Source: Candidatus Zambryskibacteria bacterium CG10_big_fil_rev_8_21_14_0_10_42_12 (GTDB lineage Bacteria; Patescibacteriota; Minisyncoccia; Phycocordibacterales; 1-14-0-10-42-12). Taken from it: 56,492 nt of DNA. A model generated the notes under the pieces. The model worked only from the letters and a program-made list of their open reading frames with translations, was not told the origin of the DNA and did no database searches. Shown here piece after piece: positions 1 to 56,492 of this stretch. The stretch's first letter is position 1. Every line of letters begins with the position of its first letter. The stretch spans positions 1 through 56,492 of the forward strand of contig PCXL01000008.1 of assembly GCA_002787695.1 (NCBI GenBank), read 5' to 3'. The translations under genes and the position numbers were made by a program.

Positions 1-118
1 AAGTTTCAAGAGATGATTTTTCCAGAAGGCGTTTTATACGACTATTCGACATTTGGAACCACAAAAACAGCCCATATTTACAGGCTAAAACAGCTAATTG
101 ATACTCCAAATTCTACTA

Positions 119-193
119 TGGTGCCCCCGCGAGGAATCGAACCTCGAATAACGGCTTAGAAGTCCGCAGTTATATCCATTTAACTACAGGGGC
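119..193 (-). tRNA. tRNA-Arg (TCT)
   Basis: Reverse complement GCCCCTG...CTTCTAA...GGTTCGATTCC...CGGGGGC-A-CCA; acceptor stem pairs, anticodon TCT, CCA encoded. Confidence 0.93.
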
Positions 194-351
194 AAGTGAG
201 GATCATAATACAAAAGCTTGCTTTTGTATTATATCCGATCGCCGCCCATGCATGATATTTCATACAGGGGCTTTATAACGACTCATTTATACCATAAATA
301 GTTGCTAAACGTAGATTTTTTTCGTATGCTGTCCTTGTTTTAGGGAACTTT

Positions 352-424
352 GGGCGATTAGCTCAGTTGGTAGAGCAACCCGTTTACACCGGGAAGGTCG
401 CAAGTTCGAGTCTTGCATCGCCCA
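352..424 (+). tRNA. tRNA-Val (TAC)
   Basis: GGGCGAT...CCCGTTTACACCGGG...GGTCGCAAGTTCGAGTC...ATCGCCC-A; anticodon TAC. Confidence 0.93.
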
Positions 425-472
425 CACGAATAAAAACATCAGACATGACTGGTGTTTTTATTTCAAAAATTT

Positions 473-1840
473 ATGGACACAATCAAAAAAGAAGTCGGAC
501 TCAAAATACCTGCATGGCTTATTGCAATAGTCGGTATACTTGCGGCCGCAGGCCTCTTTTTTGTTGTGTTATCTCTCGCTGCTTTACGAGCGGATGAATA
601 TACGTTGCCAAAGGGACTGTTTGCACAAACAGAGGATAATTTTGATTTTGGTCCACAACCTGTTCTCTCTGATCCAAACTATTTCAAGACGGTGCGAGAC
701 AAAATGCTCGAAGAGAAACTGAGTTTTATTGAAGCAGATCTTTCAGCTATGAAGGTGACATTGTATAAAAATGGAGAAAAAGAGATAGAAGTACCAATTG
801 CCACAAAAGGTAGGGAAGGTTCGTGGTGGGAAACGCCAGCAGGCATATATAAAATCGAATATAAAGCAGAAAACCATTTTTCATCATTCGGTCATGTGTA
901 TCAGCCATATAGCCTGGCTTTTCAAGGAAACTTCTTTATTCATGGATGGCCATACTATCCGGATGGCACCGATGTTCCGCGTTCGTATTCTGGCGGATGT
1001 ATTCGTCTAGAGACTGAAGATGCGGAAAAAATTTTTGCACTAGCGGAAAAAGACATGCCGGTGCTTGTATTTGAAGACGATTTTAAAGGAGATGAATTTT
1101 CATATGATGCACGTATTCCAGGTGTGACCGCGGATTCATATTTAGCGGTTGATTTGAGTAACAATTTTGCGTTTCTTTCCGAGGAAGCAGACAAAAAATT
1201 TTCTGTAGCTTCAATTACTAAACTCATGTCTGCGGTTGTAGCGACAGAATATATTAATATAGAAAAAGAGGTTGTGGCAGGTACCGACCTTGCATCAACA
1301 TCAATTCCTCGTATTAAACCTGGCGAAGTCCACACCGTCTATTCATTGCTCTACCCACTGTTGCTCGAATCTTCAAATGAGGCCGCAGAAGTTATTGCGG
1401 ATTCAATCGGGGAGAGCTGGTTTGTTGATCGTATGAATACCAAAGCAGATGCTATCGGACTTACCGACACGCATTTTGCAGATGCCTCAGGTGAAAAGTC
1501 TGCCAATGTTTCTACTGCAGAAGACCTCTATCGTCTTGCAAAGTACCTCTATCACAATCGGAAATTTATCCTTTCTCTCTCGGTAGATAAACTGGGATTC
1601 AATGTGTATGGCGATTCATCATTTACTGGTCTTCAAAATCTCAATGATATTCCTGGACTCAGCGGATATATGATTGGTGCAAAAGTGGGGCAGAGTACTT
1701 CGGCAGGACAGACTATGTTGGCAGTCATGGAATTGCCACTTCAAGGAGAAATCCGTCCTGTTGCTATCGTGGTGTTGGGGTCAGAGGATAATAAACGAGA
1801 TGTGAGATTGATTGCTGAGTATCTCCTCAGTCGATATTAA
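473..1840 (+). CDS. Fusion of L,D-transpeptidase (YkuD) and D-alanyl-D-alanine carboxypeptidase-like (peptidase S11) domains, membrane anchored
   Basis: N-terminal TM segment; YkuD motif IHGWPYYPDGTDVPRSYSGGCIRL; S11 motifs SITK (SxxK) and SSN (SxN). ORF opens at 452; ATG 473 (MDTIKKEV) is the likelier start. Confidence 0.85.
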   Translation: MDTIKKEVGLKIPAWLIAIVGILAAAGLFFVVLSLAALRADEYTLPKGLFAQTEDNFDFGPQPVLSDPNYFKTVRDKMLEEKLSFIEADLSAMKVTLYKNGEKEIEVPIATKGREGSWWETPAGIYKIEYKAENHFSSFGHVYQPYSLAFQGNFFIHGWPYYPDGTDVPRSYSGGCIRLETEDAEKIFALAEKDMPVLVFEDDFKGDEFSYDARIPGVTADSYLAVDLSNNFAFLSEEADKKFSVASITKLMSAVVATEYINIEKEVVAGTDLASTSIPRIKPGEVHTVYSLLYPLLLESSNEAAEVIADSIGESWFVDRMNTKADAIGLTDTHFADASGEKSANVSTAEDLYRLAKYLYHNRKFILSLSVDKLGFNVYGDSSFTGLQNLNDIPGLSGYMIGAKVGQSTSAGQTMLAVMELPLQGEIRPVAIVVLGSEDNKRDVRLIAEYLLSRY

Positions 1841-1842
1841 AC

Positions 1843-2571
1843 ATGAATATTTCTGTATTGTATGAAGATGATGACGTGTTGGTTCTTGATAAACCAGCGG
1901 GTCTATTGGTGCACGGTGATGGGAGAAGTGTGGAAGAAACACTCGTTGATTGGATTCACGAACAGTATCCCGACATTCAGGATGTTGGGGAAGATGCGCG
2001 TGTGGCAACAGGAGAGATCGTAAAGCGCCCTGGTATTGTGCATCGTATTGATCGTGACACCTCGGGCGTTATTATTGTATGCAAAACCGCTGAGAGTTTT
2101 GCGCACATGAAGCGACAGTTTCAAACGCGACAGGTAGAGAAACACTACAAAGCTTTTGTCTACGACAATATAAAAGAAGATGAAGGAGTTATCGATAAGC
2201 CAATCGGTAGAAGTCCAAAAGATTTTAGACAATGGTCCTCAGAAAATAATGCGCGCGGGGAATTGCGTGAAGCAGAAACGCGCTGGAAGAAGATTATTTC
2301 CACAAAAACCTGTGCTTTCTTAGAAGTCATACCTAAAACAGGCAGAACGCACCAGATTCGGGTACATTTAAAATATATAGAACATCCGATAGTTGCAGAC
2401 CCGCTCTATGCGCCACAGAGGGCCAAGCTTCTGGGGTTTGAAAGGTTGGCTCTGCATGCCCATCAGATCTCATTTGAGACGGTTTCAGGTAAAAAGGTTT
2501 CTGTTGAGGCTCCGTATCCGAGAGACTTTGAGAAAGCTATTGAAACAATTGCCAAAGAAGAAACCCTGTGA
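1843..2571 (+). CDS. RluA-family pseudouridine synthase
   Basis: Motif [20 protein letters not shown] and [19 protein letters not shown]. Confidence 0.9.
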
Positions 2572-2587
2572 TACTCTATGTCGCGTT

Positions 2588-3073
2588 ATGGCAGAAGTCT
2601 TCTCTCCAGTAAACATAAAAGAACGACAGGCGCTTGATGTCCGAGCGGGGGATACAGTTCGTGTGCACCAGAAGATTCAAGAAAAAGGTAAAACTCGCAT
2701 TCAGATTTTTGAAGGACTCGTCCTTGCGGTAAAGCATGGCAAAGAAGCGGGTGGTACATTTACGGTTCGTCGTGTAGCAAGTGGAGTAGGAGTTGAGAAG
2801 ATTTTCCCAATCTATTCTCCAATGATCGACAAGATCGAGATCGTAAAGCGATCAAAGGTTCGTCGCGCAAAGCTTTACCACATTCGTGACAAGGCCGCTA
2901 AAGATATCCGCCGCCAGATGAGAAATATCCGAGAGGTTCCAGATATGCCAGAGATTGAAGAAGAGGTACTTGCCTCAGAAGCTCCAGAAGTAACAGAAGC
3001 AGAAGTGGTAGAGGAAAAGCCGGACGAAACTCCTTCAGAAGAAACCTCAACAGAAGATAAAAAAGAAGAATAA
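2588..3073 (+). CDS. rplS: 50S ribosomal protein L19 with acidic C-terminal extension
   Basis: Starts [51 protein letters not shown]; the listed ORF starts too early (2393). Confidence 0.92.
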
Positions 3074-3098
3074 AACAAACGCCCCTGGGCGTTTGTTT
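3074..3098 (+). terminator. Rho-independent terminator after rplS
   Basis: AAACAAACGCCC-CT-GGGCGTTTGTTT hairpin. Confidence 0.8.
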
Positions 3099-3140
3099 CG
3101 TATTGAAAGTTCAGAAAACTTTGAGTATAGTGATGTTGAT

Positions 3141-3226
3141 GCGCAGGTGGCGGAATTTGGTAGACGCGCTGCCTTGAGGTGGCAGTGCCCGTTTAGGGCG
3201 TGGAGGTTCAAGTCCTCTCTTGCGCA
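3141..3226 (+). tRNA. tRNA-Leu (GAG)
   Basis: GCGCAGG...CTTGAGG anticodon loop, long variable arm, GGTTCAAGTCC, CTTGCGC-A. Confidence 0.93.
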
Positions 3227-3227
3227 C

Positions 3228-3264
3228 AATAACAAAAACGCACTCCTTAGGAGTGCGTTTTTGT
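3228..3264. terminator. Bidirectional terminator between tRNA-Leu and DoxX-like gene
   Basis: AACAAAAACGCACTCC-TTA-GGAGTGCGTTTTTGTTA. Confidence 0.8.
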
Positions 3265-3617
3265 TATTTCTTTAGCATATACCACAGGGCGAGTGGTGCA
3301 CCCCAGTTTGTCCATCGCTCAAAGAAATCCCAAATAGGATCTCCGCCAAATGGCCATCTTATGAGTGCGGTCCAAAGCCCCCAAAACGCCATCCAGAGTA
3401 CGAGTGGTCGCATTGGTTTTATAAGCACCAGGAGTGCAAGTGCAACATCCATAATGCCCACAACCAACAGCATGGTGACTATGGTATCTGGATTGGTGAT
3501 ACCAAAAGTTTCAAAATATTTAAACCACCCCTCTTTTCCTTGGAGCGCGAATACACCGTGTCCGAGGAATTCTCCGGCAACTGCGATTCGAAGAATCCAC
3601 ATTATTTTATCGTTCAT
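3264..3617 (-). CDS. Small DoxX-like integral membrane protein
   Basis: 117 aa, 3-4 hydrophobic helices, DoxX-like spacing. Confidence 0.55.
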   Translation of the reverse strand: MNDKIMWILRIAVAGEFLGHGVFALQGKEGWFKYFETFGITNPDTIVTMLLVVGIMDVALALLVLIKPMRPLVLWMAFWGLWTALIRWPFGGDPIWDFFERWTNWGAPLALWYMLKK

Positions 3618-3746
3618 ATGATTAGCTTAGTTTCTAATATACATTACTATGCATATATCATAGCTCCGTTTATAAAAAAATTTTGTATACCTGTGTATTT
3701 GTGTCAGTGATTCGCTTGCGGTATAAATAACACTCGGAGGTTTGCC

Positions 3747-3905
3747 GTGTTTGAGATCTTTAGTCCGCTGTACGCGGTTGCTGGTGACATGTACGATACG
3801 CTCTCGAACCCACGAGAATGGTTCTGGGGCATCGTTGAACTGTTGCGCGAAACGGTTGTTGCAACCAGTAGCGCCGTGCGGCAATTCGGTGGTCGGTTAC
3901 TTTGA
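3747..3905 (+). CDS. Small hypothetical protein (52 aa, GTG start)
   Basis: GGAGG 5 nt upstream of GTG; translation VFEIFSPLYAVAGDMYDTLSNPREWFWGIVELLRETVVATSSAVRQFGGRLL*; hairpin CGCCAGT...ACTGGCG follows. Absent from supplied track. Confidence 0.6.
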   Translation: MFEIFSPLYAVAGDMYDTLSNPREWFWGIVELLRETVVATSSAVRQFGGRLL

Positions 3906-4024
3906 CCACGCTTCGCAAATCAGGGCGCCAGTCTCGTTTGAGTCACTGGCGTCTTTCTCTTTATTGTCACAAACAGTGTTTTTACAAACTTGTCTTGTAA
4001 CCTTAATTCATTATTGAGATAATA

Positions 4025-4525
4025 ATGAATATGGCTATATCAAATTGTAAAAATTGTTCAAAAAATTTTTATGTTAAGCCTGCTCATCTTAAATCTGGCA
4101 AAGGTCTCTATTGTTCTCTTTCCTGTAAATACAAAGGAACTCGTACAGGTAAGCTGGTATCCTGCTCACAGTGTGGCGTATTGGTCTACAAAAAGAAAAC
4201 AGAATTAAATCGCTCTAAAAGCAAAAAGTATTTTTGTTCAAAATCGTGTCAGTTTAAGTGGAGGAATAGAAACTTTATTGGCGAAAAACATACTAATTGG
4301 AAACATGGAAAATTTACATATAGGGGAATTTTAGAGAGGAGTAATGTGCCAAAAGTGTGTCGCTTATGTAAAACCACGGACAAGCGTGTTTTGGCGGTTC
4401 ATCATATTGATCATAACCATGAAAATAATGTATTTGAAAATTTAGCGTGGCTTTGTCATAATTGCCACCACCTTGTCCATCACTATAAGCAGGAGAGGGC
4501 TAGGTTTATGGCGGTTGTGGTGTAA
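4025..4525 (+). CDS. HNH endonuclease with N-terminal Cys-pair zinc motifs
   Basis: VHHIDHNHENNVFENLAWLCHNCHHLVHH plus CxxC pairs; 3' end overlaps tRNA-His. Confidence 0.8.
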   Translation: MNMAISNCKNCSKNFYVKPAHLKSGKGLYCSLSCKYKGTRTGKLVSCSQCGVLVYKKKTELNRSKSKKYFCSKSCQFKWRNRNFIGEKHTNWKHGKFTYRGILERSNVPKVCRLCKTTDKRVLAVHHIDHNHENNVFENLAWLCHNCHHLVHHYKQERARFMAVVV

Positions 4526-4581
4526 TGGTAACACTACAGTTTGTGGCACTGTCGATCCGGGTTCAATTCCCGGCAATCGCC
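4510..4581 (+). tRNA. tRNA-His (GTG)
   Basis: G-1 plus GCGGTTG...TTTGTGGC anticodon loop...GGGTTCAATTCC...CAATCGC-C; 8 bp acceptor typical of tRNA-His. Confidence 0.92.
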
Positions 4582-4657
4582 CAAGTTTAGGAATAAGAGA
4601 CGACAAGGGGCCTAAGTTAGGAATAAATAACGTTGTATGCTTCAATAGAGTTTCTCT

Positions 4658-5083
4658 ATGCAAACTTATTCTGCCACTAGGCGTTTCTGGATGTTCACGT
4701 ACGCAAACACAGTTTTTGTTGTTCATTTTTTACTTGTGCTGATGAATGTTGTGGGCTGGATTTTCCCGGGACCAATTTTTTATGCGTATCTTACAACATG
4801 GTTTCTGGCTGTTGCGGTCGATATTCTTTTCGGTGTCTGTCCTCTTACACAGATGGAATTTAACATAAGGAAAAAGCTTGATCCTGAAGCCAAGTTTGAA
4901 AAGTCGTGCATGGTGCATTACATCCGTAAATGGCGCGGATTAGCTCCACGATCTCCCGAATCTGATGCACCGAAAACATGGAGACAAAAACATTCGATCG
5001 TCTTTATCATGGTGCCGCTCTTGGTCGTAAGTCTTATCTGGCAAACGCTCGTCTATGGGCGAGATATTTTTTATTTTGCGTAA
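4658..5083 (+). CDS. DUF2784-like membrane protein
   Basis: Membrane protein with FGVCPLTQMEF motif. Confidence 0.5.
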   Translation: MQTYSATRRFWMFTYANTVFVVHFLLVLMNVVGWIFPGPIFYAYLTTWFLAVAVDILFGVCPLTQMEFNIRKKLDPEAKFEKSCMVHYIRKWRGLAPRSPESDAPKTWRQKHSIVFIMVPLLVVSLIWQTLVYGRDIFYFA

Positions 5084-5109
5084 ATATACTGTTCGGGTAT
5101 GATGTCGGG

Positions 5110-5231
5110 ATGAATCCCGTTAGAGGCCGCGGTCACTAACGCGCATATAATAGTTATGAATATGTTTGTAGGTATTAGTACATATAACCAGCTTGTTGCT
5201 ACCCATCGCGACCTGCCTCTAACGGGATGAA
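5110..5231 (+). repeat. Start-codon element copy 1 (112 bp element 5115-5226 plus ATGAA duplications)
   Basis: ATGAA-TCCCGTTAGAGGC...GCCTCTAACGGG-ATGAA; abuts ATG 5227. Confidence 0.85.
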
Positions 5232-5814
5232 AAACCAGAAGCATATCGGACTGGATTTTGATGATGTGATTTTTGATATGTGCGGGTCTATTGTTGAGTA
5301 TCACAATAAAAATTACGGGACAAATTTGACACGCGATGACATGGTTTCTTTTGAATTTTCCGATGTATGGAAATGTAGTATCCCAGAAACGCAACGGCGT
5401 GTGTGGGAATTTTTTGATTCTCCTGAACATCAGGTGAGCGAACCCGTGCCTGATGCAATAGAACATGTAAAAGAATTACTGGATAACTACAAAGTTACTA
5501 TTGTCACCGCGCGTCCAGAAACACACATGGTACCGACAAAAAAATGGCTGGAGAACCATGTGCCGGAACTACTCCCATATATGCATTTTACAAATGGTTT
5601 TGGTGGCGGAGTAAAGAGAGAAAAAGGGGAAGTGTGTAAGGAGCTTGGTATCGATATTTTTGTCGAAGACGCACCAATTCATATAGAAAGTGTTTCAAAA
5701 ACAGTGCCTCAGGTGTATCTCTTTGATATGCCGTGGAACAAAGCGCTTGTTGATCTGCCTAAAAATGTAGAACGGGTGCATTCATGGGCTGATTTGCGTG
5801 AGAAACTCCTGTAA
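5227..5814 (+). CDS. HAD-family 5' nucleotidase-like protein
   Basis: GLDFDDVIFDMCG, VTIVTARPE, FVEDAPIH HAD motifs. Confidence 0.75.
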   Translation: MKNQKHIGLDFDDVIFDMCGSIVEYHNKNYGTNLTRDDMVSFEFSDVWKCSIPETQRRVWEFFDSPEHQVSEPVPDAIEHVKELLDNYKVTIVTARPETHMVPTKKWLENHVPELLPYMHFTNGFGGGVKREKGEVCKELGIDIFVEDAPIHIESVSKTVPQVYLFDMPWNKALVDLPKNVERVHSWADLREKLL

Positions 5815-5894
5815 AGTCAGATATTGACTTTAGTATAAAATAATGCTATTATATAATTAGGTACCCCTTACTAAAGGGGGAGGAGAAGCTTGAC

Positions 5895-7049
5895 ATGAGG
5901 ATTCAGTTTTCGGCCATGATTCTGGCCATTTTTTCGTTCGTTTCGGTGTTGCCGGCCGAAGAGCAGCGGGTCATCGAGCCTACCTACATGGTTGGTTCTG
6001 GACTGACGAAGGACGGGCCGACGGCTCGCGATCTCGCGAACACCACTGCAAAGCTTTCGGCGGAGCGGAGGAGCCAGTTTCACTGCGTTCCGGAGTCGCT
6101 GCTGGTTTCCTACGTCGGGGAGGTCACATCCTTTACCGACGCGGACTGTGATGGTGTGGCGGAATACGTTCACACCATCTGGAGTCAGAGAGCGGGTCGA
6201 TCACTCGAGTTCGGATACTTGGTCCAAGACCAAGACCGAACCATTCACTCGTCTACAACGAGAGGGTTGATCTCGATCGATCCAACCTACCAGAAAAACC
6301 AGCGACTCTTTGGGAAAGAGATCGAGGCGGCCATGATTCACACGAGCCAGAGCCTTTTCGATCCGAAGCGGACCGGGGATTTCTTTCTGATCGGCGGCGA
6401 AGGTCCGTTGATCGAGAAGGAGGTACTTGTCGAACAAGACGAGAAGGGCGAGGTTGTGCGAGAAATATTGGTGAATACAGCTGTCAATCCGTACCTGGGG
6501 TTTGGTCCCCAGAATTGTCTCGACTTCGCGTGGCACAAGCCAACGCAGAGCTTGCTCTGTATCGGTGAGTGGCAGGTGTACGACGACGAGGAGCCAGTCT
6601 CCGGACTCTGGGTCATCCCGAGAAAACTCAGTGGCCAGCTCGATTGGGAGCGCCCACGATTTTTCTGGTCCATCAGCGAGAACGTGAAATACGCGGGGCT
6701 CGCGGCGGACGAGACAGGGGTTTACCTGTTCATCGTTGCGACCGACCAGTCGGGTCCACTTGCAACCTCATGGCTGGTACACGTGACTCTGCAACGGAAT
6801 GGTCACGAAGGGCCTTTCGGAGCGGCTTATCACGTGATCAGTCACGATCTGGCGGATCCGACGGTTCGACAACCGATCGCGATCGCCAAGGAGGGATTGC
6901 GGGTAGTGCTGGCGTCGTACTGGGGTAACCAGGTGACGCATGACATATACCATGTATCGAGGGACGGACAGAAGGTCAGACCGTTTGCGCTAGGTTTTGG
7001 CAAACCAGGCGGAATGGTCGTCCAAAAAATCCGTCCCGGCAAAGGCTAA
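5895..7049 (+). CDS. Hypothetical secreted protein, GC-rich relative to neighbours
   Basis: Signal peptide MRIQFSAMILAIFSFVSVLPAEE; GGGGGAGGAG RBS; no recognised family. Confidence 0.7.
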   Translation: MRIQFSAMILAIFSFVSVLPAEEQRVIEPTYMVGSGLTKDGPTARDLANTTAKLSAERRSQFHCVPESLLVSYVGEVTSFTDADCDGVAEYVHTIWSQRAGRSLEFGYLVQDQDRTIHSSTTRGLISIDPTYQKNQRLFGKEIEAAMIHTSQSLFDPKRTGDFFLIGGEGPLIEKEVLVEQDEKGEVVREILVNTAVNPYLGFGPQNCLDFAWHKPTQSLLCIGEWQVYDDEEPVSGLWVIPRKLSGQLDWERPRFFWSISENVKYAGLAADETGVYLFIVATDQSGPLATSWLVHVTLQRNGHEGPFGAAYHVISHDLADPTVRQPIAIAKEGLRVVLASYWGNQVTHDIYHVSRDGQKVRPFALGFGKPGGMVVQKIRPGKG

Positions 7050-7073
7050 CCAACCAAATCCTGCTTTGGCAGG

Positions 7074-7100
7074 TAGGCGCGCTCGCGAGAGCGCGCCTTT
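7074..7100 (+). terminator. Rho-independent terminator
   Basis: AGGCGCGCTCGCGAGAGCGCGCCTTTT. Confidence 0.75.
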
Positions 7101-7374
7101 TCATGTTTAAAAAAAGAATATTCTGTGAACAATTTTGATACCTGTGGACAACTTTATAGGACATTTCATTAAAAGAATGTGGAGATTCAAACCTTTCCTA
7201 TAGGACACCTTTGACAGTGGGGATTATTTGAATCGCAAGAGCCATTCTTCATGAATTTGTTCATAATCGAGAGGTATAATTAGTCTCAGCGAACGGCAAG
7301 ACTCTCGTGGGAAGTCTTGGCTATAGTTTTAGTGGTTCATCTCACTTTATACAAATTATCAACTAATTATTAGT

Positions 7375-9555
7375 ATGTTTATGAATACAATTATTCAAAA
7401 AATAACCATGCGAAGTGCGATTGCTCTCGGAGCAGGACTCGCTTTGCTTGGTTCAATGCTTATCGCAATCCCTGCGTATGCAGAATCTCCAATAGGGTGT
7501 AGTGCCGACAATAGTGTTGTGAATATCTCATCAGATAAAATTGCTGCTGAAGAAGGCGAAACAATCACCTTTACTGTTGAGGCAGGTAATCCTACGTCTG
7601 TAAATGGATGCGATATCACAAATAGAACGATGACACTCACATTACCAGATGGTAGTACGGTACCATTTGGTCCAGTCAACTATCCAAATGGTACTGCAGT
7701 AGCAGTTGTGGGCAGTGCTCCATATATTGCAAATTCCGCAAATCTTTCTGGAGGTTTTTGGGTTGCAAATGTTACATGGGACGGAACATTGAAAGCTGTA
7801 TCTGATCAACCCTCAACTGGTTCAAAAAATGCTGTAGTGAACGAAGTTGAAGATCTTGAAGTTTCAAAAACAGCCGTTCCTTCATTCGAACGACGAATCA
7901 CGTGGACTATTGATAAGAGTGTAGATATTGACGAACACAATCTTTTGACAGGACAGAGTGGAGAATCAACATACACTGTTGCACTTGTAAAAAATGTTGA
8001 AGAAGCAGGATATAAAGTAGATGGTGTTATCACTATCCATAACCCAAATGATACAGAAAGTGCAACAATTGCATCTGTAGGCGATGTTATTTCTGGGTAT
8101 GGAAATGCAGATACGGTAAATTGCGGTGTGACATTCCCACACGTTCTTGCGGCAGGAGGTACGCTTGAGTGTACATATTCATCATCTCTACCAGATGATA
8201 CTACGCGTACAAACACTGCAACAGTAGTAACAAGTGGTTTCATTGACGGGGGATCTGGTGAAGCATCTGTCGATTTTACAGGTGTGAATCCAACATTGAC
8301 AGGTTTTGAAACTGTTAATGTTACAGATACGGTGGAAGGTTCGCTCGGTTCATTCTCTGATTCTGGTAATGCAATGTATACACGTGAATTTATATGTGAT
8401 GCCGATGAAGGAAATCATCCAAACACAGCTACGATTGTAGAAACACAACAAAGTGATGATGCGTTCGTTGACGTAATTTGTTCAACACCGTCAGTCACTG
8501 TTGAAAAAACAGGTGCAGAGCTGTCAAAGATTGGCGATGAAGCAACGTATACATTTCTAATCACAAACACAGGTGACACAACTTTGTATCTTGAAAGTAT
8601 AGTGGATGACAAAATTGGTGACCTAACAAATTCAAGCAACTATGACAGTAGTACGTGTGGTGCAAGCTTGGCACCGGCAGGTAGTTGTACAATCATCTCA
8701 ACTATTACTATCCCTGGTGATGCATCAGATCCATTTATTAACACCGTTGATGTGACATATGACACAGCTGAAGCGCTTGATGGATTTGAGGCAACGGCGT
8801 CAGATAATCATGAGACAGAACTATTTCAACCATCAGTTGAAATAGTAAAGTCTGGTCCTTCAGAAGCTGCAGTTGGTGATGAAATTACGTATAGCTTTAC
8901 GATCAACAATACAAGCTCTTCTGACTCACCAGACCTACTTATTGACAGTATTGTCGATAATGTAATTGGTGATCTGTCAGCAGAAGCAAGTGGGGCAGGA
9001 TGTGATACTCTCGCGCAGGGAAGTAGCTGTAACTTTAATGTGAATTATACGATTGACGCAGGGGACCCAAGTCCACTCGTAAATACGGTTGTGGTTCACT
9101 ATCACCCAGCAGAGTTTCCGAACGATATTACAGATGACGATAGTCACACACTTAATATCATTCAGTTAGAATTTGCTGGATGTACGCCGGGATTCTGGAA
9201 AAACAATATTGAAGGGGTGTGGGAAACATATGCTCCAACAAATGAATTCATCAATGTGTTCGGCGTAAGTAGTTTCTCAATTGGAAAAGGTAAGAAAGGC
9301 GTACTAGATCCAAACTTGCTTGAGGCACTTAATGCAAATGGAGGAGGTATTGATGCACTTGCTCGTCATGCCGTAGCCGCACTCTTGAATGCTGCGCATG
9401 GAGACGTGGCATATCCATGGACAGAAGCACAGATTATTTCAGCAGTTCAGGCTGCATTTGCGAGCGAAGACTACGAATCTCTCAAGAATCAGCTTGCGGG
9501 ATTCAATGAAGAAGGATGTAGCATTGACGCTCATGGAAATCCTATTACTGAGTAG
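7375..9555 (+). CDS. Large secreted surface protein with DUF11-like repeats and Cys-containing C-terminal domain
   Basis: Signal peptide; repeats SVEIVKSGPSEAAVGDEITYSFTINNTSS; C-terminus GCTPGFWKNNIEGVWETY. Start may be 7381. Confidence 0.7.
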   Translation: MFMNTIIQKITMRSAIALGAGLALLGSMLIAIPAYAESPIGCSADNSVVNISSDKIAAEEGETITFTVEAGNPTSVNGCDITNRTMTLTLPDGSTVPFGPVNYPNGTAVAVVGSAPYIANSANLSGGFWVANVTWDGTLKAVSDQPSTGSKNAVVNEVEDLEVSKTAVPSFERRITWTIDKSVDIDEHNLLTGQSGESTYTVALVKNVEEAGYKVDGVITIHNPNDTESATIASVGDVISGYGNADTVNCGVTFPHVLAAGGTLECTYSSSLPDDTTRTNTATVVTSGFIDGGSGEASVDFTGVNPTLTGFETVNVTDTVEGSLGSFSDSGNAMYTREFICDADEGNHPNTATIVETQQSDDAFVDVICSTPSVTVEKTGAELSKIGDEATYTFLITNTGDTTLYLESIVDDKIGDLTNSSNYDSSTCGASLAPAGSCTIISTITIPGDASDPFINTVDVTYDTAEALDGFEATASDNHETELFQPSVEIVKSGPSEAAVGDEITYSFTINNTSSSDSPDLLIDSIVDNVIGDLSAEASGAGCDTLAQGSSCNFNVNYTIDAGDPSPLVNTVVVHYHPAEFPNDITDDDSHTLNIIQLEFAGCTPGFWKNNIEGVWETYAPTNEFINVFGVSSFSIGKGKKGVLDPNLLEALNANGGGIDALARHAVAALLNAAHGDVAYPWTEAQIISAVQAAFASEDYESLKNQLAGFNEEGCSIDAHGNPITE

Positions 9556-9581
9556 GGAATCCTAAAACTCGTAAGAGTTGA

Positions 9582-9613
9582 AACAAACCGCGCGGTAATC
9601 CGCGCGGTTTGTT
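9582..9613 (+). terminator. Rho-independent terminator
   Basis: AACAAACCGCGCGG-TAAT-CCGCGCGGTTTGTT. Confidence 0.8.
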
Positions 9614-9647
9614 GTTGGTGGTATGATAGAGGAGGAAAGAGGAGGGA

Positions 9648-9803
9648 ATGATCATGTCTATCATGAGTCCGGCACCTTGCCCATGTTATGCTGACCCGCC
9701 GTACGGTCACTGTAGCAATCCAATGGCGTGCCCGTACTATCGAGAAGTGGTGATGGAAGGGTTGCATCCCACACAACACATAATCCTGCGGGAAGTCGTT
9801 TAA
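9648..9803 (+). CDS. Small Cys-rich hypothetical protein (51 aa)
   Basis: AGGAGG-type RBS; MIMSIMSPAPCPCYADPPYGHCSNPMACPYYREVVMEGLHPTQHIILREVV*. Absent from supplied track. Confidence 0.55.
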   Translation: MIMSIMSPAPCPCYADPPYGHCSNPMACPYYREVVMEGLHPTQHIILREVV

Positions 9804-9841
9804 ATCATCCGTGAAGGAGACCGGTTGAAGGAGGAAAAGAA

Positions 9842-10183
9842 GTGAGCATATATATGGAGGACATATACTGTCCGCATACACCAGAGGAACGAGAGGGTGA
9901 TGCGTGCGACTGTCCTGCTTGCAACATCTGCGGTATTAGGGTCGTTGAGGAACATCTCGACGAGCACGAGAAAGCGTGCAAGTTGCAGATAGAGGCATGT
10001 CGCAACGCGTGCCATAGAAATAGTGGCGCGAGATGCATGTTTAGGTGTTGCCCTCAGTGTGGTAGCCCAAAGAGTTCGATTCCTTTCACGAGAGCCGAGC
10101 TTTGCGAGGTTGGTCAACTGATGGGGCGGTGCATGCGAGGTCCAGAGAATGATTCGCCGGACATGCCGGCGGAACTTCTCTAA
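9842..10183 (+). CDS. Cys-rich (zinc-finger-like) hypothetical protein, GTG start
   Basis: GAAGGAGGAAAAGAA RBS; multiple CxxC; strong hairpin GGCGTGCGTCGC-TT-GCGACGCACGCC after stop. Confidence 0.6.
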   Translation: MSIYMEDIYCPHTPEEREGDACDCPACNICGIRVVEEHLDEHEKACKLQIEACRNACHRNSGARCMFRCCPQCGSPKSSIPFTRAELCEVGQLMGRCMRGPENDSPDMPAELL

Positions 10184-10219
10184 TAGTGGCGTGCGTCGCT
10201 TGCGACGCACGCCACACTG

Positions 10220-12769
10220 CTATCTTTGTTTTGCGAATTTCTTGAACAACTCAATGACAATGAGATTGGTGATGCCGATCGCAATAACTCCAAGGAGCCA
10301 TATTGGCGGAAGAGCAACGGTACCAAGAATGTTTTGCATAAACGGCATATAGACAGCAAGTGCCGTGGTAGAAAATCCGAGTAGAACACCACCAGTGAGC
10401 CACCAGTTGCCAAACGGATTGTAAGAAAGAATTGACCGCTCTAGATTTCGCATAGAGAATGCGAGGAAGAGAATATACGATGCGAACGCCGTGAAGGTAA
10501 AGGTGCGTACGAGGGTTTCATCAAAGCCCATGCGGAGCAAAACAATATAGGTTACAAACAAAACCATGCTCGAGAGGAGACCGCGCCACACGGTGAAGAG
10601 GCGTATTTTTTTATCAAAGAGATTTGTTTTTGGCGGATGCTTGCTGTGACCAAATGCATCTGATCGTTCAAAGGTAAACGCCATCGCGGGGAAAATATCT
10701 GCAAAGAATTTCACGAACAAAATTTGTAGTGCAGTGAGGGGAAGGGGGAGTGAAATAATGATCGATCCGCCGACGAGCATCAGTTCATCAAAAGAATCTG
10801 CCAACAGATAGGTGATCACGGAGCGCATTTTGCGGAGCACATTTCGTCCTTCAAAAATAGCCTCGACAATCGTTTCAAAATTGTTGTTGAGCACGATGAG
10901 GTCAGAGGAGGCATGAGCAACATCAGTCCCTGCACCCATAGCAACGCCGATGGCCGCGCGTTTTAGTGCGGGCGCATCGTTAACGCCGTCTCCGGTAACC
11001 GCTACAACTTCGCCTTGTTTGGTATAGAGTTCGACCAGGCGTAGTTTGTGCTCTGGTGTTACGCGAGCAAATACAGTTGCACGATCGAGCTTGAACAGTA
11101 ATTCGGTGTCTGTCATGTCTTCGATATCAGCACCTGTAATAACAAGAGAATCTTTCTTCCAGAGTCCGATTTCTTGTGCAACCGCTTTTGCTGTCCCTGG
11201 GTGATCGCCCGTCACAATAACTGTTCTTACACCAGCTTCGCCAATTTCTTTTACTGCCGCAGGGACCGTTTCTCGTACTGGATCACGGAAACGAATGAGT
11301 CCTTGATATGTAAAATTGTTTTGCGTAACCAGATCACTCACTTTTGTATCATCTGCCACTACATGTGATACGACACCGAGTACACGTTCGCCATTTTCTG
11401 CATATGTCGTAATGTTCTGTTTGATATCAGCAACTACGGTTTGGTTGTCACTCACTTTTTCTAAGAGTACGTCCGGTGCACCGAGAAGGGACACAATTTT
11501 TTGGTTGTCATATGAAAAAACAACCGCAGAAAATTTGTAAGAAGAATCAAAAGGAAACATTTCGAGTACCTTCATCTGTTTAGAAATTTCAACAAGTCCT
11601 GGCTTGCTCTCAACCGCATGTGCGATGGCGCGTTCAACGGGGCGTCCGGACAACTCTTTGGTTTCCGGATTTTTTGCGATATCTATATTGAGTCCTGCTT
11701 CGAGTAACACATCATCTTCGGTTCCATGAAAAGCATCGACATGAACAAGTTTGAGGGAGGCTTCTGTGAGAGTCCCTGTTTTATCAGTGAGTATGAGAGT
11801 GGTTCCACCTAGTGTTTCGGTGGCAGACATTTTTCTTACGACACCTTGTTTCTTTGCAAGTGTTTCAGCACCAATGGCGAGCACAACAGACATGGCAATA
11901 GGCATGCTCTCTGGCACGGCAGAGACGATCACAGCAATTGCAAGCAGTAGAATTTCAGTAACAGGGAATCCAGCATAGAGACCGATACCAAAAATAAAAA
12001 GACCGAGCACAATCAGAATGAGAGAAATTATTTTTGCGAGACGAGAGACGGCTTGTTCGAGCGGGGTTCTGTCTTCCTCCGCGTTTTCTACAAGCTCTGC
12101 GATTTTACCGATCTCCGTATCTTCTCCGGTAGCCACGACAACACCTTCTGCTTCACCAACCGTAAGTATCGTACCGCCCCAAACCATGTTGGTACGGTCG
12201 CCAAGGGGTGTATCTTGTGCGATCTCACCGAGCTCCTTTTTTACAGCGAGTGATTCTCCGGTAAGAATAGCTTCGTCAGCCTCGACCCCTTTTGCTTTTA
12301 TGAGACGTATGTCTGCAGGAATGCGGTTGCCTTGGCGAAGCAAAACCACATCGCCTGGCACAATTTCGTATGAATTTATATATGTAACAGAGCCGTTTCG
12401 GCGAACACGTGTTTTGTGAGTGATATATTTCTCAAGTTTTGCAATGGCGTTGTTTGCTTTGTATTCCTGAAAGAATCCTAAAAATATATTTACGAGAATT
12501 GCGACACCTACAAAGATCGCCTCAGTTGTTTTATCAAGAAAAAAAGATAATAAAAAAGCGATTACAAGAACGCCGACGAGTGGATTGAGTATTTGGTGGG
12601 CGAGGAGTTTAACAATACTGACTTTTGTACTTTGTCTGATAGAGTTTTTACCGTATTTTTTAAGACGTTTTTTAACATCTTCGTCAGTGAGTCCGTCTTC
12701 ATTACTCTCGAGATTGTGAATGAGCGTATTAAGAGGCTCTGTCCAAGGAGCTTGCAACATATCTTTCAT
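10220..12769 (-). CDS. Cation-transporting P-type ATPase (Ca2+/PMCA-like)
   Basis: DKTGTLTE, TGES, MVTGDHP-like VTGDHPGTAKA, TGDGVNDAPALKRA. Start trimmed from 12841 to MKDMLQAPWTEP. Confidence 0.92.
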   Translation of the reverse strand: MKDMLQAPWTEPLNTLIHNLESNEDGLTDEDVKKRLKKYGKNSIRQSTKVSIVKLLAHQILNPLVGVLVIAFLLSFFLDKTTEAIFVGVAILVNIFLGFFQEYKANNAIAKLEKYITHKTRVRRNGSVTYINSYEIVPGDVVLLRQGNRIPADIRLIKAKGVEADEAILTGESLAVKKELGEIAQDTPLGDRTNMVWGGTILTVGEAEGVVVATGEDTEIGKIAELVENAEEDRTPLEQAVSRLAKIISLILIVLGLFIFGIGLYAGFPVTEILLLAIAVIVSAVPESMPIAMSVVLAIGAETLAKKQGVVRKMSATETLGGTTLILTDKTGTLTEASLKLVHVDAFHGTEDDVLLEAGLNIDIAKNPETKELSGRPVERAIAHAVESKPGLVEISKQMKVLEMFPFDSSYKFSAVVFSYDNQKIVSLLGAPDVLLEKVSDNQTVVADIKQNITTYAENGERVLGVVSHVVADDTKVSDLVTQNNFTYQGLIRFRDPVRETVPAAVKEIGEAGVRTVIVTGDHPGTAKAVAQEIGLWKKDSLVITGADIEDMTDTELLFKLDRATVFARVTPEHKLRLVELYTKQGEVVAVTGDGVNDAPALKRAAIGVAMGAGTDVAHASSDLIVLNNNFETIVEAIFEGRNVLRKMRSVITYLLADSFDELMLVGGSIIISLPLPLTALQILFVKFFADIFPAMAFTFERSDAFGHSKHPPKTNLFDKKIRLFTVWRGLLSSMVLFVTYIVLLRMGFDETLVRTFTFTAFASYILFLAFSMRNLERSILSYNPFGNWWLTGGVLLGFSTTALAVYMPFMQNILGTVALPPIWLLGVIAIGITNLIVIELFKKFAKQR

Positions 12770-12823
12770 GATACTAGTATAACCGAATACGCTTTTCAGT
12801 AATCGGTACTTACTCACATATAT

Positions 12824-13246
12824 ATGAAGAATCTTTTTCAAGAATTTAAAACATTTGCACTTCGTGGCAATGTGATTGACCTAGCAGTCGGTGTGATTAT
12901 CGGTGCGGCGTTTGGGAAAATCACGACATCCTTGGTGACAAATATTTTTACTCCGATTTTGAGTCTACTGACGGGTGGTGTAGATTTTACTAACCGTATC
13001 TGGACGTTGCGTGGACCAGAACTCAATGAGGTAGGGGACGTAGTGCGTGAAGGTGTGGTGATTAGTTATGGTCTGTTTATTCAGAGTATGATCGACTTTG
13101 TTATTATTGCATTTGCGATCTTCCTCTTTATCAAAGCAATAAATACGATGCAAAGGAAAGAAGAAGAGAAGCCTGGTCCTACAACAAAGCCCAAGGACAT
13201 TGAACTTCTAGAAGAGATCAGGGATACATTGAAAGCTAAAAACTGA
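12824..13246 (+). CDS. mscL: Large-conductance mechanosensitive channel
   Basis: KNLFQEFKTFALRGNVIDLAVGVIIGAAFGKITTSLV. Confidence 0.95.
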   Translation: MKNLFQEFKTFALRGNVIDLAVGVIIGAAFGKITTSLVTNIFTPILSLLTGGVDFTNRIWTLRGPELNEVGDVVREGVVISYGLFIQSMIDFVIIAFAIFLFIKAINTMQRKEEEKPGPTTKPKDIELLEEIRDTLKAKN

Positions 13247-13251
13247 TGTAC

Positions 13252-13380
13252 ATGAATCCCGTTAGAAACCGCGGTCGCTTGATATTACAGCAGAGTATGG
13301 ATATGCTATCGAACATATTTAACAATATAACTATGCAGTGTCTTGGTTTAACGACCGCGACCTGTTTCTAACGGGATGAA
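13252..13380 (+). repeat. Start-codon element copy 2 (119 bp element 13257-13375 plus ATGAA duplications)
   Basis: ATGAA-TCCCGTTAGAAAC...GTTTCTAACGGG-ATGAA; abuts ATG 13376; 5 nt after mscL stop. Confidence 0.88.
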
Positions 13381-13864
13381 AACAAACACTAAATTTATAA
13401 TCGCTATTGCGTTACTCGTTGTTGCCGGGTTATTTTTCTGGGGTAAGCAGAATCAGTCAGTATCAATAATGTTTTGGAATGAGACGGGGATTGAATGTCT
13501 GTCAGACGGACACGTAAACCTAGCACAGCATATTCACCCGGCCATCAGTGTGACTATGGATGGAGAACCTGTTGCGATACCGGCAAATATCGGGGTGACA
13601 AGTACCTGTATGGCAGAAGTTCATACACACGATGCGTCTGGAGAGATACACATTGAAACAGTTGAGGCAGGAAAAGAGTTTGGCGTAGGTGATTTCTTTG
13701 TGGTTTGGGGTGAAGATTTTGCAAAGGAAGGATATCGTCGTTCTGTGACGGTAAACGGGGTAGAAGTTGATGTAGAGACATATACCATGAAAGATCATGA
13801 TGAGATCATTGTTTCGTACATATCTGAGGGTATTGCAGATGTGGGTGTCGAAGTAAAAATATAA
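13376..13864 (+). CDS. Hypothetical membrane-anchored/exported protein
   Basis: N-terminal hydrophobic segment; intact 162 aa ORF. Confidence 0.65.
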   Translation: MKTNTKFIIAIALLVVAGLFFWGKQNQSVSIMFWNETGIECLSDGHVNLAQHIHPAISVTMDGEPVAIPANIGVTSTCMAEVHTHDASGEIHIETVEAGKEFGVGDFFVVWGEDFAKEGYRRSVTVNGVEVDVETYTMKDHDEIIVSYISEGIADVGVEVKI

Positions 13865-13915
13865 AACATAAAACGTGAGCGCGCCCGCACGGATGAAATC
13901 CGTGCGGGCGCTTCG

Positions 13916-14224
13916 CTAGTCTTTCCGATCCGCAAATTTGCAGAGTTGTCGGAGACTTTTCTGCGTCTCTTCACCAACCTCGCCATCAGCGCGCAGGCTG
14001 TCCGTTGCAAATCCTGAGCCGAGTAGTGCGAGTTGAATTACTCGGACAACACTCTTGCCCATTTCTTGGCCGTTTCTCTCACGGTCTTGCATGTACGCAA
14101 ATGCGTCGAGCGCATCGGGATGATCGGGTGGTAGTCCGAGGACCGTCCAGATGGCCGCACGACATTCCCGAGCGTGATTGTATGGTGTGACAGCTTCGTT
14201 TCCTGCGGCTTTCTTTTTCGCCAT
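13916..14224 (-). CDS. Small hypothetical protein (102 aa)
   Basis: AAGGAGATCTG RBS; GC-rich; hairpin GCGCCCGCACGGAT...ATCCGTGCGGGCGC past its stop. Confidence 0.6.
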   Translation of the reverse strand: MAKKKAAGNEAVTPYNHARECRAAIWTVLGLPPDHPDALDAFAYMQDRERNGQEMGKSVVRVIQLALLGSGFATDSLRADGEVGEETQKSLRQLCKFADRKD

Positions 14225-14379
14225 CAGATCTCCTTGGGCTTATGGCTCCGCACAGACCTTATCATGAGTTTATGCAATTTTCCATATTGCGATTGACTCT
14301 CACATGTATACATAGTACACATATACTCGGATACACGAGAGTGTACTCATGCCAATAGTGAATCGGAGGAGGAATAGCA

Positions 14380-14895
14380 ATGACAGTTCGTAGGCCGGCA
14401 CCGCCAAGTCTGCTTGTTGCGTATAGAGATCTCGGCGTGCTCAAGATTCCGCCAGCCTATCAGCACGACATCCAGCTCGCTCGCTTTCGAGCGCAGTACC
14501 CGAAAGGGATCCAGTTCAATCCGTTGCTTACTGATGATAATTTTTCATCGTGTGGGCACATGCTGAGGCCGTGGGATAAGGTGCGCGTACGGGTTTTTCG
14601 CCTAGGTGACTCCGCACCCACGAATGTGGTGATCAAAGAGATGTCCACGGAGTCCGTGTTCGTGGGTGCACAGGGTTTGTCGCTTGTGTTCACTCACATG
14701 CAGGACAAACTGGAGAATGGCAGGCGATACGTCGCACCACTACCTCGAGCGCTCGCACTGAACGATGGAACAGCACTCAAGGTACCCTGCTTTAGGTTCG
14801 ATTCGGAGCTTGGACATGAATTCCAGCTCGGATTCTACTACGCGCCATGGTTGCATACGAGCGACCTCATCTTGCAGTTTGAACGCGTATCATAG
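14380..14895 (+). CDS. Hypothetical protein (171 aa)
   Basis: GGAGGAGGAATAGCA RBS; terminator GAGCCGTCGG-TCAT-CCGACGGCTC...TTTTTTT at 14922-14955. Confidence 0.6.
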   Translation: MTVRRPAPPSLLVAYRDLGVLKIPPAYQHDIQLARFRAQYPKGIQFNPLLTDDNFSSCGHMLRPWDKVRVRVFRLGDSAPTNVVIKEMSTESVFVGAQGLSLVFTHMQDKLENGRRYVAPLPRALALNDGTALKVPCFRFDSELGHEFQLGFYYAPWLHTSDLILQFERVS

Positions 14896-14921
14896 TCGCA
14901 GAACGCGTTCGTCACATCTGT

Positions 14922-14955
14922 GAGCCGTCGGTCATCCGACGGCTCCGTTTTTTTG
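14922..14955 (+). terminator. Rho-independent terminator
   Basis: GAGCCGTCGGTCATCCGACGGCTCCGTTTTTTT. Confidence 0.8.
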
Positions 14956-14982
14956 AATAAGTAAATTTTTTGTGATTGATTT

Positions 14983-15402
14983 TTATAAAAACGAAGACCG
15001 CCCGAGTGTGGGGCGGTCTGTTTGGTTGGTTCGCGGATGCGTCGTTTTCGATGCGTCGATGTTGCGGATGTAGGTCCACAGACTGTTTTGTACATCTTCT
15101 GCTTCTTTGCGGGATAGGAAAACGCGAACAACAACACTCACGTGTGTTGTTTTGTGGGTGACAGGGTCCATCATCTTAAAGACGTCACATCTGATGAAGA
15201 ATCGACGATTTCTCTCGATGTGTTCGTTGCATCGAGGGTTCTTGTTTTGAGGACCCTGAAAGCTGTCTATTGCCTCGGCAACAAACTCCTGTCCGACGAC
15301 GGGTACCCAGCGATCTTGTGGATAACCCGAAATGTACATGAGTCCACCTGTGGCCATGCACAATAGTGCGATTGCAATTAGTGAGAGTAAGGTGCGTAGC
15401 AC
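14983..15402 (-). CDS. Hypothetical membrane-anchored protein, GTG start
   Basis: RBS GGAGG then GTGCTACGCACC; N-terminal TM LRTLLSLIAIALLCMATGG. Overlapping alternative ORF 14838-15137 rejected. Confidence 0.55.
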   Translation of the reverse strand: MLRTLLSLIAIALLCMATGGLMYISGYPQDRWVPVVGQEFVAEAIDSFQGPQNKNPRCNEHIERNRRFFIRCDVFKMMDPVTHKTTHVSVVVRVFLSRKEAEDVQNSLWTYIRNIDASKTTHPRTNQTDRPTLGRSSFL

Positions 15403-15519
15403 GATGTCGTCCTCCGACGGATATCTTAGCATGTCTCTTGTAAAACAAAAGCGCCCTCGTCATGGGGGACTGGGGCGCGGGGTGCAGTGCAGGCTGCGGA
15501 CAGAATCGGTCAGATGAGC

Positions 15520-15735
15520 CTAGGCGGCCGGTGGAAGATCATTCTGTGATCCAATGATCTTGTCGATCATCAAGCCGATCTTTTCTGCACAAGGGATACC
15601 GTGAATCATGGCCTCAACCTCGGCGATTTCTGCAGGAGACTGCTCTCTGAGGAGTTCGCACATAAGCAGAGCCGTACCAACAGAAAAGGTATCCGTTTGT
15701 TTGATAGGTAGGGGAACAACAGTAGTATCAGGCAT
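15520..15735 (-). CDS. Small hypothetical protein (71 aa)
   Basis: RBS GAGAGGTG upstream of MPDTTVVPLPIKQTDTFSV; terminator-like GGCGC/GCGCC downstream. Confidence 0.5.
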   Translation of the reverse strand: MPDTTVVPLPIKQTDTFSVGTALLMCELLREQSPAEIAEVEAMIHGIPCAEKIGLMIDKIIGSQNDLPPAA

Positions 15736-15852
15736 ATGCCTTTTCACCTCTCTAGGGAGCATATTAAACACATGTATATAAAAAGTCAATATTATATAAA
15801 ACAAAAGCGCCGCGTCTACGATGACGGGCGCCGGGCGAGACACGGTGAGTGT

Positions 15853-16077
15853 CTAAATATCAAGTTTGTCGGCGAGCTCTAGGAGTCGATGGTCTGGTTC
15901 GGCCCAGACTCTTTTGTCGCGAAGAGGTTTTACCTCTACGGCTATTGAAACATGCAAGCCTGCTCTCTCTAAGTCACGAAGTGTATTTCGGACCTCGCGA
16001 GATTGCCACAAGTGTTCGTTGATCCGTACCGTCAAGTCGCCAGCTCTTTTTTCCAGGGTTTCCGAAGGGTCGTTCAT
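15853..16077 (-). CDS. Small hypothetical protein (74 aa)
   Basis: GGAG-N6-ATG start at MNDPSETLEKRAG; terminator-like hairpin downstream. Confidence 0.5.
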   Translation of the reverse strand: MNDPSETLEKRAGDLTVRINEHLWQSREVRNTLRDLERAGLHVSIAVEVKPLRDKRVWAEPDHRLLELADKLDI

Positions 16078-16312
16078 GTACTGCTCCATAAGAGAGGGTA
16101 ACGAATATTAGATGAATTTGTCAAAAACAAGGTATTCGACCTGTGGGTAGGGTGAGTCCGTGCATAGGTTTCAGTTAGTTTTGGAGTCTTATTTGACAAA
16201 CTCCCACCTATAAACTATTATTGTCTTACGCCCGTGAGGCGTTTTTTAATTGGTTGCAGTATCGTTATCGTGTATTCTATATACTAAGTACTAGTTACTA
16301 ACTACTAATATC

Positions 16313-16492
16313 ATGGGTATCATCAACTACATCAAGGAGACACAGGCAGAAGCACAAAAGGTTTCTTGGCCAACACGAAAGCAGACAACATGGCTCAGTG
16401 CTATTGTGATTATCGTTTCCATTTTGGTTGCGCTCTATCTCGGACTTTTCGACTTTATCTTTGCTCGACTACTCGGAGGATTCGTTTTATAA
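16313..16492 (+). CDS. secE: Preprotein translocase subunit SecE
   Basis: MGIINYIKETQAEAQKVSWPTRKQTTWLSAIVIIVSILVALYLGLFDFIFARLLGGFVL*, directly before nusG. Absent from supplied track. Confidence 0.92.
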   Translation: MGIINYIKETQAEAQKVSWPTRKQTTWLSAIVIIVSILVALYLGLFDFIFARLLGGFVL

Positions 16493-16553
16493 ACTAATTT
16501 TATAGATAGGTTTTCTATTACCTGAAACCTATCTACCTAGTACCTACTTAATT

Positions 16554-17096
16554 ATGGCTAAACAAAAACTTGCAGAACGCAATTGGTATGCGATACATAC
16601 ATACTCTGGTTACGAAAACGCAGTGATGAGAAATCTCAAACAGCGTGTGGAGTCTTTGGGTATGGAAGATAAAATTTTCAACGTGATCGTGCCAGCAGAG
16701 AAGAAAATCAAGGTGAAAGGCAACAAGCGCGTAGAAGAAGAAGAAAAGATATATCCGGGATATGTGCTCGTCGACATGATCGTAACTGATGATTCATGGT
16801 ATGTAGTGCGCAACACACCTCGTGTGACAGGATTTGTTGGTTCAGGAGTGTATCCTGTACCACTTGAGAAAAAGGAGGTTGATTCTATCTTTAAGCGTAT
16901 GCAAACCGATACGGTAAAACACAATATCGATATCACGAAAGACGAAACTGTCATCATTGTTGATGGTCCGTTTAAAGATCTGGAAGGAAAAGTTTCAGAA
17001 GTTGATGAATCACGCGGAAAAGTACGCGTATTGGTTTCAATGTTTGGTCGTGAGACACCAGTAGAACTCGATTTCTTGCAGATAAAGCGTATCTGA
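16554..17096 (+). CDS. nusG: Transcription termination/antitermination protein NusG
   Basis: NWYAIHTYSGYENAV, VTGFVGSG, GPFKDLEGKVSEVD. Confidence 0.95.
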   Translation: MAKQKLAERNWYAIHTYSGYENAVMRNLKQRVESLGMEDKIFNVIVPAEKKIKVKGNKRVEEEEKIYPGYVLVDMIVTDDSWYVVRNTPRVTGFVGSGVYPVPLEKKEVDSIFKRMQTDTVKHNIDITKDETVIIVDGPFKDLEGKVSEVDESRGKVRVLVSMFGRETPVELDFLQIKRI

Positions 17097-17163
17097 TAAA
17101 ACCTTGTAAATTAAGGAGGGAATGGTACTATGTGCCTGCCTCGTATAGTTTTAAATCTTAAAA

Positions 17164-17586
17164 ATGGCTAAGAAAGTAATCAAAGTAGTAAAAATCCAGG
17201 CGATGGGTGGTGCTGCAACACCGGCTCCTCCTTTGGGGCCAGCACTCGGAGGTGCGGGTATCAACATTGGTGAATTCGTAAAGCAGTTCAACGATAGAAC
17301 AGCAGAACGACGCGGTGAAGTGGTGCCAGCAGTGATCAATGTGTACGAAGATCGTACATTTGATTTCATCCTCAAGACTGCGCCAACGTCTCAGATGATT
17401 TTGAAGGCAATTGGTCAGAAAAGTGGATCCGGAAAGAATACCGTAAAGAAAGTGGGAACAATCAATAAAGCGCAGATCAAGGAAATTGCCGAATACAAAA
17501 TGGCGGATCTCAATGCAGGATCTATCGAAGCAGCAATGAAAATTGTTGAAGGAACCTGTCGAAGCATGGGCGTGGACGTGAAATAG
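17164..17586 (+). CDS. rplK: 50S ribosomal protein L11
   Basis: MAKKVIKVVKIQAMGGAATPAPPLGPALGGAGINIGEFVKQFNDRT. Confidence 0.96.
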   Translation: MAKKVIKVVKIQAMGGAATPAPPLGPALGGAGINIGEFVKQFNDRTAERRGEVVPAVINVYEDRTFDFILKTAPTSQMILKAIGQKSGSGKNTVKKVGTINKAQIKEIAEYKMADLNAGSIEAAMKIVEGTCRSMGVDVK

Positions 17587-17690
17587 GTAACGTCCACGGG
17601 CCGGAGCGCGACGGCGCGAGGCGGGCCCGCGCAACTTTTCAGCAGAAAAGTATGTGTGGGTTGATGTGAAATAATCTATACAAAACCACA

Positions 17691-17722
17691 CAACAAAAAC
17701 TCCTCTTGGGGAGTTTTTGTTG
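17691..17722 (+). terminator. Rho-independent terminator after rplK
   Basis: CAACAAAAACTCC-TCTT-GGGGAGTTTTTGTTG. Confidence 0.8.
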
Positions 17723-17748
17723 TCTATAAGAAAGGCTAAGATAGCGAT

Positions 17749-18840
17749 ATGAACAAACAGGGGGCGCTACCGGACTCATATATTCAGAGACTTATCGCAT
17801 CAGGACATATAAAAGGGGCTACATTTGACCATGTGCGTCCAGGGTCACTTGACTTAAGGCTTTCCGAAGAAGTGTACAAGGTTGAAAGTATTTTTCAGCC
17901 ACGCCGAGGAGAAAAGGTGAGAGACGTACTTTCTCGCATTAAAGCGGAGCGACACGATCCTGCAAAACCAATTGCGAGAGATGCGATTTATCTTTGGCGA
18001 CTCAATGAAATACTAGCGCTTCCGCAAAGTGTATATGCCTACTGTAATCCAAAGTCCTCCACGGGACGTCTTGATCTCCATGTGCGCCTCATTGCGGATG
18101 GAGTGCCACGTTATGATTCTGTCTGGCCAAAAGGTTTCCATGGAGAGCTGTGGGTTTCACTCATGACTAAATCGTTTCCAACCATTGTGTCGCCCGGAGA
18201 TTCGCTTAACCAAATACGGTTTTTCAATGCGGATACGCGTATGAGTGATCTGGAACTCGAGATGGAGCACCATAAGAGTCCATTAATTTATCATCCAGAT
18301 ACACAAAAACCGATCGGGTTTGATGAGCTTGAAGGTCAGGATGGCGATGGTACGATATTGCTTTCAATCGACCTTGAGAGTTCTGTGGCTGGTTATGAGA
18401 GTATTACATCATCACATGTTGTCGAGCTTGCCCGCAGAGATCATGATAAGGACATTTTCTTTAAACAAGTGTATGCCGAAAAAGGAGCGCTGCGTTTGGA
18501 GCGAGACAAATTTTATATTCTTTCATCTTACGAATCTGTGGTGACGCCGCCTGATCTGGCCTGCGAAATGGTGCCGATGGATGAACGAAGTGGCGAGTTT
18601 CGTTCGCACTATGCTGGATTTATTGATCCGGGTTGGGGTTGGGGTAAGGAAGGTGAAGGGAAAGGGAGACAGCTCACCCTCGAGGTGCGTCCATTTGAAG
18701 ATATTGTAGTGCGTCACAAACAACCGATTGCAAAAATTCGTTTTGAACGCCTCATTGAACCACCTGAAGTACTTTATGATCTTACTGATTCAAATTATAT
18801 TGCCCAGCGTGGTCCAAAACTAGGAAAGTTTTTTGTGTAA
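17749..18840 (+). CDS. 2'-deoxycytidine 5'-triphosphate deaminase (long form)
   Basis: RPGSLDLRLSEEVY, PKSSTGRLDLHVRLI, HYAGFIDPGWGWG. Confidence 0.85.
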   Translation: MNKQGALPDSYIQRLIASGHIKGATFDHVRPGSLDLRLSEEVYKVESIFQPRRGEKVRDVLSRIKAERHDPAKPIARDAIYLWRLNEILALPQSVYAYCNPKSSTGRLDLHVRLIADGVPRYDSVWPKGFHGELWVSLMTKSFPTIVSPGDSLNQIRFFNADTRMSDLELEMEHHKSPLIYHPDTQKPIGFDELEGQDGDGTILLSIDLESSVAGYESITSSHVVELARRDHDKDIFFKQVYAEKGALRLERDKFYILSSYESVVTPPDLACEMVPMDERSGEFRSHYAGFIDPGWGWGKEGEGKGRQLTLEVRPFEDIVVRHKQPIAKIRFERLIEPPEVLYDLTDSNYIAQRGPKLGKFFV

Positions 18841-18852
18841 AAGAAGCCGCAC

Positions 18853-19347
18853 CTATAGGGTGCGGGTATCCTTACGGTAGACGACAAACCTGAGAGCAAA
18901 TGGATTGTTCGTGTCGGCTTCCACGTTCGTCTCACTCTCTATGGCTAGCGACGCAAAATCCAAGGATGGAAAGAATGTGTCACCCTCAAATTCACCATCG
19001 ATATGAGTGACGATAAATCGAGACACGAGAGGTAAACTCGCCTCATAGACCGCACGTCCTCCTATGATGATTGGTTCGAACTGGACGAGGTTAAGTGCAG
19101 TTTCGAGATCAGCAGCGATAACAACCCCTGCTATTTCATCTTGACTGCGCGAGAGTACAACATTTTCTCTGTGCGGTAGCGGCTTGCCGATGGACTCGAA
19201 TGTTTTACGGCCCATAATTACGCTTTTGTTGAGCGTGTGTGATCGGAACCACTTCATGTCTGCCGGCAGACGAGGCCAAGGCAGAGCATTCTTGTTGCCA
19301 ATTAGACCGTTACGGTCCATGGCGACGATGATGGACAGATTCTTCAT
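18853..19347 (-). CDS. folA: Dihydrofolate reductase
   Basis: IIVAMDRNGLIGNKNALPWPRLPADMKWFR, VIMGRKTFESIG. Confidence 0.95.
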   Translation of the reverse strand: MKNLSIIVAMDRNGLIGNKNALPWPRLPADMKWFRSHTLNKSVIMGRKTFESIGKPLPHRENVVLSRSQDEIAGVVIAADLETALNLVQFEPIIIGGRAVYEASLPLVSRFIVTHIDGEFEGDTFFPSLDFASLAIESETNVEADTNNPFALRFVVYRKDTRTL

Positions 19348-20192
19348 ACGGCCATTTCTGCCTTGATAGAGGGATCATGCTCGTAGTTTTGCAGCTTAAC
19401 GAGCTTGTAGACATCGTTCGGCTCCTTAAGCTTCTTCGTGTCAAGATCGGCAAGGGAGCGTACTTCCGGATTAATCCAGATCGATGGCTTTTGTTTCGGC
19501 GTTCTTGAGAGCTGCTCGTCGACAGCATCGAAGTGATTGTGGTAGATATGCACATCACCCAATGTGAGGATGAGTTCATACGGTTCTTGATCGACGAGTT
19601 GGGCAACGAGATGTAGTAACAGCGCGTAGGATGCGATGTTGAACGGAACTCCTAGGAACATGTCACATGAGCGCTGGTACATGTGCAAGGAAAGTTTGTT
19701 GTTGGCCGAAAAGAACTGGAACATCATGTGGCATGGCGGGAGAGCCATTTTATCCAATTCACCAGGATTCCACGCCGTAACTATAAGACGGCGATCATGA
19801 GGATTCGTTTTGAGGCGTTCCACTACATCGGCCAGCTGGTCCATATGACTTCCGTCAGGTGCAATCCAATCTCGCCACTGCACCCCGTATACTCGCCCCA
19901 GATCTCCGTCGTACGCCGCTTTGGGTTTCCAGTAGGGTGCATTTGCATTATCTGTCCAGATATTGCAACCGAGACGCACAAGTTCGTTGTTGTCTGAACT
20001 GCCACCCATGAACCATAGCAATTCAGCAGCCATTGAGCGGAATGCGAGCTTCTTGGTTGTTACAGCGGGAAACCCGTCAGCCAAATTGAAGCGCAGCTGT
20101 TCTGCGAATAAGGCCCTGGTTCCTCCATTGCGGCCGTCTCGATCTATGCCGGTGTCTCTGATTTTCTTCAGTAGGTCAAGATAGTTTCTCAT
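19344..20192 (-). CDS. thyA: Thymidylate synthase
   Basis: GRVYGVQWRDW, ALPPCHMMFQF, QRSCDMFLGVPFNIASYALL; overlaps folA by 4 nt. Confidence 0.97.
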   Translation of the reverse strand: MRNYLDLLKKIRDTGIDRDGRNGGTRALFAEQLRFNLADGFPAVTTKKLAFRSMAAELLWFMGGSSDNNELVRLGCNIWTDNANAPYWKPKAAYDGDLGRVYGVQWRDWIAPDGSHMDQLADVVERLKTNPHDRRLIVTAWNPGELDKMALPPCHMMFQFFSANNKLSLHMYQRSCDMFLGVPFNIASYALLLHLVAQLVDQEPYELILTLGDVHIYHNHFDAVDEQLSRTPKQKPSIWINPEVRSLADLDTKKLKEPNDVYKLVKLQNYEHDPSIKAEMAV

Positions 20193-20275
20193 AAGGTACT
20201 CCTAAATTATATATTACTTTTTATATCTATGGACACAATTGATTTCAAGATTGGTTTGTGTGCTAAAATGCCGTT

Positions 20276-21448
20276 ATGAAAGACAAAGCTATCGAATCTC
20301 TGATAAAAGCCGAGAGGGCACGGCAGAAAAAAGTTATCAACCTTATTGCATCTGAAAACTATGTTTCCAAGGATGTGCTAGACGCACTTGGTTCTGAACT
20401 TACCAATAAATATGCGGAAGGATATCCGGGCGCTCGATACTATGGTGGTAATGAAATAATGGATAAGGTGGAAAATCTTGCAAAAGAACGTGCACTCAAA
20501 GCATTTGGCCTCTCAAAAAACGGGTGGGCAGTGAATGTGCAACCACTCTCGGGAAGTCCGGCCAATGTTGCAGTGTACCTAGGACTCGTAAAACCGGGAG
20601 GAAAAATCATGGGTATGTCACTTGATCATGGGGGACACTTGACCCATGGACACAAAGTCTCTATTACCGGAAAAATGTGGCAACAGGTGCCGTATGGAGT
20701 TGATGAGAAGACTGAAAAAATAAATTACGAAGAGCTTAAGAAAAAAGCGGTCGCAGAAAAACCAGATATTATTGTCGCAGGATTTACAGCGTACCCCAGA
20801 AAAATTGAATGGAAAAAATTTAGAGAGATTGCAGATGCATGTGGAGCCTATCTCATGGTGGATATGTCGCATATCGGAGGGCTGGTTGCTGGTAAAGCGT
20901 ATCCATCGCCATTTCCATATGCAGATATCGTGACAACAACAGTTCATAAAACACTGCGGGGACCTCGCGCTGCTATGATTTTTTCTAAAATTGACGAGAG
21001 AGATATTCCAAAGAAAATTGATAAAGCTGTATTTCCAGGGATGCAGGGTGGTCCGCATTTAAACCAAATTGCTGCAGTCGCGGTGACACTAAAGGAAGCA
21101 ATGGAACCGTCTTTCAAAACATATGCCAAGCAAGTGATTAAAAATGCACAAACACTTGCGACAGAACTCAAGAAACGCGGCTGGAGAATAATTTCTGGAG
21201 GAACAGACTCACATTTGATACTGGTTGATACATGGATGGAAGGAAAAGGAATTGGTGGAAAGGAAGCAAGTGATAGGCTTGAGAAAGCGGGAATTATTGT
21301 AAACAAAAACACTATTCCGTTTGATAAGCGAAGTCCGGTTGACCCTTCGGGGATTCGCCTCGGCGCTGCTGCGGAAACGACGCGAGGAAAAACAGAAAAA
21401 GATTTTGTAAAAATTGCTGAGAAAATAGACAACATCTTGCGCGCATGA
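20276..21448 (+). CDS. glyA: Serine hydroxymethyltransferase
   Basis: NLIASENYVSKDVL, GYPGARYYGG, VTTTVHKTLRGPRAAMIF. Confidence 0.97.
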   Translation: MKDKAIESLIKAERARQKKVINLIASENYVSKDVLDALGSELTNKYAEGYPGARYYGGNEIMDKVENLAKERALKAFGLSKNGWAVNVQPLSGSPANVAVYLGLVKPGGKIMGMSLDHGGHLTHGHKVSITGKMWQQVPYGVDEKTEKINYEELKKKAVAEKPDIIVAGFTAYPRKIEWKKFREIADACGAYLMVDMSHIGGLVAGKAYPSPFPYADIVTTTVHKTLRGPRAAMIFSKIDERDIPKKIDKAVFPGMQGGPHLNQIAAVAVTLKEAMEPSFKTYAKQVIKNAQTLATELKKRGWRIISGGTDSHLILVDTWMEGKGIGGKEASDRLEKAGIIVNKNTIPFDKRSPVDPSGIRLGAAAETTRGKTEKDFVKIAEKIDNILRA

Positions 21449-22143
21449 AAAAAGGAAAACTGATTGTACTAGACGGCACGGATGGATCGGGTAAGGCGAC
21501 ACAAGTTGCACTGCTTAAAAAGCGACTGCAAAAAAACGGGGTCAAAGTAAAAACAATCGATTTTCCTCAGTATAAAAACAATTTCTTTGGGAAGCTTATT
21601 GGTGAGTGTTTGGCAGGAAAGAGGGGTGATTTTATAAAAGTTGATTCTCGTATTGCATCTACTCTGTATGCTGCAGACAGATGGGAAACGAGTCGAAAAA
21701 TTTATAGCTGGTTAGAGCAGGGGTATGTTGTTATCGCTGATAGGTATGTAAGTTCAAATCAAATTCACCAAGGCGGTAAAATTAGAAACAACAAAGAAAG
21801 ACGAGAATTTCTAAAATGGTTAGATGATTTAGAGTTTAAGGTTTTTAAAATACCACGACCCGACTTGCTTCTATATCTTCATTTACCGGTTAAACTAAGT
21901 TTTGAATTATTACAGAAAAAATCTCTTACCAAAAAGAAACATTATTTAGAAGGAAAAAAAGATTTAGCAGAAAGTGATGTGAAGCATTTGGAGGATAGTC
22001 GTAAAAGTGCACTGAAATTAGTGAAAGAAAGTAATCAATGGGCGCAAATTGAGTGTTCAGAAAAAGGGCACATCCTTTCTCGCGAAGAAATTAACGATAG
22101 AATATTTGATGTATTGCATAAGAAACTTGGTTTGAAGAAATAA
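21445..22143 (+). CDS. tmk: Thymidylate kinase-like protein
   Basis: LDGTDGSGKATQVALLKKRL, ADRYVSSNQIHQGGK. Confidence 0.82.
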   Translation: MKKGKLIVLDGTDGSGKATQVALLKKRLQKNGVKVKTIDFPQYKNNFFGKLIGECLAGKRGDFIKVDSRIASTLYAADRWETSRKIYSWLEQGYVVIADRYVSSNQIHQGGKIRNNKERREFLKWLDDLEFKVFKIPRPDLLLYLHLPVKLSFELLQKKSLTKKKHYLEGKKDLAESDVKHLEDSRKSALKLVKESNQWAQIECSEKGHILSREEINDRIFDVLHKKLGLKK

Positions 22144-22147
22144 TAAT

Positions 22148-22570
22148 ATGCAAATCAAAATTAAAAAATTACATCCTGAGGCAACATTGCCCACGTATGG
22201 GCGTGCAGGAGATGCGGGGATGGATTTGTATGCAGTGGAAGAGGCAAGGGTTGTGCCTGGTGAGACGGCGCATATTAAAACAGGATTATCATTTGAATTG
22301 CCTGAAGGATATGCGGGTCTTGTGTGGGATAAGAGTGGTCTATCGTTTAAACATGGAATTAAAGTAATCGGGGGAGTGCTCGACTCAAATTATCGTGGAG
22401 AATTGATTCTCGGTGTGATTAACTTGGGAAAGGAAGCATACACATTTGAAAAAGGTCACAAGGTTTCTCAAATGCTTATCCAAAAAATAGAACGAGCTGA
22501 GTTTATTGAGGCGGATGAGCTTTCTGATACTGTGCGTGGAGAACAAGGGTTTGGAAGCTCTGGGAAGTGA
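22148..22570 (+). CDS. dut: dUTP diphosphatase
   Basis: GDAGMDLYA, DKSGLSFKHGIKVIGGVLDSNYRGEL, RGEQGFGSSGK. Confidence 0.93.
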   Translation: MQIKIKKLHPEATLPTYGRAGDAGMDLYAVEEARVVPGETAHIKTGLSFELPEGYAGLVWDKSGLSFKHGIKVIGGVLDSNYRGELILGVINLGKEAYTFEKGHKVSQMLIQKIERAEFIEADELSDTVRGEQGFGSSGK

Positions 22571-22576
22571 TTTTTT

Positions 22577-23545
22577 ATGGAAAAAGGGAATATCAATGAA
22601 AAAATTGCGCTCGTTGGTGGTGGCAGCGGTGTCTATCAGATAGCGCGTGCTCTTAAATTTATTCGTCCGAATATTGTGACAGTGCAAACCGTGTTTGATA
22701 GTGGAGGACATTCCGGCGCTTTGCGGGATGAGCGTGGCATGTTGCCACCCGGAGATATACGTCGTGCCATTTTGGCTTTGGCGGATGAGCATGTCGAGCG
22801 TAATTTGCGTAAAATCCTTTCGTATCGATTTCCGGCTAAAAACGGTTCGTCACTTGATGATGTGAATATGGGCAATCTGTTACTCACGGCACTTACTGAA
22901 ATTACTGGCACATTGCCGCAGGCGATAAACGAAATGTGTATGTGGTATGGAGTGAAAGGGAAAGTGCTGCCGGTCTCGCTCGATGATGCGCATATAAAAG
23001 TACAACTTTCCGATGGTTCATTTATATTGGGGGAAAAATATATTGATACGAGATCAATTAATGATGATCGGACGATTGTTGGCGTGAGTCTAGAACCTGA
23101 TGCTCATTTATATGTTGAAGTCTACGACGAGCTCCTAACGGCAGACAAAATCGTGTTGTGTCCTGGAGACTTGTATACATCTTTGCTCCCAAATCTAATC
23201 GTGAAAGGATTTGCAGATGCACTTAAAGAGAGTCGAGGTGAACTTATGTATGTAACAAATATTATGACTAAGAAATCTGAAACAGGAGGATTTACTGCGA
23301 ATGATTTTGTAAAAACAGTAGAGAAATATCTGGATGGAAAGAAAATCGATACAGTGATTGTAAATGACTCCGAAATTTCGAAAGACATTTTGGATTCCTA
23401 TAAAGAGCAAAAATCTGAACCTGTTTCTATAAATGGCGATCTTGCAAAACTTGTGAAGCGCGTGATAAGGGCAGATCTTGTAGATATTGGTGGAGGCATC
23501 GTGCGTCACAATGATAGAACAGCATCACTAATCGCGGAGTTATAG
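22577..23545 (+). CDS. YvcK/CofD-family protein
   Basis: IALVGGGSGVYQIARALK, FDSGGHSGALRDERGMLPPGDIRRAILALA. Confidence 0.88.
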   Translation: MEKGNINEKIALVGGGSGVYQIARALKFIRPNIVTVQTVFDSGGHSGALRDERGMLPPGDIRRAILALADEHVERNLRKILSYRFPAKNGSSLDDVNMGNLLLTALTEITGTLPQAINEMCMWYGVKGKVLPVSLDDAHIKVQLSDGSFILGEKYIDTRSINDDRTIVGVSLEPDAHLYVEVYDELLTADKIVLCPGDLYTSLLPNLIVKGFADALKESRGELMYVTNIMTKKSETGGFTANDFVKTVEKYLDGKKIDTVIVNDSEISKDILDSYKEQKSEPVSINGDLAKLVKRVIRADLVDIGGGIVRHNDRTASLIAEL

Positions 23546-23575
23546 GTCGTGTAAACTTGTGCTATTATCCCTCTC

Positions 23576-25270
23576 ATGCAGGACGCAATCAAACAGTGGG
23601 TTAAGGAAATACTTGGTACAGATGCAGATTTTGCCGTGGAGTATCCGGCCGTTTTGGAGCACGGAGATTATGCAGTCAATATCGCAATGGTTGAAGCGAA
23701 GAAAGAGGGAAAAAATACACGAGAACTTGCAGAAAGTTACAAAGAAAAACTTGATGCAAATCTTTTGCCAGACATAGAAAAGATAGAGGTTGCTGGGCCA
23801 GGTTTTATAAATATTTTTTTGAAAAAAGAATTTTTTGGTAAAACAGTTGGTGAGATTTTAGAGAAGAGAGGGGAGTACGGAAAAAATAAAACACTCAATA
23901 AAAAAATAAGTTACGAATACACTAATACAAATGTTTTAAAACCGATGCATATCGGACACCTCATGGGCAATGTGATTGGTGAGTCGCTTTCAAGAATTGC
24001 TGAATGGAATGGGGCAGATGTATTGCGTAATACATATCAAGGTGATGTGGGGCTTCATATTGCTAAAACGATTTGGGGTCTACAACAGTTGGAAGGCATT
24101 AAAGATTCAGGTAACTTGTCTGCAGATGTAACGTATGTTGGGGAAGCCTACGCAAAAGGTGCGGCAGCTTATGAAGATGATGAATTGGCACAAGCAGAGA
24201 TAAAAGAAATAAATAAAAAAGTGTATGACGGCACCGACACCGAGATTGAAAAATTAAAAGATTGGGCGAAAGATGTAAGCCTCCGTCATTTCAGAGAGCT
24301 GTATAAGATTCTTGGAACCACTTTTGATGATGAAATGTTTGAAAGTGAGGTGGCAGAAGATGCGCTTACGATTGTTAATGAATACAAAGAAAAAGGAATA
24401 TTTGAAGAAAGTGATGACGCGATAGTTTTCAATGGCAAGAAATATGATGAGGCACTGCATACACGCGTGTTTGTAACGTCACAAGGCGTACCAACATATG
24501 AAGCAAAAGATATTGCGCACGCATTACGCAAATACAAAAAGTATCATTTTGATGAGTCGCTTATTATTACAGCCAACGAACAGGATGAATATTTTAAGGT
24601 GGTGCTGACGGCACTTGCGCATATTAATCCAGAGATAGCAGAGAAAACAACGCATATTTCGCACGGCATGCTCAAACTCACAACCGGGAAAATGTCTTCG
24701 CGAACAGGCAATATCATCACGGGCGAAGCATTGCTCGAACAATCTTTTGCGGGAGTACAAGAAAAAATTCAGGAAGAAAAAGAGGGTTTGGTGAGTACAG
24801 ATGATGTGCAAAATATTGGAGTCGCTGCTATTAAATACACAATACTAAAGCAGGCACCGGGTCGAGATATTATCTTTGATTTTGAAAAATCACTTTCATT
24901 TGAAGGAGATTCGGGACCATATTTGCAATATACAGCGGTTCGGACAAAAGCAATCAAAGAGAAAGCAAAGACAGAAGGAGTTTCTCATAATGTAGAAAGA
25001 TCAGAGAGTTTTGGTGCGCAGACTATTGAGAGGATGTTGCACAGATTTCCTGAAGTTGTAAAACGTGCTCATACAGAACTCGCGCCACAAGCAATCACTA
25101 CGTATCTCATAGAACTTGCAAGTGCCTTCAATACATTTTATGGTGCGGAAAAAATTGTAGACAAAGACGATGTAAATTCTCCTTATAAACTTGCACTCAC
25201 AGAAGCGGTGGGGCAGGTGGTACGAAACGGGCTATATCTCCTAGGAATTAAAACTCCGGAGAAAATGTAG
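23576..25270 (+). CDS. argS: Arginyl-tRNA synthetase
   Basis: EYTNTNVLKPMHIGHLMGNVIGESL, KMSSRTGN. Confidence 0.95.
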   Translation: MQDAIKQWVKEILGTDADFAVEYPAVLEHGDYAVNIAMVEAKKEGKNTRELAESYKEKLDANLLPDIEKIEVAGPGFINIFLKKEFFGKTVGEILEKRGEYGKNKTLNKKISYEYTNTNVLKPMHIGHLMGNVIGESLSRIAEWNGADVLRNTYQGDVGLHIAKTIWGLQQLEGIKDSGNLSADVTYVGEAYAKGAAAYEDDELAQAEIKEINKKVYDGTDTEIEKLKDWAKDVSLRHFRELYKILGTTFDDEMFESEVAEDALTIVNEYKEKGIFEESDDAIVFNGKKYDEALHTRVFVTSQGVPTYEAKDIAHALRKYKKYHFDESLIITANEQDEYFKVVLTALAHINPEIAEKTTHISHGMLKLTTGKMSSRTGNIITGEALLEQSFAGVQEKIQEEKEGLVSTDDVQNIGVAAIKYTILKQAPGRDIIFDFEKSLSFEGDSGPYLQYTAVRTKAIKEKAKTEGVSHNVERSESFGAQTIERMLHRFPEVVKRAHTELAPQAITTYLIELASAFNTFYGAEKIVDKDDVNSPYKLALTEAVGQVVRNGLYLLGIKTPEKM

Positions 25271-25305
25271 TCAAAATGTTATAATAGTGTCAGGAGGGAA
25301 CCTTT

Positions 25306-25437
25306 ATGCACGCACTCATGCGCTATCATAATGGTTTCGTACTTGTACAGCTGAGCAATAGCGGTTTGGCCATCTACTTGTTTGATGAGGATGGATGGTT
25401 GACCAGCCTGCTCATTCTGGGAGTCGCAGATCAATGA
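25306..25437 (+). CDS. Small hypothetical protein (43 aa)
   Basis: TATAAT box plus AGGAGGGAACCTTT-ATG; MHALMRYHNGFVLVQLSNSGLAIYLFDEDGWLTSLLILGVADQ*; GGGCGAGG...CCTCGCCC hairpin after stop. Confidence 0.5.
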   Translation: MHALMRYHNGFVLVQLSNSGLAIYLFDEDGWLTSLLILGVADQ

Positions 25438-25537
25438 GGGCGAGGCTATGTACCTCGCCCCAATTTGTATCTATTTTTTTGGATTAGTGTACTCGAGAAG
25501 GAGTAATGTGGTAATCTCTTGTGCAGAGGAACTTGCC

Positions 25538-25708
25538 GTGACAACACGTACACTAAACCCAGCGGCTGAAGAATTAAGGAGACAAATCGCCGAACGCGTC
25601 GAAAAGTTGAGAGCTATTCAAACAGAGTGCAAACATGAAAGCATGCAGTACTCGGGCGATGATGTTCATGATCCGGGAATATGTCTCGATTGTGGTCTCG
25701 GGGCTTGA
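25538..25708 (+). CDS. Small zinc-ribbon-like hypothetical protein
   Basis: VTTRTLNPAAEELRRQIAERVEKLRAIQTECKHESM...GICLDCGLGA; start uncertain (ORF opens at 25448). Confidence 0.45.
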   Translation: MTTRTLNPAAEELRRQIAERVEKLRAIQTECKHESMQYSGDDVHDPGICLDCGLGA

Positions 25709-25792
25709 ACGTTCTTGGACTTGGATTCTGAAGCGGTGCTCTAAAGGCGCCGCTTTTTGAATAAAGGCATTTTTACTGCTATATTTTCACCT

Positions 25793-28700
25793 ATGGATGG
25801 AGAAGCCTACAAATCTGATATAGCAAAAAGAGAGGAGGGAATACTCAATTTTTGGAAAGAGAACAACATTTTCACAAAAAGCCTAGAGAAAGAATCTCCA
25901 AAAGGGGAGTTTGTTTTCTATGATGGACCTCCATTTGCAACAGGACTTCCTCATTATGGTCACTTATTACCGGGCACGATCAAAGATGTGATTCCACGAT
26001 ACAAAACCATGCGGGGGTACCATGTCTCGCGCAGGTGGGGTTGGGATTGTCACGGACTTCCGGTAGAAAACTTGATTGAAAAAGAACTTGGGCTCGAAAC
26101 AAAAAAGGATATTGAAGTCTATGGTGTAGAAAAATTTAACGAAGCGGCACGTGATTCAGTTTTGCGTTATGCAGATGATTGGCGAGAGATTATTCCACGA
26201 TCGGGTAGATGGGTTGATATGGATAATGACTACAAGACCATGGAAGCTTCGTATACCGAAAGTGTCTGGTGGGCATTTAAGAATTTGTACGATAAAGGAC
26301 TGGTATACGAAGGATTCAAGTCTATGCATATTTGTCCGCGATGTGAGACGACGCTTTCAAACTTTGAAGTGAATCAAGGATACAAAGATGTTACTGATAT
26401 TTCGGTGTATGTGAAATTTAAGCTTATTGGTGAACCGGATACATATTTGCTTGCATGGACAACTACGCCTTGGACATTGCCCGGCAATGTTGCTCTCGCA
26501 GTTGGAGAGGATATTGATTATGTTGAGATTGAAAAGAAAGATATGGGTGAGGGTAAGCTCATAAAATTTATTTGTGCAAAGGAGCGGCTCGCACCTCTTT
26601 TTGGGAGTGACGATTTTGAAATTCTGAGAACGATAAAGGGTAAAGATCTTATCGGTAAATCATACGAACCACTTTTTGATTACTATGCAAAAGATGAGTC
26701 ACTTAAAAATAGGGAGAATGGTTGGAAAGTATACGGAGCAGATTTTGTAACCACAGAAGATGGTACAGGCATCGTGCATATCGCCCCCGCATTTGGAACG
26801 GATGACATGGAGCTTGGTAAAGAATACGATTTACCATTTGTGCAACATGTCACCATGGATGGACACATGAAGCCGGAAGTGGCTGATTTTGCCGGAATGA
26901 TGGTGAAGCCGAAGAGTGAAGATGAAAAAGAGAGGCTCTCTACAGATATTGCGGTACTTAGAGTGCTTCAAGAAAATGGTGCCTTTTTTGATAAAGAAAA
27001 AATCACGCACTCGTATCCGCATTGTTGGCGCTGTGATACACCGCTTTTAAACTATGCAGCAAGTTCTTGGTTCATTGAGGTTTCTAAAGTACGTGAGAAA
27101 CTAGTCAAACTTAATAACGGAGTTTCGTGGGTTCCAGAAAGCATTGGAGAAAATCGTTTTGGAAACTGGCTTTCGGAAGCAAAAGACTGGTCTATTTCAC
27201 GAGGGCGTTTTTGGGGTGCACCACTTCCAGTATGGAAGTGTGCATCGTGCAATAAGGTAGAGGTACTTGAGAGTATTGATGATCTCAAAAAGCACACAAA
27301 AACAAAAAATACATACTATGTGATGCGACATGGTGAGTCCGATCACAATGTCGGAAACTTTATCAGTACTGATCCGAACAATAATTCGCATTTGACTGAT
27401 GTAGGCAGGGAGCAGGTTCTAAAAACTGCAGAAAATTTGAAAAAAGTTGGTATCACCAAAATCATTACATCACCATTTGCGCGCACAAAAGAAACGACAG
27501 AGTTAGTCGCAGGTATTCTTGGTATTTCAAAAGACAATATCATTCACGATGAGCGAGTCGGAGAACTCAAGGTGGGGGATGTATACGAGGGTAAAACGAT
27601 TGATGAATATCATGAGTTTTTCACGAGTGTGAAAGACAGATTCATGAGAGCGCCAGAAGGTGGCGAGACTCTCACTGACCTCGTGAGACGCGTTGGTGAA
27701 TTTCTATACTCACTTGAATCAACATATGAAGGTGAAAACATTCTGATCATAAGTCATGAAGCAACAATCAATACGATGCATATGGTGACAGACGCAAAGA
27801 GTATTGATGATGCGGTTTCTATAAAACTAGACGATCATGAGAATCCAAAAACAGCCGAAGCAAAAGAATTAGGATTTTGGAATGCGCCACATAATAAAAA
27901 CTATTGGATTGATCTTCATAGGCCCTATATTGATGAAGTAGAGGTATATTGTGATTGTGGAGAAAAAATGAGCCGTATTCCGGAAGTTTTTGACACGTGG
28001 TTTGACTCCGGCTCCATGCCGTATGCACAAAACAACTATCCTTTTAAGCATAAAGAAGCATTTGAAAACAAAGAGCTGTTTCCGGCTGATTTTATTGCAG
28101 AAGGATTAGACCAAACGCGTGGATGGTTTTATACGCTCTTGGTGCTTAACGGGTTGCTTTTTGATGAATCTCCATACAAACATGTAGTTGTAAATGGATT
28201 GGTGCTTGCAGAAGATGGCAAGAAAATGAGTAAGCGTCTCAAAAACTATCCGGAACTTTCAGTAGTTTTTGATAAGTATGGTGCCGATGCGCTCCGCTAC
28301 TATTTGATGTCATCTCCTGCGGTTCGTGCTGAAGATGTCGCTCTTTCCGAAAAGGGTATTGATGAAGTGGCAAAGAAAAATATCGGACGCTTGGTAAACG
28401 TACTTTCGTTTTATGAAATGTATCAAGGTGAAGTTAGTGATATGAGTGATGTGGTAAAAGGTGAGTATGTGCTTGATAGGTGGATTCTTGTACGACTGTT
28501 TGAAACCAGAAATGAAGTGACAACATCGCTTGATGCATATGAGATAGACCGTGCCACACGACCGCTCGCTGTTTTTATTGACGATCTTTCAACATGGTAC
28601 CTCAGACGATCACGTGATCGGTTTAAATCAGGAAATGAGACAGATGAAATACAGGTGCGTACGACACTGCGGTATGTACTCCGGGAGTTTGCAAAGCTCG

Positions 28701-29281
28701 TGGCACCTTTTATGCCGTTTATTGCTGAACATATATATATAAGAGTGAAGCTCGATACAGATGCAGAAAGTGTTCATTTGGTAGAGTGGCCGGAAGAAGC
28801 TCGGGTAGACCAAGATCTTTTAGGTAATATGGAGCGCACGCGCGCCATAGTGTCTCTTGCACTTGAAGCACGGGCGAAAGCTAATATCAAAGTACGTCAG
28901 CCGCTTGCATCGCTCGCAATTCCGGAGGCGCTTCATGATGATTTGCTAGAGCTCATCAAAGACGAAGTAAATGTCAAAGTAATTGAGACTGGTACGAAAG
29001 AACTCTCGCTCGATACACATATTACGGATGAACTCAAAAAAGAGGGAAGGATGCGCGACATTGTCCGCCTCATTCAAGACGAACGCAAGAAAAATAATTT
29101 TGTACCGAGCGATATGGTGGATGCAACATTTGATGCGAGTGATGAACTTAAGGAAATTATTGAAGAATTTAGCAAAGTCATTAAAAAAGAAACCGGCCTC
29201 AAAGATATCGAATTCAAAGAATTATCGGGCGAAAAACGAAAAATTGATGATCTGGAGATAGGGATTGTGCTTAAAAAATAA
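25793..29281 (+). CDS. ileS: Isoleucyl-tRNA synthetase with inserted histidine-phosphatase domain
   Basis: PPFATGLPHYGHLL (HIGH-like), KMSKRLKNYPE, zinc-binding Cys pairs; inserted RHGES...SPFARTKETTE...SHEATINTM. ORF opens at 25757. Confidence 0.95.
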   Translation: MDGEAYKSDIAKREEGILNFWKENNIFTKSLEKESPKGEFVFYDGPPFATGLPHYGHLLPGTIKDVIPRYKTMRGYHVSRRWGWDCHGLPVENLIEKELGLETKKDIEVYGVEKFNEAARDSVLRYADDWREIIPRSGRWVDMDNDYKTMEASYTESVWWAFKNLYDKGLVYEGFKSMHICPRCETTLSNFEVNQGYKDVTDISVYVKFKLIGEPDTYLLAWTTTPWTLPGNVALAVGEDIDYVEIEKKDMGEGKLIKFICAKERLAPLFGSDDFEILRTIKGKDLIGKSYEPLFDYYAKDESLKNRENGWKVYGADFVTTEDGTGIVHIAPAFGTDDMELGKEYDLPFVQHVTMDGHMKPEVADFAGMMVKPKSEDEKERLSTDIAVLRVLQENGAFFDKEKITHSYPHCWRCDTPLLNYAASSWFIEVSKVREKLVKLNNGVSWVPESIGENRFGNWLSEAKDWSISRGRFWGAPLPVWKCASCNKVEVLESIDDLKKHTKTKNTYYVMRHGESDHNVGNFISTDPNNNSHLTDVGREQVLKTAENLKKVGITKIITSPFARTKETTELVAGILGISKDNIIHDERVGELKVGDVYEGKTIDEYHEFFTSVKDRFMRAPEGGETLTDLVRRVGEFLYSLESTYEGENILIISHEATINTMHMVTDAKSIDDAVSIKLDDHENPKTAEAKELGFWNAPHNKNYWIDLHRPYIDEVEVYCDCGEKMSRIPEVFDTWFDSGSMPYAQNNYPFKHKEAFENKELFPADFIAEGLDQTRGWFYTLLVLNGLLFDESPYKHVVVNGLVLAEDGKKMSKRLKNYPELSVVFDKYGADALRYYLMSSPAVRAEDVALSEKGIDEVAKKNIGRLVNVLSFYEMYQGEVSDMSDVVKGEYVLDRWILVRLFETRNEVTTSLDAYEIDRATRPLAVFIDDLSTWYLRRSRDRFKSGNETDEIQVRTTLRYVLREFAKLVAPFMPFIAEHIYIRVKLDTDAESVHLVEWPEEARVDQDLLGNMERTRAIVSLALEARAKANIKVRQPLASLAIPEALHDDLLELIKDEVNVKVIETGTKELSLDTHITDELKKEGRMRDIVRLIQDERKKNNFVPSDMVDATFDASDELKEIIEEFSKVIKKETGLKDIEFKELSGEKRKIDDLEIGIVLKK

Positions 29282-29282
29282 T

Positions 29283-29879
29283 ATGTATCACACCTATTCA
29301 ACAGACGCTATCGTGCTTGAAAGTAAAGCAATGGGAGACTCGAGTCGGCTCTTGTGGCTCTTTACCAAAGACTTTGGTCTTATTTTGGCAGATGTTAAAA
29401 GTGCGCGTGGACATCTTTCAAAACTGCGTCCTTCAATCCAAACATATTCGTATGGTCTATTTACACTTGTGCGCGGCAAACGCGGATGGAAGGTGATCAA
29501 TGTTATTGGAAAAGGAAATCATTATTATGAACTTCGTTCGACACGTAGTGATGCAATAGAAGCACTTGCGCGCACGAGTCATGTGATGAGAAAACTTATT
29601 GGTCTTGATGATGTGGTCCACGAGGATGTATTTTCGTTATTGTCCCAAGGTATTGAACAAATGAAATGTAGTAATGCTACTGAATCATGCGTTATTGAGT
29701 CTGTGATGGTATGTCGCATGCTCGGGAGGCTCGGCTACATGACACATGAAGGTTTGCCACAATTGCTCGTAAGCCCGTACCTCAATTTCTCAGAAGAGCT
29801 TTTGGCTGCTGCAGTGCCTATGCGAGCGGCGCTCAATAGGCGTATTAATGCATCTCTAAAACAAACTGGTTTGTTATAA
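29283..29879 (+). CDS. recO: RecO-like DNA repair protein
   Basis: TDAIVLESKAMGDSSRLLWLFTKDFGLI with OB-fold-like N-terminus. Confidence 0.72.
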   Translation: MYHTYSTDAIVLESKAMGDSSRLLWLFTKDFGLILADVKSARGHLSKLRPSIQTYSYGLFTLVRGKRGWKVINVIGKGNHYYELRSTRSDAIEALARTSHVMRKLIGLDDVVHEDVFSLLSQGIEQMKCSNATESCVIESVMVCRMLGRLGYMTHEGLPQLLVSPYLNFSEELLAAAVPMRAALNRRINASLKQTGLL

Positions 29880-29930
29880 CAGAAGCAGGCTTACTTCTCG
29901 TCATGTGCGCGCGTGTTATAATTTTTCAAT

Positions 29931-31841
29931 ATGGATCAAGATCCTAAAGATAGGATAGAAAAAATAAAATCAAAGCTATATTCTCGCAACTATAATCCGA
30001 GTCATGTCGGTAAGCGAACAGGATTTGAGCAGAGTGAGACACGTGGTGCGACAGATTGGCAGTCAGGCAATAAAATTCCAGAACTTCTTGCGCAAAGTGC
30101 GGAGAACGGCAGTACATCAGTGTGGCCAAAACGTATCTTCGCCAGTTCTTTGATTTTTTTTGTGATTGCTGCCGGTATCGCGATTTACATGTTCCTCGGA
30201 GGACTCAATGCGGTATCTACAAAAAATGTTGACATTGAAGTTGGTGGCCCGATCTCTATAGCGGCAGGTGAGCCGAATGAGTTTGAGATTTCAATAAAAA
30301 ATAGTAACAACGTTGCGCTTGAAAATGTACATCTGCTTGTCATATATCCCGAAGGGGCACGTGACACAAACACAAAAGCTCCGCTGACATCAAGAGAGCG
30401 TATTCCGCTTGAAAACATTCCATCTGGGCGTCTTTTGAGACAACCGCTCTCATTTATCGCTTATGGCGAAAAAGACAGCGTGCAGTCTTTGAAATTGGCT
30501 CTTGAGTATACGGTTACCGGATCAAACGCAACTTTTGTGAAGGAAAAAATCCATGAGGTGACTATTTCTTCAGCTCCACTCATTGTTGATGTGAGCTATC
30601 CGAGCGAGGTTTCCTCTGGGCAATTATTCCAGTTCAAGATTGACGTTTCTTCAAATACTACGGCAGACATGGAGAATGTTGTGTTACGTGTTGAATCGCC
30701 ATTTGGATTTACGATAGAAAGTGCGCAACCTGAAATGATATCTCAAAATGTGTGGAATATCGGCGCTCTTAAACCAGCTGAAAAGAAAACAATTTTACTC
30801 TCTGGTCGTCTGCAAGGACAGGACAATGATGAACGTTCATTCCGATTTTATGTAGGTACAGCTACGGCAGACGGGCAAGATATTGAGACTGAGATCTTTT
30901 CACTCATTGAAACACTCGCCATCAAACGATCATTTATTACATTGCAAAGTACTATCAATGGCAATCGGGGCGAAGAGATCGTGCTTTCTGGTGGACGATT
31001 CAATAACGCGACTATTAGATGGCAAAATGCGACTGGAGATAAACTGAGTGATTTGGTTATAGAAGCACGTATTGCGGGGGCACCACTTGATAGAAGTAGT
31101 ATCAGTGTAACAAATGGATTCTATCAGTCAGTGAGAGATACAATCGTGTGGGATAAATCAACATTACCTGCTCTTGGAACAATTGATGTGGGTGAAGAAG
31201 GGGAGTTGAGGTTTAATTTTGATACGAAAGCAGGTGCATTTAATGAGAGTGAGGGTGTGATAGATATAATCCTCACAGCGCGAGCATCACGTGCTACGGC
31301 AAGTGGGCGAGAGACTGTCGCGTCTGAAGCCACACAAAAAATTCGTCTTGCTGCAAACTTAGGCCTTTCGGGACGGGCTGTATATTCAGTGGGGCCTTTC
31401 GAAAATACGGGACCTATTCCACCGCGAGCAGAACAAAGTACAACGTATACCATTTTACTCTCTACAACAGCATCATTTGGTGATGTTACGGGCGTGGTTG
31501 CGAGAGCAAAGTTGCCACCATCTGTTGAATGGCTCGGTGTAGTGAGTCCAACGAGTGAGTCGGTAAAGTTTGATCAGGGCAGTCGTGTGCTTACTTGGAA
31601 TCTGGGTACTGTTCGGGAAGGTACAGGAACCACACGATCCGCGAGAGAACTCGCGTTCCAAGTGCGTATCACCCCAAGTGTAAACCAAGTTGGGCGACCT
31701 GGGGTATTGGTTGACGAGGTTGAGATTCTTGGGCAAGATAGCCGTGCAGGAACCAGCCTGATTGATCAGGTAGGACAGATTACCACCAGTATCTCAACTG
31801 ATCCACAATATAATCAAACGGACGGTCTCATAACCCAATAA
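29931..31841 (+). CDS. Membrane-anchored protein with large extracellular Ig/DUF11-like region
   Basis: Polar N-terminus, one TM (RIFASSLIFFVIAAGIAIYMFLGG), beta-rich exterior. Confidence 0.7.
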   Translation: MDQDPKDRIEKIKSKLYSRNYNPSHVGKRTGFEQSETRGATDWQSGNKIPELLAQSAENGSTSVWPKRIFASSLIFFVIAAGIAIYMFLGGLNAVSTKNVDIEVGGPISIAAGEPNEFEISIKNSNNVALENVHLLVIYPEGARDTNTKAPLTSRERIPLENIPSGRLLRQPLSFIAYGEKDSVQSLKLALEYTVTGSNATFVKEKIHEVTISSAPLIVDVSYPSEVSSGQLFQFKIDVSSNTTADMENVVLRVESPFGFTIESAQPEMISQNVWNIGALKPAEKKTILLSGRLQGQDNDERSFRFYVGTATADGQDIETEIFSLIETLAIKRSFITLQSTINGNRGEEIVLSGGRFNNATIRWQNATGDKLSDLVIEARIAGAPLDRSSISVTNGFYQSVRDTIVWDKSTLPALGTIDVGEEGELRFNFDTKAGAFNESEGVIDIILTARASRATASGRETVASEATQKIRLAANLGLSGRAVYSVGPFENTGPIPPRAEQSTTYTILLSTTASFGDVTGVVARAKLPPSVEWLGVVSPTSESVKFDQGSRVLTWNLGTVREGTGTTRSARELAFQVRITPSVNQVGRPGVLVDEVEILGQDSRAGTSLIDQVGQITTSISTDPQYNQTDGLITQ

Positions 31842-31845
31842 CGAT

Positions 31846-31976
31846 ATGTTCCCGTTAGAAACCGCGGTCGCTCATCTGGTAGACAAACAAAACAATATGT
31901 TTAATATGATTAACAATATAATAACACAGCGTTTCGGTCTTATATTTATGACCGCGACCTGTTTCTAACGCGATGT
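31846..31976 (+). repeat. Start-codon element copy 3 (123 bp element 31850-31972 plus ATGT duplications)
   Basis: ATGT-TCCCGTTAGAAAC...GTTTCTAACGCG-ATGT; abuts glyS ATG 31973; one mismatch in terminal stem. Confidence 0.85.
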
Positions 31977-33292
31977 CACAAGAAGGAAATGTCACAATGG
32001 AAAAAATCGTATCTCTCTGTAAGCGTCGCGGTTTCGTGTTTCAAGGCTCTGAAATCTATGGAGGACTTCGTGGTACGTGGGACCTCGGACCACTCGGAGT
32101 TTTGCTCAATAACAATATAAAACGAGAGTGGTGGAAGATGTTTGTTGAAAGTAGAGAAGATATGTATGGGCTCGATGCTGCCATTTTAATGAATGAAAAA
32201 GTATGGGAGGCTTCAGGGCACACAGGTGCAGGTTTTTCAGATCCACTTGTAGAATGTGAAAAATGCAAAAGACGATTTCGTGCTGATCACCTTGAAAATA
32301 AGGAAGTGTGTTCTGAGTGTGGAGGCAAACTGGGCGAAGAACGAGATTTTAATTTAATGTTTGAAACAAAGGTTGGGGCCCAAGGAGATGTAAAAAGTTA
32401 TTTGCGTCCGGAAACTGCACAAGGTATTTTTGTAAACTTTAAAAACGTTGTTGACTCAATGTCGCCTAAAATACCGTTTGGTATTGCCCAAATTGGCAAG
32501 GCTTTTCGTAATGAGATCGCACCGCGTGAGTTTCTTTTTCGCGTTCGTGAATTTGAACAAATGGAGATTGAGTATTTTGTAAAAGAAGAAGATTGGAAGG
32601 AAAAATTTGAAGCATTACGGGCAGATATTCAAAAATGGCATGCACATATCGGCTTATCATCTGAAAACATAAAAGAACATGAAGTTCCTGAAAATGATTT
32701 AGCTCACTATAGTAAGCGAACAATTGATTTTGAATACAACTATCCTGGCAAAGGTTTTGATGAGCTTGCAGGGTTTGCATACAGAACTGATCATGATTTG
32801 AAAAACCATATGGAAGCGAGCGGTGTTTCGCTCGAGTATGTAGAACCGGACGGCAATAAGTTTATTCCGCATGTTCTCGAGCCTTCCTTTGGTGTTGGCC
32901 GTGCGTTTACTGCTGTGCTAGCTGAGGCATATACCGAAGATGAGATGGGAGGAGAAACGAGAACGTTGCTCAGGTTGCCGGCATATCTTGCACCCTATCG
33001 TGTTGCTGTATCGCCACTTCTCAAAAATAAACCAGAACTTGTAGAAAAAGCACGAAATGCATTCTCTGACCTTAAAAAGGAATTTGGCAATGTTGCATGG
33101 GATGATAATGGAAATATCGGTAAACGTTATAGGAGACAAGATGAAATTGGTACACCGTACTGTGTCACCATTGATTTTGATACAATAGAGAAAGATGACA
33201 CGGTGACAGTTCGCGATAGAGATACAGGCGAGCAGGTGCGCGTAGCAGTAGGTGACCTCGTAAACTATTTCCGTGAGAAGTTTAATAGCTAA
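31973..33292 (+). CDS. glyS: Glycyl-tRNA synthetase, dimeric class II type
   Basis: RRGFVFQGSEIYGGLRGTWDLGPLGV, RPETAQGIFVNFKNV, FRNEIAPREFLFRVREFEQMEIEYFV. Confidence 0.96.
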   Translation: MSQEGNVTMEKIVSLCKRRGFVFQGSEIYGGLRGTWDLGPLGVLLNNNIKREWWKMFVESREDMYGLDAAILMNEKVWEASGHTGAGFSDPLVECEKCKRRFRADHLENKEVCSECGGKLGEERDFNLMFETKVGAQGDVKSYLRPETAQGIFVNFKNVVDSMSPKIPFGIAQIGKAFRNEIAPREFLFRVREFEQMEIEYFVKEEDWKEKFEALRADIQKWHAHIGLSSENIKEHEVPENDLAHYSKRTIDFEYNYPGKGFDELAGFAYRTDHDLKNHMEASGVSLEYVEPDGNKFIPHVLEPSFGVGRAFTAVLAEAYTEDEMGGETRTLLRLPAYLAPYRVAVSPLLKNKPELVEKARNAFSDLKKEFGNVAWDDNGNIGKRYRRQDEIGTPYCVTIDFDTIEKDDTVTVRDRDTGEQVRVAVGDLVNYFREKFNS

Positions 33293-33303
33293 TTCTCACG
33301 TGT

Positions 33304-34005
33304 ATGACAAATAAAAAAACTCCCATTGCCCTCATATCGGGAATTGTACTTATCGCTATATTAATTATTGCGTTTCTTTCTTATAAAGAAGCGAATCTAC
33401 CTGAAGAACCGAGAGAGGAGCCAGCTATCACTGAAGAGAAGAATGACAAAGTAGAAATTGTTTCAATTGAAGAAAATACTGATGCGCTTGCGATTGATGT
33501 TGAGTATCCGACAGTTGGTAGTCCGATGATTGATAATGATTTGCGCATGTTTATAGAAGATCAGATCGCGGAATTTAAGAATAATACGGGTGGTTTTGCG
33601 ATTCCTGGAAGACAAAATATTCTGACTATTAAGGTGCTTGATGTATATCGTGACGACGAGACCGTGAGTGTAAAGTTTTCCGTATACACAGATACAGGCG
33701 GAGCTCATGGACTCGGTATTATTGTGGGCAAAAATTACAATCGCACTACTGGAACTGAACTTTTTGTAGATGATGCACTTAGTATGATGAGGGAGACATT
33801 GTGGAGTTTGTCAGAAAAGACACTTACACATTTTCGAGATGAGATGGGTGAAGTCTTGTTTGAAGACGGACTATCTCCACAAACAGAAAATTTTAAGAAT
33901 TTCACGATTAGTGAGCAGTATATTACATTCTATTTTGCACCATACCAGATCGCCGCATACGCACTTGGGCCACAAGAATTTACTGTGGAACGTATAGACG
34001 AGTAA
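33304..34005 (+). CDS. DUF3298/PdaC-like anchored protein
   Basis: TM anchor; FSVYTDTGGAHGLGIIVGKNYNRTTGTELFVDDAL. Confidence 0.65.
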   Translation: MTNKKTPIALISGIVLIAILIIAFLSYKEANLPEEPREEPAITEEKNDKVEIVSIEENTDALAIDVEYPTVGSPMIDNDLRMFIEDQIAEFKNNTGGFAIPGRQNILTIKVLDVYRDDETVSVKFSVYTDTGGAHGLGIIVGKNYNRTTGTELFVDDALSMMRETLWSLSEKTLTHFRDEMGEVLFEDGLSPQTENFKNFTISEQYITFYFAPYQIAAYALGPQEFTVERIDE

Positions 34006-34050
34006 CAATACACACGCTCTTAAAGTGAGTAGTGGTATTATATAAGAGAC

Positions 34051-35121
34051 ATGGGAGCCCACGAAAAGGAACCACATACATTTATTCATATAAGTGCAGC
34101 AAGCGTTGTTAAGGCAATTTTAATCATTGTTTTCTTTATTGCACTCTATGTACTTCGCGACATTGCCCTTGTCTTACTTACGAGTATTGTTGTCGCATCT
34201 TCCATTGAACCGGGTGCACAGTGGTTTATTGCGAGAAGGGTACCAAGAGTGCTCGGGGTGCTCACTATTTACCTTGGTACCGCATTATTGCTTTCGGGGA
34301 CGTTTTACTTTCTTTTCCTACCATTTTTAAACGAAACAACCTCGTTCTTGTCTGAATTGCCAAGCACAGCAAGTCAGGTCTCACTTTGGAATCCGCTTCA
34401 AGAGGGGGGCGAGGGTATTGCTGCCACATTTGCTCCAGGACTTTCAATAGGTGATGTGGTAGGCAAATTACAAAGCACGCTTGTAAATCTCGGTGGTGGC
34501 GGATTCTTGAGTGCTGCGAGTGCCATTTCCGGTGGCGTACTGAGCCTTCTGTTAATTATTGTCCTTTCATTCTATTTGGCAGTGCAGGATGATGGAGTAG
34601 GAAAGTTTCTCAAGATTATTGTGCCACTCAAGCAAGAGCCGTATGTTATTGATTTATGGAAGCGAACACGATCAAAGATTGGTAAATGGCTTCAGGGGCA
34701 ACTACTTCTCGGTGTGCTCGTGATGGTGCTTGTCTATCTAGGACTTACGCTCATTGGTGTGCAACATGCGCTTCTGTTGGCGGTACTTGCTGGAATCTTT
34801 GAACTTATCCCACTCTTTGGACCGATTATCGCCTCTATTCCCGCGATTGCGTTTGGATACATAGATGGTGGCGTATCTCTTGCACTTATTGTGACGGGTC
34901 TCTATGTCATTGTGCAGCAGTTTGAGAGCCATCTTATCTACCCACTCGTAGTGAAGAAAGTCGTTGGAGTGCCACCAATCATTTCTATTATTGCCCTTGT
35001 TATTGGTGGGAAACTTGCTGGTTTCTTGGGTATTATCCTTGCGGTTCCTGTGGCGACCGTATTTATTGAGATCTTAGATGATATGGAGAAGCAGAAAAAA
35101 GCTCTCAAGGCTTCTTCCTAG
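34051..35121 (+). CDS. AI-2E family transporter-like permease
   Basis: Multi-TM; FELIPLFGPIIASIPAI; QQFESHLIYPLVVKKVVGVPPIISIIALVIGGKLAGFLGIILAVPV. Confidence 0.88.
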   Translation: MGAHEKEPHTFIHISAASVVKAILIIVFFIALYVLRDIALVLLTSIVVASSIEPGAQWFIARRVPRVLGVLTIYLGTALLLSGTFYFLFLPFLNETTSFLSELPSTASQVSLWNPLQEGGEGIAATFAPGLSIGDVVGKLQSTLVNLGGGGFLSAASAISGGVLSLLLIIVLSFYLAVQDDGVGKFLKIIVPLKQEPYVIDLWKRTRSKIGKWLQGQLLLGVLVMVLVYLGLTLIGVQHALLLAVLAGIFELIPLFGPIIASIPAIAFGYIDGGVSLALIVTGLYVIVQQFESHLIYPLVVKKVVGVPPIISIIALVIGGKLAGFLGIILAVPVATVFIEILDDMEKQKKALKASS

Positions 35122-35159
35122 TTTTGCTCTCCTCTCGCTAATGCGGTAATCTTCTTCTG

Positions 35160-36602
35160 ATGGATAGTAAAAAGCCGTTTTATATAACTACTACACTTCC
35201 GTATGTAAATGCGGAACCGCATGTTGGTTTTGCTATGGAGCTTATTCGCGCTGACGCGGTGGCGCGTTACAAAACCCTCATGGGACATGATGTGTTTTTT
35301 AATACAGGCACTGATGAGCATGGCCAGAAACTCTATGATGGTGCGAAAGAAAAAGGTGTAAGTCCTCAAGAATTTGTAGATCAGTATGCGGAGAGTTTTA
35401 AAAAATTACTACCAGCTCTTGGTATTACGAAGGATGTGCATTTTATTCGCACAACAGATGAAGCACATGCCAAAGCAGCTCAGGAATTTTGGAAGCTGTG
35501 TGATAAGAATGGATATATTTATAAAAAAGAATACAAGGTTAAATACTGTGTAGGGTGCGAGCTCGAAAAAACAGAATCAGAGTTGATTGACGGTAGGTGT
35601 CCTATTCATCCAAATAAGGAGATAGAGATCCGTGAAGAAGAAAATTATTTCTTTAAGTGGAGCGAGTTTGAAAAACCTCTTTTAGATTTTTATGATACGC
35701 ATCCCAATTTTGTAACACCTGATTTTCGATTTAATGAAATTAAAGAATTTATTAAACGAGGGCTGCAGGATTTTAGTATATCGAGGCTTAAAGAAAAAAT
35801 GTCATGGGGTGTACCGGTCCCCGGAGATCCGGAACACGTCATGTATGTGTGGTTTGATGCGCTCACAAACTATATATCAACACTTGGTTGGCCAGATAAC
35901 ACGGAAGCATTTGAAAAATTTTGGATAAACGGTACGCCGGTTCAGTATGCAGGGAAAGATAATCTTCGCCAACAATCTGCTATGTGGCAGGCGATGCTTA
36001 TGGCAGCCGGACTTCCTAATTCTCATAGAATTATTATTAATGGATTTATTACAGGAGAAAGTGGTGTAAAGATGAGCAAGTCTTTGGGCAACGTAGTGAA
36101 TCCATATGATGTGGTTAATGAATATGGAACGGATGCGCTCCGATATTACCTACTCCGTGAAGTGAGTTCATTTGAAGATTCTCCATTTACGATGGAGCTT
36201 TTCGCGCAGGCATACAACTCTGGTTTGGTAAACGGTATCGGCAATCTGACGAGCCGCGTGATGAAACTCGCGGAAGACAATATCGACGAACCGATTTTAA
36301 TCGAAGAAAAAGATTTTGATAGTGAATATCAAAAAGCGTTTGAAGAATTTGATCTTAAAAAAGCTGCTGATTTTGTCTGGGCAAAAATAACTGAAATCGA
36401 TACGTTTATTGAACAAGAGAGACCTTTTTCTGTGGTGAAAGAAGATAAAGAAAAGGGAAGAGAACTGATTGCGCACATGGTTCAAAATTTGAACTCTATT
36501 GCATACCATCTGCAACCATTGTTACCGGAGACCTCAGAGAAGATTTTTGAGGCAATTTCTCACAATAAAAAGCCAGAAACTCCTTTGTTTGAGCGCAAAT
36601 AA
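35160..36602 (+). CDS. metG: Methionyl-tRNA synthetase
   Basis: TTTLPYVNAEPHVGFAME, GTDEHGQK, KMSKSLGNVVNPYD. Confidence 0.95.
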   Translation: MDSKKPFYITTTLPYVNAEPHVGFAMELIRADAVARYKTLMGHDVFFNTGTDEHGQKLYDGAKEKGVSPQEFVDQYAESFKKLLPALGITKDVHFIRTTDEAHAKAAQEFWKLCDKNGYIYKKEYKVKYCVGCELEKTESELIDGRCPIHPNKEIEIREEENYFFKWSEFEKPLLDFYDTHPNFVTPDFRFNEIKEFIKRGLQDFSISRLKEKMSWGVPVPGDPEHVMYVWFDALTNYISTLGWPDNTEAFEKFWINGTPVQYAGKDNLRQQSAMWQAMLMAAGLPNSHRIIINGFITGESGVKMSKSLGNVVNPYDVVNEYGTDALRYYLLREVSSFEDSPFTMELFAQAYNSGLVNGIGNLTSRVMKLAEDNIDEPILIEEKDFDSEYQKAFEEFDLKKAADFVWAKITEIDTFIEQERPFSVVKEDKEKGRELIAHMVQNLNSIAYHLQPLLPETSEKIFEAISHNKKPETPLFERK

Positions 36603-36677
36603 ACATTCTTACTCTTTGGAGATTACATGTCCTTACGCTTTTGTTTTATGTAAATATGTTCTAGGATGTGATGGTTT

Positions 36678-37679
36678 ATGAAAAAGCTTCCATCAACCTC
36701 TCAAATATTTATTGATCTGGCGCCTGAATTTGGTGCGGAAGTTATCCTTGATGATTCATATGGTTATGCAGGCCTGATTAAGTTTCCAAATGGAATAAAG
36801 AAATACTTTAAATACAATCATCTAGATGTAAACACTCTTGGATCAAGCGAGATTGCACGGGATAAAGATTATGCGGCGTTGTTTCTTTCAAAATTTGGGT
36901 ACCATACAATCCAAGGGGACACGTTTTACTCAAAAGAATGGGCAGAACATATCGGATCGAACAAAACAATAGATAAAGCATACGCATATGCGGAAAAAAT
37001 AGGATATCCAGTATTTGTAAAACCCAATAATTCAGGGCTCGGATTTGGTGTTGCGTTGGCGTATTCAAAAGAGGAATTGCGTATTGCTCTTAAGGAAGCG
37101 CTTATTTATGACAAAATCGTAATTGTTCAAAAAGCTTATCTTGGTATGCATGATTTTCGAATTGTTGTATTCAAAGGTGAGATCGTATGTGCGTACAAAA
37201 AAACACCATTGCATATAGCGGGTGATGGTAAAAAAACAGTTCAAGAGTTATTTGATCAGAAGAAGCAAAAACTAAAGGAATCAGGCCGTGGTATGTCGGT
37301 TGAATTAGAAGATTATCGAATTCAATTTGAATTAAAAAGAAACAAACTAGATAACAATTCTATTTTAGAAACAGGGCAGGATATATGTCTTTTACCAAAT
37401 GCTAATATGTCACAAGGAGCAGACGGAATTGATGTTACGGAAGACATGTCACAAAAATGGAAAGAGTGGGCAGTTCAGGTAGCACGAGATATGAATCTCG
37501 TATTATGTGGTATAGATGTGCTTGTTAAAAACGATATAAAAGGTGAAGTAGGGGAGCATGTTATTCTGGAAGTTAATCATTCTCCGGGATTTCAGCACTA
37601 TGCGACACTTGGTGATATGGCACAAAAGAGAGTTCAAACGTTATACAGAGACATATTTACATATTTAGCCCATGAATAA
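36678..37679 (+). CDS. ATP-grasp ligase
   Basis: YPVFVKPNNSGLGFGVALAYS, HVILEVNHSPGFQHY. Confidence 0.7.
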   Translation: MKKLPSTSQIFIDLAPEFGAEVILDDSYGYAGLIKFPNGIKKYFKYNHLDVNTLGSSEIARDKDYAALFLSKFGYHTIQGDTFYSKEWAEHIGSNKTIDKAYAYAEKIGYPVFVKPNNSGLGFGVALAYSKEELRIALKEALIYDKIVIVQKAYLGMHDFRIVVFKGEIVCAYKKTPLHIAGDGKKTVQELFDQKKQKLKESGRGMSVELEDYRIQFELKRNKLDNNSILETGQDICLLPNANMSQGADGIDVTEDMSQKWKEWAVQVARDMNLVLCGIDVLVKNDIKGEVGEHVILEVNHSPGFQHYATLGDMAQKRVQTLYRDIFTYLAHE

Positions 37680-38514
37680 TTACAGAGCTATAGACATACA
37701 CTGTCATACGAACTTTGCGGCGTTTGACGAAGATAGAGATGAAGTGATCAGTCGTACACTTGACGCGGGTGTATACATGATAAATGTGGGCACACAAAAA
37801 GATACCTCAAAGAGTGGCGTAGAACTTGCCCAAAAATACGAGAAGGGTGTGTATGCAACTGTAGGACTTCATCCGATACATACTGATAAATCATTTCATG
37901 ATGAAGCAGAAATAGGCGAAGGTGGAAGTAATTTTAATTCTCGAGACGAAGTGTTTGATGCAGAATATTATCGAGAGTTGGCACAAGATCCTAAAGTTGT
38001 TGCAATTGGTGAATGCGGACTTGATTACTTTAGAACAGATAAAGAGTCAGAACAAAAACAGAGAGATGCGTTTATTGCACAAGTACATGTAGCAAATGAG
38101 GTAAGGAAGCCAATGATGCTTCATGTGAGAAATGGACAAGATGGGCGCAGCGCATATGCTGATGTGCTCGATATTATAAAAAGTGAGGCGACAGTTTTGG
38201 GTAACGTACATTTTTTCGCAGGTTCAAAAGAAGACGCAAAGAAATTTCTAGACCTCGGTTTTACGCTCTCTTTTACAGGTGTTATTACGTTTGCCAAAGA
38301 ATACAAAGAATTGGTTGAATTTGTGCCAGACGATATGATCCATGCAGAAACTGACGCACCCTATGTTGCACCTGTTCCAGAGCGCGGTAAGCGCAATGAA
38401 CCATTGTTTGTAACCCATGTGGTGGAGAAAATGGCCAGCATCAAAGGTAAGGCCGTGGAGGACATGCAGGCAATTTTGAGAGCAAATACCGAGCGTCTCT
38501 TTAAAATTGTATAA
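37672..38514 (+). CDS. TatD-family metal-dependent hydrolase
   Basis: DIHCHTNF, VGLHPIH, AIGECGLDYFR, ETDAPYVAP. Confidence 0.92.
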   Translation: MNNYRAIDIHCHTNFAAFDEDRDEVISRTLDAGVYMINVGTQKDTSKSGVELAQKYEKGVYATVGLHPIHTDKSFHDEAEIGEGGSNFNSRDEVFDAEYYRELAQDPKVVAIGECGLDYFRTDKESEQKQRDAFIAQVHVANEVRKPMMLHVRNGQDGRSAYADVLDIIKSEATVLGNVHFFAGSKEDAKKFLDLGFTLSFTGVITFAKEYKELVEFVPDDMIHAETDAPYVAPVPERGKRNEPLFVTHVVEKMASIKGKAVEDMQAILRANTERLFKIV

Positions 38515-38586
38515 AAATCTAGATTATTGAATAAAATAGGGGTTTGTGGTACTATCCCACCGTTATTACCTTAAAAACATAACGTT

Positions 38587-39096
38587 ATGCAGAATGAATT
38601 GACCGTCTACGAGACAGGGTTCCATTTGAATCCGAGTCTTCCAGAAGGAGAAGTGTTGGGTAAGGTCACAGACCTTAAGGATCACATCTCTTCACGTGGC
38701 GGCGTATTCATCTCAGAAGGTTTTCCTACACTTCGACCGCTTACGTACACAATCGTGAAGCGGATCGGTAACGAAAACAAGAGATTCAACCAGAGCTATT
38801 TTGGATGGATCAAGTTCGAGATGACGCCAGAGGCTATCGTGGACTTTAAAAAAGTATTGGAAAACGATAATGATATTATTCGTTTCCTTATCATAAAGAC
38901 TGTGCGAGAAGACACCATGATCTCTACTCGTCCAGAGTTCAGACTTCCAGGAGAAGAAAAAGTGGAAGATGAAGCAGGGCAATCAAACGAGGAAGAAAAA
39001 GAGGATCTTACACCAGAAGAAGAGGCTGAAATAGACCGATCTATCGATGATCTGGTATCATCAACAGATAAGGAAGAAGAAAATAAACAAGAGTAA
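38587..39096 (+). CDS. rpsF: 30S ribosomal protein S6 with acidic C-terminal tail
   Basis: S6-like core followed by ssb and rpsR; E-rich C-terminus. Confidence 0.82.
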   Translation: MQNELTVYETGFHLNPSLPEGEVLGKVTDLKDHISSRGGVFISEGFPTLRPLTYTIVKRIGNENKRFNQSYFGWIKFEMTPEAIVDFKKVLENDNDIIRFLIIKTVREDTMISTRPEFRLPGEEKVEDEAGQSNEEEKEDLTPEEEAEIDRSIDDLVSSTDKEEENKQE

Positions 39097-39098
39097 CT

Positions 39099-39225
39099 AT
39101 GTATCCCGTTAGAGACTGCGGTCAGGGGTATGTAGTATTATGTAAGTATTATGGTTGAATGGGTGGAACATTATCAAGATAACCGAGAGGGGCGTCGTAT
39201 GACGACCTGTCTCTAACGGGATGTA
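39099..39225 (+). repeat. Start-codon element copy 4 (117 bp element 39104-39220 plus ATGTA duplications)
   Basis: ATGTA-TCCCGTTAGAGAC...GTCTCTAACGGG-ATGTA; abuts ssb ATG 39221; 2 nt after rpsF stop. Confidence 0.88.
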
Positions 39226-39676
39226 TATCAACAAAGCGCTTATTTATGGCAATCTAACTCGTGATCCAGAGATCAAGTCTCTGCCGTCAGGGAGTAAGGT
39301 GGCAAATTTTTCCGTAGCAACAAACCGTGTTTGGAAAGATAAGGATGGGCGCAAGCAGGAATCGACTGAATATCACAACATAGTTACTTTTGCGCGACAG
39401 GCAGAGCTTGTCGGACAGTATCTTCGAAAAGGGAGTGGCGTGTACATTGAAGGACGTCTCCAAACACGTAGTTGGGATGGACAAGATGGAAACAAGCGAT
39501 ATCGTACCGAAATTGTAGCAGACACCATTCAGTTTGGTCCACGAGGTGGGTCATCTGACGGAGGACCATCACAGGACACAGGTGGTACAAACTCTGCGCA
39601 GGCTCCAGATGACAATACACCGGATGCTATTGAGTATCCGGAAGAAGATATAAATCCCGAAGATATTCCTTTCTAG
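39221..39676 (+). CDS. ssb: Single-stranded DNA-binding protein
   Basis: MYINKALIYGNLTRDPEIKSLPSGSKVANFSVATNRVWKD; C-terminus EEDINPEDIPF. Confidence 0.95.
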   Translation: MYINKALIYGNLTRDPEIKSLPSGSKVANFSVATNRVWKDKDGRKQESTEYHNIVTFARQAELVGQYLRKGSGVYIEGRLQTRSWDGQDGNKRYRTEIVADTIQFGPRGGSSDGGPSQDTGGTNSAQAPDDNTPDAIEYPEEDINPEDIPF

Positions 39677-39708
39677 TTACTAATTACTAAGTACCAAGTA
39701 CTGATCTT

Positions 39709-39909
39709 ATGACTCAAGATTACTTCAAAGCAAATCAAATCAAGAATATTGATTACAAAGATATTGAAATTCTTAAGAAATTCCTTAACCCACACGGCCG
39801 AATCAATAGCCGAAAGCGTACAGGACTTTCTGCAACCCATCAGCGCATGTTGGCTCAAGCAATCAAGCGCGCTCGATACATGGCTTTGTTGCCGTTTATC
39901 ATAAAATAA
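39709..39909 (+). CDS. rpsR: 30S ribosomal protein S18
   Basis: [50 protein letters not shown]. Confidence 0.95.
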
Positions 39910-39920
39910 AGAAAATTCAC

Positions 39921-39951
39921 AAGAAAACCCGCTCGAAAGAGCGGTTTTCTT
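39921..39951 (+). terminator. Rho-independent terminator after rpsR
   Basis: AAGAAAACCGCTC-type hairpin AAGAAAACCCGCTCGAAAGAGCGGTTTTCTT. Confidence 0.8.
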
Positions 39952-39965
39952 GTATACTGTACCCA

Positions 39966-40352
39966 ATGTGGTTTTTTGGTGAGAGCAAAAAAGAGAGACG
40001 ACAAAAACAAATCACGCGCATAGCGCATGTAGGTATTTTGATGATTACTGGTCTCTATGTGTTTAAGTATATTCCGATGAAAATATGGGGGAGTAATATC
40101 TTGTCGGACGCATCGTTCCATATCATCGTTACTTTTTTCTTACTGTATGTTGTTTGGTTTTTTATAGACCAAAACAAAAAATGGCATGTGCCATTTTTTG
40201 TGATTTCTGGGATTATAGTGGCTGTTGTAGCTTTTGATCGTATTGCAGTAACAGCACATAATGGAGCAGGACTTTTGTTGGGTATTTTGATTTCTCTCAT
40301 CTCAATTTTGTGGGTGGAGAGAAAGCAACTGAAACAAACCTTTGATTTTTAG
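39966..40352 (+). CDS. Hypothetical membrane protein
   Basis: 128 aa, 3-4 hydrophobic segments. Confidence 0.6.
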   Translation: MWFFGESKKERRQKQITRIAHVGILMITGLYVFKYIPMKIWGSNILSDASFHIIVTFFLLYVVWFFIDQNKKWHVPFFVISGIIVAVVAFDRIAVTAHNGAGLLLGILISLISILWVERKQLKQTFDF

Positions 40353-40915
40353 TTGTTAACACGCTCGACGTATTCTCCTGTTTCAGTGTTTACACGAATA
40401 GTTTCGCCGGGAGAGATAAACATAGGCACGTTTACCACCGCTCCTGTTTCAAGAGTCACTTGTTTATTGCCGCCTTGTGCAGTATTTCCTTTAACATTCG
40501 GTGGTGCTTCTGTAACTTTGAGCTCAACTTTAATAGGGAGTTTAAGTCCGATGATGTCGTCATTGAATGTCATGGCATTTACTACCATGTTCTCTTTGAG
40601 ATATTTACCCTGTTGCCCAACTGCTTCTTCAGTAAATTTCATGCGTTTGCTCGGGTCATTAGGTTCACAGAACCACCATTCTCCTTTATTGTTGTATAGA
40701 TATTTGACATCTATTGTGGCAATATCTGCTCGCTCAGCTTTCTCTGATTGATGAAATGAGTATTCTGTTACTTTTCCGGTAATAAGGTTTCTCAGTTTGG
40801 TTTGGTTAACTGGCTTTCTTTGTTGTTTGCGAAATACGTGTGAAGAGACAACTTCGAATGGTTGTCCGTCCATCACAATATATTTTCGCTCTGTAATTTC
40901 GTTGTATTCAAGCAT
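40349..40915 (-). CDS. efp: Elongation factor P
   Basis: MLEYNEITERKYIVMDGQPFEVVSSHVFRKQQRKP; start trimmed from 40963. Confidence 0.9.
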   Translation of the reverse strand: MLEYNEITERKYIVMDGQPFEVVSSHVFRKQQRKPVNQTKLRNLITGKVTEYSFHQSEKAERADIATIDVKYLYNNKGEWWFCEPNDPSKRMKFTEEAVGQQGKYLKENMVVNAMTFNDDIIGLKLPIKVELKVTEAPPNVKGNTAQGGNKQVTLETGAVVNVPMFISPGETIRVNTETGEYVERVNN

Positions 40916-41007
40916 AATGGAAAGAAATGTATCACAGAGAAGGGAAATAGAAAAGCGCCGCAAAAGTTGTTTGCTCAGGCGGCGCCTTCTGGGGGAAAGG
41001 GTGTTTC

Positions 41008-41442
41008 TTACTGAAGTACGGCTTCTTGGGTTGACGGCTGCTCATCGTCAACCAAAGAGCGTACTGCTTCTACCCACATACCCATGAAGTCTTTACTTTG
41101 TCCTTTCAGATGAAGTGAATCCACACTGAACGATGTGGTGACAGGCTGATGTGTGGGTAGAGGGTGTGCCGACGTGGTAAGAGCAATGATCTTGTAGTGA
41201 GGGTTCAGTTCTTTGACGAGAGCAACAATCTCGCTGTATTGGTCGTGAGCAGTCGAGATGGCGATGACGTTGCAAGCACCGAGCACGTGTTTGATGGGCG
41301 TGTTGCTCAGGTCAAAATCCATACTAAACTGCACAACCTCCACGAGGGGCAGATGTTCGAAAGCGGTGGTAAAACCACAGCTTACCCAACGGCGGATAAA
41401 AGTATCTTCTTCGGTCGTCGAAACGATAACCGCTATACGCAT
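41008..41442 (-). CDS. Hypothetical protein (144 aa)
   Basis: CTAGGAGGTCTCTG-ATG RBS; GC-rich; GCGCCGC...GGCGGCGC hairpin downstream. Confidence 0.55.
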   Translation of the reverse strand: MRIAVIVSTTEEDTFIRRWVSCGFTTAFEHLPLVEVVQFSMDFDLSNTPIKHVLGACNVIAISTAHDQYSEIVALVKELNPHYKIIALTTSAHPLPTHQPVTTSFSVDSLHLKGQSKDFMGMWVEAVRSLVDDEQPSTQEAVLQ

Positions 41443-41495
41443 CAGAGACCTCCTAGTTGAGTTTATAGCATATTGGTTAAAGAAAGACGAATCAG

Positions 41496-42542
41496 TTACT
41501 CTTCCTTTTTCATTTTGTCACGAATTTCTTTGAGAATTTGTTCTGAGAGTTTCTTATCTTCTTTGAGCATTTGGCGGGTGGCGTCATATCCGCGCGCAAG
41601 CTTGGTCTCACCATATGAATAGGAAGCGCCAGATTTTTGAATGACGTCATACTTTTCACCGAGCGCGATAATTTCACCTTCACGAGAAATACCTTCGTTA
41701 TACATAAGATCAAATTCAGTTTGTTTGAATGGGGCAGCAACTTTGTTTTTAACAACTTTTACTCGTACACGACCACCCATAATTTCTTCACCTTTTTTGA
41801 TCTGAGCAATGCGTCGTATATCAAGACGTACTGACGTATAGAATTTGAGCGCCTTGCCGCCAGGGGTTGTTTCTGGGTTGCCAAACATAACACCTATCTG
41901 CATGCGGATTTGGTTTATAAAAATAACGATAGTCTTAGTTTTTGCGACAAGGGCAGTGAGTTTCCTAAGTGCTTGAGACATGAGCCGAGCTTGTTTACCC
42001 ACATGATGAGCCCCCATTTCTCCTTCGATTTCGTCTTTTGGTGTCAGTGCCGCCACAGAGTCAATGACAATGACATCAACTTTACCTGATCGGACGAGCG
42101 ACTCCACGATCTCAAGAGCTTGTTCGCCTGTATCTGGTTGAGAAACAAGTAGATCATCGATTTTAACACCAATACGTTGTGCATATTCGGGGTCGAGCGC
42201 ATGTTCAGCGTCGACAAAGGCGCAGATGCCGTTTTTTCTTTGTGCCTCCGCTACTACATGCAGAGAAAGGGTGGTTTTACCAGATGATTCTGGTCCATAT
42301 ATCTCTATGATTCTGCCACGGGGTAGACCACCAACACCGAGGGCGTTGTCGAGTCCGATAGAGCCCGTAGGAACCACATCAACATTGGTCTTAGGCTTGG
42401 AACCTAAAGTCATGATGGCTTCTTCGCCGAAACGTGAACGGATTTCTTTGAGAGCAGAGTCTATATTTTTCTCACCCTTCTTTTCTTCAGGGGCAGGGGA
42501 ATCTTCTGAGACACTCTTCTTAGTTGTTTTTTTGCTCGGCAT
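41496..42542 (-). CDS. recA: Recombinase RecA
   Basis: [58 protein letters not shown]. Confidence 0.98.
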
Positions 42543-42930
42543 AGGTTTGAGTTAGTTTATCGCTTACGAATGGAGATCGTTCATGCATGAGCTGAAGCGT
42601 CTCACTAATTTCGCGACCAAAACGGTCTTTGGCGGCTAATACTACCTCATTATACCCCTCTTTAAGTACGACGGCATTTGAAAAATTTCCATTTTCATGG
42701 ATTGCTACATTTTTGCCATTTATAGTCATGTGCGTAATAGAGTGTGTACTTCCTTCAATATATACGACTGGCTCATGTACAATTTCACCATTATACGGCT
42801 CTGTAATATGAAGTATGGGTCCCATGATAAGACCTCGGGCTTCAAAAAGGGTGTAACCCACAATAAATAGAACGACACAGGCGGTAAGAATTTTCTTTAT
42901 GGCGTATGAGGGACTTTTAAGAGAGATCAT
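42520..42930 (-). CDS. Membrane-anchored Ig-like (glucodextranase B-type) domain protein
   Basis: TM anchor, [21 protein letters not shown]...[19 protein letters not shown]; overlaps recA start. Confidence 0.55.
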
Positions 42931-42935
42931 TGATG

Positions 42936-45101
42936 TTATTCGTCTTCTTCGTTATCACCGCCAAACCCAGCATCAATCACGGGGCGCGGTTTTGATCCAT
43001 CTGCTTCTCCGATGACTCCTCGTTCGTGGAGTATATCCATGAGTCGAGCGGCGCGTGAATATCCTATGCGAAGTTTACGTTGCAGGTATGATGTTGATGC
43101 TTTTCCGGCTTCTATAACCACTTGTCGGGCATCTTCGTACAGATCATCGTCTGCATCGTCGTTCCCAATAGTCATTCCGGAGGTAATATCAGTATTGCCT
43201 GCAGCACCAAGGTCAATTTCATCAGGAAGTAGGTCTTCGTATGTTTTAGTGAGGTGCTTTACAAGGTTCTTCACTTCGTCTTCTGAAATGAAAGCAGACT
43301 GAATACGAGACGGTTTTGCCATATCTCCAGAGAGAAAGAGCATGTCGCCGGCTCCCAGCAGTTTCTCGGCACCTGCCATATCTAATATGGTACGCGAGTC
43401 TATCTGAGATGCAACCTGAAGAGCAATACGTGCTGGAACGTTTGCTTTAATAAGTCCAGTAATGACATTTACGGAAGGGCGCTGTGTTGAGAGTACGAGA
43501 TGGATGCCGACCGCACGACTCATTTGTGCAAGACGCACGATACCTGCTTCAAGTTCGCGAGGATAGGCCTGCATAATATCGGCTAGTTCGTCGATAATAA
43601 CTACAATATACGGCATCACTTCAGGTCCCCCTTCTTCTATTTCACCGTCATGCTCTTCAAGGTATGGTTCGAGGATGGTTTTGTGATATGACTGAATGTC
43701 GCGCACTTTTTCTTTATTTAGCACATCGTATCGGTGCTCCATTTCTTTTGCAGTCCATTTGAGGGAGAGTATGGCTTTTTTGGCGTCTGTAATAACAGGT
43801 GTTAAGAGATGCGGAATACCATTGTAAAGGGTAAGCTCGACACGTTTTGGGTCCACCATGATGAACTTGAGTGATGTTGGTGAATTTCTATAGAGAAGCG
43901 ACGTGATAAGCGTGTGAATAGTAACTGATTTACCCGAACCGGTTGCGCCAGCAATCAGCATGTGAGGTGCTTTGGCAAGATCAGCAAATTGAGACTTTCC
44001 AGTGATGCCTTTGCCCAAAGATATGAGCAATGGTTTTTCTGATGACTGAAAATCTTGCCCACCAATAAGACTTGCGAGCCCCACGGTTGATCGTGCAGTG
44101 TTTGGTACTTCAATACCTACGAGTGATTTACCGGGAATAGGCGCCTCTATGCGGATTGGATATGCGGCGAGCGCAAGTTCAAGATTATTCTGAAGTGCGA
44201 GAATTTTTGAAAGCTTTACACCTTCAGCAGGTTTTAGTGCGTAACGTGTAACAGATGGTCCGATAGTGACCTCATCCATTTCAACAGGGATACCAAAATT
44301 TTGCAGAGTTCTCTTTATAAGGTTTGCGCTCGCCTTGATGTCGCCGGTTGCCGGTGTGCCCCTATCTTTTTCAAGTATTGAAAGGGGAGGGGGAGTAAAT
44401 GGAATGTATTGGGAAATTGGTTTGTAATCCGTCTCTATATCAGGAATTTTCTTCGTGATTTTTTGTGGCGCATATGTATGTACGGGCACATCCTCATCTT
44501 TGTCGTCGGTATCTGACTCGTCTTCAGAAATAGTTTCTTCGTCTCCTGTTGTAACCACAAGATTATCTTCCTCGTCGCCATCTTTTTTGCCAAAGAGGCC
44601 AAAGAAATTAAAGCGAAGCGGAGTATCGTACATCAGTATGACGCTCACGAGTGTTAGGCCCAAAAGGATCACGACAGAAGCAGGAACACCCAAGAAAGAT
44701 GACAGAGGTTGTGCAACAAATGAGCCGAGCATCCCTCCGTAGTTTGGAGAGAGTAGAGCAATGAGTCCGAGTGATGAGATAAATAATACGGCACCCCCGA
44801 TAGCTTGAAATATGACAACGCGCTCAGTGAGTGATCTGAAATAGTTTATGGATACCATGAAAAGTACGATGGGTACTAAATAGTATCCGATACCAAGGAG
44901 CGTGCTAAACCATTTGTACAGGTACTCTCCGCCGGTGCCGGCGCCATGGAATCCTGCTAAGGAAAATATGATGGCAATAACCGCAAGTGCTATTGCAAGT
45001 ATGGTGTGTCTCGATTCTTCTTTTAGCATTTTAAGTCCTTCAACAAAAGATGATGATTCAGACTTTTTCTTTCTACCCATATACAGAGCCAATTGTAGCA
45101 T
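42936..45101 (-). CDS. ftsK: DNA translocase FtsK/SpoIIIE
   Basis: PHMLIAGATGSGKSVTIHTLI, VIIDELADIM, LSTQRPSVNVITGLIKANVPARIALQVASQIDSRTILD, C-terminal gamma domain. Start approximate (ORF opens at 45113). Confidence 0.95.
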   Translation of the reverse strand: MLQLALYMGRKKKSESSSFVEGLKMLKEESRHTILAIALAVIAIIFSLAGFHGAGTGGEYLYKWFSTLLGIGYYLVPIVLFMVSINYFRSLTERVVIFQAIGGAVLFISSLGLIALLSPNYGGMLGSFVAQPLSSFLGVPASVVILLGLTLVSVILMYDTPLRFNFFGLFGKKDGDEEDNLVVTTGDEETISEDESDTDDKDEDVPVHTYAPQKITKKIPDIETDYKPISQYIPFTPPPLSILEKDRGTPATGDIKASANLIKRTLQNFGIPVEMDEVTIGPSVTRYALKPAEGVKLSKILALQNNLELALAAYPIRIEAPIPGKSLVGIEVPNTARSTVGLASLIGGQDFQSSEKPLLISLGKGITGKSQFADLAKAPHMLIAGATGSGKSVTIHTLITSLLYRNSPTSLKFIMVDPKRVELTLYNGIPHLLTPVITDAKKAILSLKWTAKEMEHRYDVLNKEKVRDIQSYHKTILEPYLEEHDGEIEEGGPEVMPYIVVIIDELADIMQAYPRELEAGIVRLAQMSRAVGIHLVLSTQRPSVNVITGLIKANVPARIALQVASQIDSRTILDMAGAEKLLGAGDMLFLSGDMAKPSRIQSAFISEDEVKNLVKHLTKTYEDLLPDEIDLGAAGNTDITSGMTIGNDDADDDLYEDARQVVIEAGKASTSYLQRKLRIGYSRAARLMDILHERGVIGEADGSKPRPVIDAGFGGDNEEDE

Positions 45102-45268
45102 GAAGTACTCCATAAATATTCCAGACTACTGTGAGGAAAGTCTTATTTAAGGGGCCGGATTAGTGCTTACAGAGGTAATTACAAGAGACAATTTGCATTA
45201 GTCCTTTAGAAGCGTATAATGGACATAGTTGCAATAAAGGACATTCTGTGATATAATATAAGACACAT

Positions 45269-46105
45269 ATGATGTCTGTTATAAAACAAGAAACAAAGGA
45301 CATAATTAAAAAGACAATGTCTTTATCACGCACAAACGAAAATGGTTCGGAATATTCTAATTTATATAAGCGATTTGAAAAAATAGCGGCAGCTTTTTAT
45401 TTGGTCACTAACCATTTGTCTGATACAGATCCACTAAAAAAGGACATGCGCGAAAAGACAATCGGACTCCTAAACCTAGTGAGTGATCTCCTTACGAAGT
45501 CCTATATCACCAGTGTGATGGCTAAGGACAAAATTGAAGCGCAGTGTGCACAACTCGTGTCGTTACTATCGATGTCTGCACAAGCCGGTATTATTACTAC
45601 TACAAACTCTCAAATTATAGATACGGAAATCAAAAAGACGTTAGTCATGTTCGATAACCTCTTTCATAAGGATGGTTTTGATACAACCCTCGGAGGAAAT
45701 TTCTTTGGAGGAGTGTCACTCGATGCAAAAAGAGAACAGGGGATAATAGATGATATAAAAGACAATTATCAGGGAATCTATAAAAGACAAATTATTGACC
45801 ATGCAGGAAATGAAAAACATGAATATAAGACGCGGGGTGTTGATGCGCTAAAAAGGACAGATTCGGTGTCAGTAAAGGAGTATGATAATGGAAATGGTAA
45901 TGGTTTGAAGCCTCGAAAGAAGAACAGACGTGACTTTATATTGTCTGTAATATCACAGAAAGGTGAAGTAACAATAAAGGACATTTCTTCTGTTTTCAAG
46001 GGTTGTAGTGAAAAGACAATCCAGCGTGAGTTAATCGCGCTTGTTAACGATGGTGTTGTCTCTAAAGAAGGGGAGAGACGCTGGTCGCGATACAAGCTTT
46101 CGTAA
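45269..46105 (+). CDS. DNA-binding protein with C-terminal DeoR-like wHTH
   Basis: RRDFILSVISQKGEVTIKDISSVFKGCSEKTIQRELIALVNDGVVSKEGERRWSRYKLS. Confidence 0.65.
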   Translation: MMSVIKQETKDIIKKTMSLSRTNENGSEYSNLYKRFEKIAAAFYLVTNHLSDTDPLKKDMREKTIGLLNLVSDLLTKSYITSVMAKDKIEAQCAQLVSLLSMSAQAGIITTTNSQIIDTEIKKTLVMFDNLFHKDGFDTTLGGNFFGGVSLDAKREQGIIDDIKDNYQGIYKRQIIDHAGNEKHEYKTRGVDALKRTDSVSVKEYDNGNGNGLKPRKKNRRDFILSVISQKGEVTIKDISSVFKGCSEKTIQRELIALVNDGVVSKEGERRWSRYKLS

Positions 46106-46611
46106 TTTAAAAATGATGTTTTTTGCTTTGACTTTTGGACTATTTTTAAGTAGTATTGCGGCCAAGTGGGTTATCCACATTTTTCTTTTGCCGTAGCTAT
46201 ATTATGCAACGTATAATACGTGGAGCTAAAGAAAAGTAAGGTTGTGTCTTTTATTTCGTCTCTATTAATACTCGGAGGCGAACAGAGGATATAACCCATT
46301 CGGTTGTATTGAGCACATTGACATATTTATAGAGAAAAATTTTACAGAAACGAGTCGGTCGTTACCTTTGTTCAGTATGATGAAAGTTTAATGAAAGACC
46401 ATGATCGACAATCAGTCCTCGCTTCTATCCTATTTGTATGTCGATAGTGCAGATAGATGATAGTAGAACACAGCACTGTATTCCTCCGTGAAAACGGATA
46501 GTGCTGAAAATTATTATTAGCGACAGAGAAATCTGTCACTATACTTTATCGGATTAAAAAAACTTCCCATTTTATTTATAAGTAATTAGGGGAGAAACAA
46601 ATTGATTAAAC

Positions 46612-48516
46612 ATGACTAAAAAGTCACTTATAGCAAAAGTTGCAGGTCTTGCAGTTGCAGCCGGTCTTGCTCTCGGAACAGTTGTTCCAGCACAGGCAGC
46701 TACGATTGAAGAGTTGCAGGCACTTATTGCACAGCTCCAGTCACAGATCGCCGCTCTTACAGGTGGTACTACAACTGGTGGTGCAGCAAGCTGCAGTTAC
46801 GTATTTACACAGAACCTAACAGTAGGTTCAACAGGTGCAGAAGTTATGAATCTCCAGAAGGTTCTTAACATGGATCCTCTAACACAGGTATCAGTATCAG
46901 GTGCAGGCGCACCAGGATCAGAGACTTCATACTTCGGTCCAGCTACTCGTGCAGCAGTTATTAAATTCCAGAACAAGTACTCAGCAGAGGTCCTAGCCCC
47001 AGTAGGTCTCAATGCAGGTACTGGATATGTTGGTCCATCAACACGAGCTAAGCTCAACATGATGTGTACTTCAACTGGTACAGGAACTGGTACTGGAACA
47101 GGTACAGGAACTGGAACAGGTTCAACAACAGGAACTGAGGGTTACATGGTTGTAACTCTTAACGCATCTCCTTCAAACGGAACAGACGTTAAAGAAGGTG
47201 AAACAAAAGATGTTGTGTCTGTAGAAGTTGAAGCATTCAACTCAGACATGACAATCAACCGCGTTGACATCAACTTCAACAAGCGACCATGGTTGTACTT
47301 TGAAGAGTTCGAGCTTCTTATCGGAGGACAGAGCGTATGGGAAGAAACTCTTTCTTCATCTGACTTCATTGAGGTTACTGAAGGATCAGACTATCGTCTA
47401 CGTATTGCAGGTCTAAGCGCAGTGATCGAACAGGGTGACGAAGCGGACATCGTTCTTCGCGCAAAAGCACGTTCAGGCACTGACAAGACAACAACAACAC
47501 TTACTGCTACATTCCAGGCAAACTCAATCCGTGCAACAGACACAAAAGGTCTTTCACATGAGGAGCCAAACAGCGCCCTTGCAGGTCGAACATTCGACTT
47601 TGAAACAGGCACTCAAGGTAACGTAGAAGCAACTCTTAACTCAAACTCTCCAAAGGAGCGATGGGTAAAAGTTACTGACAGTGGTGACACTGATGGTGTT
47701 GAACTTATGCGATTTGATCTTGAGGCAGAACAGCAGGATATCAACGTGAACGAACTTCGCTTCGCTATGGCTACAAATGGTGGTATCGAAGCAGATGACC
47801 TCTTTACGGATGTATATCTTGCCGACGAATCAGGTAATAAACTTGAATCAGCTTCAACAATCGGTACAACAACAATCTTTACAACTCTTGATGGTAGCGG
47901 ATTCGATATCTCAAAGGGTGCAAAGAAGACATATCGACTTATGGTTGATGTTGCGGACGCAGATAATACTGGTGTAAACAGTGCAGTTGCATCTACATCT
48001 TTGACTGCAAACACAACCAACATTGTTGCAGAAGATACAGACTTTGAAACAGCAACAGTGAGCTCTGTAACACTTACAAGCAATGATGTTCACTTCAATG
48101 AAGTTGTTGCAAATGTAAGCGGTCAGTCAGCATCATTCACTGGTCTTGGAAACAATGACTACCTTGCAAACGTAACATTCTCATTCACGCTTACAGCTGA
48201 CGGAGGAAACGTATACGTAAGCAAGACACCAGCTACATTTGTTTCAACCAGCACAACAGCTTCAAGCGCAAGCTTGACATCTATCAGTGCAGGTACAGCA
48301 CCTGGTGATACGTCTACTGTTTATGAGATCACATCAGGTTCATCACGAACCTTTACGTTCTCTGGTAGCATCAACAACCTTAACGGCACAGCAGGTACGA
48401 AGAAATTTGAAATTACTGCTATCAACTGGGGTTCAACTTCAGGTTCACCAGCAGCAAACTCAACAGACTTCGAACTTGATAGTCTTGAGGTTAACGCAAC
48501 TGTTACAGCAAGCTAA
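46612..48516 (+). CDS. Major-type secreted surface protein with peptidoglycan-binding domain and TG linker
   Basis: Signal peptide; NLTVGSTGAEVMNLQKVLN...SYFGPATRAAVIKFQNKY...GYVGPSTRAKLN; (TG)n linker; 500 bp leader region. Confidence 0.8.
   Translation: MTKKSLIAKVAGLAVAAGLALGTVVPAQAATIEELQALIAQLQSQIAALTGGTTTGGAASCSYVFTQNLTVGSTGAEVMNLQKVLNMDPLTQVSVSGAGAPGSETSYFGPATRAAVIKFQNKYSAEVLAPVGLNAGTGYVGPSTRAKLNMMCTSTGTGTGTGTGTGTGTGSTTGTEGYMVVTLNASPSNGTDVKEGETKDVVSVEVEAFNSDMTINRVDINFNKRPWLYFEEFELLIGGQSVWEETLSSSDFIEVTEGSDYRLRIAGLSAVIEQGDEADIVLRAKARSGTDKTTTTLTATFQANSIRATDTKGLSHEEPNSALAGRTFDFETGTQGNVEATLNSNSPKERWVKVTDSGDTDGVELMRFDLEAEQQDINVNELRFAMATNGGIEADDLFTDVYLADESGNKLESASTIGTTTIFTTLDGSGFDISKGAKKTYRLMVDVADADNTGVNSAVASTSLTANTTNIVAEDTDFETATVSSVTLTSNDVHFNEVVANVSGQSASFTGLGNNDYLANVTFSFTLTADGGNVYVSKTPATFVSTSTTASSASLTSISAGTAPGDTSTVYEITSGSSRTFTFSGSINNLNGTAGTKKFEITAINWGSTSGSPAANSTDFELDSLEVNATVTAS
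47069..47128 (+). repeat. Degenerate ACTGGTACAGGA repeats encoding Thr-Gly linker
   Basis: ACTGGTACAGGAACTGGTACTGGAACAGGTACAGGAACTGGAACAGG. Confidence 0.85.
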
Positions 48517-48556
48517 CGCTTAATGTAATAAGTACGGTGTGAGCGAGTAATCGCAA

Positions 48557-48600
48557 ACACATAACAAAAACCGCCCTTTGGGGCGGTTTTTGTTATGTGT
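48557..48600 (+). terminator. Rho-independent terminator after surface protein
   Basis: ACACATAACAAAAACCGCCC-TTTG-GGGCGGTTTTTGTTATGTGT. Confidence 0.85.
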
Positions 48601-48646
48601 TTATATACTGTATATCTGCATCTCTATATCTCTTGTATCCTTATCC

Positions 48647-48697
48647 TTTTACCAAGGTTCAACCTTTGTATATTGCAAAGGTTGAACCTTGGTAAAA
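48647..48697. repeat. REP doublet: 22 bp inverted repeat
   Basis: TTTTACCAAGGTTCAACCTTTG-TATATTG-CAAAGGTTGAACCTTGGTAAAA. Confidence 0.9.
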
Positions 48698-48880
48698 TAA
48701 TAGATAGTAATGTTTAGTAAGGTTTGTTTTTAAAATAGAACAGGGAGCAGGGGAGGTTTCGGCACAATTGTGTTATTGAACTTTGATAATAAGGTATTTG
48801 TCTAGATAATGGCTCTGTGTTGAGAGTGTAGAGACTCGCTTCATGTTCTTCATAAAGTTAGAAGAGGGTGTGGATAACTT

Positions 48881-49570
48881 TTAAGCAATTACCAAGGTTG
48901 AACCTTTGTAATCAGGTATATCAAAATTTATCCATTCATCTATAAATGCTATAAATTCACCTGCAGTTTCAAAGTATTGAGGAGCAGATTCTTTTTGAAG
49001 GATTTTTCCCTGGTGTCTTTGTTTATCAGTAAAATCAAGAAAACTTGAATATGTATATGATCGTAAAAATGCTTTCCCCTCTTCCCTGTTCCATGTTCGT
49101 TTCTTTTGCCAATCTGATTCTAATAATTTGATTGGATTGAGGTGTATATAGGCAAATAGATATTTGAGATATGTATCTGTATGAGCGTGTTTAGCTTTAT
49201 ATCGACCTTGAAATAAAGCTCCTGATCGGTCATATTTTTTATTGAAATACATGGAATATGCAGTCACTAGTTTTTGCATGAATTTCCCCAGATTCATTTG
49301 ATCTGTGGTTTTAATGAGTATATGAAAATGATTTGGCATCAAACAATACGACACAATGTCTACAAGTGTTGAGGATCTATCTTGAGAGCAGATTGCTTCT
49401 AGAGTCTTCCCTTGCTCCCTAATATTTACTCGTTGTGTGTTATTTGCAATATACAGTAAAGATAAAAATCGCTCATAATCTTGTGTATCTAAGAACACAT
49501 CTCGTTTTTCCGTACCTCTATTATAGACATGGTAGAACTCATTTGGTGCCAACGCTACAGTATGCTCCAT
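48881..49570 (-). CDS. REP-associated tyrosine transposase (RAYT, IS200/IS605 Y1 superfamily)
   Basis: FYHVYNRGTEKRDVFLDTQDYERFLSLL, YCLMPNHFHILIKTTDQMNLGKFMQKLVTAYSMYFNKKYDRSGALFQGRYKAKH, YIHLNPIKL; surrounded by REP palindromes. Confidence 0.93.
   Translation of the reverse strand: MEHTVALAPNEFYHVYNRGTEKRDVFLDTQDYERFLSLLYIANNTQRVNIREQGKTLEAICSQDRSSTLVDIVSYCLMPNHFHILIKTTDQMNLGKFMQKLVTAYSMYFNKKYDRSGALFQGRYKAKHAHTDTYLKYLFAYIHLNPIKLLESDWQKKRTWNREEGKAFLRSYTYSSFLDFTDKQRHQGKILQKESAPQYFETAGEFIAFIDEWINFDIPDYKGSTLVIA
48889..48911. repeat. REP palindrome inside the 3' end of the RAYT gene
   Basis: TTACCAAGGTTGAACCTTTGTAA. Confidence 0.88.
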
Positions 49571-49577
49571 GAGTTTA

Positions 49578-49604
49578 TTTTACAAAGGTTGAACCTTTGT
49601 AAAA
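49578..49604. repeat. REP palindrome immediately upstream of the RAYT start
   Basis: TTTTACAAAGGTTGAACCTTTGTAAAA. Confidence 0.9.
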
Positions 49605-49656
49605 GGTATGATTGTGGATAACTCGTTGTATTCTGTTTCTTTGAAAGATATAATTT

Positions 49657-49681
49657 TTTACAAAGGTTCAACCTTTGTAAA
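49657..49681. repeat. REP palindrome, opposite centre base
   Basis: TTTACAAAGGTTCAACCTTTGTAAA. Confidence 0.9.
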
Positions 49682-49685
49682 GGGA

Positions 49686-49832
49686 ATGAAAGATAACCCA
49701 GTGAACAATTTCTTCAAATTCTTCTTTGGATTTTGGGGTCTAATCGTACTCAGTTTGATTGTGATCGGTATCATCACTGTGTATGAATATTCACTTGATT
49801 CTGGTGAATCGGTTGTTGAAGCGTCGTCTTAG
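49686..49832 (+). CDS. Small single-pass membrane protein (48 aa)
   Basis: MKDNPVNNFFKFFFGFWGLIVLSLIVIGIITVYEYSLDSGESVVEASS; AAGGG derived from preceding REP end. Confidence 0.5.
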   Translation: MKDNPVNNFFKFFFGFWGLIVLSLIVIGIITVYEYSLDSGESVVEASS

Positions 49833-50224
49833 ACTAGAGGTGGGTTTCTTAGTTTAATATGTTTAGTATGTCTCAACATATGTTCGGGGCATTTTTATGT
49901 ATGAAAAATTGTGTGAACAGGGATGGGCGCATCTCCATATTCGGATGTGGTGAGGATCTTTTTTGTTTCGATACACATGTGTGTTATTCGAAATATAGAA
50001 GGAGTTGTCATAAATTTACAGGGTCGTGTAGTTGCAGACTATGTGGGCAGAAATGTTCTAATAGAAGAAAAGGAGGATCTAACGTAAGTGTCGCACAATA
50101 CACAGGCGACAGCTGTTATGTTGTGCAAAGAAAAATGGACGTAAACATCTCGTGGGCTCAAAAAATAAAACATTTCTTTCAAAACCTGTTTTCTAGGTAA
50201 TTGACTTCCCTATTCCTATCCGGT

Positions 50225-50345
50225 ATTGTATTTCTCGCAAGGTCAGAGACAGTGGGCTCCGCAATAGCGGATTAAAGTTGCCTGCCGAGATCTTTCTCCT
50301 ATTTTTAGGTGTCCTTGCATCGAGCTATACTTTGGGATTTATTCT
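50225..50345 (+). promoter_or_regulatory. L10 leader (ribosomal protein autoregulatory leader)
   Basis: CGCAAGGTCAGAGACAGTGGGCTCC...TTAAAGTTGCCTGCCGAGATC...AGGTGTCCTTGCATCGAG upstream of rplJ. Confidence 0.78.
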
Positions 50346-50396
50346 GGAGTTAGTTCACTACAGGTCGGTTCTTTATCAATATAACCATATGTATAT

Positions 50397-50885
50397 ATGG
50401 CAATATCACGAGAAAAAAAGACAGAAGTGCTCGCACAGCTTAAAGATGCTGTAGGTACATCTGATTCTCTGGTGTTTGTTAATTTCAAAGGCATTAGCGG
50501 AAATGATACAACTCTTATGCGCCAAATGCTTCGGTCAAAGGAGATTGGCTATACAGTTGCAAAAAAATCATTAACACGTCGTGCACTAGATGAAGCAAGT
50601 ATTGCAGGCAGCATGCCTGATCTTCCGGGCGAGTTTGGTCTTGTGTATGGAAAAGACCTTATTGCACCTGCACGAGAAATCTATGTGTTTGAAAAGAAAT
50701 ATCCAGAGAGTCTTAAAATTACCGGAGGTGTGTTTGAGGGAAAGTATATGTCACGCGACGAAATGCTTTCGATCGCAACAATTCCTGATACACCAGTTCT
50801 CCGAGGAATGTTTGTAAATATTGTGAATAGTCCAATTCAGCGTTTCGTAATTGCGCTTGATCAGATTGCACAATCGAGAAATTAA
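50397..50885 (+). CDS. rplJ: 50S ribosomal protein L10
   Basis: MAISREKKTEVLAQLKDAVGTSDSLVFVNFKGISGNDTTLMRQMLR; followed by rplL. Confidence 0.93.
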   Translation: MAISREKKTEVLAQLKDAVGTSDSLVFVNFKGISGNDTTLMRQMLRSKEIGYTVAKKSLTRRALDEASIAGSMPDLPGEFGLVYGKDLIAPAREIYVFEKKYPESLKITGGVFEGKYMSRDEMLSIATIPDTPVLRGMFVNIVNSPIQRFVIALDQIAQSRN

Positions 50886-50990
50886 AAGTGTAAAAATCAA
50901 AATGAAAAATGACAGTGTAAAGTTAAAAATTTTCTAATTATACATTTTGAATTGTAATTTTGATTTTTGAGATTTAAATTTTAAATTAAT
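50886..50990. repeat. AT-rich inverted repeat between rplJ and rplL
   Basis: AAAAATCAAAAT ... ATTTTGATTTTT arms; resembles the AT-rich insert in the 23S gene. Confidence 0.55.
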
Positions 50991-50994
50991 TATT

Positions 50995-51477
50995 ATGGCA
51001 GACGAAGTAAAAAATGAGGGAGAAGCAGTTGTGGCTCCCGCAGAAGAAACAAAAGCAGAAACAGTAGCTGAAGCTCTTGTAGAAGAAGAGGGGGAAGAAG
51101 TAGAAGTTCCTGCAAAATTTAAAAAGATCGTAGAAGAAATTGAAGGTATGTCAGTACTCGATCTTCACGAACTAGTAAAAGTATTTGAGAAGAAATTCGG
51201 CGTATCAGCTGCAGCAGTGGCGGTTGCTGGTCCTGCGGCTGGTGCCGGAGAAGCAGCAGAGGAGAAAGATAGCTTTAATGTAGAACTTGCAGATGCAGGC
51301 GCACAGAAAATCGCAGTTATTAAAGCTGTGAAAGAAGTGCTGGGTCTTGGTCTCAAAGAGGCAAAAGATCTTGTAGATGCAGCACCTTCTATTCTTAAAG
51401 AAGGAATGAAGAAGGATGAGGCAGAAGCTCTCAAGAAATCAATCGAAGAAGCCGGAGGTAAAGTTAATTTGAAATAA
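50995..51477 (+). CDS. rplL: 50S ribosomal protein L7/L12 with acidic N-terminal extension
   Basis: [71 protein letters not shown]. Confidence 0.96.
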
Positions 51478-51498
51478 TTATTTCAAATTAACTTTACC
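51457..51498. repeat. Perfect 42 bp palindrome spanning rplL stop codon
   Basis: GGTAAAGTTAATTTGAAATAA|TTATTTCAAATTAACTTTACC. Confidence 0.95.
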
Positions 51499-51717
51499 GG
51501 AGTCCCGTACCACTCTGGGCGCAGCGCGCGCCGAATAGGCAGATGTAGCGCTTGCCCGTAACAAAGAGTGGTGCGGGGAGGTGGAAGAATAAACTTCAAT
51601 ATCAAATCAAAAATCCCCTACTCTATAAAGGGATTTTTGTTTTGACATGGTCGCAATATACCTATCTCTTCTCGTCAATTTTTTCTTACGTCTCATTCTG
51701 TTAAAATGCTCATGCAC

Positions 51718-51842
51718 ATGGATCCCGTTAGAAGCCGCGATCGCTTGTGGTATATAAAAACTGTATGGTCGATATTCTCATTTATCAGATAAATATGGCA
51801 GAGAACGAAGGAGTGATCGCGATCTGCTTCTAACGGGATGGA
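51718..51842 (+). repeat. Start-codon element copy 5 (115 bp element 51723-51837 plus ATGGA duplications)
   Basis: ATGGA-TCCCGTTAGAAGC...GCTTCTAACGGG-ATGGA; abuts ATG 51838. Confidence 0.88.
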
Positions 51843-52422
51843 TATTCTAGAAAAACTTTTTGGAGGAGTGGCTAAGGTAAGAATGATGCGACTGTTTTTA
51901 TTTAACCCAGACACCGCTTTCCCCATGCCTAAAATTGCAAAGCGTATCAAGGCCAAACAAGGAGATGTGCGCAAAGAGCTTACCGTCCTTGAAAAGATAG
52001 GGCTTGTAAAAAGAAAAGCAACAACGTATGGCAGAAGAAAAATGCAGGGGTATGTGCTCGACCCCTCATTTCCCTATTTAGAAATGCTTGATAAATTTTT
52101 AACATCTGCACGGCCGCTGACCGACAAGGAGATGATAAGAAAGTTGTCGCGTTGCGGAAAGATAAAGATGGTTGTGCTCGCTGGTATTTTTTTGAAAGAC
52201 CCAGACAGCCGAGCTGACATGCTTGTCGTGGGCGATCAATTAAAACCAAAAGCTCTGCAAAATGCGATATCCGCGATTGAAGCGGATATGGGAAGAGAGC
52301 TCAATTTTGCTGCTTTTGAAACTCCTGACTTTAAATATCGTATGAGTGTCTGCGACAAGCTTGTTCGAGACATATTTGACTACCCTCATATTACAATCCA
52401 CGACAAGATCTCGGTATCTTAA
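51838..52422 (+). CDS. wHTH transcriptional regulator with nucleotidyltransferase-like C-terminal domain
   Basis: MDILEKLFGGVAKVRMMRLFLFNPDTAFPMPKIAKRIKAKQGDVRKELTVLEKIGLVKRK; ADMLVVGDQL. Confidence 0.7.
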   Translation: MDILEKLFGGVAKVRMMRLFLFNPDTAFPMPKIAKRIKAKQGDVRKELTVLEKIGLVKRKATTYGRRKMQGYVLDPSFPYLEMLDKFLTSARPLTDKEMIRKLSRCGKIKMVVLAGIFLKDPDSRADMLVVGDQLKPKALQNAISAIEADMGRELNFAAFETPDFKYRMSVCDKLVRDIFDYPHITIHDKISVS

Positions 52423-52518
52423 AAGCTTGCTATAATAAAGATAGAGCAATTAGCTCTTAGTACACTTATTATTTATTAGGTTAATTTCAGTCGCGGTTTT
52501 ATTGCGACACTCATTTTT

Positions 52519-53214
52519 ATGGTTTTACAAACATGGGGAGATGTACTCACTGCATCATTTCAGGATTTGTGGCGTGCAGTACTAGTTTTTGTTCCCAATC
52601 TCGTAATCGCACTTATTATTGTGCTTTTGGGTTGGGCGATCGGTGCACTTATTGGAAGAATTATTGCGCAAGTTGTTCGATCGATTAAGCTTGATGCCGC
52701 ACTACAGAGTGCGGGAATCGATGCCCTGCTTCGACGAGGAAATGTGTCACTTGATTCAGGCGCATTTCTCGGAGGGCTGGTGAAATGGTTTATCATCATT
52801 GTGTTCTTGGTCGCAGCGTTTGATGTGCTCAAGCTCAATCAGGTAAACATCTTTTTACAACAGGTTGTACTACTCTATCTTCCACAGGTAATTGTGGCAG
52901 TTCTTATACTGCTTGTTGGAGGTGTTGTCGGTGATTTTATGAGTCGCGTGGTTTCTGCATCAGCAAAAACCGCAAGTGTCTCATCTGCAAATTTTCTCGG
53001 CACCGTCACTCGTTGGGCTGTGTGGATTTTTGCAATTCTCATTGCACTTTCTCAGCTCGGTATTGCGACTGCATTTATCCAGACACTCTTTACAGGTTTC
53101 GTGATCGCTTTGGCACTCGGACTTGGATTGGCGTTTGGACTTGGAGGACAAGATGCTGCTAAGGACGTTATTGAAAAGGCTCGACGAGATCTCTCGTCTG
53201 GCCGAGGAGAGTAA
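52519..53214 (+). CDS. Mechanosensitive-channel-like TM helix repeat protein
   Basis: WRAVLVFVPNLVIALIIVLLGWAIGALIGRIIAQVV; LALGLGLAFGLGGQDAAKDVIEKA. Confidence 0.8.
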   Translation: MVLQTWGDVLTASFQDLWRAVLVFVPNLVIALIIVLLGWAIGALIGRIIAQVVRSIKLDAALQSAGIDALLRRGNVSLDSGAFLGGLVKWFIIIVFLVAAFDVLKLNQVNIFLQQVVLLYLPQVIVAVLILLVGGVVGDFMSRVVSASAKTASVSSANFLGTVTRWAVWIFAILIALSQLGIATAFIQTLFTGFVIALALGLGLAFGLGGQDAAKDVIEKARRDLSSGRGE

Positions 53215-53236
53215 CGCCGGCTACAGGTACATTAAT

Positions 53237-53270
53237 TTCAAAAACCGCCTATTCTAGGCGGTTTTTGAAA
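53237..53270 (+). terminator. Rho-independent terminator
   Basis: TTTCAAAAACCGCCT-ATTCT-AGGCGGTTTTTGAAA. Confidence 0.85.
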
Positions 53271-53296
53271 TACGTGTCGATTTTTCCCATATAAGG

Positions 53297-53324
53297 TTGA
53301 CTTTTTTAGTGAATTGACTATACT
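53297..53324 (+). promoter_or_regulatory. Sigma-70-type promoter
   Basis: TTGACT-16 nt-TATACT. Confidence 0.65.
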
Positions 53325-53356
53325 AGACCACGCATGAATACGATTCTTAGAGAAGG

Positions 53357-53422
53357 GCGGATACACTAACAGGTACCTGGTACTTTAAATCGTGTATCCG
53401 CTCCTCTCGGAGCGGATTTTTT
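53357..53422 (+). promoter_or_regulatory. Candidate terminator/antiterminator leader upstream of 23S
   Basis: GCGGATACAC/GTGTATCCGC overlaps the 5' arm of ATCCGCTCC-TCTC-GGAGCGGAT-TTTTT. Confidence 0.55.
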
Positions 53423-53711
53423 GCTCGCGATCTCCAAGGTTTCGGCTTTGGAGATCGCGGGTTGAAAACAGCCTGCACACAAGAACTTTGACAAACAAAA
53501 CCCACCCTAGTCACTTTTGTACTTTTGTATAAAAAGGGGTCGCTAGAGGTGGATGAATCATGCATTTGTGTGAAAACAAATGCATTAACACAGGTAAACT
53601 TATTAGATAACATCTAATAAGAAAACTGCTGTATGAAAATCGATTTCACGCAGCAGAATACATAGAGAATTGTGCAGTATCTTTAGACTGTATGATTCTC
53701 ACAAAAAAGCG

Positions 53712-56492
<2,781 letters not shown>

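Follow-up and report, generated by a model that had tools for sequence, protein, structure and literature searches.

We analysed a window of 56,492 nucleotides from a Candidatus Zambryskibacteria genome (G000 in our comparison set, in which G-, L- and f-numbers denote genomes, loci, and families). The window contains an isoleucyl-tRNA synthetase (IleRS) gene, ileS, on the forward strand at 25757-29281, as a single stop-free open reading frame of 1174 codons. Its first possible start codon is a TTG at 25757, and the alignment indicates that the ATG at 25793 is the likelier start. The 1174-residue protein belongs to the IleRS family according to TIGR00392 (896 bits against a curated cut-off of 621). 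Its synthetase body comprises the domains tRNA-synt_1, Anticodon_1 (PF08264), and DUF5915, and the IleRS signatures HYGH (aa 66) and KMSKR (aa 823; synthetase active site, 28223-28237, forward strand) are both present. As the sole IleRS of a 675 kb genome that is 98% complete, the protein probably charges tRNA-Ile with isoleucine; separate ValRS-like and LeuRS-like genes were also found in this genome. The upstream gene (23576-25270, forward strand) was identified by reading the sequence as encoding ArgRS, and a RecO-like open reading frame (29265-29879), identified in the same way, begins within the last codons of ileS with a 17-base overlap. No remnant of a histidine phosphatase was seen in the gap between argS and ileS.

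Inside ileS we found a histidine phosphatase (HP) domain of branch 1, inserted in frame at 27299-27910 on the forward strand (aa 515-718, including the C-terminal linker, FWNAPHNKNYWI). An initial annotation had placed the insert at 27300-27905, which was accurate, and had suggested a domain search, structure prediction, and a survey of its phylogenetic distribution. The domain search returned a match to PF00300 covering aa 521-685 (27317-27811, forward strand; E 2.1e-29), with 103 bits against a curated cut-off of 21.7, which assigns the insert to branch 1 of the HP superfamily. The full residue set of this superfamily could be located on the forward strand: the RHG motif (R524-H525-G526, 27326-27334), in which H525 is the presumed phosphate-accepting histidine; the phosphate-pocket arginine R576 (in SPFARTKET, 27482-27484); the presumed proton donor E603 (in GELKVG, 27563-27565); and the second catalytic histidine H667 (in ISHEA, 27755-27757), the last three being invariant. 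The HP signature with a retained RHG and second histidine that the initial annotation had described was therefore recovered, as was its proposal of an in-frame fusion within a functional-looking IleRS, in which the open frame continues through the insert to KMSKR.

To which HP family the insert belongs was assessed with the NCBIfam equivalogs dPGM_arch, GpmB, CobC, phosphoserine phosphatase, and SixA, all of which scored far below their cut-offs for the insert and for its stand-alone partners. A named family was thus rejected, as no curated equivalog attained its cut-off. The catalytic R-H, R, E, and H were kept in 80/80 distinct IleRS HP inserts, tandem copies included, and the glycine of RHG was replaced by alanine in 7 of the 80. 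Mean identity to the window protein was 36% for the insert versus 54% for the synthetase body. A domain that changes faster than the body but keeps an invariant active site suggests that selection acts on catalytic activity.

The insert occupies a short loop of the synthetase. In unfused relatives the motif WKCxxC..GSIxEL is followed, after about 10 residues, by DLHRPYIDxx..CxCG. The HP domain lies between GSIxEL and DLHRPYID, and parts C495-x2-C498 (27239-27250) from C732-x-C734 (27950-27958, both on the forward strand). By homology with the Thermus thermophilus IleRS, we assign these cysteines to the second zinc knuckle, one pair to each half. All four were present in 30/49 aligned sequences and all four were absent in 19/49. 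The initial annotation had stated that other IleRS proteins are continuous at this site, which holds for the IleRS chains in the PDB and for four genomes of the same order.

Both the insert and the whole enzyme were modelled confidently with AlphaFold2. The insert alone reached a pLDDT of 95.4 and a pTM of 0.92, and the whole enzyme reached 90.4 and 0.82, respectively. A Foldseek search with the insert model returned PhoE (1h2e) as the best match (E 2.5e-12), and the top matches were all HP enzymes with a probability of 1.00, which agrees with the alpha/beta HP fold. The whole model matched the IleRS fold.

We then examined how widely the fusion is distributed. It was found in 54/60 genomes of the same order, nearly all from different families, with 5 of these 54 calls based on frame length only. 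Four genomes (G021, G028, G053, and G054) carried an unfused IleRS, and in two no full IleRS was found. Across 286 genomes of the class, about 80 had an uninterrupted IleRS, and among the matches listed most of the others break at profile position ~500. In the rest of the phylum most of the ~134 genomes had an unfused IleRS, and roughly twelve had the fusion. One of the 54 fused cases in the order comes from a single-contig genome of ~1 Mb, and a fused IleRS was also found on a Candidatus Taylorbacteria contig. A scan of the genome contigs with the insert as query led to one locus, and the HPs found in phages and plasmids were distant only. The initial annotation had named an assembly join inside the gene as a finding that would speak against it; such a join, like chance, is excluded because the same insert recurs at the same site in so many genomes of the order.

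The initial annotation had also counted it as evidence against its reading if relatives encoded the two as separate genes without a fusion. Such genomes exist, and in them the HP gene is often directly upstream of ileS. We searched for insert-type HPs in 79 genomes with an unfused IleRS and compared their positions with that of ileS. An HP gene was located directly upstream of ileS on the same strand in 11 genomes (G102, G076, G186, G293, G147, G178, G203, G137, G278, G245, and G300), 0.6-1.9 kb upstream in six genomes of family f97, and elsewhere in seven. Hence 17/24 insert-type stand-alone HP genes were adjacent to the unfused ileS or within 2 kb of it. The naive probability of this by chance is ~1e-42, or ~1e-17 when counted by family, both of which are rough values as the genomes are related. 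In G102 the HP stop codon and the ileS start codon overlap as ATGA, and in G102, G137, and G293 an argS-like gene lies upstream of the HP-ileS pair, as it lies upstream of the fused gene in the window. In the HP tree all 11 ileS-adjacent genes nest within the main clade of IleRS inserts. A separate HP gene so often directly 5' of ileS strengthens the functional link rather than refuting it. No HP match was found at E 1e-8 in 38/79 genomes with an unfused IleRS, which indicates that synthetase function does not need the HP. One stand-alone HP of the insert clade (L116, G126:C6:75500-84500, 4162-4752, reverse strand), from family f112 with an unfused IleRS, adjoins a large restriction/helicase-like gene and not ileS.

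The equivalent loop of valyl-tRNA synthetase (ValRS) was found to carry an HP at 14 loci, and the full catalytic set was present in 11/15 ValRS HP domains. The RHG arginine was lost in L103 and L104, and the acidic position was occupied by D in L085 and L095, with the second histidine also unaligned in L085. The HPs of L103 (G206:C54) and L104 (G253:C55) belong to a different subfamily, and in L103 an RBBP9-like serine hydrolase (PF06821) comes after the HP. Tandem HPs were found in family f206 and, once in ValRS, in G383, where L080 (G383:C25:15000-20500, ORF 875-4708, reverse strand) encodes a 1278-aa ValRS whose two HPs lie in tandem. The same genome encodes an IleRS of 1451 aa (L081, G383:C25:72500-78500, ORF 1638-5990, reverse strand) that has a GNAT acetyltransferase in the loop where the HP normally sits; its HP lies elsewhere, ahead of the anticodon-binding domain. 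Another IleRS, of 1428 aa (L108, G276:C63:500-6500, ORF 798-5081, reverse strand), has both an HP and a NUDIX domain (aa 347-462), which apparently sits in the editing region.

The history of the inserts was analysed by counting changes on a tree of IleRS bodies (144 rows). The fused or unfused state requires 15 changes on this tree. A second insert type (10 rows) forms one supported clade and occupies the same loop as the first type. Several bodies with the second type group with carriers of the first, giving at least eight changes of insert type. The genomes G000 and G001 (L006), of the same genus, have sister inserts in bodies from distant clades, which suggests body replacement around the insert or transfer of the insert. 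The trees separate the insert types, and single origins were not rejected by AU tests (p = 0.24 for Ile1+Ile2, 0.12 for all Val, 0.09 for Val+Ile2, and 0.11 for tandem copies). Only two groups look clearly separate in origin: the G383 IleRS insert, because it lies at a different site, and the G206/G253 ValRS inserts, because they fall inside a clade of free-standing HPs.

On balance, we favour an IleRS with two activities, in which an active HP phosphomonoesterase is tethered to the charging of isoleucine, and sometimes valine, in a conditional and non-essential role. The HP domain would act through a phospho-histidine intermediate, and would do so locally, tethered to the synthetase as its partner. 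Its job would be conditional and linked to the charging of tRNA-Ile and, in some lineages, tRNA-Val. The recurrence across related species, as a fusion or as an adjoining gene, means that the job of the phosphatase is very probably tied to tRNA charging. HP enzymes are promiscuous, so the fusion alone names no pathway. Our preferred but tentative guess at the substrate is that the HP takes phosphate off something that would block charging, and so clears or repairs a phosphorylated species on the spot. The obstacle would be either a small molecule close to the active site, nucleotide-like or phosphorylated, or a phosphate group attached to the 3' end of the tRNA or to the synthetase itself. The initial annotation had proposed an editing-like, regulatory, or substrate-clearing activity. 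Of these, classical amino-acid editing has the lowest probability and is unlikely in itself, because the normal editing domain is present and the bonds that HP enzymes cleave are those of phosphate esters rather than aminoacyl esters.

Three features recall an accessory role in protection or clean-up more than they do a core step: the patchy distribution, the swapping of insert types, and the presence of GNAT, NUDIX, and hydrolase domains in a few of these enzymes. This is an argument from pattern. A more speculative extension, which we hold to be improbable as it stands, is that Patescibacteria use the second zinc-knuckle loop of IleRS and ValRS as an exchangeable site for protective enzymes. 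This site would hold mostly an HP, and at times a GNAT domain or an HP with a serine hydrolase. These enzymes might disarm inhibitors directed against aminoacyl-tRNA synthetases, or undo phosphate marks set by competitors or phages on the tRNA end or the synthetase.

Among the alternatives to a tethered phosphomonoesterase linked to charging, the one that survives best, though it is unlikely, is regulation at the protein level. The HP would dephosphorylate the synthetase (phospho-Ser/Thr/His) or an associated protein, and thereby switch charging on or reverse an attack by a kinase. The HP-superfamily members SixA and PGAM5 do have protein substrates, namely nucleoside diphosphate kinases (PMC12934123), and tethering within the catalytic core suits action in cis. 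However, there is no known phosphosite, kinase partner, or conserved contact from insert to body, the insert type varies independently of the body, and the nearest solved relative is a phosphatase of broad specificity. Less likely again is that the domain is a general phosphatase or phosphoglycerate mutase which is simply carried by an abundant synthetase and has no link to charging. The best weak family match, at 86 bits, is to a phosphoglycerate mutase model with a cut-off of 225, and the N-terminal domain of iPGM is absent from G000. This explanation does not predict recurrence at the same loop in IleRS and ValRS or the repeated co-location of a separate HP gene with ileS, and another three HP genes or gene-like matches were found in the genome. 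It is very improbable that the domain is a structural filler that replaces or braces the zinc-knuckle loop with irrelevant chemistry: the position at that loop and the loss of knuckle cysteines in some sequences would fit, but the catalytic residues are invariant in the IleRS inserts and a catalytically intact separate gene lies beside ileS in several insert-free lineages. A chimeric assembly or mis-joined contig found no supporting point and was rejected as a negligible prospect, since the same junctions occur in dozens of separate assemblies, the single-contig genome and the Candidatus Taylorbacteria contig among them.

If the favoured explanation is true, one loop of a universal housekeeping enzyme has become the seat of a recruited phosphatase in a very large group of bacteria, and the phosphatase is often retained as a neighbouring gene in unfused lineages. 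It would further predict an unrecognised phosphorylated species, or a phosphate mark, that affects the charging of branched-chain amino acids, with a gene-fusion argument at hand for finding it. The insert would also explain why some 'isoleucine--tRNA ligase' genes of Patescibacteria are over-long. We found no report of an HP domain in an aminoacyl-tRNA synthetase in the open literature searched, and a paper on an aminoacyl-tRNA synthetase database makes no mention of a phosphatase. Synthetases with added catalytic domains are already known; the HP domain, its site, and its recurrence appear to be new.

Compared with known systems, the whole body of the window protein is like IleRS type 2 (for example Priestia megaterium IleRS2, 8c8u-8c9d; yeast IleRS, 8wnd; T. 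thermophilus, 1ile), with 30-34% identity and Foldseek E values of 1e-70 to 1e-85. They have in common the HIGH-like and KMSKR motifs, the editing domain, and the anticodon and C-terminal domains. However, these chains are without the HP domain in that loop and have nothing aligned opposite aa 515-710 of the window protein. The nearest solved relative of the insert is PhoE, the broad-specificity phosphatase of Geobacillus stearothermophilus (1h2e, 1ebb), which has the same catalytic set and 32% identity (sequence E 6e-17, fold E 2.5e-12). PhoE is a free-standing protein, whereas the HP of the window is an insert. A precedent for an enzymatic domain on IleRS, known to NCBI curators, is NF040702 (ileS_w_GNAT), whose N-acetyltransferase chemistry differs from that of an HP; the G383 IleRS, with its GNAT in the HP loop, is comparable. 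The window protein is without GNAT and falls outside this family (333 bits against a cut-off of 1999). Mycobacterial MutT1 is a fusion of a NUDIX domain and an RHG histidine phosphatase, the HP activity of which is itself unknown (PMC11784022); the IleRS of G276 combines the same two kinds of domain. Like the window protein, MutT1 joins an HP domain to a nucleotide-handling enzyme, although MutT1 is not a synthetase.
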